From Pararhodobacter aggregans (lineage in GTDB: Bacteria; Pseudomonadota; Alphaproteobacteria; Rhodobacterales; Rhodobacteraceae): a stretch of DNA of 64,000 bases. Under the pieces are notes generated by a model that saw only the letters and a program-made list of their open reading frames with translations, made no database searches and had not been told where the DNA came from. Below, one piece after another: positions 1-64,000 of this stretch. The stretch spans positions 372,001 to 436,000 of the forward strand of contig NZ_QDDR01000002.1 of assembly GCF_003075525.1 (NCBI RefSeq), written 5' to 3'. The position numbers and the translations under genes are program-made. Every line of letters starts with the position of its first letter. Position 1 is the first letter of the stretch.

Positions 1-560
1 TCGAGGCGGCGCGGGCCGCGGGCCTGCGGGTCAAGATCAATGTCGTGGCGCTGAAGGGCTTCAACGAGGACGAGTTGTTCCCGATTGTCGACTGGTGCGC
101 GGCCGAGGGGCACGACCTGACCTTCATCGAGGTCATGCCGATGGGCGACATGTCGGAAGAGGCCCGGCTCGACCAATACTGGCCGTTGAAGGATCTGCGC
201 GCGCGGCTGGCCGAACGCTTCACCCTGACCGATCTGGCCGAACGGACGGGCGGCCCCGCCCGTTACGTCCGGCTCGAAGAGACCGGGCAGAAGATCGGCT
301 TCATCACCCCGCTCACCCATAATTTCTGCGAAAGCTGCAACCGGGTGCGGCTGACCTGCACGGGCGAGCTTTACATGTGCCTCGGGCAGGAGGACATGGC
401 CGACCTCCGCGCGCCGCTCCGCGCCTCGTCCGACGACGCGGTGGTGCAGGACGCGATCCGCGCGGCGATCACCCGCAAGCCCAAAGGCCACGATTTCGAC
501 TATTCGCGCCAGAAGGTGGCCGGCCAGATGAGCCGCCACATGAGCCACACCGGCGGCTGA
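1..560 (+). CDS. moaA: GTP 3',8-cyclase MoaA, C-terminal part (5' truncated by window edge)
   Basis: The reading frame is open from base 3, so the gene starts outside the window. MoaA is the radical-SAM enzyme that turns GTP into 3',8-cyclo-GTP, the first step of molybdenum cofactor synthesis. The N-terminal SAM cluster is not visible. The C-terminal [4Fe-4S] cluster motif CxxC-x13-C is present ([10 protein letters not shown]...MC, cysteine codons near 326, 335 and 377). The protein ends in a Gly-Gly pair, as is typical of MoaA, where the tail takes part in catalysis. A large GC-rich inverted-repeat element follows the stop codon and probably terminates the transcript. Identification is secure; only about the last 185 residues are seen. 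Confidence 0.95.
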
Positions 561-570
561 GCCCGCAGGA

Positions 571-823
571 GCGGGGGGCCAGCCCCCCGCGCCCCCCGCC
601 AAAGGGGACCCTCGGGCCCCCTTTGGAAACCCCCGAGGATATTTAGAGAACAAAGATGAAGGTTAAGAGGGCGTTAAGCCTCCGTCTTCGTTCTGCAAAT
701 ATCCTCGGGGGTGAGGGCCGCCCGGACGAGGCGCCAGTGGCGCGTCGTCAGGCCCGAACGCCCGGAGCGCAAGCGGAGGGCCGGACCAGGCCGTCAGGCC
801 AAGAGGGGGGCAGACGGCCCCCC
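571..823. repeat. Intergenic repeat copy A: nested inverted repeats with TTAA-N7-TTAA core
   Basis: This fills most of the 420-base gap between moaA and ccmF. In order it holds a GCGGGGGGC/GCCCCCCGC hairpin (571-590), a CCAAAGGGG/CCCCCTTTGG hairpin (about 599-627), and an 82-bp imperfect inverted repeat (630-711) whose arms are CCCCCGAGGATATTT and its complement. The tip of that repeat is TTAA-N7-TTAA at 663-677. Further right, a GGCCGTCAGGCCAAG stretch (near 789-803) leads into a GGGGGGC/GCCCCCC hairpin (near 805-823). Near-identical blocks recur at 4270-4490 and 34729-34855. It may act as a strong terminator, a protein-binding element or both. No gene was seen in the rest of the gap up to the ccmF start. 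Confidence 0.8.
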
Positions 824-981
824 TTCTTCGGCGCGGCGGCACGCCGCGCCGCTGGTCGCCCGAGGAGGGCGCGGCAAGGCCGCTCCCGATGAGGGCGAAA
901 CACCTCCCCCGCGCTGTGCTGTCGCAGGGCCCTCGCGCCTTCGTGCTTTGCGGGCCGGGCCGGGCAGGCTATAGCGGGGGC

Positions 982-2955
982 ATGATCGTCGAACTCGGAC
1001 ATTACGCCCTCATCCTGGCTTTCGCCGTCTCCATCCTGCAAAGCCTCGTGCCGCTTGTCGGTGCGCAGAAGGGCTGGGCGGATTGGATGGCCGCCGCGGG
1101 GCCGCTCGCCAGCGGGCAATTCGCGCTTCTGGCCATCGCCTTCGCGGCGCTGACCTATGCTTTCGTCACCTCGGATTTCTCGGTCCTGCTGGTGGTCGAC
1201 AATTCCCATACGCTGAAGCCGCTGCTCTACAAGATCAGCGGTGTCTGGGGGAATCACGAGGGCTCGCTGCTGCTCTGGTCCCTGATCCTGGCGCTGTTCG
1301 GCGCCTCGGCCGCCTGGTTCGGGGGCAATCTGCCCAAGACCTTGCAGGCAAGGGTGCTGGCGGTTCAGGGCGCGATCGGCGCGGCGTTCCTGGCCTTCAT
1401 GATCTTCACCTCGAACCCGTTCCTGCGCACCGCTTTGCCGCCCTTCGACGGCCATGACCTGAACCCGCTCCTGCAGGACCCGGGCCTCGCCTTCCATCCG
1501 CCCTTCCTCTACCTCGGTTATGTCGGGCTCTCGATGGCCTTCTCCTTCGCCATCGCCGCGCTGATCGAGGGCAAGGTCGACGCCGCCTGGGGCCGCTGGG
1601 TGCGGCCCTGGACGCTGGCTGCCTGGATCTTCCTGACCATCGGCATCGCGCTCGGCTCCTGGTGGGCCTATTACGAGCTGGGCTGGGGCGGGTTCTGGTT
1701 CTGGGACCCGGTCGAGAACGCCTCGTTCATGCCCTGGCTCTTCGCCACCGCGCTTCTGCATTCCGCCATCGTCGTGGAAAAGCGCGAGACGCTGAAGGCC
1801 TGGACCATCCTGCTGGCCATTCTCGGCTTCGGCTTCTCGCTGATGGGGACCTTCATCGTCCGCTCGGGCGTCATCACCTCGGTCCATGCCTTCGCCTCGG
1901 ACCCCGAGCGGGGTGTCTTCATCCTGTTGATCTTCGCCGTCTTCGTCGGCGGCGCCCTCACGCTTTTCGCCTTCCGCGGCGCGGCGCTCGAGGCCAAGGG
2001 CGTCTTCGCCCTGGTCAGCCGGGAATCGGCGCTGGTCCTCAACAACGTTCTGCTGGCCGTCGCCTCCTTTGTCGTCTTCGTCGGCACCATGTGGCCGCTG
2101 GTCAGCGAGCTGGCCTTCGGCCGGGTGCTGTCGGTTGGCGCGCCTTTCTTCAACGCGGCCTTCACCCCCTTCATGGTGGCGCTGGCCATCGCCCTGCCGG
2201 TGGGCGCCGTCATGCCCTGGAAGCGTGGCAAACTGGGCAAGGCCGCGGCCTCGATGACCGGGGCGCTGGCACTGGCCGTGGCGCTGGCCGGGCTCGCCTT
2301 CGCGCTGCAGACCGGGCGCTCGGCGCTGGCGCCGATCGGCGTGCTGCTGGGCAGCTGGCTGGTGTTCGGCGCGCTGATCGACCTCTGGACCCGGGGCGGG
2401 CGCCAGGGCATCGGCGACCGGCTGCGCCGCATCGCCCGGCTGCCGCGCGCCGATTGGGGCAAGGCCATCGCCCATGGCGGCCTCGGCGTCACCATCTTCG
2501 CCGTGACCGCCGTGCTGGGCTGGGCCAGCGAGGATATCCGCGTCCTGCGCCCGGGCGAGAGTTTCACGCTGAGCGGCCATACCTTCACCCTCACCGGGGT
2601 CGAGCGTCAGCCGGGGCCGAACTACATCTCGACCATGGCCACGGTCGAGGTGCATGACGGCGACCGCTTCATCACGACCCTGCATCCCGAGAAGCGGGTC
2701 TATCCCGCGGCCGGGATGCCGACGACCGAGGCGGGCATCCATTACACGCTGACCCGCGACCTCTATGTCGCGCTCGGCGATCCGCAGGATGGCGGCGGCT
2801 GGGCGCTCAGGACCTATGTGAAACCCTTCGCGGTCTGGCTCTGGATCGGGGCGGCGCTGATGGCGCTGGGGGGGCTGGTGTCGCTGAGCGACCGGCGCTT
2901 CCGGGTGGCGGCCGGGGCGCGCTCGGCGCCGATTGCGGCGAAACCGGCGGAGTGA
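982..2955 (+). CDS. ccmF: Cytochrome c heme lyase subunit CcmF
   Basis: CcmF is the large inner-membrane protein that, with CcmH/CcmI, attaches heme covalently to apocytochrome c in the periplasm. The 657-residue product has many hydrophobic segments and the tryptophan-rich WWD heme-handling motif around residues 226-252 (WWAYYELGWGGFWFWDP). The frame is open further upstream to 889, but the ATG at 982 gives the MIVELGHYAL start and the usual family length of about 650. Its stop overlaps the next gene by four bases (GTGA), so ccmF and ccmH are translationally coupled. The rest of the ccm set is not in the window. Confidence 0.96.
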   Translation: MIVELGHYALILAFAVSILQSLVPLVGAQKGWADWMAAAGPLASGQFALLAIAFAALTYAFVTSDFSVLLVVDNSHTLKPLLYKISGVWGNHEGSLLLWSLILALFGASAAWFGGNLPKTLQARVLAVQGAIGAAFLAFMIFTSNPFLRTALPPFDGHDLNPLLQDPGLAFHPPFLYLGYVGLSMAFSFAIAALIEGKVDAAWGRWVRPWTLAAWIFLTIGIALGSWWAYYELGWGGFWFWDPVENASFMPWLFATALLHSAIVVEKRETLKAWTILLAILGFGFSLMGTFIVRSGVITSVHAFASDPERGVFILLIFAVFVGGALTLFAFRGAALEAKGVFALVSRESALVLNNVLLAVASFVVFVGTMWPLVSELAFGRVLSVGAPFFNAAFTPFMVALAIALPVGAVMPWKRGKLGKAAASMTGALALAVALAGLAFALQTGRSALAPIGVLLGSWLVFGALIDLWTRGGRQGIGDRLRRIARLPRADWGKAIAHGGLGVTIFAVTAVLGWASEDIRVLRPGESFTLSGHTFTLTGVERQPGPNYISTMATVEVHDGDRFITTLHPEKRVYPAAGMPTTEAGIHYTLTRDLYVALGDPQDGGGWALRTYVKPFAVWLWIGAALMALGGLVSLSDRRFRVAAGARSAPIAAKPAE

Positions 2956-3407
2956 CGGCGATGCGCGCCTTCCTCCTCGCCCTGCTGCTGGTCCTGCCGA
3001 TGGCCGCAGGCGCCGTGCAACCCGACGAGATCCTGCCCGACCCGGCGATGGAGGCCCGCGCCCGTGCCATCACCGCCGAACTGCGCTGCGTGGTCTGCCG
3101 CAATGAATCGGTCGACGATTCCAACGCCGAGATCGCCCGCGACATCCGGCTCATGGTGCGCGAGCGGCTGGTGGCCGGCGATACCGACACCGAAGCCGTG
3201 CAATACATGGTCGACCGGTTCGGCGAATATATCCTGCTCAACCCCCGGCCGACCGGCTCGAACCTGATCCTCTGGATCACCGGGCCCGCGCTGCTGGTGG
3301 CGGGGCTGGGGATCGCGCTGATGGCGGCGCGGCGGCGGCGGCGCGCGGGACCCGAGGCGCTGAGCCCCGAGGAAGAGGCGCGGCTCAGGGCGCTTCTCGA
3401 CGAGTGA
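2952..3407 (+). CDS. ccmH: Cytochrome c-type biogenesis protein CcmH
   Basis: Periplasm-facing, membrane-anchored thiol protein that reduces and presents the apocytochrome CxxCH cysteines during cytochrome c maturation. The 151-residue product has an N-terminal signal sequence, the redox motif LRCVVC at about residues 43-48 followed by RNESVDDSNAEIARD, and one C-terminal transmembrane helix around residues 105-127 before a basic and then acidic tail. It starts at a GTG overlapping the ccmF stop; an ATG three codons later is an alternative start. The length fits the short CcmH/CcmL form without the fused TPR domain (CcmI), which must be encoded elsewhere. Confidence 0.95.
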   Translation: MTAMRAFLLALLLVLPMAAGAVQPDEILPDPAMEARARAITAELRCVVCRNESVDDSNAEIARDIRLMVRERLVAGDTDTEAVQYMVDRFGEYILLNPRPTGSNLILWITGPALLVAGLGIALMAARRRRRAGPEALSPEEEARLRALLDE

Positions 3408-3476
3408 CGCAAGGTTGCGCCTAGCCGGGGCGCGCCGCCTGTGGCTAGTCTGACCGCGGCATTGTCGGAGGGCCCC

Positions 3477-4253
3477 ATGATCTACACCACAATCACCGTC
3501 ACCGAAGAGGCGGGCGTCGGCCTGATCCGGCTGAACCGGCCGACGCTGATGAACGCGCTGAACGCGCAGATGCGGGCCGAGATCACCCAGGCGGTGCGCG
3601 ACCTCGGCACCCGCGCGCGCGTCCTGGTGATGACCGGCGAGGGGCGGGCCTTCTGCTCGGGCCAGGATCTGGGGGCCGGGGCCTCGATCAACGAGATCGA
3701 CCTGGGCCGGATCCTGCGCGAGGAATACGAGCCGATGCTGCGGGCGATCCACGAGTGTCCGGTACCGGTGATCGCGGCGGTCAACGGCGTGGCGGCGGGG
3801 GCGGGGGCCAATCTGGCGCTGGCCGCCGATGTGGTGATCGCCACGCAATCCGCGGTCTTCCTGCAGGCCTTCGCCCGGATCGGCCTGATCCCGGACGCGG
3901 GCGGCACTTATTGGCTGCCGCGGCTGGTGGGCTTTGCGCGCGCCATGGGCCAGTCGCTCTTTGCCGGGCCGGTGACGGCGGATGAGGCGGCGGCGACCGG
4001 GCTGATCTGGGCCTCGGTCCCCGATGACCAGTTTGCCGCGGAATGGCAGGCCCGGGCGGCGCAGCTGGCACAGGGCCCGACGCTCGCCTATGGCGCGATC
4101 AAACGCGCGCTCCGGGCCTCGATGACCGCCGATCTCGACAGCCAGCTTGATACCGAGGCCCGGCTGCAGGGCGAGATGGGCGCGACCCGCGATTTCCGCG
4201 AAGGGGTGATGGCGTTCCTTGAGAAGCGCCCGGCGAAGTTCGAGGGGCGCTGA
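3477..4253 (+). CDS. Enoyl-CoA hydratase/isomerase, PaaG-like
   Basis: A 258-residue crotonase-fold protein. Visible signatures are the N-terminal GVGLIRLNRP, the oxyanion-hole segment GRAFCSGQDLG, AAVNGVAAGAGANLALAADVVIA, and PDAGGTYWLPRLVG. The SGQDL and PDAGGTYWLPRLVG wording resembles PaaG, the ring 1,2-epoxyphenylacetyl-CoA isomerase of phenylacetate catabolism. No other paa genes are present, so a role in general fatty-acid or aromatic-CoA breakdown is equally possible. The ATG at 3477 was chosen over an upstream GTG at 3441 because it begins the conserved domain and is preceded by a GGAGG-like ribosome site (tcggagggcccc). It appears to be a single-gene unit ending in repeat copy B. 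Confidence 0.85.
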   Translation: MIYTTITVTEEAGVGLIRLNRPTLMNALNAQMRAEITQAVRDLGTRARVLVMTGEGRAFCSGQDLGAGASINEIDLGRILREEYEPMLRAIHECPVPVIAAVNGVAAGAGANLALAADVVIATQSAVFLQAFARIGLIPDAGGTYWLPRLVGFARAMGQSLFAGPVTADEAAATGLIWASVPDDQFAAEWQARAAQLAQGPTLAYGAIKRALRASMTADLDSQLDTEARLQGEMGATRDFREGVMAFLEKRPAKFEGR

Positions 4254-4269
4254 CGTCAGGGCCGGGTCA

Positions 4270-4490
4270 TGCGGGGGGCCAGCCCCCCGCGCCCCCCGCC
4301 AAAGGGGACCCTCGGGCCCCCTTTGGAAACCCCCGAGGATATTTAGAGAACAAAGATGAAGATTAAGAGGGCGTTAAGCCACCTTCTTTGCGCTCCAAAT
4401 ATCCTCGGGGGGTGAATTGGCCGTCAGGCCAAGAGGGGGGCAGACGGCCCCCCTTTCTGTTTCGGCGCGGCGGCACGCCGCGCCGCTGGT
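4270..4490. repeat. Intergenic repeat copy B: nested inverted repeats with TTAA-N7-TTAA core
   Basis: Near-identical second copy of the element at 571-823. It has the GCGGGGGGC hairpin, the CCAAAGGGG/CCCCCTTTGG hairpin, the CCCCCGAGGATATTT inverted repeat (4330-4411) with TTAA-N7-TTAA at 4363-4377, then the GGCCGTCAGGCCAAG block and the GGGGGGC/GCCCCCC hairpin. It fills the 370-base gap between the PaaG-like gene and the TauE/SafE permease. No gene is seen in the gap. High similarity over more than 200 bases between copies A and B points to recent duplication, gene conversion or strong constraint. Confidence 0.8.
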
Positions 4491-4623
4491 CGCCCGAGGC
4501 GCCCGCGCTAGCGGGAAACGAGGGCGAAATACCTCCCCTTCCGCGTCAGGCTTCCTGTCATGCCGCCCCTTGTCTTCCGCGACCCGGGCGGGCATCACCG
4601 CCTCGGTGGATGGGAGAGTGGCG

Positions 4624-5397
4624 ATGGCCCTGGCGGATTGGACGATCTTTGCAAGCCCCGCGATGATCTGGGTGACGCTGCTTGCTGTGGGGCTGGTGGG
4701 TCTGTCCAAGGGCGGGCTCGGCGGGGCCTTCGCGCTGATGGGCGTTCCCGTCATGTCGCTGGTCATGCCGCCGGTTCTGGCCGCGGCTGTCCTGTTGCCG
4801 ATCCTCCTGATGATGGATGCGGTGAGCCTCTGGATCTGGCGCTCCTACCGCGATTGGGAGGTGCTGAGGACCATGCTGCCCGCGGCGATGATCGGTATCG
4901 CGGCGGGCTGGGCGGCGGCGGCGGTGACGTCGGACGCCATGGTGCGGCTGCTGGTCGGTCTGGTGGCGCTGGGATTTGCCGCCCGCTGGGCCTTGGGGCG
5001 CTACCTCGGCAGCGCGCCGCGCTACATCCCGGCGATGGGCTGGCTCTGGGGCTCGATCGCCGGTTTCACCTCGTTCGTGGCCCATGCCGGCGGGCCGCTC
5101 TTCCAGATCCAGGTCCTGCCCAAGCGGCTGGATCCCAAGCTCTATACCGGCACCTCGGTGATCTTCTTTGCCGTGGTCAATCTGGTGAAGGTCGTGCCCT
5201 ACGCCGCGCTCGGCCTCTTCGAGGCGCCGGTCCTGTGGTCGGCGCTCTTGATGCTGCCGCTGGCCATCATCTCGGTCCGGATCGGTGCCGGGATCATCAG
5301 GCGCATGGGGCCCGAGGTCTTCTATCCCTTCACCTACACCATGGTGGCCATCGTCGGGGTCAAGCTGATCTGGGACGGGATCACCGGCCTTTTCTGA
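4624..5397 (+). CDS. TauE/SafE family sulfite-exporter-like membrane protein
   Basis: A 257-residue integral membrane protein with the TauE/SafE pattern: two repeats of about four helices with glycine-rich turns (VGLVGLSKGGLGGAFALMGVP near the N-terminus; GFTSFVAHAGGPLFQIQVLPKRLDP in the second half). Family members move sulfite, sulfoacetate or other small organosulfur and organic anions across the inner membrane, but the substrate cannot be read from sequence. The ATG at 4624 is preceded by GGGAGAG and starts the first helix; the open frame upstream lies inside the repeat element and is not coding. It has no operon partner: the next gene is convergent. Confidence 0.85.
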   Translation: MALADWTIFASPAMIWVTLLAVGLVGLSKGGLGGAFALMGVPVMSLVMPPVLAAAVLLPILLMMDAVSLWIWRSYRDWEVLRTMLPAAMIGIAAGWAAAAVTSDAMVRLLVGLVALGFAARWALGRYLGSAPRYIPAMGWLWGSIAGFTSFVAHAGGPLFQIQVLPKRLDPKLYTGTSVIFFAVVNLVKVVPYAALGLFEAPVLWSALLMLPLAIISVRIGAGIIRRMGPEVFYPFTYTMVAIVGVKLIWDGITGLF

Positions 5398-5403
5398 GGC
5401 GCC

Positions 5404-6381
5404 TCAGAGACCCGCCCGGCGCCGGGCCTCCCGGATCACCGCCACCGCGGCCTCGGGGTGGGTGTGGTGCAGCATATGGCCCGCGCCGGGGATCTCGGTC
5501 AGCCGGGCCGAGGGCACCTCGCGGATGAAGCGGCGGGCGTGGACCTCGACCGGGACCGTCTCGTCGGCGTCGCCGTGCAAGAGTTCGATCGGCATCCGCA
5601 GGCCGGGATAGCGCGGCTGCATCGCGGTGACATAGGGCAGCAGGCTGTTGACCTGGCGGTTGTTCGTCTCCTGCGACTCGCGGCGCAGCGACAGGCCGGC
5701 GCCGATGTGATCGCCATAGCCCTCCGGCACCGCCTCGGGGGCGAAGACATTGGCCAGCGCCGCCTCGACCGCGCTTTCGGGGGCGAAGGCGGCGACCAGG
5801 GTGCGGGCCGGTCCGCCCAGCACCGTGGCGTTGAGGTTGTACCAGAACGTCAGATCGCCCTCCCAGGGTTCCGAGGCCCCGGCGAGCAGCACCAGTGCCG
5901 CGGTGTCGCGGGGCGCTTGCAGGCCCCAGGCCAGCGCCACGGCGCCGCCATAGGAATGGCCGACCACGATGGGCCGCCGGACGCCCAGCTGCGCCACCGC
6001 CTCGCGCAGCACCCGGGCCTGCAGCGCCGGGTCGTTGTCGGCCTCGCCCCAGCTGTCGGAATAGCCAAGGCCCGGCCGGTCCACGGCGATGACGCGGAAA
6101 TCGCCCTCCAGCCGCTCCACCAGATCGAAGGTGAAGTCGCGCAGATTGCCGTTCGCGCCATGTATCAGCACCACATCCGGCGCGCTGCCGCGGGAGCGGC
6201 CGGTCACCAGCAGGTGGACGCGGTGGCCCTCGACCTCGACGAACTGGCCGAGGGGGGGAAATTCGGTCATCCACAGCGTCTCGCGCCGGTCGGCGCGGCT
6301 GTCGACCAGCGTGGCGCAACCGGCGAGGCCGAGGAGCGTGAAAAGGGTGATGGCGATGGCAAGCGGGGAGGGCAGGGGCAT
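5404..6381 (-). CDS. Alpha/beta hydrolase, predicted lipoprotein
   Basis: A 325-residue serine hydrolase of the alpha/beta fold. The N-terminus is a lipoprotein signal peptide with lipobox LAGC at residues 19-22, so the enzyme is probably tethered to a membrane on the periplasmic side. Visible signatures are VVLIHGANGN (oxyanion hole), the nucleophile elbow GHSYGG near residue 140, a late acid in LLHGDADETVP and the catalytic-histidine region PGAGHMLHH. Substrate unknown; relatives include epoxide hydrolases, haloalkane dehalogenases and esterases. It is convergent with the TauE/SafE gene across only six bases, so transcription of the two may interfere. Confidence 0.85.
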   Translation of the reverse strand: MPLPSPLAIAITLFTLLGLAGCATLVDSRADRRETLWMTEFPPLGQFVEVEGHRVHLLVTGRSRGSAPDVVLIHGANGNLRDFTFDLVERLEGDFRVIAVDRPGLGYSDSWGEADNDPALQARVLREAVAQLGVRRPIVVGHSYGGAVALAWGLQAPRDTAALVLLAGASEPWEGDLTFWYNLNATVLGGPARTLVAAFAPESAVEAALANVFAPEAVPEGYGDHIGAGLSLRRESQETNNRQVNSLLPYVTAMQPRYPGLRMPIELLHGDADETVPVEVHARRFIREVPSARLTEIPGAGHMLHHTHPEAAVAVIREARRRAGL

Positions 6382-6507
6382 CGGGGCTCGGGCAATGAGG
6401 GGGGAGGGCGCGGCAAACTGTTTGTCAGCTAGCGCGAGGCGCCAGCCTGTCCAGAGGCCATGCCGAGAGGGTGAGACCCCCTCGGCCCGACGACAATGTT
6501 CCGCCCT

Positions 6508-6789
6508 TCAATGCGCGCTTTCGCCCAGTCGCCCGTTGCGGCCGCCACGGCGCCCGCCAAGGCCCATGCGCGGCGCGCCCGCGGCCAGGAGGAGCCCGGT
6601 CATCGGGTGATCCCCGGGCCGGTCGCGCCCGGCCAGCCGACTGGCGATCGTCGCGTAATCGACGCTGGGCGGAAGACTGAGCGCCCAGTCGATCAGGATC
6701 GACCGGCATTCGGCCTCGCCGATCCCGTCAATGCGATAGGCTTCGCGGATCAGGCCCTTCGGATCATCGGGATCTTGCGCTTCCATCAT
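6508..6789 (-). CDS. Small conserved protein translationally coupled to pgk
   Basis: The start codons (ATGATG, 6789-6784) overlap the pgk stop, so this 93-residue reading frame lies directly downstream of pgk in an overlapping arrangement. The first 70 residues ([30 protein letters not shown]) look like a small soluble alpha-helical domain; from memory, similar short proteins occur in other Rhodobacterales. The C-terminus is a low-complexity Gly/Arg-rich tail that may be degenerate. No catalytic motif was recognised and the function is unknown. Coupling to pgk suggests co-expression with lower glycolysis and gluconeogenesis. Confidence 0.7.
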
Positions 6790-7970
6790 GCCTCCAACGC
6801 AGCAACACCGGGCAAAACCTTGCCCTCCATCCATTCGAGGAAAGCACCGCCCGCCGTCGAAATATAGGTGAAATCGCCCGCCGCGCCAGCGCGGTTCAGC
6901 GCGGCCACCGTATCGCCGCCGCCCGCCACCGAGACGAGCGCGCCGTCACGGGTCAGTTCCGCCGCGGCTTTCGCGGCGGCATTGGTAGCGGCATCAAAGG
7001 GTTCAAGCTCGAAAGCGCCGAGCGGGCCGTTCCAGATCAGGGTCTTCGATCCTTTAAAGATGTCGACAATCTGTGCCACGCTGGCCGGCCCCGCGTCCAG
7101 TATCATCGCATCCGGCGGGCAGTCGGAGACCACCTCATGCGGGGCATGGGCCTTGAACTCGCGGGCCACGACCAGATCGACCGGCAGCACCAGACGGCAG
7201 CCGATTTCCTCGGCCTTGGCGATGATCGCCCGCGCGGTCTCGGCCAGATCGTGTTCGCAAAGCGACTTGCCCACATCCTTGCCCTGCGCGGCGAGGAAGG
7301 TGTTGGCCATGCCGCCGCCGATCACCAGCGCATCGACCCTGGTGATGAGGTTGCTCAGCAGATCGAGCTTGGTCGAGACCTTGGCGCCGCCGACCACGGC
7401 GACCACCGGCCGCTGCGGGTTGCCGAGCGCTGCGTCGAGCGCCTGCAGCTCAGCCGCCATCAGGCGCCCGGCGCAGGAGGGCAGGAGCTTGGCGATCCCC
7501 TCGGTCGAGGCATGGGCGCGGTGGGCGGCGGAAAAGGCGTCGTTCACATAGACATGGCCCAGCGCGGCCAGCGAGGCGGCCATCATCGGGTCGTTCTTTT
7601 CCTCGCCCGCGTGAAAGCGCGTGTTCTCGAGCAGCAGCACATCGCCGGGCTCCATCGCGCCCACCGCCTTCTTGGCGGGGCCGCCGATGCAATCCTCGGC
7701 GAAGGCCACCGGCTGGCCCAGACGGGCCTCCAGCGCCGGACGCACCTGGGCAAGGGACATCTCGGGGTTGGGCTGGCCCTTGGGCCGGCCGAAATGGGCC
7801 ATCAGCACCACCTTGCCGCCCGCCGCCGCGATGTCGCGGATGGTCGGCAGCACCGCGTCGATGCGGGTGAAGTCGCTGACCTTGCCATTCTCGAACGGCA
7901 CGTTGATGTCGACGCGGACCAGCGCCGTCTTGCCGGCGAAATCCATCTCGTCGAGGGTTTTCCAGCCCAT
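6786..7970 (-). CDS. pgk: Phosphoglycerate kinase
   Basis: Pgk transfers phosphate between 1,3-bisphosphoglycerate and ADP in glycolysis, gluconeogenesis and the Calvin cycle. The 394-residue product is full length. It shows the substrate-binding VRVDINVP and [15 protein letters not shown] segments, the [13 protein letters not shown] nucleotide-side motif, and the hinge and C-terminal GAFELEPFD...[12 protein letters not shown]...[13 protein letters not shown]. The ATG at 7970 is preceded by a strong AAGGAGT site six bases away; the frame is open further upstream but without support. gapA and fba are not adjacent. The stop is overlapped by a small downstream gene. Confidence 0.97.
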
Positions 7971-8135
7971 GGAATACTCCTTTTCCCTATCCGTCCGAGT
8001 GATGCCCGGCCACCGCGATGGCGTCAACCACGCCGAGGGTCGCAGGCCGGGGCCACATCGGGCGCAGGCAAAAACGCGCGAAAGGATAAAGGGTTCCGGG
8101 GATCGGCGGGTTGCCGCGCGGTGCGATCCGGGCGG

Positions 8136-8858
8136 TCAGATGCGGATCTTCTGGAACCCGTCGCGCAGGGCGTTGGACCAGGCTTGCGACATGGCGCGGA
8201 AATCCTCGTCCTGGGCCTCGATCCGCTGGCGGCGCGAGACGCGGCAGGCGTCCTTCTCGATCACCGCGAAATCGAGCGGCATGCCGACCGACAGGTTCGA
8301 GCGCAGGGTCGAATCCATCGACAGGAGCACCGCCTTGCGGGCGTCCTCGAGCGAGGTGTCGGGCGTGACCACCCGGTCGAGGATCGGCTTGCCGTATTTG
8401 TGCTCGCCGATCTGCAGATAGGGGGTGTCCTCGGTCGCCTCGATGAAATTGCCCTCGGGATAGATGAGGAACAGCCGCATCGTACCGCCCTTGCGCTGCC
8501 CCGCGACGATCATCGAGGCCGAGGTCGAGACCTTGCTGGCCTCCATCCGCACATCGATGTCGTGGCGGACCGAGGCGAGCGTGTTGCCGACGATCTCGGC
8601 CACTTCGAGCATGGTCTGCGCGGTCATGATCGAGGGCACACCCTCTTCGGGGTGGTCGATCGCCTCGCGCAGGCGGGCCAGCGTGGTCTGGGTGACCGAC
8701 AGGCTGCCCGCGGTCAGCAGCGTGACCACGCGCTCGCCCGGATCCTCGAACACGAACATCTTGCGATAGGTGGCGATATTGTCGAGCCCGGCATTGGTGC
8801 GGGTGTCCGACAGCAGGACCATCCCCGCCTTGAGCAGCAATCCGACGCAATAGGTCAT
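8136..8858 (-). CDS. Anbu-type proteasome-like protease (ancestral beta subunit)
   Basis: A 240-residue member of the N-terminal-nucleophile proteasome/HslV superfamily. After Met removal the protein begins with Thr (MTYCVGLLLKAGMVLLSDTRTNAG), the expected catalytic residue of proteasome beta subunits, and the SDTRTN segment matches the proteasome strand-turn near the active site. Sequence and context identify it as Anbu, a self-assembling relative of proteasome beta subunits that has no dedicated ATPase. It is the last gene of a four-gene minus-strand operon with transglutaminase, alpha-E and ATP-grasp genes, the standard Anbu neighbourhood. Target proteins are unknown. Identification is firm; physiological role is inference. 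Confidence 0.9.
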   Translation of the reverse strand: MTYCVGLLLKAGMVLLSDTRTNAGLDNIATYRKMFVFEDPGERVVTLLTAGSLSVTQTTLARLREAIDHPEEGVPSIMTAQTMLEVAEIVGNTLASVRHDIDVRMEASKVSTSASMIVAGQRKGGTMRLFLIYPEGNFIEATEDTPYLQIGEHKYGKPILDRVVTPDTSLEDARKAVLLSMDSTLRSNLSVGMPLDFAVIEKDACRVSRRQRIEAQDEDFRAMSQAWSNALRDGFQKIRI

Positions 8859-8932
8859 GGCGGCGAGCCGTCCCCCTCGATCCGCGGCGGGGGCGGCCTC
8901 CGGCCCCGTCCTGCGGTCAGTTTCGCCTGCGT

Positions 8933-9739
8933 TTACTGCTGCGTTGCCGCAACCGCAACGGCGATCTCCATGCTTTCGCTGCCAGGACCGCGGGCGGTGC
9001 CGCGGATCGGCGCGGCATGCGTGGCGTCCATGCCGCAGCCGAGGCGGATATAGCGCTCGTCCGGGCAGCAGGCATTGGCGGGGTCGAAACCGACCCAGCC
9101 CAGCCCCTCGATCCAGACCTCGGCCCAGGCATGCGCCGCCTCGTGCGGTTTGCCGTCGCTGTCGGTGAAGAGATAGCCCGAGACATAGCGCGCGGGCAGG
9201 TCCCTGAGCCGCGCGCAGGCGATGAGCGCATGGGCGTGATCCTGGCAGACGCCTTCGCCCAGGGCCAGCGCCTCGGCCGCGGTCGTGTGCGCGTCGGTGG
9301 CGCCCGGGCGATAGGCGATGGCCTCGGCCACCAGCGCCGACAGGTCATGCGCCAAGCCCAGCGCGGTCGGGCTTTCGGCCTTGGCCGCCAGTTCCTTCAG
9401 CGCGGCATCGGGGCGGGTCGGCAGGGTCTCGTCCAGCCAGGCGACCGGCGGGATGATCTCGCGGTTGCCGCGCAGGACGCCGGCCTGGTCGGTGGTCGTG
9501 ACCTCGCCGGTGACCCGCACCTCGATCCGGTCGACCGGGCCGCGCACGCTCCAGGCCTGGATCATGTCGCCCGCCCCGTCGCGGAACGAGCCGCCCATCA
9601 CCCCGTCCGACACCGCCACCTGCCAGCGGTGGGTGGTCTGGTTCTGGCATTGCGTCGGCAGCAGGCGGTGGCTTTGCACCACGCCGCGCACCGGCTGGTC
9701 ATAGTGGTAGGTCGTCACATGCTCGACGAAGAGCTTCAT
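8933..9739 (-). CDS. Transglutaminase-like cysteine peptidase of the Anbu operon
   Basis: A 268-residue protein with an N-terminal beta-rich domain (MKLFVEHVTTYHYDQPVRGVVQSH) typical of bacterial transglutaminase-like proteins, then the papain-like core. The catalytic triad is visible as Cys165 in GEGVCQDHAH, His203 in AHAWAEVW and Asp219 in GFDPAN. Such enzymes cleave or form isopeptide or peptide bonds. The start overlaps the alpha-E gene stop by four bases, showing tight coupling. In the Anbu operon it is predicted to act on peptides made by the neighbouring ATP-grasp/alpha-E proteins (Iyer/Aravind amidoligase hypothesis), but the substrate is not known. Confidence 0.88.
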   Translation of the reverse strand: MKLFVEHVTTYHYDQPVRGVVQSHRLLPTQCQNQTTHRWQVAVSDGVMGGSFRDGAGDMIQAWSVRGPVDRIEVRVTGEVTTTDQAGVLRGNREIIPPVAWLDETLPTRPDAALKELAAKAESPTALGLAHDLSALVAEAIAYRPGATDAHTTAAEALALGEGVCQDHAHALIACARLRDLPARYVSGYLFTDSDGKPHEAAHAWAEVWIEGLGWVGFDPANACCPDERYIRLGCGMDATHAAPIRGTARGPGSESMEIAVAVAATQQ

Positions 9740-10689
9740 CGCACGTCTCCGCTGAGATAGGCCTCATGCACGCGGGCGCCCAGATCGGCCACCTCGCCGA
9801 TGAAACGGGTGAGGAATTCGTGCAGCCCCTCGTCGAAGATCGATTCCGTCGAGGTCTCGTACATCCGCGCCATCATGTTGCGGGCCGATTCCTGCGCCCG
9901 GCTCGGGCGGCGGTAATAGCGCGCCAGCCGGTCCAGATGCAGGTTCAGCGCCTCGACGCAGGGGCTGAGGCCGCGCGGAGTCTGGGGGTTGAGGATCAGG
10001 AAATGGGCGATCTTCTTCGCCGTGATCTCTCCGCCATAGGCCCAGTGGAAGGCGCGGTGCAGCGACATGGCGCGCAGGAGCGTGCGCCATTGGTAATTGT
10101 CGAGGCCCGAGCCCACGAAGTCGATATGCGGCAGCAGGACGTAGTATTTCACGTCCAGCAGCCGCGCCGTGCTGTCGGCGCGTTCGAGGTAATAGCCGAT
10201 GTTGAGGAAATCCCAGCCGTCGTTCCTGAGGTGCGTCGCATCCATCGCGCCCCGGACCATGGCGCAATGGCGCCGGGTCCAGTCGGTCAGGCGGCTCAGC
10301 GACTGGTCCGAGCGCGGCTCGCGCTCGATCTGTCGCATTTCCTGAAAGGCGGAGTTCAGCGCGTCCCACATCTGCGTGGTCAGCGCGGTGCGGACGATGC
10401 GGCCGTTTTCGCGCGCCTGGGTGATGCAGGAGACGACCGAGGAGGGATTTTCGTGGTCGAAGAACAGATGGCTCTCGATGTTGCGCTGCACCGGGTCGCC
10501 GTATTTCTTGATGAAGGCATCGTAGCTGCCGCAGGCGTGCAGCAGGGCCTCCCATTCGTTGCGATACCCCTGTTCCGAGTTGGGCAGCATGGCGATCCGG
10601 GCGCCCACATCCAGAAGCCGCGCGGCGGTTTCCGCGCGCTCCATGTAGCGGGCCATCCAGAAGAGGTTGTCGGCGGTTCTGCTCAGCAT
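9736..10689 (-). CDS. Alpha-E domain-containing protein
   Basis: A 317-residue all-helical protein of the alpha-E family, recognised from its MLSRTADNLFWMARYMERAETAARLLDV start and conserved ERADSTARLLDVKYY block around residues 170-185. The family has no proven activity. It nearly always sits between a circularly permuted ATP-grasp gene and a transglutaminase-like gene, as here, which points to a partner or scaffold role in amide-bond chemistry. It lies 19 bases after the ATP-grasp stop and overlaps the transglutaminase start. No signal peptide is visible, so it is probably cytoplasmic. Confidence 0.88.
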   Translation of the reverse strand: MLSRTADNLFWMARYMERAETAARLLDVGARIAMLPNSEQGYRNEWEALLHACGSYDAFIKKYGDPVQRNIESHLFFDHENPSSVVSCITQARENGRIVRTALTTQMWDALNSAFQEMRQIEREPRSDQSLSRLTDWTRRHCAMVRGAMDATHLRNDGWDFLNIGYYLERADSTARLLDVKYYVLLPHIDFVGSGLDNYQWRTLLRAMSLHRAFHWAYGGEITAKKIAHFLILNPQTPRGLSPCVEALNLHLDRLARYYRRPSRAQESARNMMARMYETSTESIFDEGLHEFLTRFIGEVADLGARVHEAYLSGDVR

Positions 10690-10708
10690 GTCCGTTCCTC
10701 CGCCCCCG

Positions 10709-12124
10709 TCACTCGGCCAAGACCCAGGTGTCCTTGACCCCGCCGCCCTGCGACGAGTTCACGACCAGCGAGCCCTCGCGCAAAGCCACGCGGGTCAGGC
10801 CGCCCGGCACCAGCTCGATCCGCTCGCCCACCAGGCAATAGGGGCGCAGGTCGACGTGGCGCGGCGCCACGCCCTCCTCGACGAAGGAGGGGACGGTCGA
10901 CAGCGCCAGCGTCGGCTGGGCGATGTAATTGTCGGGATCGGCCTCGATCTTGTGGCGGAAGGTCTCGATCTGTTCCTTGGTCGATTTGGGGCCGACCAGC
11001 ATGCCGTAGCCGCCCGAGCCATGCACCTCCTTGACCACCAGATCGCCCAGATTCTCCAGCACATACTTGCATTCGTCGGACTTGGCGCATTGCCAGGTGG
11101 GGACGTTCTGCAAGATCGGCTCTTCGCCCAGATAGAAGCGGACCATCTCCGGCACGAAGGTATAGACCGCCTTGTCATCGGCGACGCCCGCGCCGGGGGC
11201 CGAGCAGATCGACACCCCGCCCGAGCGGTAGACATCCATCAGCCCCGGCACGCCCAGCATGCTGTCGGGGCGGAAACACAGCGGATCGAGGAAGGCATCG
11301 TCGATCCGGCGATAGATCACATCGACCTTGCGCGGGCCCTCGGTGGTGCGCATCCAGCAGAATTCACCCTCGACGAACAGATCCTGCCCCTCGACCAGCT
11401 CGACGCCCATCATGTCCGCGAGGAAAGAGTGTTCGTAATAGGCCGAGTTGAAATGGCCGGGCGTCAGGATCACCACATTGGGCTCGGACGCGGTGCATTT
11501 CTCGGGCGCGACCGAGGCCAGGGTCCGGCGCAGCAACTCGGGATAGGCCTCGACCGGCTGGATGCGGTTGGCGCTGAACAGCTCGGGGAACATCCGCATC
11601 ATGATCTCGCGGTTTTCCAGCATGTAGCTGACGCCCGAGGGGGTGCGGCAATTGTCCTCCAGCACGAAGAAATCGTCCGGCCCGGTGCGCACCAGGTCGA
11701 TGCCGACGATATGGCTGTAGACATTCTTGGGCGGGCGGATGCCGGCCACGGCCTTTTCATAGGCCTCGTTCAGATAGACCAGGCGGCCGGGGATGCGGCC
11801 GGCGCGGATGATCTCGCCCCGGTCATAGACATCCGCCAGAAAGGCGTTGAGCGCGCGGGCGCGCTGCTTGATGCCGCGTTCGAGCTTGTACCATTCCTGC
11901 GCGCTGAACACGCGGGGGAACATGTCGAAAGGGATCAGCCGGTCGGGATCGCCGCCCTCGCCATAGACCGCGAAGGTGATGCCGATGCGCCGAAACAGCG
12001 CCTCGGCTTCGGCCTGTTTGAGGTTTCTGAGTTCGGCGGGCATCTGGTCGACCCAGCCTTGCAACCGCGCATAGGGGGGGCGGACGGCGCCCCTTTCGAT
12101 CATCTCGTTGAAATAGGTGCTCAT
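10709..12124 (-). CDS. Circularly permuted type 2 ATP-grasp protein
   Basis: A 471-residue ATP-grasp ligase of the circularly permuted class, first gene of the Anbu operon. Visible landmarks are the N-terminal FNEMIERGAVRPPYARLQGW, the GIDLVRTGPDDFFVLEDNCRTPSGVSYMLENRE core, the HFNSAYYEHSFLADMMGVELVEGQDLFVE block and the late LVVKEVHGSGGYGMLVGP glycine-rich nucleotide loop. ATP-grasp enzymes activate a carboxylate as acyl-phosphate and join it to an amine, so it may build a peptide or tag. The ATG at 12124 was chosen because it begins the conserved MSTYFNEM; the 33 upstream codons in frame look non-coding. Confidence 0.9.
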   Translation of the reverse strand: MSTYFNEMIERGAVRPPYARLQGWVDQMPAELRNLKQAEAEALFRRIGITFAVYGEGGDPDRLIPFDMFPRVFSAQEWYKLERGIKQRARALNAFLADVYDRGEIIRAGRIPGRLVYLNEAYEKAVAGIRPPKNVYSHIVGIDLVRTGPDDFFVLEDNCRTPSGVSYMLENREIMMRMFPELFSANRIQPVEAYPELLRRTLASVAPEKCTASEPNVVILTPGHFNSAYYEHSFLADMMGVELVEGQDLFVEGEFCWMRTTEGPRKVDVIYRRIDDAFLDPLCFRPDSMLGVPGLMDVYRSGGVSICSAPGAGVADDKAVYTFVPEMVRFYLGEEPILQNVPTWQCAKSDECKYVLENLGDLVVKEVHGSGGYGMLVGPKSTKEQIETFRHKIEADPDNYIAQPTLALSTVPSFVEEGVAPRHVDLRPYCLVGERIELVPGGLTRVALREGSLVVNSSQGGGVKDTWVLAE

Positions 12125-12146
12125 GTCACTGTCCCCACTCTGCACG

Positions 12147-12174
12147 ACTTTAGACGATTTGCAGTCGTCGGCAA
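12147..12174 (-). promoter_or_regulatory. Candidate sigma-70-type promoter of the Anbu operon
   Basis: On the minus strand, TTGCCG (12174-12169) and TAAAGT (12152-12147) are separated by 16 bases and lie just upstream of the ATP-grasp start at 12124. The leader would be only about 15-20 bases. This is read by eye and not tested. The rest of the 381-base gap to the ABC binding-protein gene (12175-12505) holds no gene I can support. Confidence 0.35.
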
Positions 12175-12505
12175 TGGTAAGAGGATTGCTGTTTTTTCGC
12201 GGCTTACTTCGCCTCATGCTCATTTGTCGGGCAGCGGCGTTTCGAACTGCCTATTGACCGGGCATCGGCCGCGCCGGTGGCTGAGGGCGGGCACAGGCCC
12301 GCTTCCGGCGCTGCCCGGCGCGCGCGGGGCAGAGGCGGCGGTCGCCGTTCCGACCGGCAAGCGAAAGAAAAAAGACAGAATCGCCCCTTTTCGCGCATTG
12401 TCCCGATTGTCACGAATCTGTTTCAGTTGTTCAGTAGCCCGGGCCAGCCGTGACGCTCCAGTTTTCGGGGTGAAGAAGCGGCGGCTTTGCCAACAGGAGG
12501 CTTTC

Positions 12506-13609
12506 ATGAAAACGACGACCGTACGGGTGGCGTCGGCCAGCATCGCGGCGATGCTGTCGGCGGCGCCGGCACTCGCGCAGGATATGGCCGCTCTGGTCGA
12601 AGGCGCACGCGCGGAAGGGATGCTGACCACCATCGCCCTGCCGCATGATTGGTGCGGCTACGGCGACGTCATCGCGGGCTTCCGCGAGATGTATCCGTTC
12701 CTCGAGATCAACGAGCTGAACCCCGACGCGGGTTCCGCCGACGAGCTGGAAGCGATCCGCGCCAACATGAACAACACCGGGCCGCAGGCGCCCGACGTGA
12801 TCGACGTCGGTCTGGCCTTCGGTCCCGCCGCGCAGGCGGAAGGGCTTATCACGCCCTACATGGTCTCGACCTGGGACACGATCCCCGAAGGCGCGCGTGA
12901 CGCCGAGGGCCATTGGTACGGCGATTACTACGGCGTCATGTCGTTCATCGTGAACACCGACCTCGTGGACAACATCCCGACCTCGTTCGAGGACCTCCTG
13001 AAGCCCGAATACGTGGGCCAGGTGGCGCTGGCGGGTGATCCGCGCGCCTCGAACCAGGCGATCCTGGCGGTGATGGCGGCGGGCATGGCGCGCGGCGCCG
13101 AGCCGGGCGCGGCGGCGGCCCAGGCGGGGCTCGAGTTCTTCGCCGAACTCAACGCCTCGGGCAATTTCGTGCCGGTCATCGGCCGCACGGGCACGCTGGC
13201 GCAGGGCACCACGCCGATCCTGATCCAGTGGGATTACAACGCGCTCTCGGCCCGTGACACGCTGGCCGGCAACCCGCCGGTCGAAGTGGTCGTGCCCTCG
13301 GACGCGGTTCTGGCCGGGGTCTATGTGCAGGCGATCAGCGCCTATGCGCCCCATCCGAACGCCGCGCGGCTGTGGATGGAATACCTCTATTCGGACGAGG
13401 GTCAGCTGGGCTGGCTGGCCGGCTATTGCCACCCGATCCGCTTCAACGACCTCGCCGCCCGCGGCGTGATCCCGCAGGACATGATGGACGCGCTGCCCCC
13501 GGCTGAAAGCTATGCCGCCGCCGTCTTCCCGACGCTGGATCAGGTGAACGCCAACCGTGACGCCGTTGTCGCGGGCTGGGATTCGGTCGTCGGCGCCAAC
13601 GTCGAGTAA
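12506..13609 (+). CDS. ABC importer periplasmic substrate-binding protein (family 1, Fe/polyamine/thiamine type)
   Basis: A 367-residue periplasmic binding protein with a clear Sec signal peptide (residues 1-25, ending APALAQ). After it come the mixed alpha/beta segments of the type II binding fold: LPHDWCGYGDVIAGFREMYP, APDVIDVGLAFGPAAQAEGL, WYGDYYGVMSFIVNTDLV and VPSDAVLAGVYVQAISAYAPHPNAARLWMEYL. The start has an AGGAGG ribosome site six bases upstream. Two permeases and an ATPase follow in the same direction. The class covers ferric iron, putrescine/spermidine, thiamine and 2-aminoethylphosphonate; the substrate cannot be decided from sequence. Confidence 0.88.
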   Translation: MKTTTVRVASASIAAMLSAAPALAQDMAALVEGARAEGMLTTIALPHDWCGYGDVIAGFREMYPFLEINELNPDAGSADELEAIRANMNNTGPQAPDVIDVGLAFGPAAQAEGLITPYMVSTWDTIPEGARDAEGHWYGDYYGVMSFIVNTDLVDNIPTSFEDLLKPEYVGQVALAGDPRASNQAILAVMAAGMARGAEPGAAAAQAGLEFFAELNASGNFVPVIGRTGTLAQGTTPILIQWDYNALSARDTLAGNPPVEVVVPSDAVLAGVYVQAISAYAPHPNAARLWMEYLYSDEGQLGWLAGYCHPIRFNDLAARGVIPQDMMDALPPAESYAAAVFPTLDQVNANRDAVVAGWDSVVGANVE

Positions 13610-13666
13610 GCGAAACCTCGGGGGTCCGGCCCGCAGCCGGTCCCCCGATCCCCCGGGGAGAAGCCC

Positions 13667-14533
13667 ATGGCGCTACCGCGCGCAAGGATCAACCTGCCGC
13701 TCACCTGGCTGGGCGTCGTCCCGTTCTTCGTCTTTGTCGGCCTGTTCCTGCTGCTGCCGACGCTCTACATCGTCGTCGGCGCCTTCCGCACGCCCGAGGG
13801 CGGCTTCACCTTCGGCAATATTCTGGCGCTGAACACGCCGACGATCCTGTCCGCCTATTGGGTGTCGATCAAGATCGCCTTCTGGTCCTCGCTGATCGGC
13901 TGCGCGGTGGGTTTCGCCATGGCCGCCGCCGTCACCGTGGGCGCCGGGCCGGGCTGGGTGAAGAACCCGCTGCTGACCTTTTCGGGCGTCGCCTCCAATT
14001 TCGCGGGCGTACCGCTCGCTTTCGCCTTCATCGCCACCATCGGCCCGGCGGGGATCATCACCCTCTATCTGCGGCACGAATTCGGCATCAACCTGCGGCT
14101 CATGGGCTTCAACCTGCTGAGCACGCTGGGGCTGGTCATCACCTACCTGTTCTTCCAGATCCCGCTGATGATCCTGATCATCACCCCGGCGCTGGAGGGG
14201 CTCAAGCGCGAGTGGAAAGAGGCGGCCTCGATCCTGGGCGCCACCAGCTTCCAGTACTGGCGCATGGTGGCCTTTCCGATCCTGTTCCCCTCGATCCTCG
14301 GTACCATGGCGCTGCTCTTCGCCAATGCCTTCGGCGCCGTCGCCACCGCCATCGCGCTCACGGGTCCGTCCCTGAACATCGCGCCGATCCTGCTTTATGC
14401 GCAGATCCGGGGCGACGTGCTGGGCTCGCCCAACCTCGGCTATGCGCTGGCCTTCGGCATGATCGTCATCACCGGGCTGGCCAATGCGCTCTATATCGTG
14501 CTGCGCGCCCGCTCCGAGAGGTGGCTGAAATGA
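13667..14533 (+). CDS. ABC importer permease 1
   Basis: A 288-residue inner-membrane permease of the PotB/FbpB type with about six transmembrane helices. It carries the EAA-loop motif near residue 185 (EWKEAASILGATSFQYWRMVAFPIL), which docks onto the ATPase. It follows the binding-protein gene by 57 bases and overlaps the second permease by four bases (ATGA). A palindromic GC-rich stretch between the binding protein and this gene (13618-13655) could reduce downstream expression, a common way of making more binding protein than permease. Confidence 0.9.
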   Translation: MALPRARINLPLTWLGVVPFFVFVGLFLLLPTLYIVVGAFRTPEGGFTFGNILALNTPTILSAYWVSIKIAFWSSLIGCAVGFAMAAAVTVGAGPGWVKNPLLTFSGVASNFAGVPLAFAFIATIGPAGIITLYLRHEFGINLRLMGFNLLSTLGLVITYLFFQIPLMILIITPALEGLKREWKEAASILGATSFQYWRMVAFPILFPSILGTMALLFANAFGAVATAIALTGPSLNIAPILLYAQIRGDVLGSPNLGYALAFGMIVITGLANALYIVLRARSERWLK

Positions 14534-15312
14534 CCCGGCTCTGGTCCTGGGGCGCGCTGCTGATCGGTGTCGCCTTCTTCCTCATGCCGCTCTACGGCAT
14601 GACCGAATTCTCGCTGAAGATGCGCCGGGGGGAATATTCCTTCGACGCCTATGTCACGGTGCTGGGGGACCCCCGCTTTCAGGCGACCTTCGGCTATTCG
14701 GTGCTGATGGCGGTGCTGACCATCCTCTGCGGCGTGCTGCTGGTGGTGCCGACGGCCTTCTGGGTGCGGCTGAAACTGCCGGGCCTCAGGCCCTGGGTCG
14801 AGTTCATCACGCTCCTGCCGCTGGTCATCCCCTCGATCGTGGTCGTCTTCGGCTATATCCGGCTTTACAACACCTCCAGCTGGCTGCCGCTCACCGGCTC
14901 GGTCACCGGCACCAACATGCTGCTGATGTTCGGCTACACGGTGCTGGCGCTGCCCTATATGTACCGCGCCGTCGACACCGGGCTCCGTACCATCGACGTG
15001 GCCACCCTGACCGAGGCCGCGCAGTCGCTGGGCGCCGGCTGGGTCACGATCCTGGCCCGCGTCATTCTGCCCAATGTGCTGGGCGCGGTCCTGTCCGGCG
15101 CCTTCCTCACCTTCGCCATCGTGATCGGCGAATTCACCATGGCGGCGCTGCTGGACCGCCCGGCCTTCGGCCCCTACATGCAGCTACTGGGCGCCAACCG
15201 CGCCTACGAGCCCGCGGCGCTGGCGGTCATCGCCTTCGCCATCACCTGGGCCTGCATGGGGCTGATCCAGCTCGTCACCCGATTCTCGAAACACAACAGG
15301 GTGGCGCGCTGA
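14530..15312 (+). CDS. ABC importer permease 2
   Basis: A 260-residue partner permease of the PotC type. The start (ATG within ATGA at 14530) overlaps the end of permease 1. Several hydrophobic helices flank the EAA-like loop LTEAAQSLGAGWVTILARVILPNV. The stop overlaps the ATPase start (TGATG at 15310-15314). Together the two permeases form the translocation channel. Nothing unusual in length or composition. Confidence 0.9.
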   Translation: MTRLWSWGALLIGVAFFLMPLYGMTEFSLKMRRGEYSFDAYVTVLGDPRFQATFGYSVLMAVLTILCGVLLVVPTAFWVRLKLPGLRPWVEFITLLPLVIPSIVVVFGYIRLYNTSSWLPLTGSVTGTNMLLMFGYTVLALPYMYRAVDTGLRTIDVATLTEAAQSLGAGWVTILARVILPNVLGAVLSGAFLTFAIVIGEFTMAALLDRPAFGPYMQLLGANRAYEPAALAVIAFAITWACMGLIQLVTRFSKHNRVAR

Positions 15313-16391
15313 TGGCCTTCCTCGACCTTTCCCATCTGGAAAAAGCCTTCGGCGCGATGCGCGTGGTGAAGGACTTCAACCTCGGCATCGACAAGGGCGA
15401 GTTCGTCTCGTTCCTCGGGCCCTCGGGCTGCGGCAAGACCACCGTGTTGCGCATGGTCGCGGGGTTCGAGCGCCCGGACAGCGGCGCGATCACCGTTGAC
15501 GGGCGGGACATCACCGGGCTGAAACCCAACCAGCGCAGCATCGGCATGGTGTTTCAGGCCTATGCGCTGTTTCCCAACCTGACGGTGGCCGAGAATGTGG
15601 GCTTCGGCCTGAAGGTGGCGGGCGTCGCCAAGGCCGAGGCGGGTGAGCGCGTGGCCGAGATGCTGGCGCTGATCGGCCTGCCCGATCTGGGCGCGCGCTA
15701 TCCGTTCCAGCTGTCGGGCGGGCAGCAGCAGCGCGTCGCGCTGGCCCGGGCGCTGGCGCCCCGGCCGCAGGTGCTGCTCCTGGACGAGCCGCTGTCGGCG
15801 CTCGATGCCAAGATCCGCGTCAGCCTGCGCACGGAGATCCGCGAAATTCAGCAACGCCTTGGCATTACGACCATTTTCGTGACCCACGACCAGGAGGAGG
15901 CGCTGTCGATCTCGGACCGGATCGTGGTGATGAACGGCGGCATCGCCGAACAGACCGGCCGCCCGCTGGAGATCTACAACCGGCCCCGCACCCGCTTCGT
16001 CGCCAATTTCGTCGGCACGCTGAGCATGCTGGAGGGGGTGCTTCAGGACCCGGCAACCGGGCGCGTCTCGCTCGCTGAGGGCGAGGTCACGCTGGGCCGG
16101 CCCATCGAGCGTCCGGCCGGCGCCGCGATCACGCTGGCGCTCCGGCCCGAGGCGCTGCATCTGGGCGGTGGCCGGGGCGATATCGTGCTGCCCGCCCGCG
16201 TGACCGAGGTGCATTTCCTCGGCTCCGTCATCCGCATCCGGGTCGAGACCGGCGGCACCAGCCTGTCGCTGGACACCTTCAACCGCCCCGAAACCCCGCC
16301 GCCGCCGCTGGGCTCGCAGACCGAGGTCAGCATCGCCGCTTCCGACGTGATCGTGCTGGACGACGCCAGAGCGGAGCAGGGCGCGCATTAA
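15312..16391 (+). CDS. ABC importer ATP-binding protein
   Basis: A 359-residue ATPase powering the importer encoded just upstream. It has Walker A GPSGCGKTT near residues 36-44, the Q-loop in MVFQAYALFPNLTV, signature LSGGQQQRVALARAL, Walker B VLLLDEPLSALD and the switch histidine in FVTHDQEEAL. The C-terminal third (from about residue 240) is a regulatory TOBE-type beta domain, as in PotA/FbpC/MalK ATPases. Translation is coupled to permease 2 by a TGATG overlap. Confidence 0.93.
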   Translation: MAFLDLSHLEKAFGAMRVVKDFNLGIDKGEFVSFLGPSGCGKTTVLRMVAGFERPDSGAITVDGRDITGLKPNQRSIGMVFQAYALFPNLTVAENVGFGLKVAGVAKAEAGERVAEMLALIGLPDLGARYPFQLSGGQQQRVALARALAPRPQVLLLDEPLSALDAKIRVSLRTEIREIQQRLGITTIFVTHDQEEALSISDRIVVMNGGIAEQTGRPLEIYNRPRTRFVANFVGTLSMLEGVLQDPATGRVSLAEGEVTLGRPIERPAGAAITLALRPEALHLGGGRGDIVLPARVTEVHFLGSVIRIRVETGGTSLSLDTFNRPETPPPPLGSQTEVSIAASDVIVLDDARAEQGAH

Positions 16392-16463
16392 CGGGCCGTC
16401 AAATCTTCGATTCTACCTTGTGGGTCAGGCCGCCCGGTGGCGGACCCGTTGAGGAGTATCGGT

Positions 16464-17033
16464 ATGAGACGTTTCGCGCTCGCGCTTGCCGCGGTCACCT
16501 GGGCTTTGCCCGCTGCGGCCCAGGATTTCCACCAGGCCCTGCAGAATTATTATGAATCCAGCCTGACCGGCTGGTCGACCGATCCGGTGCTTATCGGCGC
16601 GATCCGGGCGCAGAATGCCACCACCAGTGTCTATTCCGCCGATCAGGTCGCCGCGCTCGACCGCAGCTGGCAGGCCGAGATCGGCAATGCCAACCAGCCG
16701 ACCATCACCCCGGTCCTGCATAATCCCGCCGCCGATTTCCTGCGCGGCCAGGTCGAGTCCTCGGGCGGCCGCATCACCGAGGTCATCTTGATGGACGGGG
16801 CCGGTCTGAACGTGGCCGTGACCGGCATCACCTCGGACATGTGGCAGGGCGATGAGGCGAAGTTCAGCGAGACCTACGGCCACGGCCCCGGTTCGGTGCA
16901 TATCGGCGAGGTCGAATTCGACGAATCTACCGGGCGCTATCAGGGCCAGATCTCGTTCCCGGTGGTCGATCCGGCCAATGGCGAGATGGTCGGCGCCATG
17001 ACGGTCGGTGTGGACGCCGAACTGATTCAGTAA
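16464..17033 (+). CDS. Secreted PDC/Cache-like periplasmic sensor protein
   Basis: A 189-residue protein with a Sec signal peptide (about residues 1-20, ending PAAAQ) and no transmembrane anchor. The mature part resembles a PDC/Cache sensor module: a long helix (FHQALQNYYESSLTGW, QVAALDRSWQAEIG), then a beta core with VILMDGAGLNVAVTGITSDMWQGDEAKF and a final FPVVDPANGEMVGAMTVGVDAELI. In most proteins this module is the periplasmic half of a membrane receptor; here it is free. The ATG at 16464 has a GAGGAG site. It lies 22 bases before a chemoreceptor gene and just after an ABC importer, suggesting a soluble co-sensor. The fold call is inference from pattern only. Confidence 0.65.
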   Translation: MRRFALALAAVTWALPAAAQDFHQALQNYYESSLTGWSTDPVLIGAIRAQNATTSVYSADQVAALDRSWQAEIGNANQPTITPVLHNPAADFLRGQVESSGGRITEVILMDGAGLNVAVTGITSDMWQGDEAKFSETYGHGPGSVHIGEVEFDESTGRYQGQISFPVVDPANGEMVGAMTVGVDAELIQ

Positions 17034-17055
17034 CGCCATCCCAGGAGGTTTCGCC

Positions 17056-18840
17056 ATGGTCTGGCTTTCCGGACGTCTCCGCCCCCGCTGGCCCGCCCTG
17101 CGTGCCTCGCTCTTCGTCAAGGTCACGGGGCTCGTGTTCATGGCCACGGCCGTGGTGGTCAGCGCCAATATCTTCTTCGCCATGCGCGAGACGGATCGCC
17201 TGGCCACCGCCGCCCTGCAGGACGAAGCCGCGGCCTCGATCAACGGCTTCGCCGCAAGGGCGCTGAACGCGGTCCGCTTCGGCGACGCCCCGCGCATCAT
17301 GCCCCTGATCGAAGAACTGGTGGCGATGAGCGACGGTGATGTGACCGCCGTCGTCGTCACCGGGGCGGATGGCCGCGTCCTGGCCTCGACCGGCACCAGT
17401 GATCCCGGGGCCATCGAGACCCTGCGCCAGGCCGCCGCCGCCGCCGGGGAGCCCCGCCTGATCGATCATGGCGCGGGCTTCGATTCGGTCGGCCCGGTCG
17501 GGGCCGGCACGCCCGACACGCGCGTCGGCGGGGTTGCCACCCGCTGGGATACCGCCCATGCCCTGAAACGGGCCCATGTCGGCGATTTGGCCAATATGCT
17601 GACCGCCGTCGTCATCCTGGCCGTGATGATGGCCATTGCCATCGTCATCGTCCGCCGGATGATCTCGCGGCCCATGCAGCAGCTGGCCAACTCGCTCGAG
17701 GATCTGGCGCAGGGCCGCTACGACCAGCCGATCGCCGCCCTCGATCGCCATGACGAAATCGGCGATTTCGCCCGCCATGTCTCGGACTTGCGTGACCGGT
17801 TGCGGATCGCCCGTGACGATGAAGAGGCGCGCGACCGCGACCGCGAGATGCAGATCCGCGTGGTGGCCGCGCTGCGCGACGGTCTGAACGCCCTGTCCCG
17901 GCGCGACCTGACGACCGTCATCGACACCGCCTTCGATGACCGCTACGAGCCGCTGCGCGCTGATTACAACGACACCGTGGCGGCGCTCCAGCAGACGCTC
18001 AGCTCGGTGATTCTTTCGGCCGGTCAGATCCGCGAGGGCAGCGACGAAATGGCGGGCTCGGCCGACAACCTGTCGCAGCGGACCGAAACCCAGGCCGCCA
18101 CGCTGGAGGAAACCGCCGCGGCGCTGCAACAGATCAGCGCCCGGGTGACCGAGACGGCAAGCAATGCCCGCAAGGCCGAACGGATCGCCCGTGGCGCCCA
18201 GGAACAGGCGCAGATCAGCGAACCCATCGTCCGCGAGGCGATCGAGGCGATGGCGGCGATCCAGAACCGTTCGTCGCAGATCGCCCAGATCATCACCCTG
18301 ATCGACGATATCTCCTTCCAGACCAATCTTCTGGCGCTGAACGCCGGGGTCGAGGCCGCCCGCGCCGGCGAATCGGGAAGGGGCTTTGCTGTCGTCGCCA
18401 CCGAGGTGCGGGCGCTGGCGCAACGCTCGTCGGATGCCGCGCGCGAGATCAAGGAACTGGTCAGCGGCAGCACGCAGCAGGTTGACCACGGGGTCGAACT
18501 GGTGCGCCGCTCGGGCGAGGCCTTGTCGCAATTCTCGGGGCAGGTGGATGATATCGCCGTGCTGATGACCGAGGTCGCACAGGCCGCCGACGATCAGGCG
18601 CATAGCGTGACCGAGATCAACGTCGGCGTCAGCCAGCTCGACACCGTGACCCAGCAGAATGCCGCGATGGTGCAGCAGACGACGGTTGCCATCCACGAAT
18701 TGCGCCAGCGCTCGAGCGCGCTCGCAGATCTCTTGCGCGACTTCCGGCTGGACGGGACCGCGCTGCGCGCCAGCATTGCGGCCGAGGTCCCGACCAGGTC
18801 CGGCGCGCCATCACGTGCCGGCCGTCGCGCTGCGGCCTGA
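17056..18840 (+). CDS. Methyl-accepting chemotaxis protein
   Basis: A 594-residue chemoreceptor. TM1 is at about residues 18-40, followed by a periplasmic region of about 135 residues, TM2 near residues 177-198 (LTAVVILAVMMAIAIVIVRRM), and a HAMP domain (RPMQQLANSLEDLAQGRYDQPI...DEIGDFARHVSDLRDRL). The cytoplasmic signalling coiled coil is centred on the conserved tip (QIITLIDDISFQTNLLALNAGVEAARAGESGRGFAVVATEVRALAQRS, near residues 414-460). No CheR-binding pentapeptide ends the protein. It probably reports to CheA/CheW on a periplasmic ligand, perhaps through the adjacent secreted sensor protein. Confidence 0.95.
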   Translation: MVWLSGRLRPRWPALRASLFVKVTGLVFMATAVVVSANIFFAMRETDRLATAALQDEAAASINGFAARALNAVRFGDAPRIMPLIEELVAMSDGDVTAVVVTGADGRVLASTGTSDPGAIETLRQAAAAAGEPRLIDHGAGFDSVGPVGAGTPDTRVGGVATRWDTAHALKRAHVGDLANMLTAVVILAVMMAIAIVIVRRMISRPMQQLANSLEDLAQGRYDQPIAALDRHDEIGDFARHVSDLRDRLRIARDDEEARDRDREMQIRVVAALRDGLNALSRRDLTTVIDTAFDDRYEPLRADYNDTVAALQQTLSSVILSAGQIREGSDEMAGSADNLSQRTETQAATLEETAAALQQISARVTETASNARKAERIARGAQEQAQISEPIVREAIEAMAAIQNRSSQIAQIITLIDDISFQTNLLALNAGVEAARAGESGRGFAVVATEVRALAQRSSDAAREIKELVSGSTQQVDHGVELVRRSGEALSQFSGQVDDIAVLMTEVAQAADDQAHSVTEINVGVSQLDTVTQQNAAMVQQTTVAIHELRQRSSALADLLRDFRLDGTALRASIAAEVPTRSGAPSRAGRRAAA

Positions 18841-19450
18841 TCTCGGGCGGGGCGCACTTGACCATCGCCTGCCGGCTATGCCGGGTATCCTCCCACAGGC
18901 GCTGAGAGCGGCAGGAAGGGCCGTCGCCCCGTCCCTCGGGAACAGGCGGGTCCCTGCAATCCCTGGGGTGGGAAATGGGGGTTTCCGTGCGACGCAGCCG
19001 ACGCACGCGCGGCTGGCAGGGACGGGGCCATGGGCCCTGTCTCGTGCATCAGGTCCTCGTGCGACGCCGCGCGGATCCTGCCGCGAACTCTGGCCGCGCG
19101 AATGTCAGGCTGGGCGTCGCAGGCTTTCAAGCCACGATCATGTCGCCTTTGATCCCCGCCCAGAAGCGAAAGGGCAACGAGTCGCCGGGGTGCCTGACAC
19201 TTTCGATGATGCGTCACTGGTCCGTCTGCAGCCAGGTCGAACTCCATTTGGCCCGACCGACACACCCCATCATAATCGGGAACAGGCCTTGGAGTGCGCC
19301 GCCGAATTGGCCATTCCCGCGTGAATTGAGCGAACCAGCGGATCCCGGCGCAGGAATGGACAACCGGAGTCGGGTTCTGCATCGGTCTTCAAACCACAGC
19401 AGTTCGGTCCACTTCCGCGCATCGCGGAGCATCGGGAGAAAATACTGAGA
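18841..19450. other. 610-base gene-poor region beside tRNA-Gln; nothing supportable
   Basis: Between the chemoreceptor and tRNA-Gln there is no frame with convincing codon use on either strand. By eye the composition from about 19180 to 19440 is less GC-rich than its neighbours. Short fragments on both strands look like decayed coding sequence, but none could be assigned to a family. The position beside the 3' end of a tRNA is a common site for integration and decay of mobile DNA, but no integrase, attachment-site duplication or terminal repeat was found. Confidence 0.5.
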
Positions 19451-19525
19451 TGGCTGGGGCGGTAGGATTCGAACCTACGGTACACGGTACCAAAAACCGT
19501 TGCCTTACCACTTGGCCACGCCCCA
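19451..19525 (-). tRNA. tRNA-Gln (UUG anticodon)
   Basis: Read on the minus strand, the 75-base sequence begins TGGGGCGTGGCCAAGTGGTA and ends GGTTCGAATCCTACCGCCCC-AGCCA. The acceptor stem pairs TGGGGCG with CGCCCCA. The anticodon arm is ACGGT-TTTTGGT-ACCGT with anticodon TTG, and the T arm GTAGG-TTCGAAT-CCTAC is perfect. The 3' CCA is encoded. A cloverleaf folds without mismatches in the acceptor, anticodon and T stems. Confidence 0.97.
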
Positions 19526-19535
19526 ACTGCGGCGG

Positions 19536-19564
19536 TGTTTATCCAATGGGTTTTCGACCCGCAA
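19536..19564 (-). promoter_or_regulatory. Promoter for tRNA-Gln
   Basis: On the minus strand, TTGCGG (19564-19559) and TAAACA (19541-19536) are spaced by 17 bases and lie about 11 bases from the mature tRNA 5' end, consistent with a sigma-70 promoter and a very short 5' leader. Visual call. Confidence 0.5.
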
Positions 19565-19742
19565 GGGGGGGATCGAAAAAAACCTTCACGTCCCGACAGA
19601 TTGTCATGCAAGTCCTTGGCAACACGGGATTCCGGCGATTCCTCACCGCCCCCCTCCGAGCCCCGGCAGGCGGTTCGTGACGATCGGCGCTTTGCGCGGC
19701 GCGGCGGGCGCGATAGAGGGGCCGGACAGCGGAGGGTCGGCG

Positions 19743-20906
19743 ATGTGGGATGTGATCGTACTGGGCGCCGGGGCGGCCGGGCTGATGGCGGGGATCGAGG
19801 CCGCGCGGCGGGGCCGCCGGGTGCTGGTGCTGGACCATGCCAAGGCGCCGGGCGAGAAGATCCGCATCTCGGGCGGGGGGCGGTGCAATTTCACCAACCT
19901 GCAGATCGCGCCCGAGCGATTCCTGTCGGCCAATCCCCGATTCGCCCTGTCAGCGCTCAGGCGCTTCACCCAGCATGATTTCATCGCCCGCGTCGACAAG
20001 GCGGGAATCGCCTGGCATGAAAAGACGTTGGGGCAACTCTTCTGCGACGGCTCGGCCCGGCAGATCGTTGATCTGCTGGTGCGCGACCTGACCGAGGCCG
20101 GGGGGGAACTGCGCCTGGGTGTCTCGGTCCAGGGGGTGGCGCCAGGATACGTGGTGACGACCGCCGAGGGGCCGCTGAGATCGGCCGCGCTGGTGGTGGC
20201 GACGGGCGGCAAGTCGATCCCCAAGATGGGCGCGACGGGGCTGGGCTACGACATCGCCCGCAGCTTCGGCCTGCCGGTGATCGAACCGCGGCCGGGGCTG
20301 GTGCCGCTGACCTTCACCGATGCGCAGCTTGACGGGATGAAGGCGCTGGCCGGACTGGCGGTGCAGGCGCGGGTCGGGCTGGCGGGCAGCCGAGTCAGCT
20401 TTGACGAGGGATTGCTCTTTACCCATCGGGGGCTTTCGGGGCCGTCGATCCTGCAGATTTCGAGCTATTGGCGCGAGGGTCAGGCGATCACCGTCGATCT
20501 GGCGGCAGGGCGCGACATCGCGGCCGAGGCCGCCGCGGCGCGGGCCGAGCGGGGCGCGCGGGAGCTGGCCAATGCGCTGGATCTGCCCGAGGGGCTGGCG
20601 CGGTCGGTCGTGGCGCGGGCCGGTCTGTCCGGCAAGCTGGCGGTGCAATCCAAGGCGGCGCTGGCCTCGCTGGGCGAGGCGCTGCACCGCTGGCAGCTGA
20701 CGCCCGCGGGGACCGAGGGCTGGCGGACCGCCGAGGTGACGCTGGGCGGGGTGGATACGGCGGCGCTTGAGTCGCGGACGATGGGGGCGCGGGCGGTGCC
20801 GGGGCTCTATTTCGTGGGCGAGGTGGTCGATGTGACCGGCTGGCTGGGCGGGTACAATTTCCAATGGGCCTGGTCGTCGGGCTGGGCGGCGGGGCAGGTG
20901 GCGTGA
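19743..20906 (+). CDS. HI0933/YhiN-family NAD(P)/FAD-dependent oxidoreductase (TIGR03862-like)
   Basis: A 387-residue flavoprotein. It has the N-terminal FAD-binding Rossmann motif (VIVLGAGAAGLMAGIEAARRG, residues 4-24), the family hallmark GEKIRISGGGRCNFTN near residues 39-54, the second dinucleotide element VVATGGKSIPKMGATGLGYDIA, and the C-terminal FAD signature YFVGEVVDVTGWLGGYNFQWAWSSG. The family is widespread but its reaction is unknown; a role in tRNA or ribosome metabolism has been suggested for relatives but cannot be judged here. The ATG at 19743 begins the Rossmann strand; upstream frame extension is not supported. Monocistronic. Confidence 0.87.
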   Translation: MWDVIVLGAGAAGLMAGIEAARRGRRVLVLDHAKAPGEKIRISGGGRCNFTNLQIAPERFLSANPRFALSALRRFTQHDFIARVDKAGIAWHEKTLGQLFCDGSARQIVDLLVRDLTEAGGELRLGVSVQGVAPGYVVTTAEGPLRSAALVVATGGKSIPKMGATGLGYDIARSFGLPVIEPRPGLVPLTFTDAQLDGMKALAGLAVQARVGLAGSRVSFDEGLLFTHRGLSGPSILQISSYWREGQAITVDLAAGRDIAAEAAAARAERGARELANALDLPEGLARSVVARAGLSGKLAVQSKAALASLGEALHRWQLTPAGTEGWRTAEVTLGGVDTAALESRTMGARAVPGLYFVGEVVDVTGWLGGYNFQWAWSSGWAAGQVA

Positions 20907-21139
20907 GGCCGGGTTGCGGTGACGGCCGGGGCGAGGCTGGTTGAGGCGCTGTTCCCCGACCGGGCCGCGGACGGCTGCACCGCCTTGGAACGTCCGGCCG
21001 AAGCATTCCGCTGACGACAGCAGGCGCCCGGGGGCTGCAAGGGGCCGCGTATCACCGGGGCCGCCGGGGAACGCACCACCCCTGACAAACGCTGGTCGCG
21101 CAGATCCTCAGTGAACGCTGGCCGGGCAGGCCGCCTGCC

Positions 21140-22240
21140 TCATTCGTCCTCGTCGCTGCGCAGGGTGATTTCGCCGGCCTCGACCAGGTTGCGGACGGCG
21201 GTGACGACGGCGGAAAGCGCGACTTCGGCCTCTTTCGGCTTGATGCGGCCGCGCGATTCGGCCTCGTCCCGGAGCGTCGCGGCCATGCGCTGGGACATGT
21301 TGGACAGAAGGAAGGTCGCGGCCTGCCCGTCGGTGCTGTCCGGCGCGGGCAGGGTGGCGGCGAGGGCGACGATCAGATCGGCCTGCGACACCTCGCGCAG
21401 GATCTTCGGCACGTCGCGCGGGTTCACCCGGTCGGGGATATTGGCGAAGGTGAAGATCGCCTTGCGCACCCCTTCGGCGAAATCGCGGTCGTCCTCCTCC
21501 AGCCCGGTGAGCAGCGTGTCGCGGACCATGGCGGAGGTCGAATTGAGCATGGCGCCGACCCGCGCGGCGGGGGCGGCGGGAAAGGCGCGCGACGGCCTGC
21601 CGTCGATCTCCCGCGCGATGGAGGTGCCGATGCGCGACACCATGTCGGGGGCGATCCCTTCGGTCAGCGAGACGCCATAGGCCACGCGCCGCGCCCTTTC
21701 GCCCGGCATCTTGCCCAGCAATTCCGCCGCCTTGGTGACCGAGAGCTTGGACAGGACCACTGCCGCCACCTCGGCGCTTTCGGGTTCCAGCACCGTCAGC
21801 AGCGTAGCCGAGTCGGTCTGGGCGATGCGTTCCCAGGGGTCGATGCCGTCGCGCGCCTTCTGCCGCAGCCGGGAACTGGCGCCGGGGCTGAGCTTGCCGT
21901 CCAGCGCCTTCAGCGCGCCGCCGAGGCCACCGGCGAAGCTGAGCCCGACCTGTTCCAGCGTCTCCACGAATTCGCCGACCACGGCGCTGAGCGTGTCGCG
22001 GTCGACCAGCCGCATCTGGGCGATGGTTTCGGTCAGGGTGGTCTGCATTTCTTCCGGGAGGGAGGAGAGTTTGACATCCGCCCCTTCGGCGATCAGCAGC
22101 CGGACCAGGATCGCCGCCTTCTGCTTGCCGGTCAGGGCCGGGATCTTGCGGCCCGAGGGGGCATGCGCATGCGCCGGGGGGTGATCGGCCGCGGCGGCGG
22201 CGAAGGAATCGAAGGAAAAAGGCGCGAGTTCCTGGGTCAT
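21140..22240 (-). CDS. fliG: Flagellar motor switch protein FliG, divergent
   Basis: A 366-residue FliG-like protein with three helical armadillo-like segments. The N-terminal part (LTGKQKAAILVRLLIAEGADVKLSSLPEEMQTTL) matches FliG_N. The middle part has EPESAEVAAVVLSKLSVTKAAELLGKMP where typical FliG has an EHPQ motif, so that motif is absent. The C-terminal part (FANIPDRVNPRDVPKILREVSQADLIVALAATLP) matches the torque-generating domain. It ends in an acidic SDEDE tail. FliG links the MS ring to the C ring and receives torque from MotA. No other flagellar gene is in the window. It could be the main FliG of this strain or a diverged second copy. Confidence 0.8.
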   Translation of the reverse strand: MTQELAPFSFDSFAAAAADHPPAHAHAPSGRKIPALTGKQKAAILVRLLIAEGADVKLSSLPEEMQTTLTETIAQMRLVDRDTLSAVVGEFVETLEQVGLSFAGGLGGALKALDGKLSPGASSRLRQKARDGIDPWERIAQTDSATLLTVLEPESAEVAAVVLSKLSVTKAAELLGKMPGERARRVAYGVSLTEGIAPDMVSRIGTSIAREIDGRPSRAFPAAPAARVGAMLNSTSAMVRDTLLTGLEEDDRDFAEGVRKAIFTFANIPDRVNPRDVPKILREVSQADLIVALAATLPAPDSTDGQAATFLLSNMSQRMAATLRDEAESRGRIKPKEAEVALSAVVTAVRNLVEAGEITLRSDEDE

Positions 22241-22325
22241 GGCGTTTCCATTCTGCTTGGCGCACAGCCTGAAGGAACGCGGTTAATCGCCGGATAACAG
22301 GAGAAAAGAATTCAGCGCGGCTTAC

Positions 22326-22339
22326 TTGATCCAGATCAA
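22326..22339. promoter_or_regulatory. Perfect FNR/FnrL box TTGAT-CCAG-ATCAA
   Basis: The palindrome TTGATCCAGATCAA matches the FNR consensus TTGAT-N4-ATCAA in every specified base. Its centre (22332.5) is 41.5 bases before position 22374, and a TATCAC element at 22362-22367 stands where the -10 box of a class II activated promoter reading rightward should be. It therefore probably drives the predicted small RNA rather than fliG, whose start lies 86 bases to the left on the other strand, although an effect on both is possible. Confidence 0.8.
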
Positions 22340-22373
22340 GGTTCGATGCGCGTGCAACGAGTATCACGGTCAT

Positions 22374-22479
22374 CGAAGGGCCGGGCCGATGCCTGATCTT
22401 CAACTCCCGTTTCCGGGCGCACCTCCCTGCGTCTGGCACTGATCCCGCCGCGAGACCTCCCTCTCGCGGCGTTCTTTTT
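22374..22479 (+). ncRNA. Predicted FNR-activated small RNA with two CCUCCC-loop hairpins
   Basis: The predicted transcript is about 106 bases, from the FNR-dependent promoter to an intrinsic terminator. It has no reasonable reading frame. Two stable hairpins are visible: CCGGGCGCA/TGCGTCTGG (22413-22436) with loop CCTCCC, and CGCCGCGAG/CTCGCGGCG (22446-22471) with loop ACCTCCCT followed by TTCTTTTT. A third CTCCC lies single-stranded near 22403. CCUCCC is complementary to Shine-Dalgarno sequences, as in anti-SD small RNAs of alphaproteobacteria. Oxygen control by FNR together with this architecture recalls PcrZ of Rhodobacter sphaeroides (FnrL/PrrA-dependent), but identity with PcrZ is not established here. 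Confidence 0.7.
22446..22479 (+). terminator. Intrinsic terminator of the small RNA
   Basis: A nine-base-pair perfect stem (22446-22454 with 22463-22471), an eight-base loop ACCTCCCT and a U-rich tail TTCTTTTT. It is oriented rightward and stands 49 bases before the convergent ispG stop, so it does not serve a protein gene in that direction. Confidence 0.85.
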
Positions 22480-22527
22480 GGCGACCTGACGGGAAACAGC
22501 GGCGGTATTGCGGCGCCCGCGCCGGGG

Positions 22528-23661
22528 TCAGCCGGCGGCGGGCTCGCTGGCCTTGGCGGCGGCGTCGATCTCGGCCGCGCGCTTCTCGACCAGCTCGACG
22601 ATATGGTCGACCATCCGCTCGTTCGAGAGTTTGTGGTCCTGCTTGCCGGCCATATAGACCATGCCCGAGCCCGCACCGCCGCCGGTGAAGCCGATGTCGG
22701 TCATCAGCGCCTCGCCCGGGCCGTTGACCACGCAGCCGATGATCGACAGCGACATCGGCGTCTTGATGTGGGACAGGCGTTCTTCCAGGATCTCGACGGT
22801 CTTGATGACGTCGAAGCCCTGACGCGCGCAGCTGGGGCAGGAGATGATCTGCACACCGCGGGTCCTGAGGCCCAGGGATTTCAGGATCTCGTAGCCGACC
22901 TTCACCTCCTGCACCGGATCCGCCGACAGCGAGACGCGGATCGTGTCGCCGATCCCGGCCCAGAGCAGGTTGCCCAGCCCGACCGCAGATTTCACCGTCC
23001 CCGAGACGAAGCCGCCGGCCTCGGTGATGCCCAGATGGATGGGGGCGTCCGTCGCCTCGGCCAATTGCTGATAGGCGGCGGCGGCGAGGAACACGTCCGA
23101 GGCTTTGACCGAGATCTTGAACTCGTGGAAATCGTTGTCCTGCAGGATGCGGATATGGTCGAGGCCGGATTCCACCATCGCATCGGGGCAGGGCTCGCCG
23201 TATTTGTCCAGGAGGTGCTTTTCCAGCGAGCCCGCGTTGACACCGATGCGGATGGAACAGCCATGGTCGCGGGCGGCCTTGATGACCTCGCGCACCCGGT
23301 TGGCCGAGCCGATGTTGCCGGGGTTGATGCGCAGGCAGGCGGCGCCCGCTTCGGCGGCCTCGATGGCGCGTTTGTAGTGGAAATGGATGTCGGCGACGAT
23401 CGGCACCGGGCTTTCGCGGACAATCTCGCGCAGGGCCCGGGTCGAGGATTCGTCGGGGGTCGAGACGCGGACGATATCGGCGCCGGCCTCGGCGGCGGCG
23501 ATCACCTGGGCCAGCGTCGCCTTGACGTCCGAGCTGTCGGTATTGGTCATGGTCTGCACCGAGATCGGCGCGTCGCCCCCCACGGGGACGCGGCCCACCA
23601 TGATCTGGCGCGACTTGCGGCGCTCGATGTTGCGCCAGGGGCGGATCGGGTTCAGCGACAT
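22528..23661 (-). CDS. ispG: 4-hydroxy-3-methylbut-2-enyl-diphosphate synthase (flavodoxin)
   Basis: IspG (GcpE) is the [4Fe-4S] enzyme of the MEP isoprenoid pathway that reductively converts methylerythritol cyclodiphosphate to HMBPP. The 377-residue product shows the N-terminal [25 protein letters not shown], the barrel segments [10 protein letters not shown] and [10 protein letters not shown], and the cluster cysteines in [13 protein letters not shown] and [12 protein letters not shown]. The ATG at 23661 begins [12 protein letters not shown]; the frame stays open upstream but enters the terminator region. MEP-pathway isoprenoids feed quinone, carotenoid and, in phototrophs, bacteriochlorophyll synthesis. 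It follows a RodZ-like gene separated by a terminator hairpin. Confidence 0.97.
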
Positions 23662-23734
23662 GGGACGGGATCCTCGTTCGGAGCTGCCCCTGAGATAAGC
23701 AAGCGGGCGGGGCAGGGCAATGTGGCAAACGCAC

Positions 23735-23761
23735 AAGGCCCGCGCGGGGGGCGCGGGCCTT
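23735..23761 (-). terminator. GC-rich hairpin between the RodZ-like gene and ispG
   Basis: AAGGCCCGCGC and GCGCGGGCCTT form an 11-base-pair stem around a short G-rich loop, just after the stop of the RodZ-like gene at 23780. It lacks a long U-run on the minus strand, so it may only attenuate read-through into ispG. Confidence 0.6.
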
Positions 23762-23779
23762 GGAGGGAAGTCGGGATCG

Positions 23780-25027
23780 TTACTGCTGCAGCTGGGCGAC
23801 GAAGACGGCGAGGTCCTGATCGCGGCCCAGATCGGCGACCTGGAAATCCGTGCGCAGCGCCTGCGCGTCGAGCGCCACGTTGCGCACCACCTGCGCCCCC
23901 GGCGCGGCCGGTCCATACGCCTGACCGTTGATCAGGAAATAGACCGAGCCCGAGTTGCCTGCGTGCAGGGTCGGCGGCTGGTCGGTCTGCGGGATCGTAT
24001 AGCGCTCGCCCGCGTCGAGGATCCGCTCGAAGATCACCGTGCCGTCGGCGGCCCGGACGCGCAGCCACGAGGGGCGCACGGCCAGCAGTTCCACCGTATC
24101 GGGACCGGCGCCGACCACCTGCGGGGCAGTCGCCTCGGTCGAGGCGGCCAGAGCCTCCATCACCGCGGCATCGGTCGAGGCCCCGGCGCTGGCCTGGGTC
24201 ACGACCGGCATCGCGGTGTTGGGCACGATCGCGGCGATCGGCCCGTCACGCGGCACCAGAACCGGCACGTCAAGCGCCGGTGCCCGGGCGATCCGCACGC
24301 GGCCTTCGGCCCCGGTCGAGGGGGCCTCGTCATTCGCGGTCTGGGTGCCGGTCACGGTGGGCAGCGGCGCGGCGCCTGCGCCCGACAGCGGGTCGGTCTC
24401 GTTCGCGGCCAGCGCGCCGGAGCTGTGGCGCATCTCGGGCGCGAGCGGGTTGATGTCGCTGGCGACATGGGGGACCACATCGGCCGGGGCGACCTGCACG
24501 CGCTGCACTTCCTTCAGGACGGTCCAGCCAGCGTAGCCAAGGCCCAGGATCAGCGCCAGCAGCACGGTCACCGACCCCAGCGCACCGGGTTCGATCCGGC
24601 GCCAGAAGGGCTCGGGATCGGGCAGGATGCCGACGCCCCTCAGGGCGCCGCCGCGCTGTTCGACCAGTTTGGGGCGCGGCTGGCGGGGCGCGGAATTCGC
24701 GAAACCCGACATCCCGTGCGAGACCTGAAAGCCATGTTCGAGGCAGAAGCGCTCGTAAACCCATTCGGGTTCCATGCCGAGATAGCGCGCATAGGAGCGC
24801 ACGAACCCGGCAATGAAGCTCGGCGTTTCGAAGGCCTGAAGATCGCCATTCTCGATGGCGGCAATATAGGTCGCCCGGATATGCAGCTCGCGCTGCACGT
24901 CCAGAAGCGACTTGCCGAGTGTTGCCCTCTCACCGCGCAGGACGTCCCCCAGGCGGAGTTCGAAATCATCGAACCCGCGTGGACTTTCATCGTGCTGCGC
25001 CGGAGGCTGTTCCTTGCGCCAGATCAT
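23780..25027 (-). CDS. RodZ-like helix-turn-helix membrane protein (DUF4115)
   Basis: A 415-residue protein. The cytoplasmic N-terminal HTH domain is at about residues 22-100 ([41 protein letters not shown]...[12 protein letters not shown]), followed by a single transmembrane helix near residues 150-170 ([22 protein letters not shown]), a low-complexity Ala/Thr/Pro/Val-rich periplasmic linker, and a C-terminal DUF4115 beta domain ([31 protein letters not shown]...[15 protein letters not shown]). This is the architecture of RodZ, which links MreB to the elongasome. It precedes ispG, an order seen in many proteobacteria. Confidence 0.88.
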
Positions 25028-25178
25028 CTGCCCCGTCCCTTAACCGCCTGCTCTTCTCGGGTCGCTTTTACCGAAGTCCCGGACCGCGTCGGGATGAACG
25101 GGGTCCGAGTCGCTTCGTAACGACCTCTTGATCTCAGGTTTAGCAGATCCTGAAAAGCAATTGAAGCGTAAGGCGTTG

Positions 25179-26408
25179 TCAGGCGGAGAGCTCGGCGCGA
25201 TTCAGCGCACAATGTGCCCAGAGTTGATCCATCGCGGTGACGACGCGGTCAATTTCCCTGGGATCGTGCACCGGCGAGGGGGTGAAGCGCAGGCGCTCGG
25301 TCCCGCGGGGCACGGTGGGGAAGTTGATCGGCTGCACGTAGACGCCGTACCGGTCGAGCAGCATGTCGGAAATCAGCTTGCAATGGACCGGATGGCCGAC
25401 ATGCACGGGAACGATGTGGCTGCCGTGGTCGATGATCGGCAGGCCCAGCCCCTTGAGGCGCATCTTCAGGATCTGCGCATGAAGCTGCTGCTTGTCGCGC
25501 AGGGCCTGACCTTCGGCCGTCTTGAGGAAGGCGATGGAGGCGGCGCAGCCCGCGGCCACGGTCGGCGGCAGCGAGGTGGTGAAGATGAAGCCCGGCGCGT
25601 AAGACCTTATGGCATCAACCATTTTCGCGCTTGCGGCGATATAGCCGCCGAACACGCCAATGGCCTTGGCCATGGTGCCGTTGATGATGTCGATACGGTC
25701 CATCAGCCCGTCACGCTCGGCCACGCCACCACCGCGGGGGCCGTACATGCCGACCGCGTGCACCTCGTCGATGTAGGTCAGGGCGTTGAATTCATCGGCC
25801 AGGTCGCAGAAGGCCTCGATCGGGCCGAAATCGCCATCCATCGAATAGATCGATTCGAAGGCAATGAGTTTCGGCGCCGCCGGATCGTCGGCCTCAAGCA
25901 TTTCACGCAGATGCGCGACGTCGTTGTGGCGGAAGATGCGCTTTTCGCCGCCGTTCTTGCGGATCCCCTCGATCATCGAATTGTGGTTCAGCACATCCGA
26001 ATAGATGATCAGGCCCGGGAAGATGGCGCGCAGCGTCGACAGCGTCGCGTCATTGGCGATATAGGCCGAGGTGAAGACCAGCGCGGCCTCTTTCTGGTGC
26101 AGGTCGGCCAGCTCGGCCTCGAGCCGCTTGTGGTAGACCGTGGTGCCCGAGATGTTGCGCGTGCCGCCGGAACCCGCGCCGGTCGCGTCCAGCGCCTCGT
26201 GCATGGCGGCCAGGACCACCGGATGCTGGCCCATGCCGAGATAATCGTTGCCGCACCAGACGGTGATGTCCTTTTCCGAGCCGTCTTCCTTGCTCCACAC
26301 CGCATGCGGGAACTGGCCGTTCTTGCGCTCGATGTCGATGAAGGTGCGGTAGCGGCCTTCGTCGTGGAGGCGTTGCAGGGCGGTGTCGAGGGCGGAATCG
26401 TAGGTCAA
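25179..26408 (-). CDS. hemA: 5-aminolevulinate synthase
   Basis: HemA condenses glycine and succinyl-CoA to 5-aminolevulinate, the first committed step of tetrapyrrole synthesis in alphaproteobacteria. The 409-residue product is full length. It shows [15 protein letters not shown], the [12 protein letters not shown] glycine/CoA-binding stretch, [14 protein letters not shown], and the PLP lysine in [13 protein letters not shown], which counts to Lys248 exactly as in Rhodobacter enzymes. Upstream (26485-26533) lies a candidate oxygen-responsive promoter with an FNR-like box. The protein would supply heme, cobalamin (cobT is also in the window) and possibly bacteriochlorophyll. Confidence 0.98.
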
Positions 26409-26489
26409 GTGTCTCTCCTGGCGTCCTGCTGGGTCCCGGTCGATGCGAAGTCGAGGCGGCGATTGTCGGGCCCAAATCGAAAGCTGGGC

Positions 26490-26518
26490 GTTCTATGCAT
26501 GTTTGAATGCGATAGAAC
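26490..26518. repeat. Inverted repeat in the hemA promoter
   Basis: GTTCTATGCAT (26490-26500) is mirrored by ATGCGATAGAAC (26507-26518) with a one-base bulge, giving 11 paired bases around a short spacer. It covers the region between the presumed -10 box and the FNR-like box, so it could be a second operator. No known regulator consensus was recognised. Confidence 0.5.
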
Positions 26519-26519
26519 C

Positions 26520-26533
26520 ATGACCTGGATCAA
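26520..26533 (-). promoter_or_regulatory. Imperfect FNR-like box upstream of hemA
   Basis: On the minus strand the sequence is TTGAT-CCAG-GTCAT: one perfect half-site, one degenerate half-site, and the same CCAG spacer as the perfect box at 22326. Its centre is 41.5 bases from about position 26485, and a CATAGA element (26497-26492) sits where the -10 box should be. FnrL control of hemA is known in Rhodobacter sphaeroides, which supports the call. Confidence 0.55.
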
Positions 26534-26576
26534 TTCAAAAAAGTGTCGCACCCCGTCGCATTCGCATGTTTTTCCG

Positions 26577-27158
26577 TCAATCCGCGATCACCACGGCACA
26601 ATCGGAAACAGCGCTGTCCCCCCGGCAGGCGGCAATCGCCTCGGTCGCGGCGTTGCGGCCCTGGCCGATTCCCCATTGCCCCGAGCTGCCCGAAGCGGCG
26701 AAAGCGCGGCTGCCGGTGGCGGCGCGGTACTGGTCGACGAAGCCCTGTGTCGCATCGGCCGACAGCATCAGGGCGCGGGCCTGCCAGCCCTGCGGCCGCA
26801 CCTCGAGCGCCAGCGCGCAGGCGCGGCCGCCCTGGCGGCGGCCGTTGCAGCCGTCGAGCGCTGCGGCGCGCGCGGCCTCGGGCGAATGATAGTTCGCGGC
26901 CAGCACGGTGGGCTCGGCCATGATCCCGGCATCGGGGGCGAAGGCGACCGCGGCATAATAGCGCTGGGTCTGCGCCACACTCATCAGCGCGGCCGTCTCC
27001 TGCTCCGAAAGGCCGGGCATGTCGTAGCGCGCGACCTCGACCGCATCGGCGGCATAAAGCTGCGACGCGGCGGCGCGGGCGTCCACGGGATCGGCCGCGG
27101 CGGGCAGCGCGAGGGTGGCGAGGGCACTGGCAAGGACGAGAGCGGAGCGGTGCAGCAT
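26577..27158 (-). CDS. Secreted protein with DUF4189-like repeats
   Basis: A 193-residue protein with a Sec signal peptide (residues 1-22, LALPAAADP). Two related segments, SPEAARAAALDGCNGRRQGGRACALALEVRP and GRNAATEAIAACRGDSAVSDCAVVIAD, share the pattern A..AA..AC.G.....C.VV with paired cysteines, typical of DUF4189-type secreted proteins. A helical N-terminal region precedes them. Function unknown. It lies upstream of hemA on the same strand, separated by the hemA promoter region, so it is probably a separate transcript. Confidence 0.7.
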   Translation of the reverse strand: MLHRSALVLASALATLALPAAADPVDARAAASQLYAADAVEVARYDMPGLSEQETAALMSVAQTQRYYAAVAFAPDAGIMAEPTVLAANYHSPEAARAAALDGCNGRRQGGRACALALEVRPQGWQARALMLSADATQGFVDQYRAATGSRAFAASGSSGQWGIGQGRNAATEAIAACRGDSAVSDCAVVIAD

Positions 27159-27345
27159 GGCGATTCCTCGGAAAGGCGGGATAGCCCCCTATACCGGCTT
27201 TGCCGAAGGCGTGCAGCCCCTTGCGCGGCGTCCTTGGCGCACACATTCGGTTGATGGCGGGGCTCTGGCGGGCGCCGGTGTCGCCCGGCTGGACTTCGGC
27301 GCGGCCCCGGGACTAGGGTGGCCGCGCAACCAGCAGGGATTTCCC

Positions 27346-28743
27346 ATGACTTCCGACGCCGTTACCCCCGTTCTTTCGCATGTCGATGCCCATCTGGACG
27401 AGTCGCTTCAGCGGCTGATGGGCCTGTTGCGCCTGCAATCCATCTCGACCGACCCGGCCTTCAAGGCGGAATGCGACCGCACCGCCGACTGGCTGGTCGA
27501 TGAGCTGGCGGAGCTTGGCTTCGACGCGGCCAAGCATGTGACGCCGGGCCATCCGATGGTCGTGGCCCATGACGACGACAATGACGCCGACGAGGCGATG
27601 CATGTCCTCTTCTATGGTCACTACGACGTCCAACCCGTTGATCCGCTGAACCTTTGGGACCGTGACCCCTTTGACCCGCAAGTCGAGGACACGCCCGCCG
27701 GCAAGGTGATCCGCGGCCGGGGCGCGGCCGATGACAAGGGCCAGCTGATGACCTTTGTCGAGGCCTGCCGCGCGTGGAAGGCGGTGCATGGCAACCTGCC
27801 GGTCAAGGTGTCGATGTTCTTCGAAGGCGAGGAGGAATCGGGTTCGCCCTCGCTCGTGCCCTACATGAAGGCCCATGCCGAGGATCTGAAGGCCGACCTC
27901 GCGCTGATCTGCGACACCGGCATGTTCGACCCCGAGACGCCCGCCATCACCACGGCATTGCGCGGCCTCGCCAAGCTGGAACTGACCATCACCGGCCCGA
28001 ACAAGGACCTGCATTCGGGCATGTTCGGGGGGGCCGCGCGCAACCCCGCGCATGTGCTGGCGAAGATCCTGGCCGATCTGCATGACGAGGACGGCGCCTG
28101 CACGCTGGAGGGCTTCTACGACGGCGTGCCCGAGCTTTCCAATTCGCAAAAGGCGCAATGGGAGAACCTCGGCTTCGACGCCGAAGGGTTCCTCGGCGGC
28201 GTGGGCCTCTCGGTTCCGGCCGGTGAAAAAGGCCGTTCGGTGCTGGAAATGGTCTGGTCGCGCCCGACCTGCGAGGTCAACGGCATGAGTTCGGGCTATA
28301 CCGGCGCCGGGTTCAAGACCGTGCTGCCGTCCAAGGCCATGGCCAAGATCAGCTTCCGTCTGGTCGGCACGCAGGACCCGCAGGCGATCCTGAAAGCGCT
28401 GGAGGCGCATGTCGCGGCCCGTCTGCCCGCCGATTGCAGCTATGCGATCCACGACCCCGAAGGCAGCCCGGCTACCACGATGCCGATCGAAAACCCGGCC
28501 TTCGAGGCGGCGCGCAAGGCGCTTTCCGACGAATGGCCGAAGCCCGCCGCCTTCATCGGCAGCGGCGGTTCGATCCCGATTGCCGGGTATTTCCAGAACC
28601 TTCTGGACATGGACGCCATGCTGATCGGCTTCGGTCTGGATGATGACCAGATCCATTCGCCGAACGAGAAGTACAACCTTTCGGCCTATCACAAGGGGAT
28701 CCGCAGCTGGGTGCGGGTGCTCGACGCCCTGTCGAAGGTCTGA
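27346..28743 (+). CDS. M20-family metallopeptidase (dipeptidase/acylase type)
   Basis: A 465-residue zinc peptidase of family M20. Metal-site motifs are visible: VLFYGHYDVQPVDP (first His/Asp pair), GRGAADDKGQLMTFVEA (bridging Asp), FFEGEEESGSPS (catalytic Glu and metal Glu), ALICDTGMFD, and a late His in DDDQIHSPNEKYN. The dimerisation/lid domain interrupts the catalytic domain (residues about 205-360, GLAKLELTITGPNKDLHSGMFGG). It probably hydrolyses dipeptides or N-acyl amino acids in the cytoplasm. The ATG at 27346 starts MTSDAVTPVL; the frame runs upstream but crosses a non-coding stretch. Confidence 0.92.
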   Translation: MTSDAVTPVLSHVDAHLDESLQRLMGLLRLQSISTDPAFKAECDRTADWLVDELAELGFDAAKHVTPGHPMVVAHDDDNDADEAMHVLFYGHYDVQPVDPLNLWDRDPFDPQVEDTPAGKVIRGRGAADDKGQLMTFVEACRAWKAVHGNLPVKVSMFFEGEEESGSPSLVPYMKAHAEDLKADLALICDTGMFDPETPAITTALRGLAKLELTITGPNKDLHSGMFGGAARNPAHVLAKILADLHDEDGACTLEGFYDGVPELSNSQKAQWENLGFDAEGFLGGVGLSVPAGEKGRSVLEMVWSRPTCEVNGMSSGYTGAGFKTVLPSKAMAKISFRLVGTQDPQAILKALEAHVAARLPADCSYAIHDPEGSPATTMPIENPAFEAARKALSDEWPKPAAFIGSGGSIPIAGYFQNLLDMDAMLIGFGLDDDQIHSPNEKYNLSAYHKGIRSWVRVLDALSKV

Positions 28744-28761
28744 CTCGCGAAAGTCTGACGT

Positions 28762-29154
28762 TCAGAGGCGGGGCAGGGTGCGGTCTGCCGTGAGGCAGAA
28801 GAGCGTCCACAGCCCCGCCGCCCCGCAGGCCAGCCCCAGCCCCAGCGGCAGCCCGGGCCGCGCCAGCACCAGCGCCACCGGCAGCGCGAAGGCCAGCGCG
28901 CCCCAGCCCAGCGCCAGCAGCGGGCGGCGCTCGGGCTCGGGCACGATCAGCGCCACCGCCAGCACTCCGGCGATGCCGCTGGTCAGCCCCAGCACCTCGC
29001 CCCGGACCGGCACCATGACCGAAAGCCCGGCCAGCAGCGCCAGTGCCAGCAGCACGATGGCGCCCCTCACGGACAGGGCGGGCAGGGCAAGGGGCAGCGA
29101 ACCGGATTGCGACCGGGGCGGGGGCGGGGCCGGATGGCGACGGGGGATGCTCAT
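28762..29154 (-). CDS. Small hydrophobic membrane protein, unknown function
   Basis: A 130-residue frame with a proline- and arginine-rich N-terminus (MSIPRRHPAPPPPRS) and three to four hydrophobic helices (AIVLLALALLAGLSVMVP, LTSGIAGVLAVALIVP, LLALGWGALAFALPVALVLA, LGLACGAAGLWTLFCLTA). It is convergent with the M20 gene and divergent from the P450 gene. No family recognised. The alternating Leu/Ala/Gly composition is plausible for a real membrane protein, but a spurious frame in GC-rich DNA cannot be ruled out. Confidence 0.55.
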   Translation of the reverse strand: MSIPRRHPAPPPPRSQSGSLPLALPALSVRGAIVLLALALLAGLSVMVPVRGEVLGLTSGIAGVLAVALIVPEPERRPLLALGWGALAFALPVALVLARPGLPLGLGLACGAAGLWTLFCLTADRTLPRL

Positions 29155-29281
29155 GCGGGTAAGACGGATGACGTAGCGGAAGGGTTCAACCGGGCGACGC
29201 TTTTTCCCGCCACACCGGGCGGTTGCTTGACCTCGGCGGCGGGGCCGGGCACCGTCCGGCCCTCAGCCTCCCGGAAGACCC

Positions 29282-30463
29282 ATGCAGCGCCTCAGCCAAT
29301 CGCCCACCGATCCCGCCTTCGTCCAGAACCCCTATCCGTTCTACGACCGCGCCCGAGCCGCCGGGCGGGTGGTCTGGTGGGAGGATTACGGCCTGCCTTG
29401 CGTATTCGGCCATGCCGCGGCCAACCAGATCCTGCGCGACCGCCGCTTCGGCCGCGAGATTCCTTTGGAAAAACAGCGCCCCATCGCCCCGCATACCGCA
29501 CCCTTCTACGCCATCGAGGCGCATTCCATGCTGGAGTTGGAGCCGCCCCGCCACACCCGCCTGCGCTCGCTGGTGCTGCGCGCCTTCACCGCCCGGCGGA
29601 TCGAGGGCATGGGCCCCGAGATCGAGGTGCTGGCCCGCGACCTGATCGCCGCTTTCCCCGACGGCCCCTTCGACCTGCTCCCGGCCTTCGCCGAGGTCAT
29701 CCCGGTGGTGGTCATCGCCCGGCTTCTGGGCGTGCCCGAGGGGATGAAGGACCAGCTTCTGAACTGGTCGCACGCCATGGTCGGCATGTATCAGGCGGGC
29801 CGTACCCGGGCGATGGAAGACGCCGCCGCCAGCGCCAGCGCCGAGTTCGCCGCCTTCCTGCGCGCCTATATCGACGAGCGGCGGCGGGCGCCGGGCGACG
29901 ACCTCATCACCTCGCTCATCGCGGCCGAGGAGGCGGGCGAGAAGCTCTCGACCGACGAGCTGATCTCGACCTGCGTCCTGCTGCTGAACGCGGGGCATGA
30001 GGCGACGGTGCATGCCATCGGCAACGGTGTGGCGGCGATCCTGTCGCAGGGTGGGCCGAAGGACTGGCTCTCGCCCGACAGGCGCGAGGGCACGGTCGAG
30101 GAGATCCTGCGCTGGGACCCGCCGTTGCACATGTTCACCCGCTGGGCCTATGAGCGGATCGAGGTCATGGGCCATGTATTCGAGCCGGGCGATCAGGTCG
30201 GCGTGATGCTGGCCGCCGCCGCCCGCGACCCGGCGCTGATCGAGGCGCCCGGGCGGTTCGACCCGGGCCGCCCGGTCAAGACGCATCTCTCCTTCGGCGC
30301 GGGGCTGCATTTCTGCGTCGGCGCGCCGCTCGCCCGGCTGGAGATGCTGCGCGCGCTGCCGGTGCTGTTCGAGCTTTGCCCGGGTCTCAGGCTGGAAGGT
30401 CGGCCCGGTTACGCCGGGACCTACCATTTCCACGGGCTTTCGGCGCTGATGGTTCGCCGCTGA
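29282..30463 (+). CDS. Cytochrome P450
   Basis: A 393-residue soluble bacterial P450. Landmarks are the C-helix HSMLELEPPRHTRLRSLVLRAFT, I-helix LNAGHEATVHAIG (residues about 236-248), the K-helix EEILRWDPPLHMFTRWA, and the heme-thiolate loop FGAGLHFCVGAPLARLE with the cysteine at about residue 345. It is the usual length for a class I bacterial P450, which needs a ferredoxin and a ferredoxin reductase; neither gene is adjacent, so electrons must come from elsewhere. The substrate cannot be inferred. It converges on the CapA-like gene with five bases between. Confidence 0.93.
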   Translation: MQRLSQSPTDPAFVQNPYPFYDRARAAGRVVWWEDYGLPCVFGHAAANQILRDRRFGREIPLEKQRPIAPHTAPFYAIEAHSMLELEPPRHTRLRSLVLRAFTARRIEGMGPEIEVLARDLIAAFPDGPFDLLPAFAEVIPVVVIARLLGVPEGMKDQLLNWSHAMVGMYQAGRTRAMEDAAASASAEFAAFLRAYIDERRRAPGDDLITSLIAAEEAGEKLSTDELISTCVLLLNAGHEATVHAIGNGVAAILSQGGPKDWLSPDRREGTVEEILRWDPPLHMFTRWAYERIEVMGHVFEPGDQVGVMLAAAARDPALIEAPGRFDPGRPVKTHLSFGAGLHFCVGAPLARLEMLRALPVLFELCPGLRLEGRPGYAGTYHFHGLSALMVRR

Positions 30464-30468
30464 AGGGC

Positions 30469-31617
30469 TCAGGGCCGGTCCTGCGGGATCGGCGGCGCTG
30501 ACGGGCGGGCGAGGCTACGGCAGTCGGCCGACAAGGCCCGCCCGGGGACCAGCCGTGCCAGCAGCGCCAGACCCGCCTCGGCCCGTGCCCCGTCACCGGG
30601 GCGGGGCAGGGTCAGGACCGGACCCCGTTCAAAGCTCATCTGCATCGGCAGATAGGCCGCGCCCCCGACCCGCATCCCCGAGGCGCCCCGGCAGAGGTCC
30701 AGCCAGACCATCGGCGCGGTGGCCCTTTCCAGCGGCGGCTGGGCGGCGATGAAATTGCCGGTGGAATAGACGATCAGCGTCGGGCCAAGGGGGCTGTCCA
30801 GCACCTCCCAGGGCTGCGGCACATGCGGATGCGTGCCGATCACCGCCAGCGCCCCGGCCGCGGCCAGATCCCGGGCCAGTGCCCGCTGCGCGCCGTCCGG
30901 CCGGGTCTGGTATTCCTGTCCCCAATGCGGCAGCACGATGACGCCCGCGCCCGCGCCGACCTCGGCCCGGACCGCGGCCAGCAATCCGGCCCGGTCATCG
31001 TAGCAGCGCGGGATCTGGCGCCCGGGATCGGCGATCCCGTTGGTGGAAAAGCTGCAGGCGATCAGCGACAAAGGCCCCAGCCGGGTCCGCAGCCTGAAGG
31101 GCTGCCAGCGCGGCCCGCCCGGGACCACGCCGCCCACCGCCGCGATCCCCGCCGCCTCCAGCGCCGCCTGCGTCGCACCGACCCCCGCGCCGCCCCGGTC
31201 CTGCGCATGGTTGTTGGCCGTCGTCACCACGTCGATCCCCGCCCGCGCCAGATCGGCCAGCAGCGAGGGGTGATAGTTGAAGCGCGGATACTCGCTATAG
31301 ACCCGCCCGTCGAAGACCGGCCCCGGATCGGGCAAGTGCCTGCCGCCTGCCGTCAGCCCCGGCGCCACCGGCCCCTCCAGATTGGCGATCGCCAGATCCG
31401 CGCGCCTCAGCCAGGGTTCGGCCGCGCCCCAGATCGTGCCGAAACCCCTGGCATAGCCCCGCACAGCCAACGCCTCATGCACCAGAACATCGCCGACGAA
31501 CGCCAGCCGCAGCCGCGCCCCGGTGCAGGCCGCCACCGGCGGCAGATCCTCTGGCAGACAGGTCTGCGCGCCGGCCGGGGCCGCCAGCAGCAGGATCAAA
31601 GCAAGCACAAGACGCAT
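30469..31617 (-). CDS. CapA-family (PGA_cap) secreted metallophosphatase-like protein
   Basis: A 382-residue protein with a Sec signal peptide (MRLVLALILLLAAPAGAQ). The mature part is of the CapA/poly-gamma-glutamate-capsule type in the calcineurin-like fold: LRLAFVGDVLVHEAL (metal Asp), ADLAIANLEGPV, VVTTANNHAQDRG (Asn-His), VIVLPHWGQEYQTRP and VIGTHPHVPQPWEV. In Bacillus CapA is needed for poly-gamma-glutamate export, but most family members outside firmicutes have no known role and no capB/capC genes are present here. The ATG at 31617 was chosen because it begins the signal peptide. Confidence 0.85.
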   Translation of the reverse strand: MRLVLALILLLAAPAGAQTCLPEDLPPVAACTGARLRLAFVGDVLVHEALAVRGYARGFGTIWGAAEPWLRRADLAIANLEGPVAPGLTAGGRHLPDPGPVFDGRVYSEYPRFNYHPSLLADLARAGIDVVTTANNHAQDRGGAGVGATQAALEAAGIAAVGGVVPGGPRWQPFRLRTRLGPLSLIACSFSTNGIADPGRQIPRCYDDRAGLLAAVRAEVGAGAGVIVLPHWGQEYQTRPDGAQRALARDLAAAGALAVIGTHPHVPQPWEVLDSPLGPTLIVYSTGNFIAAQPPLERATAPMVWLDLCRGASGMRVGGAAYLPMQMSFERGPVLTLPRPGDGARAEAGLALLARLVPGRALSADCRSLARPSAPPIPQDRP

Positions 31618-31660
31618 GCGCCGAGCGGAGCACGCCGCCCCCGCACCCGTCAACCGCCCC

Positions 31661-31800
31661 TCATCTTTGTTCTGCAAATATCCTCGGGAGGATTTTCAAG
31701 GAGGGTGGAAAACCCTCCTTGAAGCAGGGGGTGCGGGGGGCGGCAGCCCCCCGCCTTCCGCGGCCCCTGGGGGCGGCAACCCCCCGCCTTTCCCCGCACC
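31661..31800. repeat. Hairpin-rich gene-end module (copy D)
   Basis: Begins CATCTTTGTTCTGCAAATATCCTCGGG, the same core as the right arm of copies A to C, but without the TTAA pair. It is followed by CAAGGAGGGT/ACCCTCCTTG (31697-31721), GCGGGGGG/CCCCCCGC (31733-31754) and a third GC hairpin near 31768-31790. It ends at the stop of the glutamine-synthetase-like gene on the minus strand, so it probably terminates that operon. Confidence 0.7.
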
Positions 31801-33185
31801 TAGACCCGGTGCAGATAAAGGTCGTAATCCACATCGGCGATGGTCCGCGCCACCCGCGCGTATTCCGCTGCCTTCACCGCGGTGAAGGTGCGGTGCATCT
31901 CGGCGCCCAGCGCCTCTTTCAGAAAGGCCGAGCCCGTCGCCGCCTCGATGGCCGCGCGCCAGTCCCGCGGGATGCCGCCCGCTTCCGCCTCATAGGCGTT
32001 GCCGGTGGTCTCGGGGCCGGGGTCGATGCGCTCTTCCAGCCCCATGCGGATCCCCGCCAGCACCGTCGCCGCCACCAGATAGGGATTGGCGTCGACGCCC
32101 GAGGGCCGGTGCTCGATCCGCCGCGCCCGGACGTCGCCTGCCGGGATCCGCAGCGCCACCGAGCGGTTGTTGACCCCCCAGCTGGGCGAGACCGGCGCAT
32201 AGCTCTGGTTGGCGAAGCGGCGCCAGGAATTGGCATGCGGCGCGAAGACCAGCATGGATTCGCCCATGGTCTGCTTCAGCCCGCCCAGCGCGTGGCGGAT
32301 CGCCTCCGTCCAGCCCGCGCCCGGCGCCTCGGCAAAGATGTTGCGGCCCTCGTCGTCCCTCAGCGAGACGTGCAGATGCATCCCCGACCCCGCGTAATCG
32401 GCGATGGGCTTGGCCATGAAACAGGCCACCACCCCGTGCCGCCGGGCCTGCGCCCGGACGATGCGCTTCAGCCGCACCAGATCGTCGGCGGCGGTCAGCG
32501 CGTTGTCACGGTACTTCAAGGTCAGCTCGTACTGCCCTGGCGCGTATTCGGAAATCAGCGTCTCGGCGGTGATCCCGGCGGCGGCGGCCCCGGCGTAGAT
32601 GTCGGTGAAAAGGGGCTGCATGCCGATCAATTGGTCGACCGAATAGACCTCGGTCTTGGCCGAGAACCGCCCGTCCAGCACGTCCCGCGCCGGTTGCACC
32701 CGGCCCATGGCGTCCCGCTCGGGGTCGAGCAGGAAGAATTCCAGCTCGAAGGCGGCCGAGGGGTGCAGGCCCATTTTCGCCAGCGCCTCGACCTGAAGGG
32801 CCAGCGCGTGGCGCGGGTCGGACAGCATCGGCGTGCCATCGAGGTGATATTGGCCAAGGAACATCTCGGCCCGGGCGGGATCGGTCCCGTGCAGCGGCAC
32901 CAGCGTGCCCGGCACCGGCCAGGCCCGCAGGTCGCCGTCGCCCGCGTCCCAGATCAGCCCGGTCTCGTGCACGTCCTCGCCGACGATATCGAGGCCCAGG
33001 ATCGAGATCGGCAGATGCCGCCCGCCCTCGAACACCGACATCAGCTCGTGCCGGCGGATGATCTTGCCGCGGCCGATACCGTTGGAATCGTGGAGAAGAA
33101 TGTCGATCGCCTGGATCTGGGGATGGGCGGCGAGGAAGGCTTCGGCCTCGATCGGCGTGGCGCCGGAGGGGCAGGTCGTGGTCAT
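31800..33185 (-). CDS. Glutamine synthetase family protein, gamma-glutamylputrescine-synthetase-like
   Basis: A 461-residue GS-fold enzyme. Visible are the substrate/metal segments AAFELEFFLLD, AETLISEYAPGQYELTLKY (metal glutamates), GSGMHLHVSL, NSWRRFANQSYAPVSPSWGVNNRSVALRIP and the late RRIEHRPSGVDANPYLVAA. The EYAPGQYE and GSGMHLHVS wording is that of PuuA/GlnT-like enzymes, which ligate glutamate to putrescine or other amines, rather than of canonical GlnA. The start overlaps the stop of a class III aminotransferase, fitting amine or polyamine catabolism. True GlnA activity is unlikely. Confidence 0.85.
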   Translation of the reverse strand: MTTTCPSGATPIEAEAFLAAHPQIQAIDILLHDSNGIGRGKIIRRHELMSVFEGGRHLPISILGLDIVGEDVHETGLIWDAGDGDLRAWPVPGTLVPLHGTDPARAEMFLGQYHLDGTPMLSDPRHALALQVEALAKMGLHPSAAFELEFFLLDPERDAMGRVQPARDVLDGRFSAKTEVYSVDQLIGMQPLFTDIYAGAAAAGITAETLISEYAPGQYELTLKYRDNALTAADDLVRLKRIVRAQARRHGVVACFMAKPIADYAGSGMHLHVSLRDDEGRNIFAEAPGAGWTEAIRHALGGLKQTMGESMLVFAPHANSWRRFANQSYAPVSPSWGVNNRSVALRIPAGDVRARRIEHRPSGVDANPYLVAATVLAGIRMGLEERIDPGPETTGNAYEAEAGGIPRDWRAAIEAATGSAFLKEALGAEMHRTFTAVKAAEYARVARTIADVDYDLYLHRV

Positions 33186-34558
33186 GGGGTCAACTCGGAC
33201 AGGATTTCGTCGAAAGCGGCGATCAGCCGGTCGATCTGGCGGGTTTTCGTCACCGGCGAGACCAGCATCATGTTGTGAAAGGGCGCGATCAGGCAGCCGC
33301 GGTTCAGGAGGCCCAGATGCAGCGCCGCCTCGACCTCCGGCGCATGGGCCAGCGCGGCCTCGGCGCCGTTCCGCAGCGGGCCCGGGGCGCAGATGAACTC
33401 GACCCGGGCGCCGACACGGACCACGTGCCAGGGCAGGGCGCGGCGGGCGATGACCCCCTCCAGCCCGGCGGCGAGCCGCAGGGCCCCGCGTTCCATGCGG
33501 TCATGGGCCTTGGCGGTCATCACCTCGGACAGCGTGGCCTCCAGCGCCGCGACCTGCAGCGGGTTGCCGGACAGGGTGGTGCCCATGCCCGAATGCCCCT
33601 CGGGCCGGTCGAGGTCATAGGCGGCGAAACGCTCCGCCACCTCGGGCGTCATGCCCCAGAGCCCGGTCGGGATGCCCCCCGCCACGCATTTGCCGATCAC
33701 ATAGAGGTCGGGCGACAGCGAATGCACGCGCCGGTAGCCGCCAAGGCCCGAGCTTTGCGTATGCGTCTCGTCCAGAATGAGCAGCGTGCCATGGTGGCGG
33801 GTCAGCTGGCGCAGCCCGTCGTGGAACCCGGCCTCGGGCAGGACCATGCAGGAATTGGTCATCACCGGCTCGGTCAGCACCGCGGCGACCTCGCCCGTGG
33901 CCAGCGCCGCCTCGACCGCCGCCAGATCGTTGAACTCGACGCAGATCGCCTCGGCGGCGATGTCGAGGACCTGGCCCACCAGCCCCGGCCGCGCCACCGT
34001 GCGGCCCTGGTGGCAGGTGACCATCGTGTCCTCCAGCGTACCGTGATAGCAGCCGTTGAACACCAGCACCTTGCGCCGTCCGGTCACCGCCCGGGCCACC
34101 CGCAGGGCGTGGCGGTTGGCATCGGTGGCGCTGAGCGTCATCTGCCAGAGCATCGGCCCGAAGACCTGCCGGATCAGCGCGCCCACCCGCAGCGTCGCGT
34201 CCGAGGGCAGCATATAGGTCAGCCCGCGCCGGGCCTGGCGGCGGATCGCGCGGGCCACCGGCGGCGGCGAATGGCCGAACATCGAACCGGTATCGCCCAG
34301 GCAGAAATCGTCGATCTCGATGCCGTCGACATCCTCGATCCGCGCCTTCTCGGCCCGGTGGACCACCAGGGGAAAGGGCGAGGGCCAGTCCCGCATCCAA
34401 TGCATCGGCACCCCCGCAAGCCAGGGCTCGGCGCCCTCGTCGAGGCGGGCCCGCGTCACGGGTCGCGCCCGGGCGAAACGCTGCTCCTCGCGCGCCCGGA
34501 AGGCGGCAAGGCGCTCGGGATCGAGACCGGCGTGCGGGGAGGGCGGCAGGGGGGACAT
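33182..34558 (-). CDS. Class III aminotransferase (aspartate aminotransferase family)
   Basis: A 458-residue PLP-dependent fold-type I transaminase. It has DFCLGDTGSMFGHSPPPVARAI near residues 80-102, the QMTLSATDANRHALRVARAVTGRRKVLVFNGCYHG cofactor-phosphate region, LLILDETHTQSSG (cofactor-pyridine Asp) and the PLP lysine Lys290 in LYVIGKCVAGGIP. The pattern is close to glutamate-1-semialdehyde aminomutase and omega-amino acid:pyruvate transaminases. The downstream GS-like gene overlaps its stop by four bases, so it probably deaminates the amine substrate of the same pathway. The exact amine is unknown. Confidence 0.88.
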   Translation of the reverse strand: MSPLPPSPHAGLDPERLAAFRAREEQRFARARPVTRARLDEGAEPWLAGVPMHWMRDWPSPFPLVVHRAEKARIEDVDGIEIDDFCLGDTGSMFGHSPPPVARAIRRQARRGLTYMLPSDATLRVGALIRQVFGPMLWQMTLSATDANRHALRVARAVTGRRKVLVFNGCYHGTLEDTMVTCHQGRTVARPGLVGQVLDIAAEAICVEFNDLAAVEAALATGEVAAVLTEPVMTNSCMVLPEAGFHDGLRQLTRHHGTLLILDETHTQSSGLGGYRRVHSLSPDLYVIGKCVAGGIPTGLWGMTPEVAERFAAYDLDRPEGHSGMGTTLSGNPLQVAALEATLSEVMTAKAHDRMERGALRLAAGLEGVIARRALPWHVVRVGARVEFICAPGPLRNGAEAALAHAPEVEAALHLGLLNRGCLIAPFHNMMLVSPVTKTRQIDRLIAAFDEILSELTP

Positions 34559-34728
34559 GGGAACTCCGGTTGGATAATTTGATCATATTGCGCCGGCAAG
34601 GGATTGCCAAGGTGGGTTTCATCCGCACCGCCCTGCGGCGGGAGGCACGCTCCCGCCCGCCCACCCCGCGCGCCTCCCGCCGCGGAGAGGTTTGTGCATG
34701 GGGATGCCCCGGGGGCCTTCTGCCCCCG

Positions 34729-34855
34729 GACCCCCGAGGATATTTTCAGCGCAAAGAAGACGGTTAAGAAGGGGTTAAGCCCCATCTTCGTTCTGCAAAT
34801 ATCCTCGGGGGGTGAATTGGCCGTCAGGCCAAGAGGGGGGCAGAAGGCCCCCCTT
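34729..34855. repeat. Intergenic repeat copy C: inverted repeat with TTAA-N7-TTAA core
   Basis: CCCCCGAGGATATTTT (34731-) and AAATATCCTCGGGGGG (ending 34812) are the arms; the tip is TTAA-N7-TTAA at 34764-34778. A GGGGGCCTTCTGCCCCC hairpin lies just left (34710-34728), and the GGCCGTCAGGCCAAG block plus GGGGGGC/GGCCCCCC hairpin follow on the right. Compared with copies A and B, the seven bases between the TTAA pairs have changed (GAAGGGG against GAGGGCG) while the spacing is kept. It occupies most of the 387-base divergent gap between the aminotransferase and alcohol dehydrogenase genes. No other gene is seen there. Confidence 0.8.
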
Positions 34856-34945
34856 GCCGCCGCTCCACCCTTTGCGACGCGACGGAGGGGTTGCCCGGCG
34901 GCAGGGAGCGTGGTCTCTGGCAGGTCAGGAGAAGGAGATCCGACG

Positions 34946-36025
34946 ATGAAAGCTGCCCTGTGCCGCGCCTTTGGCGAACCCCTGACGATCGAGGAGGTGG
35001 TGCTGCGGGCGCCCGGGCCGGGCGAGGTGCAGGTCGCCATCGAGGCGGTCGCCATCTGCCATTCCGATCTGGGCTATATCGACGGGATCTGGGCCAGCCA
35101 GCTGCCGGCGGTCTATGGTCACGAGGCGGCGGGGCGGATCACCGCGCTGGGGGAGGGGGTTCGGGGCCTCGCGCCGGGCGACGCGGTCGTCGTCTCGATG
35201 ATCCGTTCCTGCGGCCAATGCCGGGCCTGCCGGACCGGCAAGCCCTTCCTCTGCGCCGCGGCCTATGACCGGGGCAACGGCGTGCTGCAGCTGCCCGACG
35301 GGACGGTCGTCGAGCACGGGCTCGCCACGGGCGGCTTTGCCGAGGCTTGCGTGGTGCATGCCAGCCAGGTGGCGAAGGTGCCGGACGATCTGCCGATGGA
35401 GCTTGGCGCGCTTCTGGCCTGCGGGGTGATCACCGGGACCGGCGCGGTGATCAACACCGCCGGGGTCCGGGCGGGCGAGTCGGTGGTGGTGATCGGCGCG
35501 GGCGGCGTCGGGCTCAATGCCATCCAGGGCGCGCGGCTGGCCGGGGCAGGGCGGATCATCGCCATCGACCTGGCCGAGGAAAAGCTGGCGGCCGCCACCG
35601 AATTCGGCGCCACCGATGTCTTGAAGGCCGACATGAAGGGCCTGCGCCGGGCGGTGATGGGGCTGACCGAGGGCGGCGCGGACCATGTCTTCGTCGCCGT
35701 GGGCGCCATCGCCGCCTACAATCAGGCGCCCTCGCTCGCCTGCAAGGGCGGGCAGGTGGTGATGGTCGGCATGCCGCCCTCGGGCGCGCGGATGGAGGTG
35801 GAGCCGGTGATCGTCGCCGCCACCGCCCAGCGTCTGACCGGCAGTTTCATGGGGGCGACCGTGGTGCAGCGCGACATCCCCTATCTGGTCGAGATGTGGC
35901 GGCAGGGGCGGCTGAAGCTGGAGGAGCTGATCACCCGCCGCTACCGCTTCGACGAGATCAACCAGGCCATCGCCGACGCCCGTCAGGGCCATGTCCGGCG
36001 CAATGTCATCGTGATGGAGCGTTGA
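34946..36025 (+). CDS. Zinc-dependent alcohol dehydrogenase (MDR family)
   Basis: A 359-residue medium-chain dehydrogenase. The catalytic zinc site is visible in AICHSDLGY and YGHEAAGRI, the structural zinc loop in SCGQCRACRTGKPFLC, and the Rossmann motif VVVIGAGGVGLNAIQGA at about residues 182-198, followed by the Asp in IIAIDLAEEKL that favours NAD over NADP. The sequence resembles class III/aryl-alcohol dehydrogenases. It has a strong AGAAGGAGA ribosome site. It is divergent from the aminotransferase/GS pair and could oxidise an amino-alcohol or aldehyde of that pathway, but no direct evidence links them. Confidence 0.9.
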   Translation: MKAALCRAFGEPLTIEEVVLRAPGPGEVQVAIEAVAICHSDLGYIDGIWASQLPAVYGHEAAGRITALGEGVRGLAPGDAVVVSMIRSCGQCRACRTGKPFLCAAAYDRGNGVLQLPDGTVVEHGLATGGFAEACVVHASQVAKVPDDLPMELGALLACGVITGTGAVINTAGVRAGESVVVIGAGGVGLNAIQGARLAGAGRIIAIDLAEEKLAAATEFGATDVLKADMKGLRRAVMGLTEGGADHVFVAVGAIAAYNQAPSLACKGGQVVMVGMPPSGARMEVEPVIVAATAQRLTGSFMGATVVQRDIPYLVEMWRQGRLKLEELITRRYRFDEINQAIADARQGHVRRNVIVMER

Positions 36026-36027
36026 TG

Positions 36028-36456
36028 TCAGTCGAGGTCGAAGGCGCCGTCCCAGCCATAGCCGATGAACGGCACCTCTTCGCCCCCGAGGCGGCGGTAG
36101 AGGGCGCGGGCGGCGGTGTTCTCGGCCTCGGTTCCCAGCCAGATGCCCTGGCAGCCCATCGTCCGGGCCTCGTCCATCAGGGCGGTGAGCGCGGCCTTCG
36201 CATGGCCGCGGCGCTGATGCGCCTCGCGCGTGCCGACCTCGTTGACGAAGAAGGACGGCGGCTGGTCGGGATGCAGCAGGATCGTGCCCGAGGCGAAGGC
36301 GAGGATCTCGGCGCCCTGCGTCACCACGGCCATGCGGTGCAGCGGGTCGGTCAGGAAGGCCCGCGCCTGCGCCGGATCGACCGGTCTGTCGAAGAGGCCG
36401 GGCGCGGTGCCGAGGAGCAGGGCGAGGTCGTCGGGGGCGAGGATACGGGCGGGCAT
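36028..36456 (-). CDS. GNAT-family N-acetyltransferase
   Basis: A 142-residue acetyl-CoA-dependent transferase. The acetyl-CoA-binding motif A is TREAHQRRGHAKAALTALMDEA (about residues 75-97), followed by a C-terminal GTEAENTAARALYRRLGGEEVPFIGYGW typical of GNAT proteins. Substrate unknown. It converges on the alcohol dehydrogenase with two bases between and is divergent from the enolase-superfamily gene. Confidence 0.87.
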   Translation of the reverse strand: MPARILAPDDLALLLGTAPGLFDRPVDPAQARAFLTDPLHRMAVVTQGAEILAFASGTILLHPDQPPSFFVNEVGTREAHQRRGHAKAALTALMDEARTMGCQGIWLGTEAENTAARALYRRLGGEEVPFIGYGWDGAFDLD

Positions 36457-36530
36457 GTCGGGTTCCCTGGCGAGGCGAAGGCCGCGATCCTAGCCGCTGG
36501 TCCTGCGCCTGTCAGGGGGCGCTGGTCCGG

Positions 36531-36556
36531 TAGGATGGGCAATATTGCCCATCCTA
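36531..36556. repeat. REP-like perfect 26-bp palindrome (copy 1)
   Basis: TAGGATGGGCAAT followed by its exact reverse complement, with no spacer. The identical 26 bases occur at 63470-63495 beside a RAYT-like gene. It lies in the divergent gap between the GNAT and enolase-superfamily genes, ending only 22 bases before the latter's ATG, so it may affect that gene's transcript leader. Confidence 0.9.
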
Positions 36557-36578
36557 CGGTGCATCGGAGGAGCGGGAT

Positions 36579-37811
36579 ATGAAACTGGTCGATCTGGAGG
36601 TCTTCGTCATCGGCACGCCGCCGCCCGGCTGGGGCGGGCGCTATTGGCTGATCGTCAAGCTGACCGCCGACAACGGCATCTCGGGCTATGGCGAGGTCTA
36701 TGCGGCCTCGGTCGGCCCCCGGGCCATGGTCGCCGTCATCGAGGATGTCTTCGAGCGGCACATGCGGGGCGAGGCGCCGTCCAACATCGAGACAATGTTC
36801 CGCCGGGCCTATTCCTCGGGCTTCACCCAGCGGCCGGACCTGACGGTCATGGGTGCCTTCTCGGGGCTGGAGATCGCCTGCTGGGACCTCTGGGGCAAGG
36901 CGCTGGAACAGCCGGTGCATGCGCTGCTGGGCGGGCTGATGAACCAGCGGCTGCGGGCCTATACTTACCTCTATCCGCTGCCGGGTATGGACGCGGCCAG
37001 TTTCTGGACCTCGCCCGAGATGCAGGCCGAGGCGGCGCTCGACGCCGTGAACCAGGGCTTCACCGCGATCAAGTTCGACCCGGCCGGGCCCTACACCATC
37101 CATGGCGGGCATCAGCCGGCGCTCTGGGACATCGACCTGTCGGTCCGCATGTGCGCGGCGATCCGCAAGGCCGTCGGCCAGCGCGCCGATCTCCTCTTCG
37201 GCACCCATGGCCAGTTCACGCCCTCGGGCGCGATCCGGCTGGGGCAGGCTTTGGAGCCCTACAGCCCGCTCTGGTACGAAGAGCCCATTCCGCCTGACAA
37301 CCTCCTCGATTTCGCGCAGGTGGCGCAGGCGGTGCGCATCCCGCTGGCCACGGGCGAGCGGATGACGACCAAGGCCGAGTTCGGCACGCTGCTCAGGTCC
37401 GGCGGGGCCTCGATCCTTCAACCGGCGCTGGGGCGGTCGGGCGGGATCCTTGAGACGAAGAAGATCGCGGCGCTGGCCGAAGCCTTCGGCGCCCAGGTCG
37501 CGCCGCATCTCTATGCCGGGCCGGTCGAATGGGCGGCGAATATCCAGCTTGGCGCCACGCTGCCGAACCTCTTGCTGGTCGAGACGATCCAGACCGGCGG
37601 CATCTTTCATCTGCCCCTGATCCGCCACAGCCTGGCGGTCGAGGAGGGCTATATCCCGGTGCCGCGCCGCCCCGGCCTGGGCATTGATTTCGACGAGGCA
37701 CTCGCCCGGGCGCATCCCTATTCGGGCGACGCACTCCACCTGCAGATGCAGGAAGCGCCCTGCGATTATGGCGTGGCGAATGCCTTCCAGGGTGGTGCCC
37801 CGCGCGAGTGA
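36579..37811 (+). CDS. Mandelate racemase/muconate lactonizing enzyme family protein (sugar-acid dehydratase-like)
   Basis: A 410-residue enolase-superfamily enzyme. The N-terminal capping domain (LVDLEVFVIGTPPPGWGGRYWLIVKLTADNGISGYGE) is followed by the barrel: GFTAIKFDPAGPY (catalytic Lys region), the GTHGQFTP strand, WYEEPIPPDN and ATGERMT (metal ligands), and a late histidine in QVAPHLYAGP. The overall pattern is that of acid-sugar dehydratases such as D-galactonate dehydratase, acting on hydroxy acids through an enolate; the exact substrate cannot be told. A GGAGGAG site precedes the ATG. An oligopeptide-type importer follows 202 bases downstream and could supply its substrate. Confidence 0.85.
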   Translation: MKLVDLEVFVIGTPPPGWGGRYWLIVKLTADNGISGYGEVYAASVGPRAMVAVIEDVFERHMRGEAPSNIETMFRRAYSSGFTQRPDLTVMGAFSGLEIACWDLWGKALEQPVHALLGGLMNQRLRAYTYLYPLPGMDAASFWTSPEMQAEAALDAVNQGFTAIKFDPAGPYTIHGGHQPALWDIDLSVRMCAAIRKAVGQRADLLFGTHGQFTPSGAIRLGQALEPYSPLWYEEPIPPDNLLDFAQVAQAVRIPLATGERMTTKAEFGTLLRSGGASILQPALGRSGGILETKKIAALAEAFGAQVAPHLYAGPVEWAANIQLGATLPNLLLVETIQTGGIFHLPLIRHSLAVEEGYIPVPRRPGLGIDFDEALARAHPYSGDALHLQMQEAPCDYGVANAFQGGAPRE

Positions 37812-38013
37812 TCCCGGCCCTCTGCGGTCACGGCCCCGTTGCGCCCCGGACCGGAAGCGCCCGTTTTCGGGTTGTAATTCGGAGAGGGTCGCGTTTGGAT
37901 GGGGACGGGTCGCAAACAGGACGGCGCATGCAGGGTCCTTGGTGCCGCATAAGCACCAGCCGGGGTGCTGCGTAACGTCGCCGCCGATCAACCGCGCCAA
38001 CAGGGAGACTCTC

Positions 38014-39657
38014 ATGAAAGACTTTTCGCAGGAAGCCGTCGACCGCGTTCACCCGGCCGCAGACGTCTATGCGCGCGATTACCGCGCGGGTAAGCTCAGC
38101 CGCCGCGAATTCCTGACCCGCGCCACCGCGCTGGGTCTGGCCGCACCGGCCGCCTATGGCCTGATCGGCCTGGCCGCACCGAGCGTGGCGCAGGCGCAGA
38201 CCCCCACCATGGGCGGCACGCTGAAGATGCAGATGGCGATCAAGGCCCAGCGCGATCCGCGCACCTGGGACTGGTCGGAACTGGCCAATGCCTGCCGCGG
38301 CTGGCTGGAATACCTGGTCGATTACCAGCGCGACGGCACCCTGCTGCCGGTGCTGCTGGAGGGCTGGGAAGCCTCGGACGACGCCAAGACCTATACGCTG
38401 CGGGTCCGTCCGGGCGTGAAATGGAACAACGGCGACGATTTCACCGCCGCCGATGTGGCGCATAACTTCGAGCGCTGGTGCGATGGCTCGGTCGAGGGCA
38501 ACTCGATGGCCACCCGCATGGGCTCGCTGGTGGAAAACAACATGGTCCGCGAGGGCGGGATCGAGATCGTCGACGACCTGACCGTCCGCATCAACCTGTC
38601 GCAGCCCGATATCGCGCTGATGGTCTCGGTCGCCGATTACCCGGCGGCGGTGATGCATCCCTCGTTCACCGGCGACGACCCGGTGGCCAATCCCATCGGC
38701 ACCGGCCCCTATCTGCCGGTCAGCTACGAGCCCGGCATCGGCGCCGTGGTCGAGCGCAACGCCGACCACACCTGGTGGAACGAGGGCAACGGCGCCTATC
38801 TGGACCGGATCGAGTTCATCGACCTCGGCACCGACCCGGCCGCCTGGGTGGCCTCGGCGGAATCGGGCGAGATCGACCTCAACTACCAGGCGCAGGGCGA
38901 TATCATCGACATCTTCGATGCCATCGGCATGCCCCGGACCGAGGCGGTGACCGCGGCGACCATCGCCGTGCGCTTCAACCAGGAGAACGAGCCCTACGAC
39001 AACAAGGACGTGCGCAAGGCCCTGCAACTGGCCGTGTCGAACGCCATCGTCCTTGAACTGGGCTACAACGATCTGGGCACCGTGGCCGAGAACCACCATG
39101 TCTGCCCGATCCATCCCGAATATGCCGAACTGGCGCCGCTGACGGTGGACGGTGCGGCGGCCCGGGCGGCGATCGAGGCGGCGGGGCTGGGCGATTACGA
39201 GTTCGAGCTGATCTCGATCGACGAGCCCTGGCAGGCCGAGACCTGCGACGCGGTGGCGGCGCAGATCCGCGACGCAGGGATCAACATCAAGCGCACCATC
39301 CTGCCCGGCGCCACCTTCTGGAACGACTGGACGAAATACCCGTTCTCGGCCACCGAATGGAACATGCGCCCGCTCGGCGTGCAGATCCTGAACCTCGCCT
39401 ACCGCACCGGCGTGCCGTGGAACGAGGCGGCCTTCTCGAACGAGGAATTCGACACGCTGCTCGACCAGGCCAATGGCATCGCCGATGCCGATGCCCGCCG
39501 CGAGGTGATGCACCGTCTCGAGGAGATCATGCAGGAGGAGGGCGTGCTGATCCAGCCCTACTGGCGCTCGATCTTCCGCAACGCCCGGCCCAACGTCCAT
39601 GGCGCCGAGATGCACCCGACCTTCGTTGTCGATTACGTGAAGTACTGGCTCTCGTGA
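38014..39657 (+). CDS. ABC importer binding protein, peptide/oligosaccharide type (SBP family 5), Tat-exported
   Basis: A 547-residue extracytoplasmic binding protein. The N-terminal twin-arginine motif SRREFL (residues 29-34), the hydrophobic stretch and AQAQ cleavage region show folded export through Tat, which is unusual for this family outside some alphaproteobacteria. The mature part has family 5 signatures: LPVLLEGWEASDDAKTYTLRVRPGVKWNNGDDFTAADVAHNFERW and NPIGTGPYLPVSYEPG. It is the first gene of an importer operon (two permeases and a fused ATPase). The substrate may be peptides, or sugar-derived oligomers given the upstream dehydratase-like enzyme. Confidence 0.9.
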   Translation: MKDFSQEAVDRVHPAADVYARDYRAGKLSRREFLTRATALGLAAPAAYGLIGLAAPSVAQAQTPTMGGTLKMQMAIKAQRDPRTWDWSELANACRGWLEYLVDYQRDGTLLPVLLEGWEASDDAKTYTLRVRPGVKWNNGDDFTAADVAHNFERWCDGSVEGNSMATRMGSLVENNMVREGGIEIVDDLTVRINLSQPDIALMVSVADYPAAVMHPSFTGDDPVANPIGTGPYLPVSYEPGIGAVVERNADHTWWNEGNGAYLDRIEFIDLGTDPAAWVASAESGEIDLNYQAQGDIIDIFDAIGMPRTEAVTAATIAVRFNQENEPYDNKDVRKALQLAVSNAIVLELGYNDLGTVAENHHVCPIHPEYAELAPLTVDGAAARAAIEAAGLGDYEFELISIDEPWQAETCDAVAAQIRDAGINIKRTILPGATFWNDWTKYPFSATEWNMRPLGVQILNLAYRTGVPWNEAAFSNEEFDTLLDQANGIADADARREVMHRLEEIMQEEGVLIQPYWRSIFRNARPNVHGAEMHPTFVVDYVKYWLS

Positions 39658-39791
39658 GCCGGAATGCGGGGCGTGCCGAAAGGCGCGCCCCGCTCGCCTT
39701 CATCGGTCCGTTCCCGGGTTTTCCGGTCATCCTTCGCCGCCGCGGCCGAGGGGCGTGAGCCCATACGCTGCGACCCGCCACAGGAGACGCC

Positions 39792-40877
39792 ATGTTGCTC
39801 TTCCTCTTCCGGCGCATCGGGCTGATGCTGGTCACGGCGCTGTGCCTGACCTTCATCGTCTTCGCGCTGACCAACATGCCGGCCAAGCTCGAGACGCTGG
39901 CCAAGACCCAGGCCGGCAGCCGGATGACCGATGCCGAGGTCGACCGATGGCTGGAGAGGAACGGCTACGCCTCGCCCATGCTGGTGCGCTATGGCGAATG
40001 GCTGGGCGTGCTGCCCGGCTGGGTGCGCACCGATGACGGCGGCACCGTCACCGGGCGCTGCGTGGCGCTGCGCGACACGCCCGAGGCCGCGGGCGAGCGT
40101 TGCGGCATCCTGCAGGGCGACTGGGGCTTTTCCACCCGCTTCCGGGCCGGCGTGGCCGAGGTGCTGAGCGCGCGGCTGGGCGCCACGGGCCTGCTGATGA
40201 TGTGGGTGCTGATCGTCATGGTGCCCATGGCGCTGATCGTCGGCATCCTGGCCGGGATGCGCGAGGGCTCGCGCACCGACCGGGCGCTGTCGACCGTCGC
40301 CATCGCCTCGACCGCGACGCCGGAATATGTCTCGGGTGTCTTGCTGATCGCGCTTCTGGCCTCCTCGACCGTCGGGCTGTCGCCCTTGCTGGTCAGCTGG
40401 GGCTGGATCGACGGGCCGGTGCTGTTCCAGGGCAACGCCCGCTCGGCGCTGGAAGACATCACGCTGTCGAACTTCACCCTGCCGGTGCTGACCATCGCGC
40501 TTTACGGCATGGGCTATGTCGCCCGCATCACCCGCGCCTCGATGACCGAGGTGATGACCCAGCAATACATCCGCACCGCGCGGCTGAAGGGCGTGAGCTT
40601 CGGCAAGATCGTCGTCAAGCACGCGCTGAGGAACGCGCTGATCGCCCCCTTCACGGTGATCATGCTGCAGATCCCCTGGCTTTTGAACGGCGTCGTCATC
40701 TCCGAGGTGCTTTTCTCCTACCCGGGCTTCGGCTGGACCCTCTACGAGGCCGCCGTCAACAACGACATCGAACTCCTGCTCGCCTCGTCGGTCGTGGCCG
40801 TGGTCGTGGTGCTGGTCACCCAGCTCATCTCCGACGTGGGCTATGTCTATCTCAATCCCCGCATCCGGATTTCGTAA
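39792..40877 (+). CDS. ABC importer permease, DppB/OppB type
   Basis: A 361-residue inner-membrane permease. The N-terminal helix (LFLFRRIGLMLVTALCLTFIVFAL) and the SxRT-EAA loop YIRTARLKGVSFGKIVVKHALRNAL near residues 258-282 are typical of DppB. A periplasmic loop between helix 1 and helix 2 (residues about 30-120) carries two cysteines (GRCVALRD, GERCGIL). It follows the binding-protein gene by 134 bases and precedes the second permease by 14 bases. Confidence 0.92.
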   Translation: MLLFLFRRIGLMLVTALCLTFIVFALTNMPAKLETLAKTQAGSRMTDAEVDRWLERNGYASPMLVRYGEWLGVLPGWVRTDDGGTVTGRCVALRDTPEAAGERCGILQGDWGFSTRFRAGVAEVLSARLGATGLLMMWVLIVMVPMALIVGILAGMREGSRTDRALSTVAIASTATPEYVSGVLLIALLASSTVGLSPLLVSWGWIDGPVLFQGNARSALEDITLSNFTLPVLTIALYGMGYVARITRASMTEVMTQQYIRTARLKGVSFGKIVVKHALRNALIAPFTVIMLQIPWLLNGVVISEVLFSYPGFGWTLYEAAVNNDIELLLASSVVAVVVVLVTQLISDVGYVYLNPRIRIS

Positions 40878-40891
40878 GGAGAGACCCGCCC

Positions 40892-42052
40892 ATGGAGCCC
40901 CTGAGCTGGTTCGAAATCCTCGCCCGCATCGCCCAGCAATTGCTGCCGGTCTGGGTGGCGCTGGTCCTGACCTATGCGCTCTCCATCCGCTTCAAGCGCC
41001 GGCTTGGCCTTTACGGCAAGCTCTTCGACTCGACGGTCGGCATGATCGGCTTCGGCATCGTCATGTTCTGGCTGTTCGTGGCGCTGTTCGCCAATTTCGT
41101 CGTCACCCATGACTCGCTCTCGCAGGTCAGCGGCATGCGCAATGCCGTGCCCGGCTCGGCGCTGCGCGACCCGCGCGATCTTTACCCCTATTACCTGCTG
41201 GGCGGCGACAGCCTGGCGCGCGATGTCTTCTCGCGCATGGTGATGGGCGCCCGCGAGGTGCTCAGGATCGCCCCCTTCGCCGCCATGATCTCGTTCATGA
41301 TCGGCATCACGCTGGGCCTGCCCGCGGGCTATTTCGCCGGCAAGCTCGATACCGGGCTCACCTTCCTCGCCAATCTGGTGCTGGCCTTCCCGGTGATCTT
41401 GCTGTTCTTCCTGCTGGTCGCGCCCGAGATCCAGGAGACGCCGATCCCCCGCGTCATGGCCGGGATCCTGTTCCTGGTGCCGATCCTCTTCGTCACCGTG
41501 CTGCTCAACGCGCGCTTCTTCACCCAGCCCGCCAAGCGCAACCTCTATGTCGGCATCGTGCTGGCGGTCGGCGCCTGGGCCTATCTCGGCCTCGTGTTCA
41601 ACGCCGATCCGGTGGGGCTGTGGTCGATGTCGCCCAACCTGCTGAACGTCTTCGTCGCGGTGGTCTTCGTCAACGCGCCGACTGTCTTCCGCATCGTCCG
41701 CGGCATCACGCTCGACATCAAGACTCGCGACTATGTCGCCGCCGCCCAGACCCGGGGCGAGGGGCCCTGGTACATCATGCTGTGGGAGATCCTGCCCAAC
41801 GCCCGCGGGCCGCTGATCGTCGATTTCTGCCTGCGGATCGGCTACACCACCATCCTCCTCGGCACGCTGGGCTTTTTCGGCCTCGGCGTCTCGCCGGAAA
41901 GCCCCGACTGGGGCTCGACCATCAACGCCGGCCGCCGCCTGCTCACGGTCTATCCGCATCCGGCGCTGGTGCCCGCGCTCTCGCTGATGAGCCTCGTTCT
42001 GGGCCTGAACCTCTTGGCCGACGGCCTGCGCGAAGAAAGCCTGAGGGATTGA
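40892..42052 (+). CDS. ABC importer permease, DppC/OppC type
   Basis: A 386-residue partner permease. It has an extended N-terminal hydrophobic region, the family GGDSLARDVFSRMVMGAREVLRIA segment and the EAA loop YVAAAQTRGEGPWYIMLWEILPNA. A pair of extra hydrophobic stretches around residues 190-250 (IPRVMAGILFLVPILFVTVLL, LYVGIVLAVGAWAYLGLVF) makes it longer than typical DppC (about 300). It ends in LLADGLREESLRD, as usual. A hairpin lies between this gene and the ATPase gene. Confidence 0.92.
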   Translation: MEPLSWFEILARIAQQLLPVWVALVLTYALSIRFKRRLGLYGKLFDSTVGMIGFGIVMFWLFVALFANFVVTHDSLSQVSGMRNAVPGSALRDPRDLYPYYLLGGDSLARDVFSRMVMGAREVLRIAPFAAMISFMIGITLGLPAGYFAGKLDTGLTFLANLVLAFPVILLFFLLVAPEIQETPIPRVMAGILFLVPILFVTVLLNARFFTQPAKRNLYVGIVLAVGAWAYLGLVFNADPVGLWSMSPNLLNVFVAVVFVNAPTVFRIVRGITLDIKTRDYVAAAQTRGEGPWYIMLWEILPNARGPLIVDFCLRIGYTTILLGTLGFFGLGVSPESPDWGSTINAGRRLLTVYPHPALVPALSLMSLVLGLNLLADGLREESLRD

Positions 42053-42100
42053 TGGGCCGCCCCGCCGCCTTTCATTCTGCCGCCAATACGCCACGGGGGT

Positions 42101-42121
42101 CCGGGGGTGTGAAACCCCCGG
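42101..42121. terminator. Intra-operon hairpin between permease and ATPase genes
   Basis: CCGGGGGT and ACCCCCGG flank a short GTGAA loop, a strong stem without a U-run. Placed inside the importer operon, it may limit ATPase expression or protect upstream mRNA rather than end transcription fully. Confidence 0.5.
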
Positions 42122-42149
42122 TTCCCCGGCCCGCCATGGGAGCGACCGC

Positions 42150-44234
42150 ATGACCACCTGGGACGAAACCCAACCGATCCTCGAGATCGAGAATCTGTCG
42201 ATCAGCTTCTTCACCCGCCTGCGCGAGATCCCGGCGGTGATGGATTTCTCCTGCCGGGTGATGAAGGGCGAGGCGATGGGCCTCGTCGGCGAATCCGGCT
42301 GCGGCAAGTCGACCGTGGCGCTGGCGGTGATGCGCGATCTGGGCGTCAACGGCCGGATCGTCGGCGGCACGATCAAGTTCAAGGGCCGCGACCTCACGGC
42401 GATGAGCCAGGAGGAGCTGCGCCAGATCCGCGGCTCGGAAATCGCCATGATCTATCAGGAGCCGATGGCCTCGCTCAATCCGGCGATGAAGATCGGCGAC
42501 CAGCTGGCCGAAGTGCCGATGATCCATCAGAAGATGCCGAAATCGCAGGCCCGTGCCCTGGCCCGGCAGCTGGTGGCCGATGTGCGCCTGCCCGATCCCG
42601 ACCGTATCCTCGACGCCTATCCGCACCAGCTGTCGGGCGGCCAGCAGCAGCGCATCGTCATCGCCATGGCGCTGATGTCGAAACCCGCGCTCCTGATCCT
42701 CGACGAGCCGACCACCGCGCTCGACGTGACGGTCGAGGCCGGGATCGTCGATCTGGTCAATGATCTCGCCGCGAAATACGGCACCTCGATGCTGTTCATC
42801 TCGCACAACCTCGGGCTGGTGATGGAGGTTTGCGACCGCATCACTGTCATGTATTCGGGCGAGGCGGTCGAGACCGGCAACATCGCCGATGTCTTCGACA
42901 AGATGCGCCACCCCTATACGCAGGCGCTGTTCCGCTCGATCCCGCTGCCCAGCGCCGACAAGAGCTCGCGGCCGCTGAAGGCGATCCCGGGCAATTTCCC
43001 GCTGCCGCATGAACGCCCCCGGGGCTGCAATTTCGGCCCGCGCTGCGAATATTTCCAGAAGGGCCGCTGCGACGCGGCCGAGATCCCGATGGTCGCGGTC
43101 GAGGGCGACACCCGCCATGACAGCCGCTGCCTGCGCTTTGACGAGATCGACTGGCACGCGCCCCTCGCCGCGGGCGTCCAGCACGACAGCTCGCATATCG
43201 GCGAGGTGGTGCTGTCGATGGAGAATGTGCGCAAATACTACGAGGTCGCCGCCTCCTCGCTGTTCAAGGGGGGCGACGCCAAGGTGGTCAAGGCCAACGA
43301 GACGCTGAGTTTCGACGCGCGCGAGGGCGAGACGCTGGCCATCGTCGGCGAATCGGGCTGCGGCAAATCGACTTTCGCCAAGGTGCTGATGGGGCTGGAA
43401 ACCGCGACCTCCGGGCAGATCATGCTTTTCGACGAGAACGTGCAATCGACGCCGATCCAGCACCGCAACACCGATACCGTCTCGTCCCTGCAGATGGTGT
43501 TCCAGAACCCGTTCGACACGCTGAACCCGTCAATGACCGTCGGCCGTCAGATCGTCCGGGCGCTGGAGATCTTCTGCGTCGGCGCCTCGGATGCCGAGCG
43601 TCAGCAGCGGATGCTGGAACTTCTGGATCTGGTGAAATTGCCGCGCGAATTCGCCACCCGCATGCCACGCCAGCTGTCGGGCGGGCAGAAGCAGCGGGTC
43701 GGCATCGCCCGGGCCTTTGCCGGCAACGCCAAGGTGGTGATCGCGGATGAACCCGTTTCGGCCCTCGACGTCTCGGTGCAGGCGGCCGTTACCGAATTGC
43801 TGATGGACATCCAGCGCAAGAACCGCACCACGCTGCTGTTCATCAGCCACGACCTGTCCATCGTGCGCTATCTCAGCGACCGCGTGCTGGTCATGTATCT
43901 GGGCCATGTGGTGGAACTGGGGACCACCGATCAGGTCTTCGCGCCGCCCTATCACCCCTATACCGAGGCGCTGCTGTCCGCGGTCCCCATCGCCGACACA
44001 AGGATCGAGAAGAAACGCATCGTGCTGGAAGGCGACATCCCCTCGGCGATGAACCCGCCGCCCGGCTGTCCGTTCCAGACCCGCTGCCGCTGGAAATCGC
44101 AGGTTCCGGGCGGGATCTGCGAGACCGAGATGCCGCCCCTGCGCGACGTGGGCGGTGGCCACCAGGTGAAATGCCACCTCTCGGCCGAGATCCTGGCCGG
44201 CATGGAACCCGTCTTCACGGTCGCCGCCGACTAG
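42150..44234 (+). CDS. Fused dual ABC ATPase (DppD-DppF type)
   Basis: A 694-residue protein holding both ATPases of an oligopeptide-type importer in one chain. Domain 1 has Walker A GESGCGKST near residue 48, signature LSGGQQQRIVIAMAL and Walker B LLILDEPTTALD, then an oligopeptide C-terminal Fe-S-like cysteine cluster (CNFGPRCEYFQKGRC). Domain 2 has Walker A GESGCGKST near residue 401, LSGGQKQRVGIARAF and VVIADEPVSALD, and a second cysteine cluster (CPFQTRCRW...C). The fusion guarantees a one-to-one ratio. It ends just before gene-end module E. Confidence 0.94.
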   Translation: MTTWDETQPILEIENLSISFFTRLREIPAVMDFSCRVMKGEAMGLVGESGCGKSTVALAVMRDLGVNGRIVGGTIKFKGRDLTAMSQEELRQIRGSEIAMIYQEPMASLNPAMKIGDQLAEVPMIHQKMPKSQARALARQLVADVRLPDPDRILDAYPHQLSGGQQQRIVIAMALMSKPALLILDEPTTALDVTVEAGIVDLVNDLAAKYGTSMLFISHNLGLVMEVCDRITVMYSGEAVETGNIADVFDKMRHPYTQALFRSIPLPSADKSSRPLKAIPGNFPLPHERPRGCNFGPRCEYFQKGRCDAAEIPMVAVEGDTRHDSRCLRFDEIDWHAPLAAGVQHDSSHIGEVVLSMENVRKYYEVAASSLFKGGDAKVVKANETLSFDAREGETLAIVGESGCGKSTFAKVLMGLETATSGQIMLFDENVQSTPIQHRNTDTVSSLQMVFQNPFDTLNPSMTVGRQIVRALEIFCVGASDAERQQRMLELLDLVKLPREFATRMPRQLSGGQKQRVGIARAFAGNAKVVIADEPVSALDVSVQAAVTELLMDIQRKNRTTLLFISHDLSIVRYLSDRVLVMYLGHVVELGTTDQVFAPPYHPYTEALLSAVPIADTRIEKKRIVLEGDIPSAMNPPPGCPFQTRCRWKSQVPGGICETEMPPLRDVGGGHQVKCHLSAEILAGMEPVFTVAAD

Positions 44235-44236
44235 CG

Positions 44237-44332
44237 CATCTTTGTTCCCCAAATATCCACGGGGTTTCCAAAGGGGGGCGTGCCCCCCTTTGGCGAGGGG
44301 GTGCGGGGGGCGAGCAGCCCCCCGCTTCTTGC
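44237..44332. terminator. Bidirectional hairpin-rich gene-end module (copy E)
   Basis: CATCTTTGTTCCCCAAATATCC, similar to the core of repeat copies A-D, is followed by CCAAAGGGGGG/CCCCCCTTTGG (about 44268-44292) and GCGGGGGG/CCCCCCGC (about 44303-44325). It fills the space between the convergent fused ATPase and CDF genes and probably terminates both. Confidence 0.7.
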
Positions 44333-44333
44333 G

Positions 44334-44948
44334 TCAATGCGCATGCGCCCGCTCCTGCGCCGCGCGCCGCAGGATCTGCACCGAGGACGACAGGAACAGC
44401 CCCGCCATCGCCACCGCGACCACCAGGTCCGGCCAGCCCGATCCCAGCCAGGCGACCATCACCGCCGCGCCCATCACCGCGACATTGCCGATGGCGTCGT
44501 TTCTCGAACACAGCCAGACCGAGCGCACGTTGGAATCCCCGTCCTTCCAGCGCATCAGGATCAGGACCGAAGCCACGTTGGCCGCCAGCGCCGCAAAGCC
44601 CACCGCGCCCATAACACCCGCCTCCGGCACCCCCGGCGCCATCATGTCGCGGATCGCCAGGCCCAGGATCGCCAGCGCCATCAGCGCCAGCGACAGGCCC
44701 TTCAGCTGCGCGACCCGCGCCCTCAGCGCCAGGGGCCGCCCGATGGCCCAGAGCGAAATCCCGTAGGTCAGCGCATCGGCGGCGAAATCCAGCGCGTCGG
44801 CCTGCAGCGCCCGGCTGCCGGCCATGGCCCCGGCGGTCATCTCGACCCCGAAGAGGCCGGCGTTCAGCACGATCACCGCGATCAATGCCCGGCGATAGGC
44901 GGGCGAGGCGCCGTCGAATTCGTGGTCGTGGTCGTGATCATGGGGCAT
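44334..44948 (-). CDS. Short cation diffusion facilitator (CDF) metal exporter
   Basis: A 204-residue membrane protein with a histidine/aspartate-rich N-terminus (MPHDHDHDHEFD) and about six helices. Metal-site residues differ from Zn-type CDF proteins: helix 2 has ADALDFAAD (DxxxD) and helix 5 has CSRND in place of the usual HxxxD. The cytoplasmic C-terminal domain of CDF proteins is missing, so the protein ends soon after helix 6. It is divergent from a MerR-type regulator whose predicted operator-promoter drives this gene, so it is likely induced by a heavy metal. Which metal is uncertain. Confidence 0.85.
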   Translation of the reverse strand: MPHDHDHDHEFDGASPAYRRALIAVIVLNAGLFGVEMTAGAMAGSRALQADALDFAADALTYGISLWAIGRPLALRARVAQLKGLSLALMALAILGLAIRDMMAPGVPEAGVMGAVGFAALAANVASVLILMRWKDGDSNVRSVWLCSRNDAIGNVAVMGAAVMVAWLGSGWPDLVVAVAMAGLFLSSSVQILRRAAQERAHAH

Positions 44949-44979
44949 TCCTGGCCCTCCTTGTCTTGGTCCGACTCAG

Positions 44980-45010
44980 GCTTTACTTCCTACAGCGACT
45001 GGAGAAGCAA
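44980..45010 (-). promoter_or_regulatory. MerR-type 19-bp-spacer promoter and operator of the CDF gene
   Basis: On the minus strand, TTGCTT (45010-45005) and TAAAGC (44985-44980) are separated by exactly 19 bases. The spacer contains the dyad CTCCAG-TCG-CTGTAG (45004-44990). A stretched 19-bp spacer with a central dyad is the hallmark of promoters activated by metal-responsive MerR regulators through DNA distortion, and a MerR gene starts 13 bases away on the other strand. Confidence 0.8.
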
Positions 45011-45022
45011 GAGGGTTTTGCC

Positions 45023-45481
45023 ATGCGCGATCTGACCATCGGCGAGGCGGCGCGCCGGAGCGGCGTCAAGGTCAACACGATCCGTTTCTACGAGGGCCGG
45101 GGCCTGTTGCCCGAGGCGCCGCGCACCGACAGCGGGCGCAGGCTTTATGACGGGGCGGCGGTCGGGCGGCTCGCCTTCATCCGCCACGCCCGCGATCTGG
45201 GTTTCCCGCTGGAGGATATCGCCGACCTGCTGGCGCTTCAGGGCCAGCCGGGAACCTCCTGCGCCCCGGCGGATTCGCTGGCCCGGCGGCACCTCGCCTC
45301 GGTCGAGGCGCGGATCGCCGCGCTGACCGCGCTCAAGGGCGAACTGACCCGGATGATCGCCTGCGATGGCAGCGACACGGCCCATTGCCGCGTCATCGAG
45401 AGCCTGGCCGATCACGCGCTCTGCGCGGGCGATCACGCGCGCCTCGCCGAGGTCGCTGCCGTGCCGGGCGTGTCGGATTGA
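45023..45481 (+). CDS. MerR-family heavy-metal-responsive regulator (ZntR/CadR-like)
   Basis: A 152-residue dimeric DNA-binding protein. The winged helix is LTIGEAARRSGVKVNTIRFYEGRGLLPEAPRTDSGRRLYD (residues 4-43), followed by a long dimerisation helix and a C-terminal metal loop. Cys80 (GTSCAPA), Cys114 (IACDGSD) and Cys122 with His121 stand at positions equivalent to the metal ligands of ZntR/CadR/PbrR, so a divalent metal is more likely than copper or mercury. It should bind the dyad in the divergent promoter and switch on the CDF exporter. Confidence 0.9.
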   Translation: MRDLTIGEAARRSGVKVNTIRFYEGRGLLPEAPRTDSGRRLYDGAAVGRLAFIRHARDLGFPLEDIADLLALQGQPGTSCAPADSLARRHLASVEARIAALTALKGELTRMIACDGSDTAHCRVIESLADHALCAGDHARLAEVAAVPGVSD

Positions 45482-45560
45482 GGCTTGTCATCCTCTCCCG
45501 GACAGGATTGTCTGGAGGCCCGGGCAGGGGGCCCGGACAGGGCCGGGGACGAGACGGGGC

Positions 45561-46814
45561 ATGCGCTATTCGGGGTTTCGCGTCTTCACGCAGGGGCTGT
45601 CGGGCAACCGGGGCTGGCGCCCGGCGTGGCGCGACCCGGCGCCGAAACCGGCCTATGACATCATCATCATCGGCGGCGGCGGGCACGGGCTGTCGACCGC
45701 CTATTACCTGGCCAAGAACCACGGGCTGAAGAATATCGCTGTCCTTGAAAAGGGGTATCTCGGCAGCGGCAATATCGGGCGCAACACCACCATCGTGCGG
45801 GCCAATTACTTCCTGCCAGGCAATTCCGAATTCTACTCGCATTCGCTGAAACTGTGGGAGGGCCTCGAATCCGAGCTCAACTACAACGTCATGCATTCGC
45901 AGCGGGGGCTCATCAACCTCTTCCATTCCGACGGGCAGCGCGACGCCTTCGCCCGGCGCGGCAATGCCATGCTGGCGCAGGGCGACGACGCGATCCTTCT
46001 GGACCGCGAGGGGGTGCGCAAGCATCTGCCCTATCTCGATTTCGAGCAGACGCGCTTTCCGATCTACGGCGGGCTCTACCATCCCCGCGGCGGCAGCGCG
46101 CGCCACGATGCCGTGGCCTGGGGCTATGCACGGGGGGCCGATCAGCGCGGCGTCGATCTGATCCAGAATTGCGAAGTGACCGGCATCGACATCGAAAATG
46201 GCCGGGTCACAGGGGTGCAGACCTCGCGCGGGCCGATCCGGGCCAAGCAGGTCGCCATGGTTGCCGCCGGACGCTCGGGTCAGGTGGCGGCGATGGCGGG
46301 CATGCGGCTGCCCATTGAAAGCCACATCCTGCAGGCCTTCGTCACCGAGGGGCTGAAGCCGGTCATCGACCATGTGGTCAGCTTCGGCATGGGGCATTTC
46401 TACATCAGCCAGTCGGACAAGGGCGGGCTGGTGTTCGGCGGCGATCTGGATTTCTATGCCTCCTACGCGGCGCGCGGCAATCTGCCGATGGTCGAGCATG
46501 TGATGGAAGCGGGCATGACGCTGATGCCGATGATCGGCCGGGCCAAGGTCCTGCGGACCTGGGGCGGGATCATGGACATGTCGCCCGATGGCTCGCCGAT
46601 CATCGACAAGACGGATACCGAAGGGCTCTTCGTCAATTGCGGCTGGAATTACGGGGGGTTCAAGGCGGTGCCGGCCTCGGGCTGGTGCCTTGCGCATCTG
46701 ATGGCAACGGGGGCGCCGCATCCGGTGGCGGCGCGCTTCCGGCTGGACCGGTTCCGCACCGGCAGGGGGTTGATGGATGAGGAAGGCACGGGTTCCCAGC
46801 ACAATCTTCACTAG
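45561..46814 (+). CDS. soxB: Sarcosine oxidase subunit beta
   Basis: SoxB is the flavin subunit that oxidises sarcosine (N-methylglycine) at its active site and passes electrons to oxygen. The 417-residue product has the FAD-binding IIIIGGGGHGLSTAYYLA near residues 33-50, GNIGRNTTIVRANYF, the conserved GGSARHDAVAWGYAR histidine region (about residue 180) that in characterised relatives carries the covalent FMN, and SPDGSPIIDKT near the C-terminus. It begins the sox cluster. Unusually, the next two genes are secreted proteins rather than soxD, the first overlapping its 3' end by 38 bases. Confidence 0.95.
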   Translation: MRYSGFRVFTQGLSGNRGWRPAWRDPAPKPAYDIIIIGGGGHGLSTAYYLAKNHGLKNIAVLEKGYLGSGNIGRNTTIVRANYFLPGNSEFYSHSLKLWEGLESELNYNVMHSQRGLINLFHSDGQRDAFARRGNAMLAQGDDAILLDREGVRKHLPYLDFEQTRFPIYGGLYHPRGGSARHDAVAWGYARGADQRGVDLIQNCEVTGIDIENGRVTGVQTSRGPIRAKQVAMVAAGRSGQVAAMAGMRLPIESHILQAFVTEGLKPVIDHVVSFGMGHFYISQSDKGGLVFGGDLDFYASYAARGNLPMVEHVMEAGMTLMPMIGRAKVLRTWGGIMDMSPDGSPIIDKTDTEGLFVNCGWNYGGFKAVPASGWCLAHLMATGAPHPVAARFRLDRFRTGRGLMDEEGTGSQHNLH

Positions 46815-47271
46815 CCTCGCCCTGCTGGCCGCGCCCGCCGCGACCGCCCAGACCTGGCCCGAAGGTTGTTTCACGCGGCAGTACGAGGCCGCGCATCTGG
46901 CCGGGCAACCGGGGCAGGTGGTGGAGCGTGTCTCGCTGCGGCTGCAACGCGACGGCGGGGCCACGCGCTTTCGCCTGATCGCGCGGCTGGCCGGACAGGG
47001 CCATGCCGGGGCCGCGGGTTTCGGCGGCATGGTGATGTCGGAACAGGGCGAATGCCTGGACGGCCAGCCCTGCTATGTCGATTGCGACGGTGGCGGCTTC
47101 ACCCTGACCAATGCGACCGACGAATCCGTCGACATCACCACCGCGTATATGCGCATCGCCCGGGGCGACGCCTGCGACGGCACCTCCGAAGTCTCCGACC
47201 TGTCCGAGGGGCCGGGCCGATCCACCACCTACCGGCTGTTCCGCAGCCGCGACGTGCTCTGTGGGCGGTGA
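46777..47271 (+). CDS. Secreted one-domain protein inserted in the sox operon
   Basis: A 164-residue protein with a Sec signal peptide (LALLAAPAATAQ). The mature part begins GCFTRQYEAAHLAGQPGQVVERVSL and has CLDGQPCYVDCDGGGFTL plus six cysteines in total, probably disulphide-bonded in the periplasm. This unit is clearly related to the first domain of the next gene (GCYARDYDAAHLAAHPEQGVAGL..CYVECDGGLF). I do not recognise the family. It overlaps soxB by 38 bases in another frame, so it is co-transcribed with sarcosine oxidase. Confidence 0.8.
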   Translation: MRKARVPSTIFTSLALLAAPAATAQTWPEGCFTRQYEAAHLAGQPGQVVERVSLRLQRDGGATRFRLIARLAGQGHAGAAGFGGMVMSEQGECLDGQPCYVDCDGGGFTLTNATDESVDITTAYMRIARGDACDGTSEVSDLSEGPGRSTTYRLFRSRDVLCGR

Positions 47272-47275
47272 CCGG

Positions 47276-48184
47276 ATGCGCGCCCGGCTTGCCCTCACCG
47301 CTCTGTTGCTGCCGACGCCGCTCATGGCCGAGCTGCCGCCGCCCGGCTGCTATGCGCGCGATTACGATGCGGCGCATCTGGCCGCCCATCCCGAGCAGGG
47401 CGTCGCCGGGCTGCGGCTGTGGTATTTCACCGAGGATGACGCGGGCGAGACCCCGGCCGCGCTGGTCGAGGCGCGGATGTCGGGCGAGGGCCGGGCGGCC
47501 CGCGACGGGGTGGGCGGGGCGGTGCTGACCCAACTGGCGGTCTGCGACGCGCAGGGCGCCTGCTATGTCGAATGCGACGGCGGGCTGTTCACCACCGAGG
47601 CCACGGCCGGGGGCGGGCTCCGGCTCAGCACCCAGCGCTTCCGGGTGGGCGAGGGCGATTCCTGTGGCGGCGCCAGCGATCTGGCCGAAGCCGAGGGCCG
47701 GACCACCGCCTATCTGCTCGACCCCGCCCCGTCCGAGGCCTGCGAAAGCCTCTGGCGAACGCATCCCTTGCCCGCGCCCGGCTGCTATGGCGTGACCTAT
47801 TCTGACATGGGCCATGGTCAGGGCCTGCTGGGCATGCGGCTTTACCTGCGCGCGCCCGACAGCGGCTTCGCCTTCCCGCAGGCCGAGGGCACCTTCCGCG
47901 TGACGCTGCCCGATGGTGGCCGCGCGCGCGAGGCGGGGATGGGTGCGGCGCGGATCGCGGTGCCGATCTGGTGCTCGTCGCGCGACGGATTCTGCCGCTC
48001 GGGCATCGACGAGGGCGGCTTGCGGGTGGTGCCGATGGGCGAGGATGCGCTGGCGCTGGAGACCACGCGCTTTCTGGTCTACGGGCCTGAGGCCGCCAAT
48101 CTCGACATCGCCGTGCCGGGGCCCGCGCCGACCCGGCACCAGTTGCAGCGCATGCCGGCCGATGCCTGCCGAGGCATGGAATGA
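47276..48184 (+). CDS. Secreted two-domain protein, paralogue of the preceding gene
   Basis: A 302-residue protein with a signal peptide (MRARLALTALLLPTPLMA). Two consecutive domains share the pattern of the previous protein: domain 1 (about residues 22-150) GCYARDYDAAHLAAHPEQGVAGLRLWY...CYVECDGGLFTTEAT, and domain 2 (about residues 168-275) GCYGVTYSDMGHGQGLLGMRLYL...CSSRDGFCRSGIDEGGLRV. Cysteine pairs recur at the same relative places. Function unknown; a periplasmic binding or inhibitor role is possible. It lies four bases after its paralogue and 47 bases before soxD, so it belongs to the same operon. Confidence 0.8.
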   Translation: MRARLALTALLLPTPLMAELPPPGCYARDYDAAHLAAHPEQGVAGLRLWYFTEDDAGETPAALVEARMSGEGRAARDGVGGAVLTQLAVCDAQGACYVECDGGLFTTEATAGGGLRLSTQRFRVGEGDSCGGASDLAEAEGRTTAYLLDPAPSEACESLWRTHPLPAPGCYGVTYSDMGHGQGLLGMRLYLRAPDSGFAFPQAEGTFRVTLPDGGRAREAGMGAARIAVPIWCSSRDGFCRSGIDEGGLRVVPMGEDALALETTRFLVYGPEAANLDIAVPGPAPTRHQLQRMPADACRGME

Positions 48185-48231
48185 CCCGGCGCGGGCGTGG
48201 AAATGACGGGCAAGGCCCGGTGGAGTAGAGA

Positions 48232-48492
48232 ATGCGCATCCCCTGTCCCTGCTGCGGCCTGCGTGACCGGCGTGAATTCACCTATTACGGGGCCTCGGTC
48301 TTTCTGGACCGTCCGGCGCCCGATGCCGGGCTCGAGGCCTGGGACGAATACCTGCATCTGCGCGACAACCCCGCCGGGGTGACGCGCGACCTGTGGTATC
48401 ACGACCCCTGTCAGAGCTGGCTGGAGGTCGAGCGCAACACCGTCACGCACGAGGTCCTGTCCACGCGCCCGGTGGTGGAGGCCCGCGCATGA
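48232..48492 (+). CDS. soxD: Sarcosine oxidase subunit delta
   Basis: SoxD is the small zinc-binding subunit that stabilises the heterotetramer. The 86-residue product has the expected metal ligands: a CxxC pair Cys5/Cys8 (IPCPCCG) and an HxxC pair His57/Cys60 (WYHDPCQSW). Its stop overlaps the soxA start (ATGA), as usual. Length is normal. Confidence 0.95.
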   Translation: MRIPCPCCGLRDRREFTYYGASVFLDRPAPDAGLEAWDEYLHLRDNPAGVTRDLWYHDPCQSWLEVERNTVTHEVLSTRPVVEARA

Positions 48493-51413
48493 GTCAGAGC
48501 CACCGCATCCCGGGCAAGGGCCTGCTGATCGACCGCGCCCGCCCGGTCCGGTTCACGTTCGACGGCCGGGCCCATGAGGGCTTTGCCGGCGACACGCTGG
48601 CCTCGGCGCTCTTGGCCAATGGCACGCGGCTGATGGGCCGGTCGTTCAAGTACCACCGCCCGCGCGGCGTGATGACCGCCGGGTCCGAGGAACCCTCGGC
48701 CCTGATGCAGATCCACGAGGGCGCGCAACAGACCCCCAATGTGCGGGCGACGGTGCAGGAGATCTACGAGGGGCTGGAGGCCCGCAGCCAGAACCATCTG
48801 GGGCCCTTGTCCTTCGACCTGCTGGCGGTGAACGACTGGATGGCTCCGTTCCTCAGCGCGGGTTTCTATTACAAGACCTTCATGTGGCCGCGCGCCTTCT
48901 GGGAAAAGCTCTATGAACCGGCGATCCGCCGCGCCGCCGGGCTGGGGTCGCTGTCCGGGCGGCATGACGAGGCGGTCTATGAGAAGGCCTTCGCCCATTG
49001 TGACCTGTTGGTGATCGGCGCGGGGCCTGCGGGGCTGATGGCGGCGCTGGTGGCGGCGCGGGCCGGGGCGGATGTGATCCTCGCCGACGAGGAGGTGCGG
49101 ATGGGCGGGCGGCTGCTCGCCGATGGGGCCGAGGTCGACGGGCAGGCGGGACCGGACTGGGCGGCCTCGGTGGTGGCCGAGCTGGCGTCGCTGCCCAATG
49201 TGCGGCTGATGACGCGCACCACGGTAACCGGCGCCTATGACGACGGCACCTTCGGCGCATTGGAGCGGGTGAGCCTGCACCGCGCGCCCGGGGATGCGCC
49301 GCGCGAATGCTTCTGGCGGATCGTGGCGCGGCGGGCGATTCTGGCGGCGGGCGCGCTGGAGCGGCCGATCGCGCATCCCGACAACGACCGGCCGGGGGTC
49401 ATGCTGGCCTCGGGCCTGACCGGGCAGATGACCAGGTTCGGCGTGAACCCGGGCCGGGTGGTGATCTTCTCGAACAACGATTCGGGGCTGGCAACGGCGC
49501 GCAGCCTCACCGCGCAAGGCATTGAAATCGCGGCCTATGTCGATCCGCGCCCGATCCCGGTGACCGAGGATTTCCCGGTCTATGCCGGGGCCGAGGTCGT
49601 GGGCACCCGCGGACGGCTGGGGCTCAGGGATGTGGCGGTGCGCCACAAGGGCGGCATCTCGATGATCGAGGCGCGGACGCTGGCGCTGGCCGGGGGCTGG
49701 AATCCGACGCTGCACTTGACGTGCCATCTGAACACCCGCCCGCAATGGGATGAAAAGATTGCTGCTTTTGTCCCGAAGCCCGGTGCGGTTCCGGGGCTGG
49801 AGGTGGCGGGCGCCGCGCGCGGCCGCTTCTCCACCGCGGCCTGCCTTGCCGATGGTGCGCAAGTCGCGGGTGAGGTTCTGGCCGATCTGGGCCTTCGCGC
49901 GCCTGACGTGCCGGTGCCGGGGGCCGAGGACCGGCCCTATGGCATCGCCCCCCTCTGGGCGGTGGATGCGGGCGGGCGGGCCTGGCTCGATTTTGCCAAT
50001 GATGTCACGACCAAGGACGTGAAACTTGCAGCGCAGGAAGGCTTCCGCAGCGTCGAGCACATGAAGCGCTACACGACGCAGGGCATGGCGCCGGATCAGG
50101 GCAAGACCTCGAACGTGGCGGCGCTGGCGGTGCTGGCCGATGCGACCGGGCAGGAGATTCCTGTTACTGGAACAACCACTTACCGGCCGCCCTTCATCCC
50201 CGTTTCCATCGCCGCCATGGGTGCGGGCGGCCGGGCCGAGGGGTTCGCGCCCCGACGTCTGCTGACCTCGGACGCCCGCAGCCGGGCCATGGGCGCGCCG
50301 ATGATCGAGGCCGGGCTCTGGTCTCGGCCGAGCTATTTTCCTCGGGACGGCGAGACGGATTGGCGAACGGCCTGCGACCGCGAGGTGAGGCAGGTGCGCG
50401 AGGCTGTCGGGGTCGCCGATGTCTCGACTCTGGGCAAGATCGACGTGCAAGGCGCTGATGCGGCGCGCTTTCTCGATTTCGTCTATACGAATACCATGTC
50501 GACGCTGGCCCCCGGAAAGGTCCGCTATGGCCTGATGCTGCGCGAGGACGGCTTCGTGCTGGACGACGGCACCTGCGCGCGGCTGGGGCCTGAGCATTTC
50601 CTGGTGACCACCACCACCGCCGCCGCCGGGCTGGTCATGCGGCACATGGATTTCGTGCATCAGGCCTTTTGCGGCGGCTGGGACGTGCGGATGGCCTCGG
50701 TCACCGAGAGTTGGGCGCAGTTCTGCATCGCCGGGCCGAAGGCTGGCGCGGTGCTGGCGGCGCTGGGGATCACCGCCGATCTGCCCTTCATGGGCTGCGC
50801 GCCGGTGACGCTCGGCGGCGTCGCCGGGCGGCTCTTCCGCATCTCCTTCTCGGGCGAGCAGGGCTACGAGATCGCCGTGCCGACCCGCTACGGCGCCGCG
50901 CTCTTCGACCGGCTGGTGGAAGCGGCGCATGCGCTGGACGGCTGCGCCTATGGCATGGAGGCGCTGAACGTGCTCCGGGTCGAGAAGGGCTTCATCACCC
51001 ATGCCGAGATCCACGGGCGGGTGACGGCCGACGATGTGGGGCTGGGCAAGATGGTCTCGGGCAAGAAGGATTGCATCGGCAAGGCGGCGAGCCAGCGTCC
51101 CGGGCTGACCGAGGCCGGGCGCGAGCAATTGGTCGGGTTGATGCCGGTCAATCAGGGCGAGGTCCTGTCGGCCGGGGCCCATCTTTACAACGAACGGGAT
51201 CCGGCGGTGCGCGAGCATAACCAGGGCTATGTCACCTCGGTCGCGCCCTCGCCGACGCTGGGCTGCTGGCTGGGGCTGGGGTTCCTCAAGGACGGACGGG
51301 CGCGGCACGGGCAGGTGATCCGGCTGGACGATGGCCTCCGCGGCCGCAAAGTTCTAGTCGAAGTCTGCGACCCGGTGTTCTTCGACCCTGAGGGAGGGCG
51401 GATGCGTGGCTGA
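48489..51413 (+). CDS. soxA: Sarcosine oxidase subunit alpha
   Basis: The 974-residue alpha subunit. The N-terminal part has a 2Fe-2S-like fold remnant (ARPVRFTFDGRAHEGFAGDTLASALLANG, in which cluster cysteines are not evident), then the NAD-binding module LLVIGAGPAGLMAALVAARAGADVILADEE near residues 173-202. The C-terminal third (from about residue 600) is a GcvT/aminomethyltransferase-like domain that binds tetrahydrofolate and captures formaldehyde as 5,10-methylene-THF (VADVSTLGKIDVQGADAARFLDFV; EALNVLRVEKGFITH). It starts within the soxD stop and overlaps soxG by eight bases. Confidence 0.96.
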   Translation: MSQSHRIPGKGLLIDRARPVRFTFDGRAHEGFAGDTLASALLANGTRLMGRSFKYHRPRGVMTAGSEEPSALMQIHEGAQQTPNVRATVQEIYEGLEARSQNHLGPLSFDLLAVNDWMAPFLSAGFYYKTFMWPRAFWEKLYEPAIRRAAGLGSLSGRHDEAVYEKAFAHCDLLVIGAGPAGLMAALVAARAGADVILADEEVRMGGRLLADGAEVDGQAGPDWAASVVAELASLPNVRLMTRTTVTGAYDDGTFGALERVSLHRAPGDAPRECFWRIVARRAILAAGALERPIAHPDNDRPGVMLASGLTGQMTRFGVNPGRVVIFSNNDSGLATARSLTAQGIEIAAYVDPRPIPVTEDFPVYAGAEVVGTRGRLGLRDVAVRHKGGISMIEARTLALAGGWNPTLHLTCHLNTRPQWDEKIAAFVPKPGAVPGLEVAGAARGRFSTAACLADGAQVAGEVLADLGLRAPDVPVPGAEDRPYGIAPLWAVDAGGRAWLDFANDVTTKDVKLAAQEGFRSVEHMKRYTTQGMAPDQGKTSNVAALAVLADATGQEIPVTGTTTYRPPFIPVSIAAMGAGGRAEGFAPRRLLTSDARSRAMGAPMIEAGLWSRPSYFPRDGETDWRTACDREVRQVREAVGVADVSTLGKIDVQGADAARFLDFVYTNTMSTLAPGKVRYGLMLREDGFVLDDGTCARLGPEHFLVTTTTAAAGLVMRHMDFVHQAFCGGWDVRMASVTESWAQFCIAGPKAGAVLAALGITADLPFMGCAPVTLGGVAGRLFRISFSGEQGYEIAVPTRYGAALFDRLVEAAHALDGCAYGMEALNVLRVEKGFITHAEIHGRVTADDVGLGKMVSGKKDCIGKAASQRPGLTEAGREQLVGLMPVNQGEVLSAGAHLYNERDPAVREHNQGYVTSVAPSPTLGCWLGLGFLKDGRARHGQVIRLDDGLRGRKVLVEVCDPVFFDPEGGRMRG

Positions 51414-51927
51414 TCTCATCGCAACCCCGGCCGTGACCGGCCTGCCGCTGGCCATCGGCCGCGTGACGCTGACCGCTTTCGATCCCGGGCCCGTCACCGC
51501 CATCGCCCCCTATCCCGGCCGCGATCTGTCGGCGGTCCTGCGCTTTCCGGCGCCGGGCGAGGTCATCGAGGAGGGCGCGCGCCGTCTGATCTGGGCCGGG
51601 CGCGAGATGGCCTTCCTGACCGGTGGCCCGGCGCCCGACCTGACCGGGCTGGCGGCGGTGACCGATCAGAGCGACGGCTGGGTCTGGGTGACGCTCGCGG
51701 GGCGGGACGCCACGGCGGTGCTGGCCCGTCTCTGCCCGCTGGACCTGCGGGCATCGGCTTTCCCGCTCGGGACGTCGGCCAAATCGGTGCTGCAACATCT
51801 GTCAGTGCTGCTGGTTCGCACGGCCGAGGACGCCTTTCAGATCGCCGCCTACCGCTCCATGGCGGGCACGCTGGTGCATGATCTGAGCGCGGCGATGCAG
51901 GCGGTCGCGGCGCGCGCGGCGCTTTGA
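51406..51927 (+). CDS. soxG: Sarcosine oxidase subunit gamma
   Basis: A 173-residue gamma subunit, related to the GcvT C-terminal fold; it closes the heterotetrameric enzyme. It begins at a GTG overlapping the soxA stop. Visible are the DLSAVLRFPAPGEV region and the C-terminal CPLDLRASAFPLGTSAKSVLQHLSVLLVRTAEDAFQIAAYRS typical of SoxG. It is the last gene of the operon; the glpR gene is convergent 15 bases downstream. Confidence 0.93.
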   Translation: MADLIATPAVTGLPLAIGRVTLTAFDPGPVTAIAPYPGRDLSAVLRFPAPGEVIEEGARRLIWAGREMAFLTGGPAPDLTGLAAVTDQSDGWVWVTLAGRDATAVLARLCPLDLRASAFPLGTSAKSVLQHLSVLLVRTAEDAFQIAAYRSMAGTLVHDLSAAMQAVAARAAL

Positions 51928-51942
51928 CTGGACCCTGGCCTT

Positions 51943-52701
51943 TCAGCCCGCGACCACCCGCGTCTGCCATTGCGCGCAGCGCGCCATGAGCGGCGCGGGC
52001 AGGGGCCGGTCGGTGAAGACCGTGTCGAGGATCGAAAGCGAACCGATTCGCGCCGGCGCCGTCCGCGCGAGTTTCGAATTGTCGGTCACCAGCCAGGCGC
52101 GGCGGGCCTGGGCGATCAGCGACTGGCTGACGCCGACCTCCTGAATGTCGTAATCCAGCATATCGCCCTCGGCATCCAGCGCCGAGCAGCCGATCACGGC
52201 GATATCGACCTTGAACTGACGGATTGCGGCCTCGGTCAGCGGGCCGGTCAGCCCGCCATCCGAGCGCCGAAGCGTGCCGCCGGTGACGATCACCTGGCAA
52301 TGCGGGTTCTCGGCCAGGATATTGGCCACATTCATGTTGTTGGTCACCACCATCAGCCCGGCGTGGCGGCGCAGTTCCCGCGCAACCGCCTCGGTCGTGG
52401 TGCCGATGGCCAGGAAGATCGAGGCACCCTCGGGGATCTCGGCGGCGCAGGCGCGGGCGATGGCGCGTTTCTCTTCGGCATTGAGCGCGGCGCGCTCCTG
52501 ATAGCCGATGTTCACAGTGCCCGAGCGCAGGATCGCCCCGCCATGCACCCGCTCCAGCTGACCGGCCTCATCCAGCTCGGCCAGATCGCGGCGGATGGTC
52601 TGGGCGGTGACGCCGAAGCGCGCGGCGAGGCCGTCGACGGTCACCCGCCCCTCGGTCCGGGCGATTTCGAGGATCTCGGGCAGACGGAAACCCTGGGCCA
52701 T
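51943..52701 (-). CDS. glpR: Glycerol-3-phosphate regulon repressor, DeoR family
   Basis: A 252-residue DeoR-family repressor. The HTH is RLPEILEIARTEGRVTVDGLAARFGVTAQTIRRDLAELDEAGQLERVHGGA (residues 5-55), and the sugar-phosphate-binding domain follows (FLAIGTTTEAVARELRRHAGLMVVTNNMNVANIL; VIVTGGTLRRSDGGLTGP). GlpR is inactivated by glycerol or glycerol-3-phosphate. The ATG at 52701 has a strong AGGAGG site. It is divergent from glpD, whose promoter carries a DeoR-type operator, so it most likely represses glpD. Confidence 0.93.
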   Translation of the reverse strand: MAQGFRLPEILEIARTEGRVTVDGLAARFGVTAQTIRRDLAELDEAGQLERVHGGAILRSGTVNIGYQERAALNAEEKRAIARACAAEIPEGASIFLAIGTTTEAVARELRRHAGLMVVTNNMNVANILAENPHCQVIVTGGTLRRSDGGLTGPLTEAAIRQFKVDIAVIGCSALDAEGDMLDYDIQEVGVSQSLIAQARRAWLVTDNSKLARTAPARIGSLSILDTVFTDRPLPAPLMARCAQWQTRVVAG

Positions 52702-52801
52702 GAATCGCCTCCTTTTCGCCGATTGTCGGTCTTCGCCACGGCGCTGGCAAGCCAAGGCGAGGGAAATGCGCAAGATCGCGGGGGATTGACGCGCGGCCTG
52801 C

Positions 52802-52850
52802 TTGAGAAACTGTTACAAAAGCGCGTATTATCGCGTGAAAACGAAAATCA
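52802..52850 (+). promoter_or_regulatory. glpD promoter with GlpR-type operator
   Basis: TTGAGA (52802-52807) and TATTAT (52826-52831) with an 18-base spacer form a good promoter reading toward glpD. Directly downstream, GTGAAAACGAAAATC (near 52835-52849) contains the TTTCGTTTTC-type motif (read on the other strand) used by DeoR/GlpR repressors. The operator overlaps the expected transcription start. Confidence 0.65.
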
Positions 52851-52875
52851 TCCCCCCGATTCCCCGCAGGCCCCC

Positions 52876-54426
52876 ATGTCAGACAGCGCTGCTTTCCCGG
52901 TCTACGACCTCGTCATCATCGGCGGGGGGATCAACGGTTGCGGCATCGCCCGCGACGCCGCGGGCCGGGGGCTGAAGGTCCTGCTGGCCGAGAAGGGGGA
53001 TCTGGCGGGCGCGACCTCGTCGGCCTCGACCAAGCTGTTCCACGGCGGGCTGCGCTATCTGGAATATTTCGAATTCCGGCTGGTGCGCGAGGCGCTGATC
53101 GAGCGCGAGGTGCTGCTGCGGGCCATGCCGCATATCGCCTGGCCGATGCGCTTCGTGCTGCCCTATCACAAGGACATGCGGTTCGAAGCCGAGACGCCGA
53201 CCTCGCGCCTGTTGTCGGTGTTCATGCCCTGGATGAAGGGGCGGCGGCCGGCCTGGCTGATCCGGCTGGGGCTGTTCCTGTACGACCATCTGGGCGGGCG
53301 CAAGATTCTGCCGGGGACCGAGAAGCTGGACCTCGCCCATGCGCCCGAGGGCGGGCCGTTGCAGGAGCATTTCCGCACGGCCTATGAATATTCCGATTGC
53401 TGGGTGCAGGATTCGCGGCTGGTGGTGCTGAACGCCCGCGATGCCGAAAAGCGCGGCGCCACGATCCTGACCCGGACCGAGGTGACGGCGGCCTGGGTGG
53501 AAGAGGGCCGCTGGGTGGTGAGTCTGGGCGGGCGCGAGGTCCGCGCCAAGGCCATTGTCAATGCCGCCGGTCCCTGGGCGAGTGCGGTGCAAAAGGGCGT
53601 CCTACACCGCGAGACGCGGGACCATGTGCGGCTGGTGCGGGGATCGCATATCGTGACGCCCAAGCTCTATGACCATGACAAGGCGTATTTTTTCCAAGGG
53701 ACGGATGGGCGGATCATCTTCGCCATTCCCTATGAGCAGGATTTCACCCTGATCGGCACCACCGACGCCGAACACACCGACCCCGACCAGAAACCCCGCT
53801 GCTCGGAGGCCGAGCGCGATTACCTCTGCGCCTTTGCCTCGGGCTATTTCAAACGGCCGGTGCGGCCCGAGGATGTGGTCTGGACCTATTCCGGCGTCCG
53901 CCCGCTTTATGACGACGGGGCGCGCAGCGCGACGGCGGCGACGCGGGATTATGTGCTGGTACTGGATGCGGGCGGCGGGGCGCCGGTGCTCGACGTCTTC
54001 GGCGGCAAGATCACGACCTACCGGCGGCTGGCGGAATCGGCGCTGGCCAAGCTCTCGGCGCATCTGGCCATGGGGCCGGACTGGACCGCGGGCGTGGCGC
54101 TGCCGGGGGGCGATTTCCCGGTCGATGGCGTGCCCGATCTGGTGGCCGATCTCAGGGCGCGGCATCTGTTCCTGACCGACGGCTGGGCCCGGCGGTTGGT
54201 GCGGGCCTATGGCACCGAGGCGGCGGTGATGCTGGAAGGCGCCCGCATGGCCGAGGATCTGGGCGAGGATTTCGGCGCGACGCTCAGCCAGCGGGAACTC
54301 GACTGGCTGGTCCGCCATGAATATGTCCGCAGCGCCGAGGACGCGCTCTGGCGGCGCACCAAGCTGGGGCTGCACATGGCGCCCGAGCAGGTGGCGCGGG
54401 TCGAGGCCTATCTCGGCGCCGCCTGA
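52876..54426 (+). CDS. glpD: Aerobic glycerol-3-phosphate dehydrogenase
   Basis: GlpD oxidises glycerol-3-phosphate to dihydroxyacetone phosphate at the inner membrane and reduces quinone. The 516-residue product has the FAD motif DLVIIGGGINGCGIARDAAGRGL (residues 11-33), GATSSASTKLFHGGLRYLEYFEF, the GVRPLYDD region, and the C-terminal cap domain (WARRLVRAYGTEA ... LDWLVRHEYVRSAEDALWRRTKLGL). Length is normal. glpK and glpF are not adjacent. It is divergent from glpR. Confidence 0.97.
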   Translation: MSDSAAFPVYDLVIIGGGINGCGIARDAAGRGLKVLLAEKGDLAGATSSASTKLFHGGLRYLEYFEFRLVREALIEREVLLRAMPHIAWPMRFVLPYHKDMRFEAETPTSRLLSVFMPWMKGRRPAWLIRLGLFLYDHLGGRKILPGTEKLDLAHAPEGGPLQEHFRTAYEYSDCWVQDSRLVVLNARDAEKRGATILTRTEVTAAWVEEGRWVVSLGGREVRAKAIVNAAGPWASAVQKGVLHRETRDHVRLVRGSHIVTPKLYDHDKAYFFQGTDGRIIFAIPYEQDFTLIGTTDAEHTDPDQKPRCSEAERDYLCAFASGYFKRPVRPEDVVWTYSGVRPLYDDGARSATAATRDYVLVLDAGGGAPVLDVFGGKITTYRRLAESALAKLSAHLAMGPDWTAGVALPGGDFPVDGVPDLVADLRARHLFLTDGWARRLVRAYGTEAAVMLEGARMAEDLGEDFGATLSQRELDWLVRHEYVRSAEDALWRRTKLGLHMAPEQVARVEAYLGAA

Positions 54427-54519
54427 TCCCGGCAGCGTGACCCGATTTTCGGCCGATCCCCCGTTTTCCTCGGCGGCAAGCCGCGCTAGGGTGCCGGTCA
54501 AATCGCAAAGGAGACCGGC

Positions 54520-55035
54520 ATGGCCGAGATCAAGGACCCCGAAAACACCATCCTGATGGAGCTGAAGAACGGCACCGTCATCATCGAGCTGCTGCCCGAT
54601 GTGGCGCCGCTGCACGCCGCGCGGATGAAAGAACTCGCGCGCTCGGGCGCCTATGACGGCGTGGTCTTCCACCGGGTGATCGACGGCTTCATGGCCCAGA
54701 CCGGCGATGTGGAGCACGGCAATTCCGCGAACCCCGCCTTCAACATCCGCCGCGCGGGCACCGGCGGCTCGGACCTGCCGGACCTGAAGGCCGAATTCTC
54801 GGGCATCCCGCATGACCGTGGCACGCTGGGCGCCGCGCGCTCGCAGAACCCGCATTCGGCCAACAGCCAGTTCTTCATCAATTTCAAGGACAACCACTTC
54901 CTGAACCGGCAATACACGGTCTATGGCCGCGTGATCTCGGGCATGGAACACGTGGATGCCATCGTCCGCGGCGAGCCCCCGGCGCAGCCCGACACGATGA
55001 TCTCGGTGAAGGTGGCGGCCGATGCTGCGTCGTAA
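54520..55035 (+). CDS. Cytoplasmic cyclophilin-type peptidyl-prolyl isomerase
   Basis: A 171-residue PpiB-like enzyme without a signal peptide. The active-site signature [14 protein letters not shown] is present, with QFFIN and the late conserved YTVYGRVISGMEHVDAI. It catalyses cis-trans isomerisation of X-Pro bonds during folding. It overlaps the next cyclophilin gene by 14 bases; the two are translationally coupled. Confidence 0.93.
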   Translation: MAEIKDPENTILMELKNGTVIIELLPDVAPLHAARMKELARSGAYDGVVFHRVIDGFMAQTGDVEHGNSANPAFNIRRAGTGGSDLPDLKAEFSGIPHDRGTLGAARSQNPHSANSQFFINFKDNHFLNRQYTVYGRVISGMEHVDAIVRGEPPAQPDTMISVKVAADAAS

Positions 55036-55600
55036 CCTCCTCGCCGCCGCCGCGCTGGCGCTGCTGCCCTTCGGCGCCTTCGCGTCCGAGCCTCCGGCGG
55101 ATGCGCCGGTGATCGACATCGCGGTCGCGGGCGAGACGCAGGGCACGATCCGCATCGCCCTGCGCCCGGATCTGGCGCCGAACCACGTGGCGCAGATCCT
55201 GAGCCTGGTGCGCGACGGTGCCTATGACGGCGTGGTCTTCCACCGCGTCATTGACGGCTTCATGGCCCAGACCGGCGATGTGGAATTCGGCCGTCAGTCG
55301 GGCGACATGGCCCGCGCCGGCATGGGCGGCTCGGCGCTGCCCGACCTGCGCGCCGAATTCTCGGACGAGCCGTTCGAGCGCGGCGTGGTCGGCATGGCGC
55401 GCTCGCAAAGCCCGCATTCGGCCAATAGCCAGTTCTTCATCATGTTCGCCCCGGCACCGCATCTGAACGGCCAGTACACGGTGGTCGGTCAGGTGATCGA
55501 AGGGCTCGAGGTGCTGGATGCGATCAAGCGCGGCCGCGGCCCCAATGGCGCGATCATCGGCGCGCCCGACTTCATGGCCGATGTGACCATCGAAGAATGA
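55022..55600 (+). CDS. Periplasmic cyclophilin-type peptidyl-prolyl isomerase
   Basis: A 192-residue cyclophilin with a Sec signal peptide ([21 protein letters not shown]). The core is a close relative of the upstream cytoplasmic enzyme ([28 protein letters not shown]), showing an origin by tandem duplication followed by acquisition of a signal peptide. It would assist folding of envelope proteins. A terminator hairpin follows (55608-55627). Confidence 0.92.
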
Positions 55601-55607
55601 TCCAACG

Positions 55608-55627
55608 GGGGCGGGGAAACCCGCCCC
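55608..55627. terminator. Hairpin after the cyclophilin pair
   Basis: GGGGCGGG and CCCGCCCC pair around a GAAA tetraloop eight bases after the stop, followed by a short TTC. A compact stem with a stable GNRA-type loop, probably the operon terminator. Confidence 0.6.
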
Positions 55628-55715
55628 TTCGCCCTCTGCCGCGGCGCGGCGGGGCTTTATTTCCCCGGCGAGTTGCGTCATATGTCGGGGCAATCGCAAG
55701 TCCGGGGACCTGGCC

Positions 55716-56090
55716 ATGAAATTCCTGCTTCGCATCCTCACCTGGTGGAACAGCCAGACGCTGGGCACGCAGCTTTTTACCTGGCGCAAGGGCGTCAAGG
55801 TCGGCGAGGACAGCCAGGGCAACCTCTTTTACAAGACCCGCGACGGCAAGCGCCGCTGGGTGATCTACAACGGCGAGACCGAGGCCAGCCGCGTCGATCC
55901 GGAATGGCATGGCTGGCTGCATGGCACCTGGGACGAGACCCCCTCGGAACGCCCGCTGGTCCATAAATCCTGGGAAAAGCCGCATCTGGCCAACCTGACC
56001 GGCACCGCCGCGGCCTATGCGCCCGCCGGTTCGCTGCGCCGTCCCGCCCCGGTCGAGCGGCGCGACTACGAAGCCTGGCAGCCCGAGTAA
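55716..56090 (+). CDS. NADH:ubiquinone oxidoreductase subunit NDUFA12 family protein
   Basis: A 124-residue homologue of the accessory complex I subunit NDUFA12 (B17.2), found in alphaproteobacteria and mitochondria. Signature segments are [59 protein letters not shown] and the C-terminal [14 protein letters not shown]. It probably binds the peripheral arm of complex I. The ATG of the mlaD-like gene follows immediately after its stop, so they form one transcript. Confidence 0.95.
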
Positions 56091-56558
56091 ATGGCCTATC
56101 GCGCCTGGGAAGTGGCCCTCGGCGCCGTGGTCATGGCGGCCGCGGTGGTCTTTGTCGTCTTCGCGCTGCGGGCCACCGGCACCGTGCTGAGCGATGCGCA
56201 GGGCTACCCGCTGCACGCCAGCTTCCGCTCGGCCGAGGGCGTGCGCCCGGGGACCGAGGTGCGGCTGGCGGGCGTCAAGATCGGCACGGTGACCGAGCTG
56301 TCGCTGAACCCGCAGGATTTCCGCGCCCAGCTGACCATCGCCGTCAACCGCGGCATCGAGCTGCCGTCGGATTCGACGATTCAGGTCGCCTCGGAGGGGA
56401 TCCTGGGCGGCACTTTCGTCGAGATCCTGCCGGGCGGCGAACTGGAGAATCTGCAGCCGGGCGACACGTTCCAGGACACGCAAAGCGCGGTCAGCCTGAT
56501 TACGCTGCTGCTCAGGGCCTTCACCGGATCGGACAGCACCGAGGAACCGGCGCCATGA
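56091..56558 (+). CDS. MlaD-like MCE-domain lipid transport protein
   Basis: A 155-residue protein with one N-terminal membrane anchor (ALGAVVMAAAVVFVVFAL) and a periplasmic MCE domain (YPLHASFRSAEGVRPGTEVRLAGVKIGTVTELSLNPQDFRAQLTIAVNRGIELPSDSTIQVASEGILGGTFVEI). In Mla systems MlaD forms a hexameric ring that ferries phospholipids for outer-membrane asymmetry. mlaE/F/B are not adjacent; in alphaproteobacteria this gene often lies between NDUFA12 and DUF2155 genes, as here. Confidence 0.92.
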   Translation: MAYRAWEVALGAVVMAAAVVFVVFALRATGTVLSDAQGYPLHASFRSAEGVRPGTEVRLAGVKIGTVTELSLNPQDFRAQLTIAVNRGIELPSDSTIQVASEGILGGTFVEILPGGELENLQPGDTFQDTQSAVSLITLLLRAFTGSDSTEEPAP

Positions 56559-56959
56559 AGCGCCTGGCGCTGATCGCGGCCTTGATGGCATGGCCCGCAG
56601 GCGCGCAGCAGGTCGATTGGCGCACGCTGGGCGAGGCGCTGCACGACCAGCGCCCGCAAGGCCCCGAGATGGCGAGCGGCACGCAAGCCGTGCTGCGGGC
56701 GCTCGACAAGGTCTCGGGCGAGGTCGAGGATCTGCCGCTCGCGGTGGGTGAGACCATCACCTATGGACGGCTGACCATCGAACTCAGCGCCTGCCGCTAT
56801 CCGCAGGACAACCCGGCCTCGGATGCTTTCACCTTCCTGACCATCGACGACAGCCGCGACCGCGAGCGGGTGTTCCAGGGCTGGATGGTGGCGTCGAGCC
56901 CGGCTCTGAACGCGCTCGACCACCCCCGTTACGACGTCTGGGCGCTCAGCTGCGAGTGA
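56555..56959 (+). CDS. DUF2155 domain periplasmic protein
   Basis: A 134-residue protein with a signal peptide (MKRLALIAALMAWPAGAQ). The conserved DUF2155 core is MASGTQAVLRALDKVSGEVEDLPLAVGETITYGRLTIELSACRYPQDNPASDAFTFLTIDDSRDRERVFQGWMVASSPALNALDHPRYDVWALSCE, with a cysteine pair. Function unknown. Its start overlaps the mlaD-like stop (ATGA). Its end overlaps the convergent aminopeptidase P gene by 14 bases. Confidence 0.88.
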   Translation: MKRLALIAALMAWPAGAQQVDWRTLGEALHDQRPQGPEMASGTQAVLRALDKVSGEVEDLPLAVGETITYGRLTIELSACRYPQDNPASDAFTFLTIDDSRDRERVFQGWMVASSPALNALDHPRYDVWALSCE

Positions 56960-58733
56960 GCGGCGCGCAGGCCCCGGCCAGCCAGCGCCGCGCCTCGGCC
57001 GAGACGGCGCCGGAAAGCTCGGCCTCGACCCGGGCGTGATAGGCGTCGAGCCAGGCGATTTCCTCGTCCGACAGCATCGCCGCCACGATCAGCCGCTTGT
57101 CGATGGGGCAGAGCGTGATCGTCTCGAAATCGAGCATCGCGCGATTGTCGCCAAGCGCGCCCGCCTCCTGCACCACGATCAGGTTCTCGATACGGATCCC
57201 CCAGCCGCCCGGGCGGTAATAGCCGGGCTCGTTCGACAGGATCATCCCCGGCTCCAGCGGCAGGGTCGAAATGCGGCTGATCCGCGCCGGACCCTCGTGC
57301 ACGCTGAGCGCGGCACCGACGCCATGGCCGGTGCCATGGTCGTAATCCTGCCCCGCCAGCCACAACGGATAGCGCGCCAGCGCATCCAGATGCCCGCCCG
57401 CAACGCCCTTGGGGAAGCGCGCGCGGCTGACGGCGATCATGCCTTTCAGCACCCGGGTATAGGCATCGCGCCGCTCGGCCTCGACCGCGCCCACGGGCAG
57501 GGTGCGGGTGATGTCGGTGGTGCCGTCCGGGTATTGCCCGCCCGAATCGATCAGGAACAGGTCCCCGGGCGCCAGTTTGCGGTTGGTGCCCTCGGTCACC
57601 CGGTAATGGATCACCGCGGCATTGGGCCCGGTCGAGGAGATGGTATCGAAGCTGAGATCGCGCAGCGCGCCCGTCGCGGCGCGGCATTCCTCCAGCTTCA
57701 CCGCCATGTCGATCTCGGTCAGCCCGTCCAGCGCATGGGCGTCGAACCAGGCGAGGAATTCGATCATCGCCGCCCCGTCGCGGCGATGGGCGGCGCGCAT
57801 GCCCTCCAGCTCGGCCGGGTTCTTCCTGGCCTTGGCCATCAGGCAGGGATCGGCGCCCGCCACGCCCTCGGCCAGCGCCGCCTTGACCGCCACCGGCGCG
57901 GTCGCCGGGTCGAAGCGGGTGGCGCCGTTGAGGCTGCGCAGGGCTTCGGGGAAAGCCGAAACGGGGTGCCGGGTAACGCCCGCTTCTTCGGGAATCTGCG
58001 AAACCTTGGCCGGGTCGATGAAGAGGTCGAGCCGCGCGTCGTCATGCAGGATCGCGAAACCCTGTACGACCGGGTTGCGGATGATGTCGGATCCGCGCCA
58101 GTTCATCAGCCAGGCCAGGCTGTCGGCCAGCGTGATGACCGCCGCGCCGCTGCCCGCGCGTTTCAGCTCCTCCGCCAGATCCGCGCGCTTCTCGGCGCCG
58201 GTTTTCCCGGCCAGATCAAGCGGGTGCAGGCGGACCTTGCCCTGCGCAGGCGCCGGCTGGTCGGTCCAGACCGCGTCCAGCGGGTTCGGGGTCACCGGGC
58301 TGAGGGTGATGCCGCTGCCGCTGAGCCCGGTCTCGATCCGGGTGATCTCGTCGGGGGTATGCAGCCAGGGATCGAAGCCGATCACCGCGCCCGTCGGGGC
58401 GTGGGTCCGCAGCCAGTCGCCGGGCAGGGTGGCGGGCCAGTCGACCGGGGTGAAGACGTCCAGGGCCACCTGATCGCGGACCTGCAACGTGTAGCGGCCG
58501 TCGATGAAGACCCCGGCGATCTGCGGCAGGACGATGCAGAACCCGGCCGAGCCGGTGAAGCCGGTCAGCCAGCTCAGCCGCTCGTCATGCGGGCTGACGT
58601 ATTCGCCCTGATGCGCGTCCGAGCGCGGCACGAGGAAGCCGGTGAGCCCCCGGACCGCCAGTTCCGCCCGCAGCGCCGCCAGGCGGGGCGGGCCGTCCGA
58701 GGGGCGGGTGGAGGCGGTAAAGGACTGGAACAT
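56946..58733 (-). CDS. Aminopeptidase P (Xaa-Pro aminopeptidase, M24B)
   Basis: A 595-residue long-form aminopeptidase P with two N-terminal creatinase-like domains and a C-terminal pita-bread metal domain. The metal ligands are visible in FLIDSGGQYPDGTTDITRT (two Asp), GTGHGVGAALSVHEGP (His), MILSNEPGYY (Glu) and the late RIENLIVVQEAG (Glu). It removes N-terminal residues before proline. The ATG at 58733 begins MFQSFTAS; the in-frame upstream extension lies in the preceding gene's coding region. The size matches eukaryotic-like long M24B enzymes. Confidence 0.93.
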   Translation of the reverse strand: MFQSFTASTRPSDGPPRLAALRAELAVRGLTGFLVPRSDAHQGEYVSPHDERLSWLTGFTGSAGFCIVLPQIAGVFIDGRYTLQVRDQVALDVFTPVDWPATLPGDWLRTHAPTGAVIGFDPWLHTPDEITRIETGLSGSGITLSPVTPNPLDAVWTDQPAPAQGKVRLHPLDLAGKTGAEKRADLAEELKRAGSGAAVITLADSLAWLMNWRGSDIIRNPVVQGFAILHDDARLDLFIDPAKVSQIPEEAGVTRHPVSAFPEALRSLNGATRFDPATAPVAVKAALAEGVAGADPCLMAKARKNPAELEGMRAAHRRDGAAMIEFLAWFDAHALDGLTEIDMAVKLEECRAATGALRDLSFDTISSTGPNAAVIHYRVTEGTNRKLAPGDLFLIDSGGQYPDGTTDITRTLPVGAVEAERRDAYTRVLKGMIAVSRARFPKGVAGGHLDALARYPLWLAGQDYDHGTGHGVGAALSVHEGPARISRISTLPLEPGMILSNEPGYYRPGGWGIRIENLIVVQEAGALGDNRAMLDFETITLCPIDKRLIVAAMLSDEEIAWLDAYHARVEAELSGAVSAEARRWLAGACAPLTRS

Positions 58734-58749
58734 GACGATTTTCCTGGGG

Positions 58750-59370
58750 TCAGTAGTCGTTGGCGCCCTTGCCCGCGAGGATCTTGTCGCGGTATTTGGC
58801 GATCCGTTTGCTCTGCGTGGCCTCGGTCTTGGCCGAGGCGAGCGCGATGACATAGGAGCGTTGGCGCCCGGGCGTGAGCGCGGCGAAGCCCTCGGCCAGC
58901 TCGGCATCCTCGTCCAGCGCGCGGACCAGAACCTCGGGCAGCTCCACCTCGGTGGGCGCGCGCGCGGGCTTCAACCCGGCCTCGGCCTTGGCCTTCGCCT
59001 CGGCCAGCAGCGCGGCGATGGCGGGGGCCATGGCCGCGACCTGCGCGGCATCGGTGAAACGGAGCATCGAGGGGGTCTGGCTGTTCGGACCGGGCTTTTC
59101 CAGCAGCCCCTCCGGGTCGCCCAAGAGCGCGGCATCGGGGAAGCTCAGGCGGAAATCCTCGCGGAAGGCGCCGATCAGCGCCAGATTGCGGCCCGCGTGG
59201 CGATAGCAGGGATGACCCCAGCGCACCGCCTCCTCCAGTCCCGCGTCGAGGCAGAGCCGGCGCAGCGCCAGCACCCCGTCGCGCCACAGCCGGGCCGAGC
59301 AATCGGGCGTCGCAAACCGGTCGCAGCGCCCGCAACCGTCCTCGAAGAAGGCGGCCGCCTCGGTAATCAT
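58750..59370 (-). CDS. YdeI/OmpD-associated family protein (DUF1801-like)
   Basis: A 206-residue protein. The N-terminal part contains a DUF1801-like region (WRDGVLALRRLCLDAGLEEAVRWGHPCYRHAGRNLALIGAFREDFRLSFPDAALLGDP) and the C-terminal part the YdeI tail (ALTPGRQRSYVIALASAKTEATQSKRIAKYRDKILAGKGANDY). Members are small cytoplasmic proteins of unclear function. Its start overlaps the cobT stop (ATGA), so it is co-translated with cobT. Confidence 0.87.
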   Translation of the reverse strand: MITEAAAFFEDGCGRCDRFATPDCSARLWRDGVLALRRLCLDAGLEEAVRWGHPCYRHAGRNLALIGAFREDFRLSFPDAALLGDPEGLLEKPGPNSQTPSMLRFTDAAQVAAMAPAIAALLAEAKAKAEAGLKPARAPTEVELPEVLVRALDEDAELAEGFAALTPGRQRSYVIALASAKTEATQSKRIAKYRDKILAGKGANDY

Positions 59371-61244
59371 CAGCGCCGGATCATCGAGGCCATGCCCATG
59401 ACCCGGGCCCGGGCGCGGGGATCGGCGTCAAAGAGCGCGGCGAGCTGTTCGGTCATCGCCCCGGCCAGCTGCTCCACATCGGTGATGGTCACGGCGCGTT
59501 CGTAGTACCGCGTCACGTCATGGCCGATGCCGATGGCCAAAAGTTCCACCGCCTTGCGCTTTTCGATCATCGAGATCACGTCGCGCAGGTGTTTTTCCAG
59601 GAAATTCGCGGCGTTGACCGACAGTGTCGAATCGTCGACCGGCGCCCCGTCCGAGATCACCATCAGGATCTTGCGCTGCTCGCGCCGGGCCAGCATCCGG
59701 CGGTGGGCCCATTCCAGCGCCTCGCCGTCGATGTTTTCCTTGAGCAGGCCCTCTTTCATCATCAGGCCCAGATTGTCGCGCACCCGCCGCCAGGGGGCGT
59801 CGGCGCCCTTGTAGACGATGTGGCGCAGGTCGTTCAGGCGGCCGGGCGATTGCTTGCGGCCCTCGGCCAGCCATTTCTCGCGGCTCTGGCCGCCCTTCCA
59901 GGCGCGGGTGGTGAAGCCGAGGATCTCGACCTTGACCTGGCAACGTTCCAGCGTGCGGGCCAGAACATCGGCGCAGATCGCGGCGATCGAGATCGGCCGG
60001 CCGCGCATCGAGCCCGAATTGTCCAGAAGCAGCGTCACCACGGTGTCGCGGAATTCGGTGTCCTTCTCCCATTTGAAGGACAGGGGCGTCGTCGGGTTCG
60101 CCACCACGCGGGCAAGGCGGCCGGCGTCGAGGATGCCCTCTTCCTTGTCGAATTCCCAGCTGCGGTTCTGCTGCGCCTGCAAGCGGCGTTGCAGCTTGTT
60201 GGCCAGACGGCTGACCGCGCCTTTCAGGGGTTCAAGCTGCTGGTCCAGATAGGCGCGCAGCCGTTCCAGTTCGGCGGCTTCGGCCAGATCCTCGGCGCCG
60301 ATTTCTTCATCGAACTGGGTGGTGAAGACGGTGTAATTCGGGTCGGCATCCGAGAAGGGCTGCGGCGCGGGCGGCTCGGGCGGAGCCTCGGCCTGCGGCA
60401 TCTCGGTTTCCTCGGACATCTCGTCCTCGGCCTGATCGTCCATGACCATCTCGGTCTCGGCCGATTCCTCGCGCGGGCCGTCGTCCGATTGCTCGGTCTC
60501 GTCCTGCTGCTGGTCGTCGTCACCCTGGGAATCGGCGTTCTCGGGGGCTTCCTCGGAATTGTCCTCGGTCCCCTCCTGATCGTCGCCCATGTCGTCGGGA
60601 TCGTCGCCCAGCTGGTCGCCGTAGCCCAGATCCTTGATGACCTGCCGCGCCAGTTTCGCGAAGCTCGCCTGATCGGCCAGCGCCGAATCGAGCCCCTCCA
60701 GCGTGCCGCTCGCCTGTTCCTCGAAGAAGGGGCGCCACATGTCGGCGACGGTATTCGCGCCCTTGGGCAGGGCCCGGCCCGAGGCCAATTCGCGGATCAG
60801 ATAGCCCGCGGCAACGGACAGGGGCGCCTCGGCCTGGCTGCGGATCTGGGCATAGCCCTTGCGGTCGGCCTCGTGCGCGATGCGGGCGTCGATGTTCGAG
60901 GCGGTGCCGGGCATGTGCCGCGCGCCCACCGCCTCGCAGCGGGCGGTCTCCATCGCCTCGTAGAGGTCGCGCGCCATCTGGCCCTGCGGCATGTAGCGGC
61001 CGTGCACACCCTCGTCGTGGAAGCGGCGTTTCAGGGCGAAGCCATCGGCGGTGCCGCGCGCCAGCAGCACCTCGTCGCGGGTCATGCGGCGGGTCACCTG
61101 CGGCAGGCGCATCGTGTCCTTGGACATGCCGGGCGGGTCGACGGTGAAACTGACCGCCAGCTCGGCATCATCGGCCAGCGTGCGCGTGGCTTCGGTCAGG
61201 GCCTTCTTGAAGGGATCGGCGGGATTGTCGGAAGTCTTCTGCAT
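59370..61244 (-). CDS. cobT: Cobaltochelatase subunit CobT
   Basis: CobT is the von Willebrand A-domain subunit of the aerobic cobaltochelatase CobNST, which inserts cobalt into hydrogenobyrinic acid a,c-diamide in cobalamin synthesis. The 624-residue product has an N-terminal helical domain, a very acidic central linker (about residues 205-300, rich in D, E and Q), and the C-terminal VWA domain with the DxSxS metal site in [11 protein letters not shown] near residues 403-412. CobS (its AAA+ partner) and CobN are not in the window. A small 29-residue frame precedes it by three bases. Confidence 0.95.
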
Positions 61245-61247
61245 GGC

Positions 61248-61337
61248 TCAGCGCCCACCGTTCAGGATATCGCCACCGCCGCCGACGCCGGGGCGCGGCG
61301 CCGCCGAAAGCAGGGCAGGGGCGGGAATGCGGTTCAT
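61248..61337 (-). CDS. Possible 29-residue leader ORF before cobT
   Basis: On the minus strand, ATG at 61337 opens a frame for MNRIPAPALLSAAPRPGVGGGGDILNGGR ending three bases before the cobT ATG. The spacing suggests translational coupling, and the tail is glycine-rich. No ribosome site is strong and no family is known. It may be a real small protein, an upstream regulatory ORF, or chance. Confidence 0.3.
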   Translation of the reverse strand: MNRIPAPALLSAAPRPGVGGGGDILNGGR

Positions 61338-61383
61338 GGCACAGGTAAATCACCCAAGCAGGCGAGGGGCAAGGGGGGGCGGC

Positions 61384-61989
61384 TCAGCGGAAGAGGTCGT
61401 CGCAGACCCGCGCCTGCCAGCCCTCGCGCAGATCGGCCAGGGGAAAGCCGCGTTCCTCGGTCCTTCCCTGGCGCCGGACCTCGGCCGCCTCCTCGCCGGG
61501 GCCGAGGGTCAGGGTATAGGCCCCGGTCAGCAGGTTGACCGAGCATTCGCCGTAATGCGACAGGTCCAGCCGGTCGTAGAAGCTGTAATCATAGCCCGCC
61601 ACGACGAAACCGCCGTCGCGCCAGGCCAGCGTCAGCCATTGGTGCCAGGGGGTGCGGCCGACGCCGGTCTGCTCCGAGCGGATGGCGAAGGACGTGTCGC
61701 TGCGGGGCTCAAAAGCCGGGGCCTGACCGGCCATCGGCCCGGCAAAGACCACGCCCGGCAGGGTGAGCACCGGTTGCAGGCCCGTCACCTGATCGTTGAG
61801 CATCACTACCAGATCGGCCAGACCGTCCGGGCCGGGATAGAGCAGCGCGGCATCGAGCGCCTCGTCCCGGTTCCAGTCGCCCGAGATCGCGGCGATCGGC
61901 TGGCGGGCGCCGTCGGCCGGGGTCAGGGGATCGGCCTGCGCGGGAAGCGGCAGGGCGAGGGCGAGCAGCAGGGCGGTGCGCTGGATCAT
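61384..61989 (-). CDS. Secreted protein of unknown function with FG-GAP-like start
   Basis: A 201-residue protein with a signal peptide (MIQRTALLLALALPLPAQA). The N-terminal mature region (AISGDWNRDEALDAALLYPGPDGLADLVVML) looks like an FG-GAP/VCBS-type repeat with Asp residues, and the second half is beta-rich with two cysteines (HYGECSVNLLTGAYTL; ARVCDDLF). Function unknown. It stands alone between cobT and the divergent FMN reductase gene. Confidence 0.75.
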   Translation of the reverse strand: MIQRTALLLALALPLPAQADPLTPADGARQPIAAISGDWNRDEALDAALLYPGPDGLADLVVMLNDQVTGLQPVLTLPGVVFAGPMAGQAPAFEPRSDTSFAIRSEQTGVGRTPWHQWLTLAWRDGGFVVAGYDYSFYDRLDLSHYGECSVNLLTGAYTLTLGPGEEAAEVRRQGRTEERGFPLADLREGWQARVCDDLFR

Positions 61990-62123
61990 CGGCCGACAGA
62001 AGCATCCCGCCAGCCCGCTGGCAAATCACAGCTTTGCGCACAAAGCCTGTGCGGCGATGTGCCCGTGACGCGGGCGGACACAAGGGCCATGTTGCACCCA
62101 GCAGACAACAATGGAGACCCCCC

Positions 62124-62711
62124 ATGACCCAGAAACCCCGTATCGCCGTCATCATCGGCACGACCCGCGACAGCCGCTTCGGCCATGTCCCGGCGCAATG
62201 GATCTTCGACAAGGCGCAGGAGCGCGGCGACTGGGACGTCGAGCTGGTCGACCTCAAGGATTTCGACCTGCCGCTCTTCAACGAGATGGCCTCCAACGCC
62301 TGGATGCCCTCGTCGGATCAGCGCGCGGTCGCCTGGCAGAAGAAAGTGGCCTCGTTCGACGGCTACATCTTCGTCACCGCCGAATACAACCGCTCGATCC
62401 CGGCGTCGCTGAAAAACGCGCTGGACCAGAGCTATGTCGACTGGAACCACAAGGCTTTCGGCATCGTCAGCTATGGCTCGGTCGGCGGCACCCGCGCGGC
62501 GGAACACCTGCGCACCATCGGCATCGAACTGCAGATGGCCGCGGTCCGCGCTGGCGTGCATATCGGCGGCGGCGATTTCTTCTCGGTCCACCCGCTGGGC
62601 GGCAACCCGCAGCCGATGTCGGCGATCGAAGGTTCGGTCGGCCCCTCGGCCAAGGCGATGCTGGACGATCTGGACTGGTGGACCCGCGCCACGATGGCCG
62701 CGCGCGGCTGA
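62124..62711 (+). CDS. NADPH-dependent FMN reductase family protein
   Basis: A 195-residue flavodoxin-fold oxidoreductase. It has the FMN-phosphate loop IIGTTRDSRFG (residues 9-19), the TAEYNRSIPASLKNALD motif near residues 90-106 typical of the NAD(P)H:FMN/quinone/azo/chromate reductase family, and GSVGGTRAAEHLR. It is probably cytoplasmic and may defend against quinones or metals. The ATG at 62124 begins MTQKPRIAVIIG. A clear terminator follows. Confidence 0.9.
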   Translation: MTQKPRIAVIIGTTRDSRFGHVPAQWIFDKAQERGDWDVELVDLKDFDLPLFNEMASNAWMPSSDQRAVAWQKKVASFDGYIFVTAEYNRSIPASLKNALDQSYVDWNHKAFGIVSYGSVGGTRAAEHLRTIGIELQMAAVRAGVHIGGGDFFSVHPLGGNPQPMSAIEGSVGPSAKAMLDDLDWWTRATMAARG

Positions 62712-62738
62712 CGCCTTTTCGGTTGGTGACGCGTGATG

Positions 62739-62763
62739 CGGCCCCCTTCGCGGGGGCCGTTTC
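62739..62763 (+). terminator. Intrinsic terminator after the FMN reductase gene
   Basis: CGGCCCCC and GGGGGCCG form an eight-base-pair stem with a TTCG-containing loop, followed by TTTC. It is also in position to act on the convergent racemase-like gene that ends at 62767. Confidence 0.75.
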
Positions 62764-62766
62764 AGT

Positions 62767-63456
62767 TCAGAGCGCGGCGCGGCCGGTCGCCAGATCCGCG
62801 AGCCGCGCGACATGCACGTCGAGCGCGTCGATCACCCGGTAGCCGGGCGTCTGGCCGTCGAAGGCGAGGTTGAGGTCGGTCCCGGCCAGCACCACCGCCT
62901 CGGCCCCCCGGTCGATGAGCTGCTGCCCGGCCTCCAGAAAGGTGGCGCGGGCCTCGGCCGAGCAGGCGCCTGCGACGGCAAGATCCTGATAGAGCTGGCC
63001 GATCTCGTCGATGCGGTCGTCGAGCGCCAGCGCCCGGGTCTTTCGGAGCTGGCCGTAGAGCCCGGTGCGCATCACCACCCTTGTGCCGAGGAGGCCTACG
63101 GATTGCAGCCCCTCGGCCGCGAAGTAATCATCGAGCGGGGCGACAGCCGAGACGAGGGGCAGGGGGCTGAGCGCGACGGTTTCCTCAAAGCAGAAATGCC
63201 CGCCAAGCGAGGTGATCGCCGCGCAATCGCAGCCCGCGGCCTTGAGCCGGTGCAGGAGTGGTGCATAGGCTTCGGCCTGTTCCTGGCGCAGATCGCTGGT
63301 GTTGGTGCGGATGAGGGTCTGGATGTCGGCCTGGACGATGGTCAGGGACAGGGGCTGGCCAGCCCGGGCAACGGCGGCGCAAAGGCGCTGGTAATAGACG
63401 ATGGTGGCGGCGGGGCCGATGCCGCCGATCAGGCCGATGTGCAGGGGGCGGGGCAT
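62767..63456 (-). CDS. Aspartate/glutamate racemase-fold protein lacking the usual cysteine pair
   Basis: A 229-residue protein of the Asp/Glu/hydantoin racemase superfamily by overall pattern (LHIGLIGGIGPAATIVYYQRL, IQTLIRTN, VGLLGTRVVMRTGLYG). In true racemases a first cysteine lies in an xCANT-type motif and the second in GCTE; here the equivalents are AITSLGGHF and LAGTDL, so neither cysteine is kept, although CFEE follows the first site. It may be a non-racemising relative, for example isomerase- or decarboxylase-like. Its first codons overlap the RAYT-like gene end. Confidence 0.8.
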   Translation of the reverse strand: MPRPLHIGLIGGIGPAATIVYYQRLCAAVARAGQPLSLTIVQADIQTLIRTNTSDLRQEQAEAYAPLLHRLKAAGCDCAAITSLGGHFCFEETVALSPLPLVSAVAPLDDYFAAEGLQSVGLLGTRVVMRTGLYGQLRKTRALALDDRIDEIGQLYQDLAVAGACSAEARATFLEAGQQLIDRGAEAVVLAGTDLNLAFDGQTPGYRVIDALDVHVARLADLATGRAAL

Positions 63457-63959
63457 GAGGCGGGCTCCGTAGGATGGGCAATATTGCCCATCCTACCGCG
63501 CGGCGCGGCGAAACTGCCATAGGGCCAATCCTCGGGCCGGGTCACCAGACCGGCCAGCACCGGCGCCCTGCGGCAATCCTCCAGCGCGCGGTCGAGCGCC
63601 GCGGCATCGCGCAGGCAATGTTCCCAGTAGCGCCGCTGCCAGATGCCCCGTTCGCGCTTGCGCCGCAGGCTGTCGCGCGGGGCGAAATCACCGCTCACCG
63701 CGCGGGAAAACCGGGCCTTGATCCGCCGCCAGCGCTCGGGGAACAGCGCCGCATCCTCGGGTTCGGTCCAGATCGCGTGCAGCCGGTCGGGCAGCACCAC
63801 CACAGCCTGTCGCCGCACCGGCAATTCCGCCAGCGTCCGCGCCCAGGCCTGCCGCAAGAGCGCGACCTCGGCGATCAGCAGCCCGCGCGCGGGCTCCTCC
63901 AGACAGAGCGTGAATTGATAGGTGGCGCCGTTCAGGCGCAGGCGGCGATAGGCGGTCAT
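63429..63959 (-). CDS. REP-associated tyrosine transposase-like protein (RAYT), probably catalytically degenerate
   Basis: A 176-residue frame related to RAYT/Y1-type proteins: MTAYRRLRLNGATYQFTLCLEEP, WRRIKARFSRA, RGIWQRRYWEHCLRD and PEDWPYGSF match the family pattern. The catalytic HUH motif, normally PDHLH, reads PDRLH, and the tyrosine helix, normally YIHYNPVKHG, reads DCRRAPVLAG. Both catalytic elements are therefore altered although the frame is intact. The C-terminal 20-odd residues are translated from the REP palindrome and the start of the neighbouring gene. It may be an inactive or domesticated copy. Confidence 0.75.
   Translation of the reverse strand: MTAYRRLRLNGATYQFTLCLEEPARGLLIAEVALLRQAWARTLAELPVRRQAVVVLPDRLHAIWTEPEDAALFPERWRRIKARFSRAVSGDFAPRDSLRRKRERGIWQRRYWEHCLRDAAALDRALEDCRRAPVLAGLVTRPEDWPYGSFAAPRGRMGNIAHPTEPASCPAPCTSA
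63470..63495. repeat. REP-like perfect 26-bp palindrome (copy 2), inside the RAYT-like frame
   Basis: Identical to the palindrome at 36531-36556. It lies within the last codons of the RAYT-like gene on the minus strand, encoding part of its C-terminal GRMGNIAHPT. REP palindromes typically flank RAYT genes, which is why this gene is called RAYT-like. Confidence 0.9.
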
Positions 63960-64000
63960 GCCGCCAGTCTCGCCCCCGTCCGGTTAAGAAAACGTGTGCC

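Follow-up and report, generated by a model that had tools for sequence, protein, structure and literature searches.

A conserved small RNA gene with an FNR-type box between fliG and ispG in Pararhodobacter and ctaD as its candidate target

By comparative sequence, the region between fliG and ispG in the 64-kb stretch of Pararhodobacter aggregans DNA analyzed here (the window) is a conserved RNA gene with covarying stems. On balance, we favor the reading that the locus encodes a trans-acting small RNA that is activated by an FNR-type regulator and whose linker silences ctaD, as part of a coherent feed-forward oxidase switch. More tentatively, and with a confidence that falls somewhat short of even, we propose that Rhodobacteraceae hold a hitherto undescribed class of anti-Shine-Dalgarno RNAs under oxygen control at ispG, infC, coxE-xdhC, and macB-like addresses, that its members have the same FNR-type promoter geometry, and that Pararhodobacter evolved a dedicated aa3 seed, giving a two-layer (promoter and RNA) switch. 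The FNR regulon of Rhodobacteraceae is known mainly as protein genes. In R. sphaeroides, unassigned FnrL sites found by ChIP-seq may serve yet unidentified elements (PMC4263372, partial text). A signature of promoter plus hairpins would make it possible to find oxygen-controlled RNAs family-wide, and the ctaD pairing makes the RNA arm of the aa3-to-cbb3 switch a concrete, mutationally testable question.

Table 1. Features of the RNA locus and its neighbors (window coordinates)
Feature	Position	Strand	Remarks
fliG	21140..22240	-	Divergent neighbor; TIGR00207 3e-37, 128.7 bits, below cut-off of 226.7
FNR-type box TTGATCCAGATCAA	22326..22339	.	Seen directly; as TTGATCNANNTCAA in 15/15 genus orthologues
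-10-like element TATCAC	22362..22367	+	22 nt past box; class II spacing
Small RNA gene, ~106 nt	22374..22479	+	Both ends predicted
5' hairpin, outer stem GAAGG/UCUUC, inner stem CCGGG	22375..22401	+	Fold prediction
Linker AACUCCCGUUUCC, proposed seed	22402..22414	+	Core CUCCCGUU at 22404-22411; last two bases paired in hairpin 2 in free RNA
Hairpin 2, 9 bp, loop CCUCCC at 22422-22427	22413..22436	+	Fold and covariation
Terminator hairpin, 10 bp, loop CCUCCC at 22456-22461, then TTCTTTTT	22446..22479	+	Hairpin proper 22446-22471
ispG	22528..23661	-	Convergent neighbor; TIGR00612 and PRK00366 above cut-off

Promoter geometry and predicted fold

A pattern scan of the window for TTGATNNNNATCAA with zero mismatches returned a single site, TTGATCCAGATCAA at 22326 to 22339, which confirms the perfect TTGAT-N4-ATCAA box of the original prediction as the only one in 64 kb. 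The -10-like element, TATCAC from 22362, was likewise found at the expected class II spacing, a mark of FNR-activated small RNAs, and the placement between a divergent fliG and a convergent ispG was borne out. Transcription would start near 22374, in which case the box is centered near -41.5, as in class II activation. A simple sigma-70 scan of 21500 to 23500 reported no promoter-like site. The gene is present as a single copy, no further copy being detected by a DNA search of its own genome.

Two further observations concern sequence words. Allowing up to two mismatches, 20 FNR-like sites were found in the window against 7.5 expected, a number equaled by none of 100 shuffles; this excess perhaps reflects a GATC-type palindrome bias. 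Between fliG and the FNR-type box lies GTTAATCGCCGGATAAC (22282 to 22298), which is close to a CtrA-type TTAA-N7-TTAA site, and similar words occur near the box in several orthologues.

The 106-nt RNA folds at -46 kcal/mol (z = -3.64), and none of 200 shuffled sequences folded as well. Two of its elements, the 5' hairpin and the conserved linker, had been omitted from the earlier reading, which described two 9-bp hairpins exposing CCUCCC. Both loops are there and are unpaired in the predicted ensemble, and hairpin 2 has 9 bp, but the terminator stem has 10. A strong intrinsic terminator was found as predicted, with this 10-bp stem followed by TTCTTTTT. The hairpin at 22446 to 22471 with its T-rich tail TTCTTTTT is the one terminator-like site between 21500 and 23500; since shuffled versions of the same interval yield a mean of 1.5 such sites, its mere presence is not significant. 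Within the linker, CUCCC is unpaired in the predicted ensemble at 0.82 to 0.94, the G of CUCCCG at 0.32, and the next U at 0.51. The final CC of the linker lies inside hairpin 2 in the predicted ensemble of the free RNA, which, like the largely paired G, counts against the linker as a seed.

The predicted length of about 106 nt stood, whereas the claim that this stretch is devoid of an ORF did not, as a 17-codon ORF extends from 22389 to 22442. In the window, this ORF opens with ATG and covers both the linker and hairpin 2, so that the locus might encode a small protein. We regard this as hardly credible, given that the ATG is kept in 3 of 15 orthologues, that the ends of the reading frame vary among the 12 orthologues compared, and that hairpin 2 carries frame-breaking indels.

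Conservation of the locus in Pararhodobacter

BLASTN on 18 genus genomes gave matches in 16, and 15 orthologues were retained after the loci had been read. One match (L029) was left out, as it was not homologous on reading, and two genomes (G298 and G309) were without a match. An FNR-type box of the TTGATC type precedes the RNA in all 15 orthologues, with 57 to 64 nt between box and linker in the 13 that were measured. All 15 have ispG at the same locus, and 12 of them fliG too. Among 84,980 species genomes, a set that may omit records near the window, 12 loci with box and linker were found, and ispG was present at 12 of 12. The record titles of these loci name Pararhodobacter (5), Rhodobacter (1), Rhodobacteraceae (5), and Proteobacteria (1).

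In the alignment of the 15 orthologues, CUCCCGUU in the linker is invariant (15/15). The exact CCUCCC loop is kept in 7/15 sequences in hairpin 2 and in 5/15 in the terminator hairpin. Judged by this alignment, the best-conserved element of the RNA is the linker between the hairpins, not the loops. The conservation that the original prediction expected in relatives therefore holds for the FNR-type box and only partly for the loops.

Covariation was scored on the window RNA's own fold against shuffles and slid structures. As the shuffles ignore relatedness and the fold was derived from one of the aligned sequences, both controls are biased toward that fold. Changes on both sides occurred at 13 of 29 pairs, compared with 5.3 in shuffles and 2 to 7 in slid structures. 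Paired cells in the alignment amounted to 92.4% (87.0% in shuffles and 39 to 45% in slid structures), the covariation score was 0.286 versus 0.189 in shuffles, and 32 further pair types were counted versus 27.1, a value equaled by 3 of 500 shuffles. Within the 5' hairpin, both-side changes affected four of the five inner-stem pairs and none of the five outer-stem pairs. In 8/15 genus members, a TA lies 22 nt past the box. As regards the oxygen-responsive riboregulator originally proposed, FNR-box control is well supported by comparing sequences, namely by the universal box, the covarying stems, and the TA found at this offset in 8/15.

Being palindromic and located upstream of fliG, whose start is 86 nt away, the box could alternatively serve this divergent gene, with the RNA as a by-product. 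FNR and CtrA networks reportedly interact in the same bacterial order, which we counted in favor of this explanation. We nevertheless consider it improbable. On the RNA side, a TA follows the box by 22 nt, both in the genus members mentioned above and, at other addresses, in 17/19 loci of the wider class (see below); one locus (L067) keeps box and RNA with no fliG match in about 2.5 kb on that side; and service to fliG leaves a covarying RNA unexplained.

ctaD as a candidate target

Under the favored reading, a drop in oxygen would lead an FNR-type regulator of the FnrL or CrpK kind to bind the box near -41.5 and to activate transcription. The resulting RNA of about 106 nt would fold into the 5' hairpin, linker, hairpin 2, and terminator hairpin, an arrangement that folding and covariation support. 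Its linker, CUCCCGUUUCC, is complementary to the Shine-Dalgarno region of ctaD, GGGAACGGGAG, and pairing of the two would block translation of this gene for aa3 oxidase subunit I. The CCUCCC loops may provide further, less specific anti-Shine-Dalgarno sites for other mRNAs. The same logic is known from FnrS of E. coli and AniS of Neisseria, two small RNAs that FNR activates and that reduce the production of aerobic functions; both come from other bacteria.

CrpK acts as a negative regulator of coxI in R. sphaeroides, with its peak at chr1 477000-477399 (PMC4263372, partial text), and repression of the aa3 oxidase is mediated by FnrL in Dinoroseobacter shibae (PMC5398030, partial text). The regulator class and the proposed target are thus the same as here, but the control described is transcriptional. 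No small RNA for aa3 repression is named in the parts of PMC4263372 and PMC5398030 drawn on, and the term "small RNA" occurs 0 times in the latter. Because FNR-type regulators also repress the aa3 oxidase promoter in these relatives, promoter repression together with the RNA arm would constitute a coherent feed-forward switch from aa3 to cbb3 oxidase. In Pararhodobacter, an FNR-type box was found 120 to 165 nt before ctaD in 11/16 genus genomes. In the window's own genome, FNR-type boxes lie just upstream of ccoN (cbb3; two of them) and before fixG.

The target pattern was AACGGGAG, the complement of the linker core, placed 3 to 9 nt before ATG. There were 23 such sites in the window's own genome (G000), 16 in G310, and 21 in G304, versus 2, 4, and 2 for the reversed controls; this excess is expected to be mostly what Shine-Dalgarno sequences alone give. 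All sites were inspected in G000 (23/23) and G310 (16/16), and 10 of 21 in G304. An acyl-ligase was shared by all three genomes and an aldehyde dehydrogenase by G000 and G310, with G304 carrying the same leader text (both named by eye). Sites common to G000 and G304 included fixH (Pfam) and, named by eye, a MarR-like regulator, an MgtE-like transporter, and others. Among the sites of the own genome was ctaD, which matched TIGR02891 with 636.5 bits (500 amino acids given), under the cut-off of 670.75. It was picked afterwards for its oxygen biology and is the sole candidate that was followed genus-wide.

We located ctaD in 16/18 genus genomes, leaving out a diverged second copy with a different leader in G306 (L193) and a partial piece (L191). 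AACGGGAG is present in 14/16 of the leaders and GGGAACGGGAGCAA in 13/16, the exceptions being G310 (TACGGGAG), G308 (AACTGGAG), and G309 (one G fewer). The ctaD motif occurs without a detected small RNA in G298 and G309, which speaks against the pairing model; the genomes of G298, G308, and G309 are 70 to 89% complete. The leader of G308 (L189) is the sole one changed inside the GGGAG side of the motif, and no small RNA was found in this genome, which is 89% complete.

The conserved block of the ctaD leader comprises 16 successive columns that are identical in 15 to 16 of the 16 sequences, compared with 5 to 14 in the columns upstream. For control leaders aligned at their starts (13 distinct ispG and 5 distinct fliG sequences), the longest run at 90% was a single column. 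In these alignments, the ctaD leader block is unusually conserved, far beyond a usual Shine-Dalgarno sequence.

Thirteen genomes have both the linker and the ctaD ribosome-binding site. Pairing between them extends over 11 contiguous bases in 11 genomes, over 14 with one bulge in G310, and over 8 contiguous bases in G296. With a 15-nt linker, ctaD of the window genome forms 11 pairs at -19.9 kcal/mol, whereas coxI of R. sphaeroides forms 5 to 6 at -10.2 kcal/mol and three Paracoccus plasmid ctaD copies reach -5.5 to -7.0 kcal/mol with the same linker. In Pseudorhodobacter turbinis, the ctaD leader has no AACGGGAG and still pairs over 9 to 10 contiguous bases at -15.1 kcal/mol, close to the weakest pairings within the genus (-15.5 and -15.6 kcal/mol). 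Among these outgroup sequences, R. sphaeroides differs clearly from the genus and Pseudorhodobacter less so. Because the latter's leader pairs over 9 to 10 bases, the readings of ctaD as target and of a two-layer switch are graded lower.

Whole-RNA duplexes with the ctaD leader, computed by a method that ignores internal folding, did not stand out: in 11 of 13 genomes, over 5% of the 200 shuffled leaders paired equally well, which counts against ctaD as a target. By linker energy, ctaD surpasses 48 start regions of the window (from a crude gene caller) and ranks 6th of 22 AACGGGAG leaders of its own genome. The five leaders that outscore it are L143, L149, L166, L167, and L168; two of them, named by eye as an ABC permease-like gene and an MgtE-like transporter, each form 12 contiguous pairs.

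These rankings bear on an alternative in which the product is a broad FNR-box-controlled anti-Shine-Dalgarno RNA that acts on many mRNAs through its loops, its linker, or both, ctaD not being special. That several leaders outpair ctaD is as expected of such an RNA, as is the fact that the wider class described below has CUCCC loops, and not the linker, in common. RNAs of the alpha-r14 kind also work through redundant anti-Shine-Dalgarno motifs (PMC10746234, partial text). We judge the alternative unlikely, albeit deserving serious attention: within the genus the exact loops are kept in a minority of orthologues (7/15 and 5/15) compared with 15/15 for the linker core, and the ctaD leader block, unlike the fliG and ispG leaders, is conserved well past its Shine-Dalgarno sequence.

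Related loci and known small RNAs

A model of the RNA without the box (R1) was searched in 394 family genomes and matched in 70 of them at E values of 0.01 or below. Two genus members scored 1e-24 or better and all others 2.9e-6 or weaker. Of 28 loci examined from the 68 non-genus genomes with weak matches, a TTGAY-N4-RTCAA box lies no more than 120 nt upstream in 10, where about 0.01 would be expected by chance (estimated for uniform bases). The 18 box-less loci include one (L032) that belongs to the L113 element as its 3' part and two (L035 and L039) with CUCCC loops. A pattern of box plus two CUCCC occurred in 9/295 genomes, one of them the genus member G222, and its reversed control in 0/295.

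A second model (R2) was built from nine such RNAs, all from other genera, and searched in the same number of genomes (394). At E values of 0.001 or below it matched 27 genomes at 29 places, nine of which are the training loci. A box lies within 150 nt upstream at 11 of the other 20 places and not at 9. The boxed 11 include the window RNA, recovered at an E value of 4.9e-4, and that of G222, at 3.3e-5. Together with L043 from the R1 search, the R2 set gives a wider class of 19 loci in 19 further Rhodobacteraceae genera. Membership is defined by an FNR-type box, a TA 22 nt past it, and a CUCCC loop in the terminator hairpin, usually along with further CUCCC places, so the members carry these marks by choice; the window RNA has them as well. 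A TA follows the box by 22 nt in 17/19 members, compared with 0 to 3 for each of the other offsets between 8 and 39. CUCCC occurs in at least two separate places in 15/19; L097, L099, L103, and L112 have it in the terminator only.

The neighboring genes fall into groups. Six genera with a box have infC as neighbor; no FNR-type box is present in the 3.6-kb infC locus of the window's own genome. CoxE and/or XdhC-CoxI family genes adjoin the RNA in six further genera's loci (L043, L097, L098, L101, L102, and L113), and MacB-like permeases in two (L099 and L112), the ORFs having been picked by script in both cases. The longest member, L113 (genome G366, box at about 1773, minus strand), carries, between the CoxE and XdhC genes, several hairpins whose loops are of the CUCCCUCC type, with the FNR-type box and the TA in register. 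As R1 and R2 each retrieve members of the other's set, the model searches suggest that the infC, CoxE-XdhC, and MacB groups share an ancestor with the ispG-linked RNA; alternatively, one design may have been recruited repeatedly. No description of such an RNA class was found in the open-access literature searched, and 15 loci (12 of the class, 2 of the genus, and PcrZ) gave 0 hits at the Rfam cut-off.

The original prediction had also suggested that the RNA is perhaps a relative of PcrZ, which would make it a tuner of photosynthesis genes. The two share the bacterial order, the regulator class, and a similar size, PcrZ being 136 nt long with its start at 2,565,820 (PMC6238624, partial text). 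We compared them in G051, which was taken to be R. sphaeroides 2.4.1 (PufX match of 115 bits). Six stretches under FnrL/CrpK peaks, including hemA, each show a perfect FNR-type box in the stated range in this genome, and PcrZ has a CATAAT -10 element at its published coordinates. No FNR-type box was detected in the 1 kb upstream of PcrZ, one being located downstream at 2,566,006. The 136 nt contain no CUCCC, with CUCCCCC lying just past the end. R1 did not match the PcrZ region at E values up to 10, and R2 had a single partial match across G051 (E value of 0.86). Kinship with PcrZ was rejected on the lack of any sequence or structure match at the published coordinates, and a role as its relative is very improbable, subject to the inferred identity of G051. 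The likeness is that both are small RNAs of the same order; low-oxygen induction is a property of PcrZ and is only predicted for the window RNA.

Stretches under R. sphaeroides FnrL/CrpK peaks were also considered as class members. Five of them (four gene-less ones and RSP_6116) have perfect boxes but, by eye, no CUCCC hairpins within 224 nt, and they were rejected. At L123 (chr1, about 792521), a 10-fold CrpK peak without an assigned gene, a perfect box is followed by TAG 22 nt on and then by a short ORF instead of CUCCC hairpins.

The closest known likeness is to the alpha-r14/cuckoo RNAs, such as NfeR1 of Sinorhizobium meliloti and RSs0680a/CcsR of R. sphaeroides, which are alphaproteobacterial and have several hairpins, anti-Shine-Dalgarno loops, and diverging stems; their three hairpins each carry CCUCCUCCC (PMC10746234, PMC3927594, partial texts). 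By analogy, the window RNA may work like them, and its two CCUCCC loops give it their mark of several hairpins with anti-Shine-Dalgarno loops. Its best Rfam match was the full ar14 model (RF02344) with 19.1 bits and an E value of 0.13, followed by ar7 (17.5 bits, E value of 0.19). The window RNA differs in that its hairpin loops contain only CCUCCC and no CCUCCUCCC, that its score is far under the cut-off of 58.8 bits, and that its linker is most conserved. It was not filed under alpha-r14/cuckoo because it lacks two of the defining features. CcsR is under RpoH control, unlike the window RNA with its FNR-type box. NfeR1 likewise differs, being controlled by LsrB/NtrC (PMC10746234, partial text). 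Elsewhere in the window, the Rfam family Cis52_sRNA (RF02647, Ruegeria) matched positions 40456 to 40632 on the minus strand with 124 bits against a cut-off of 56.
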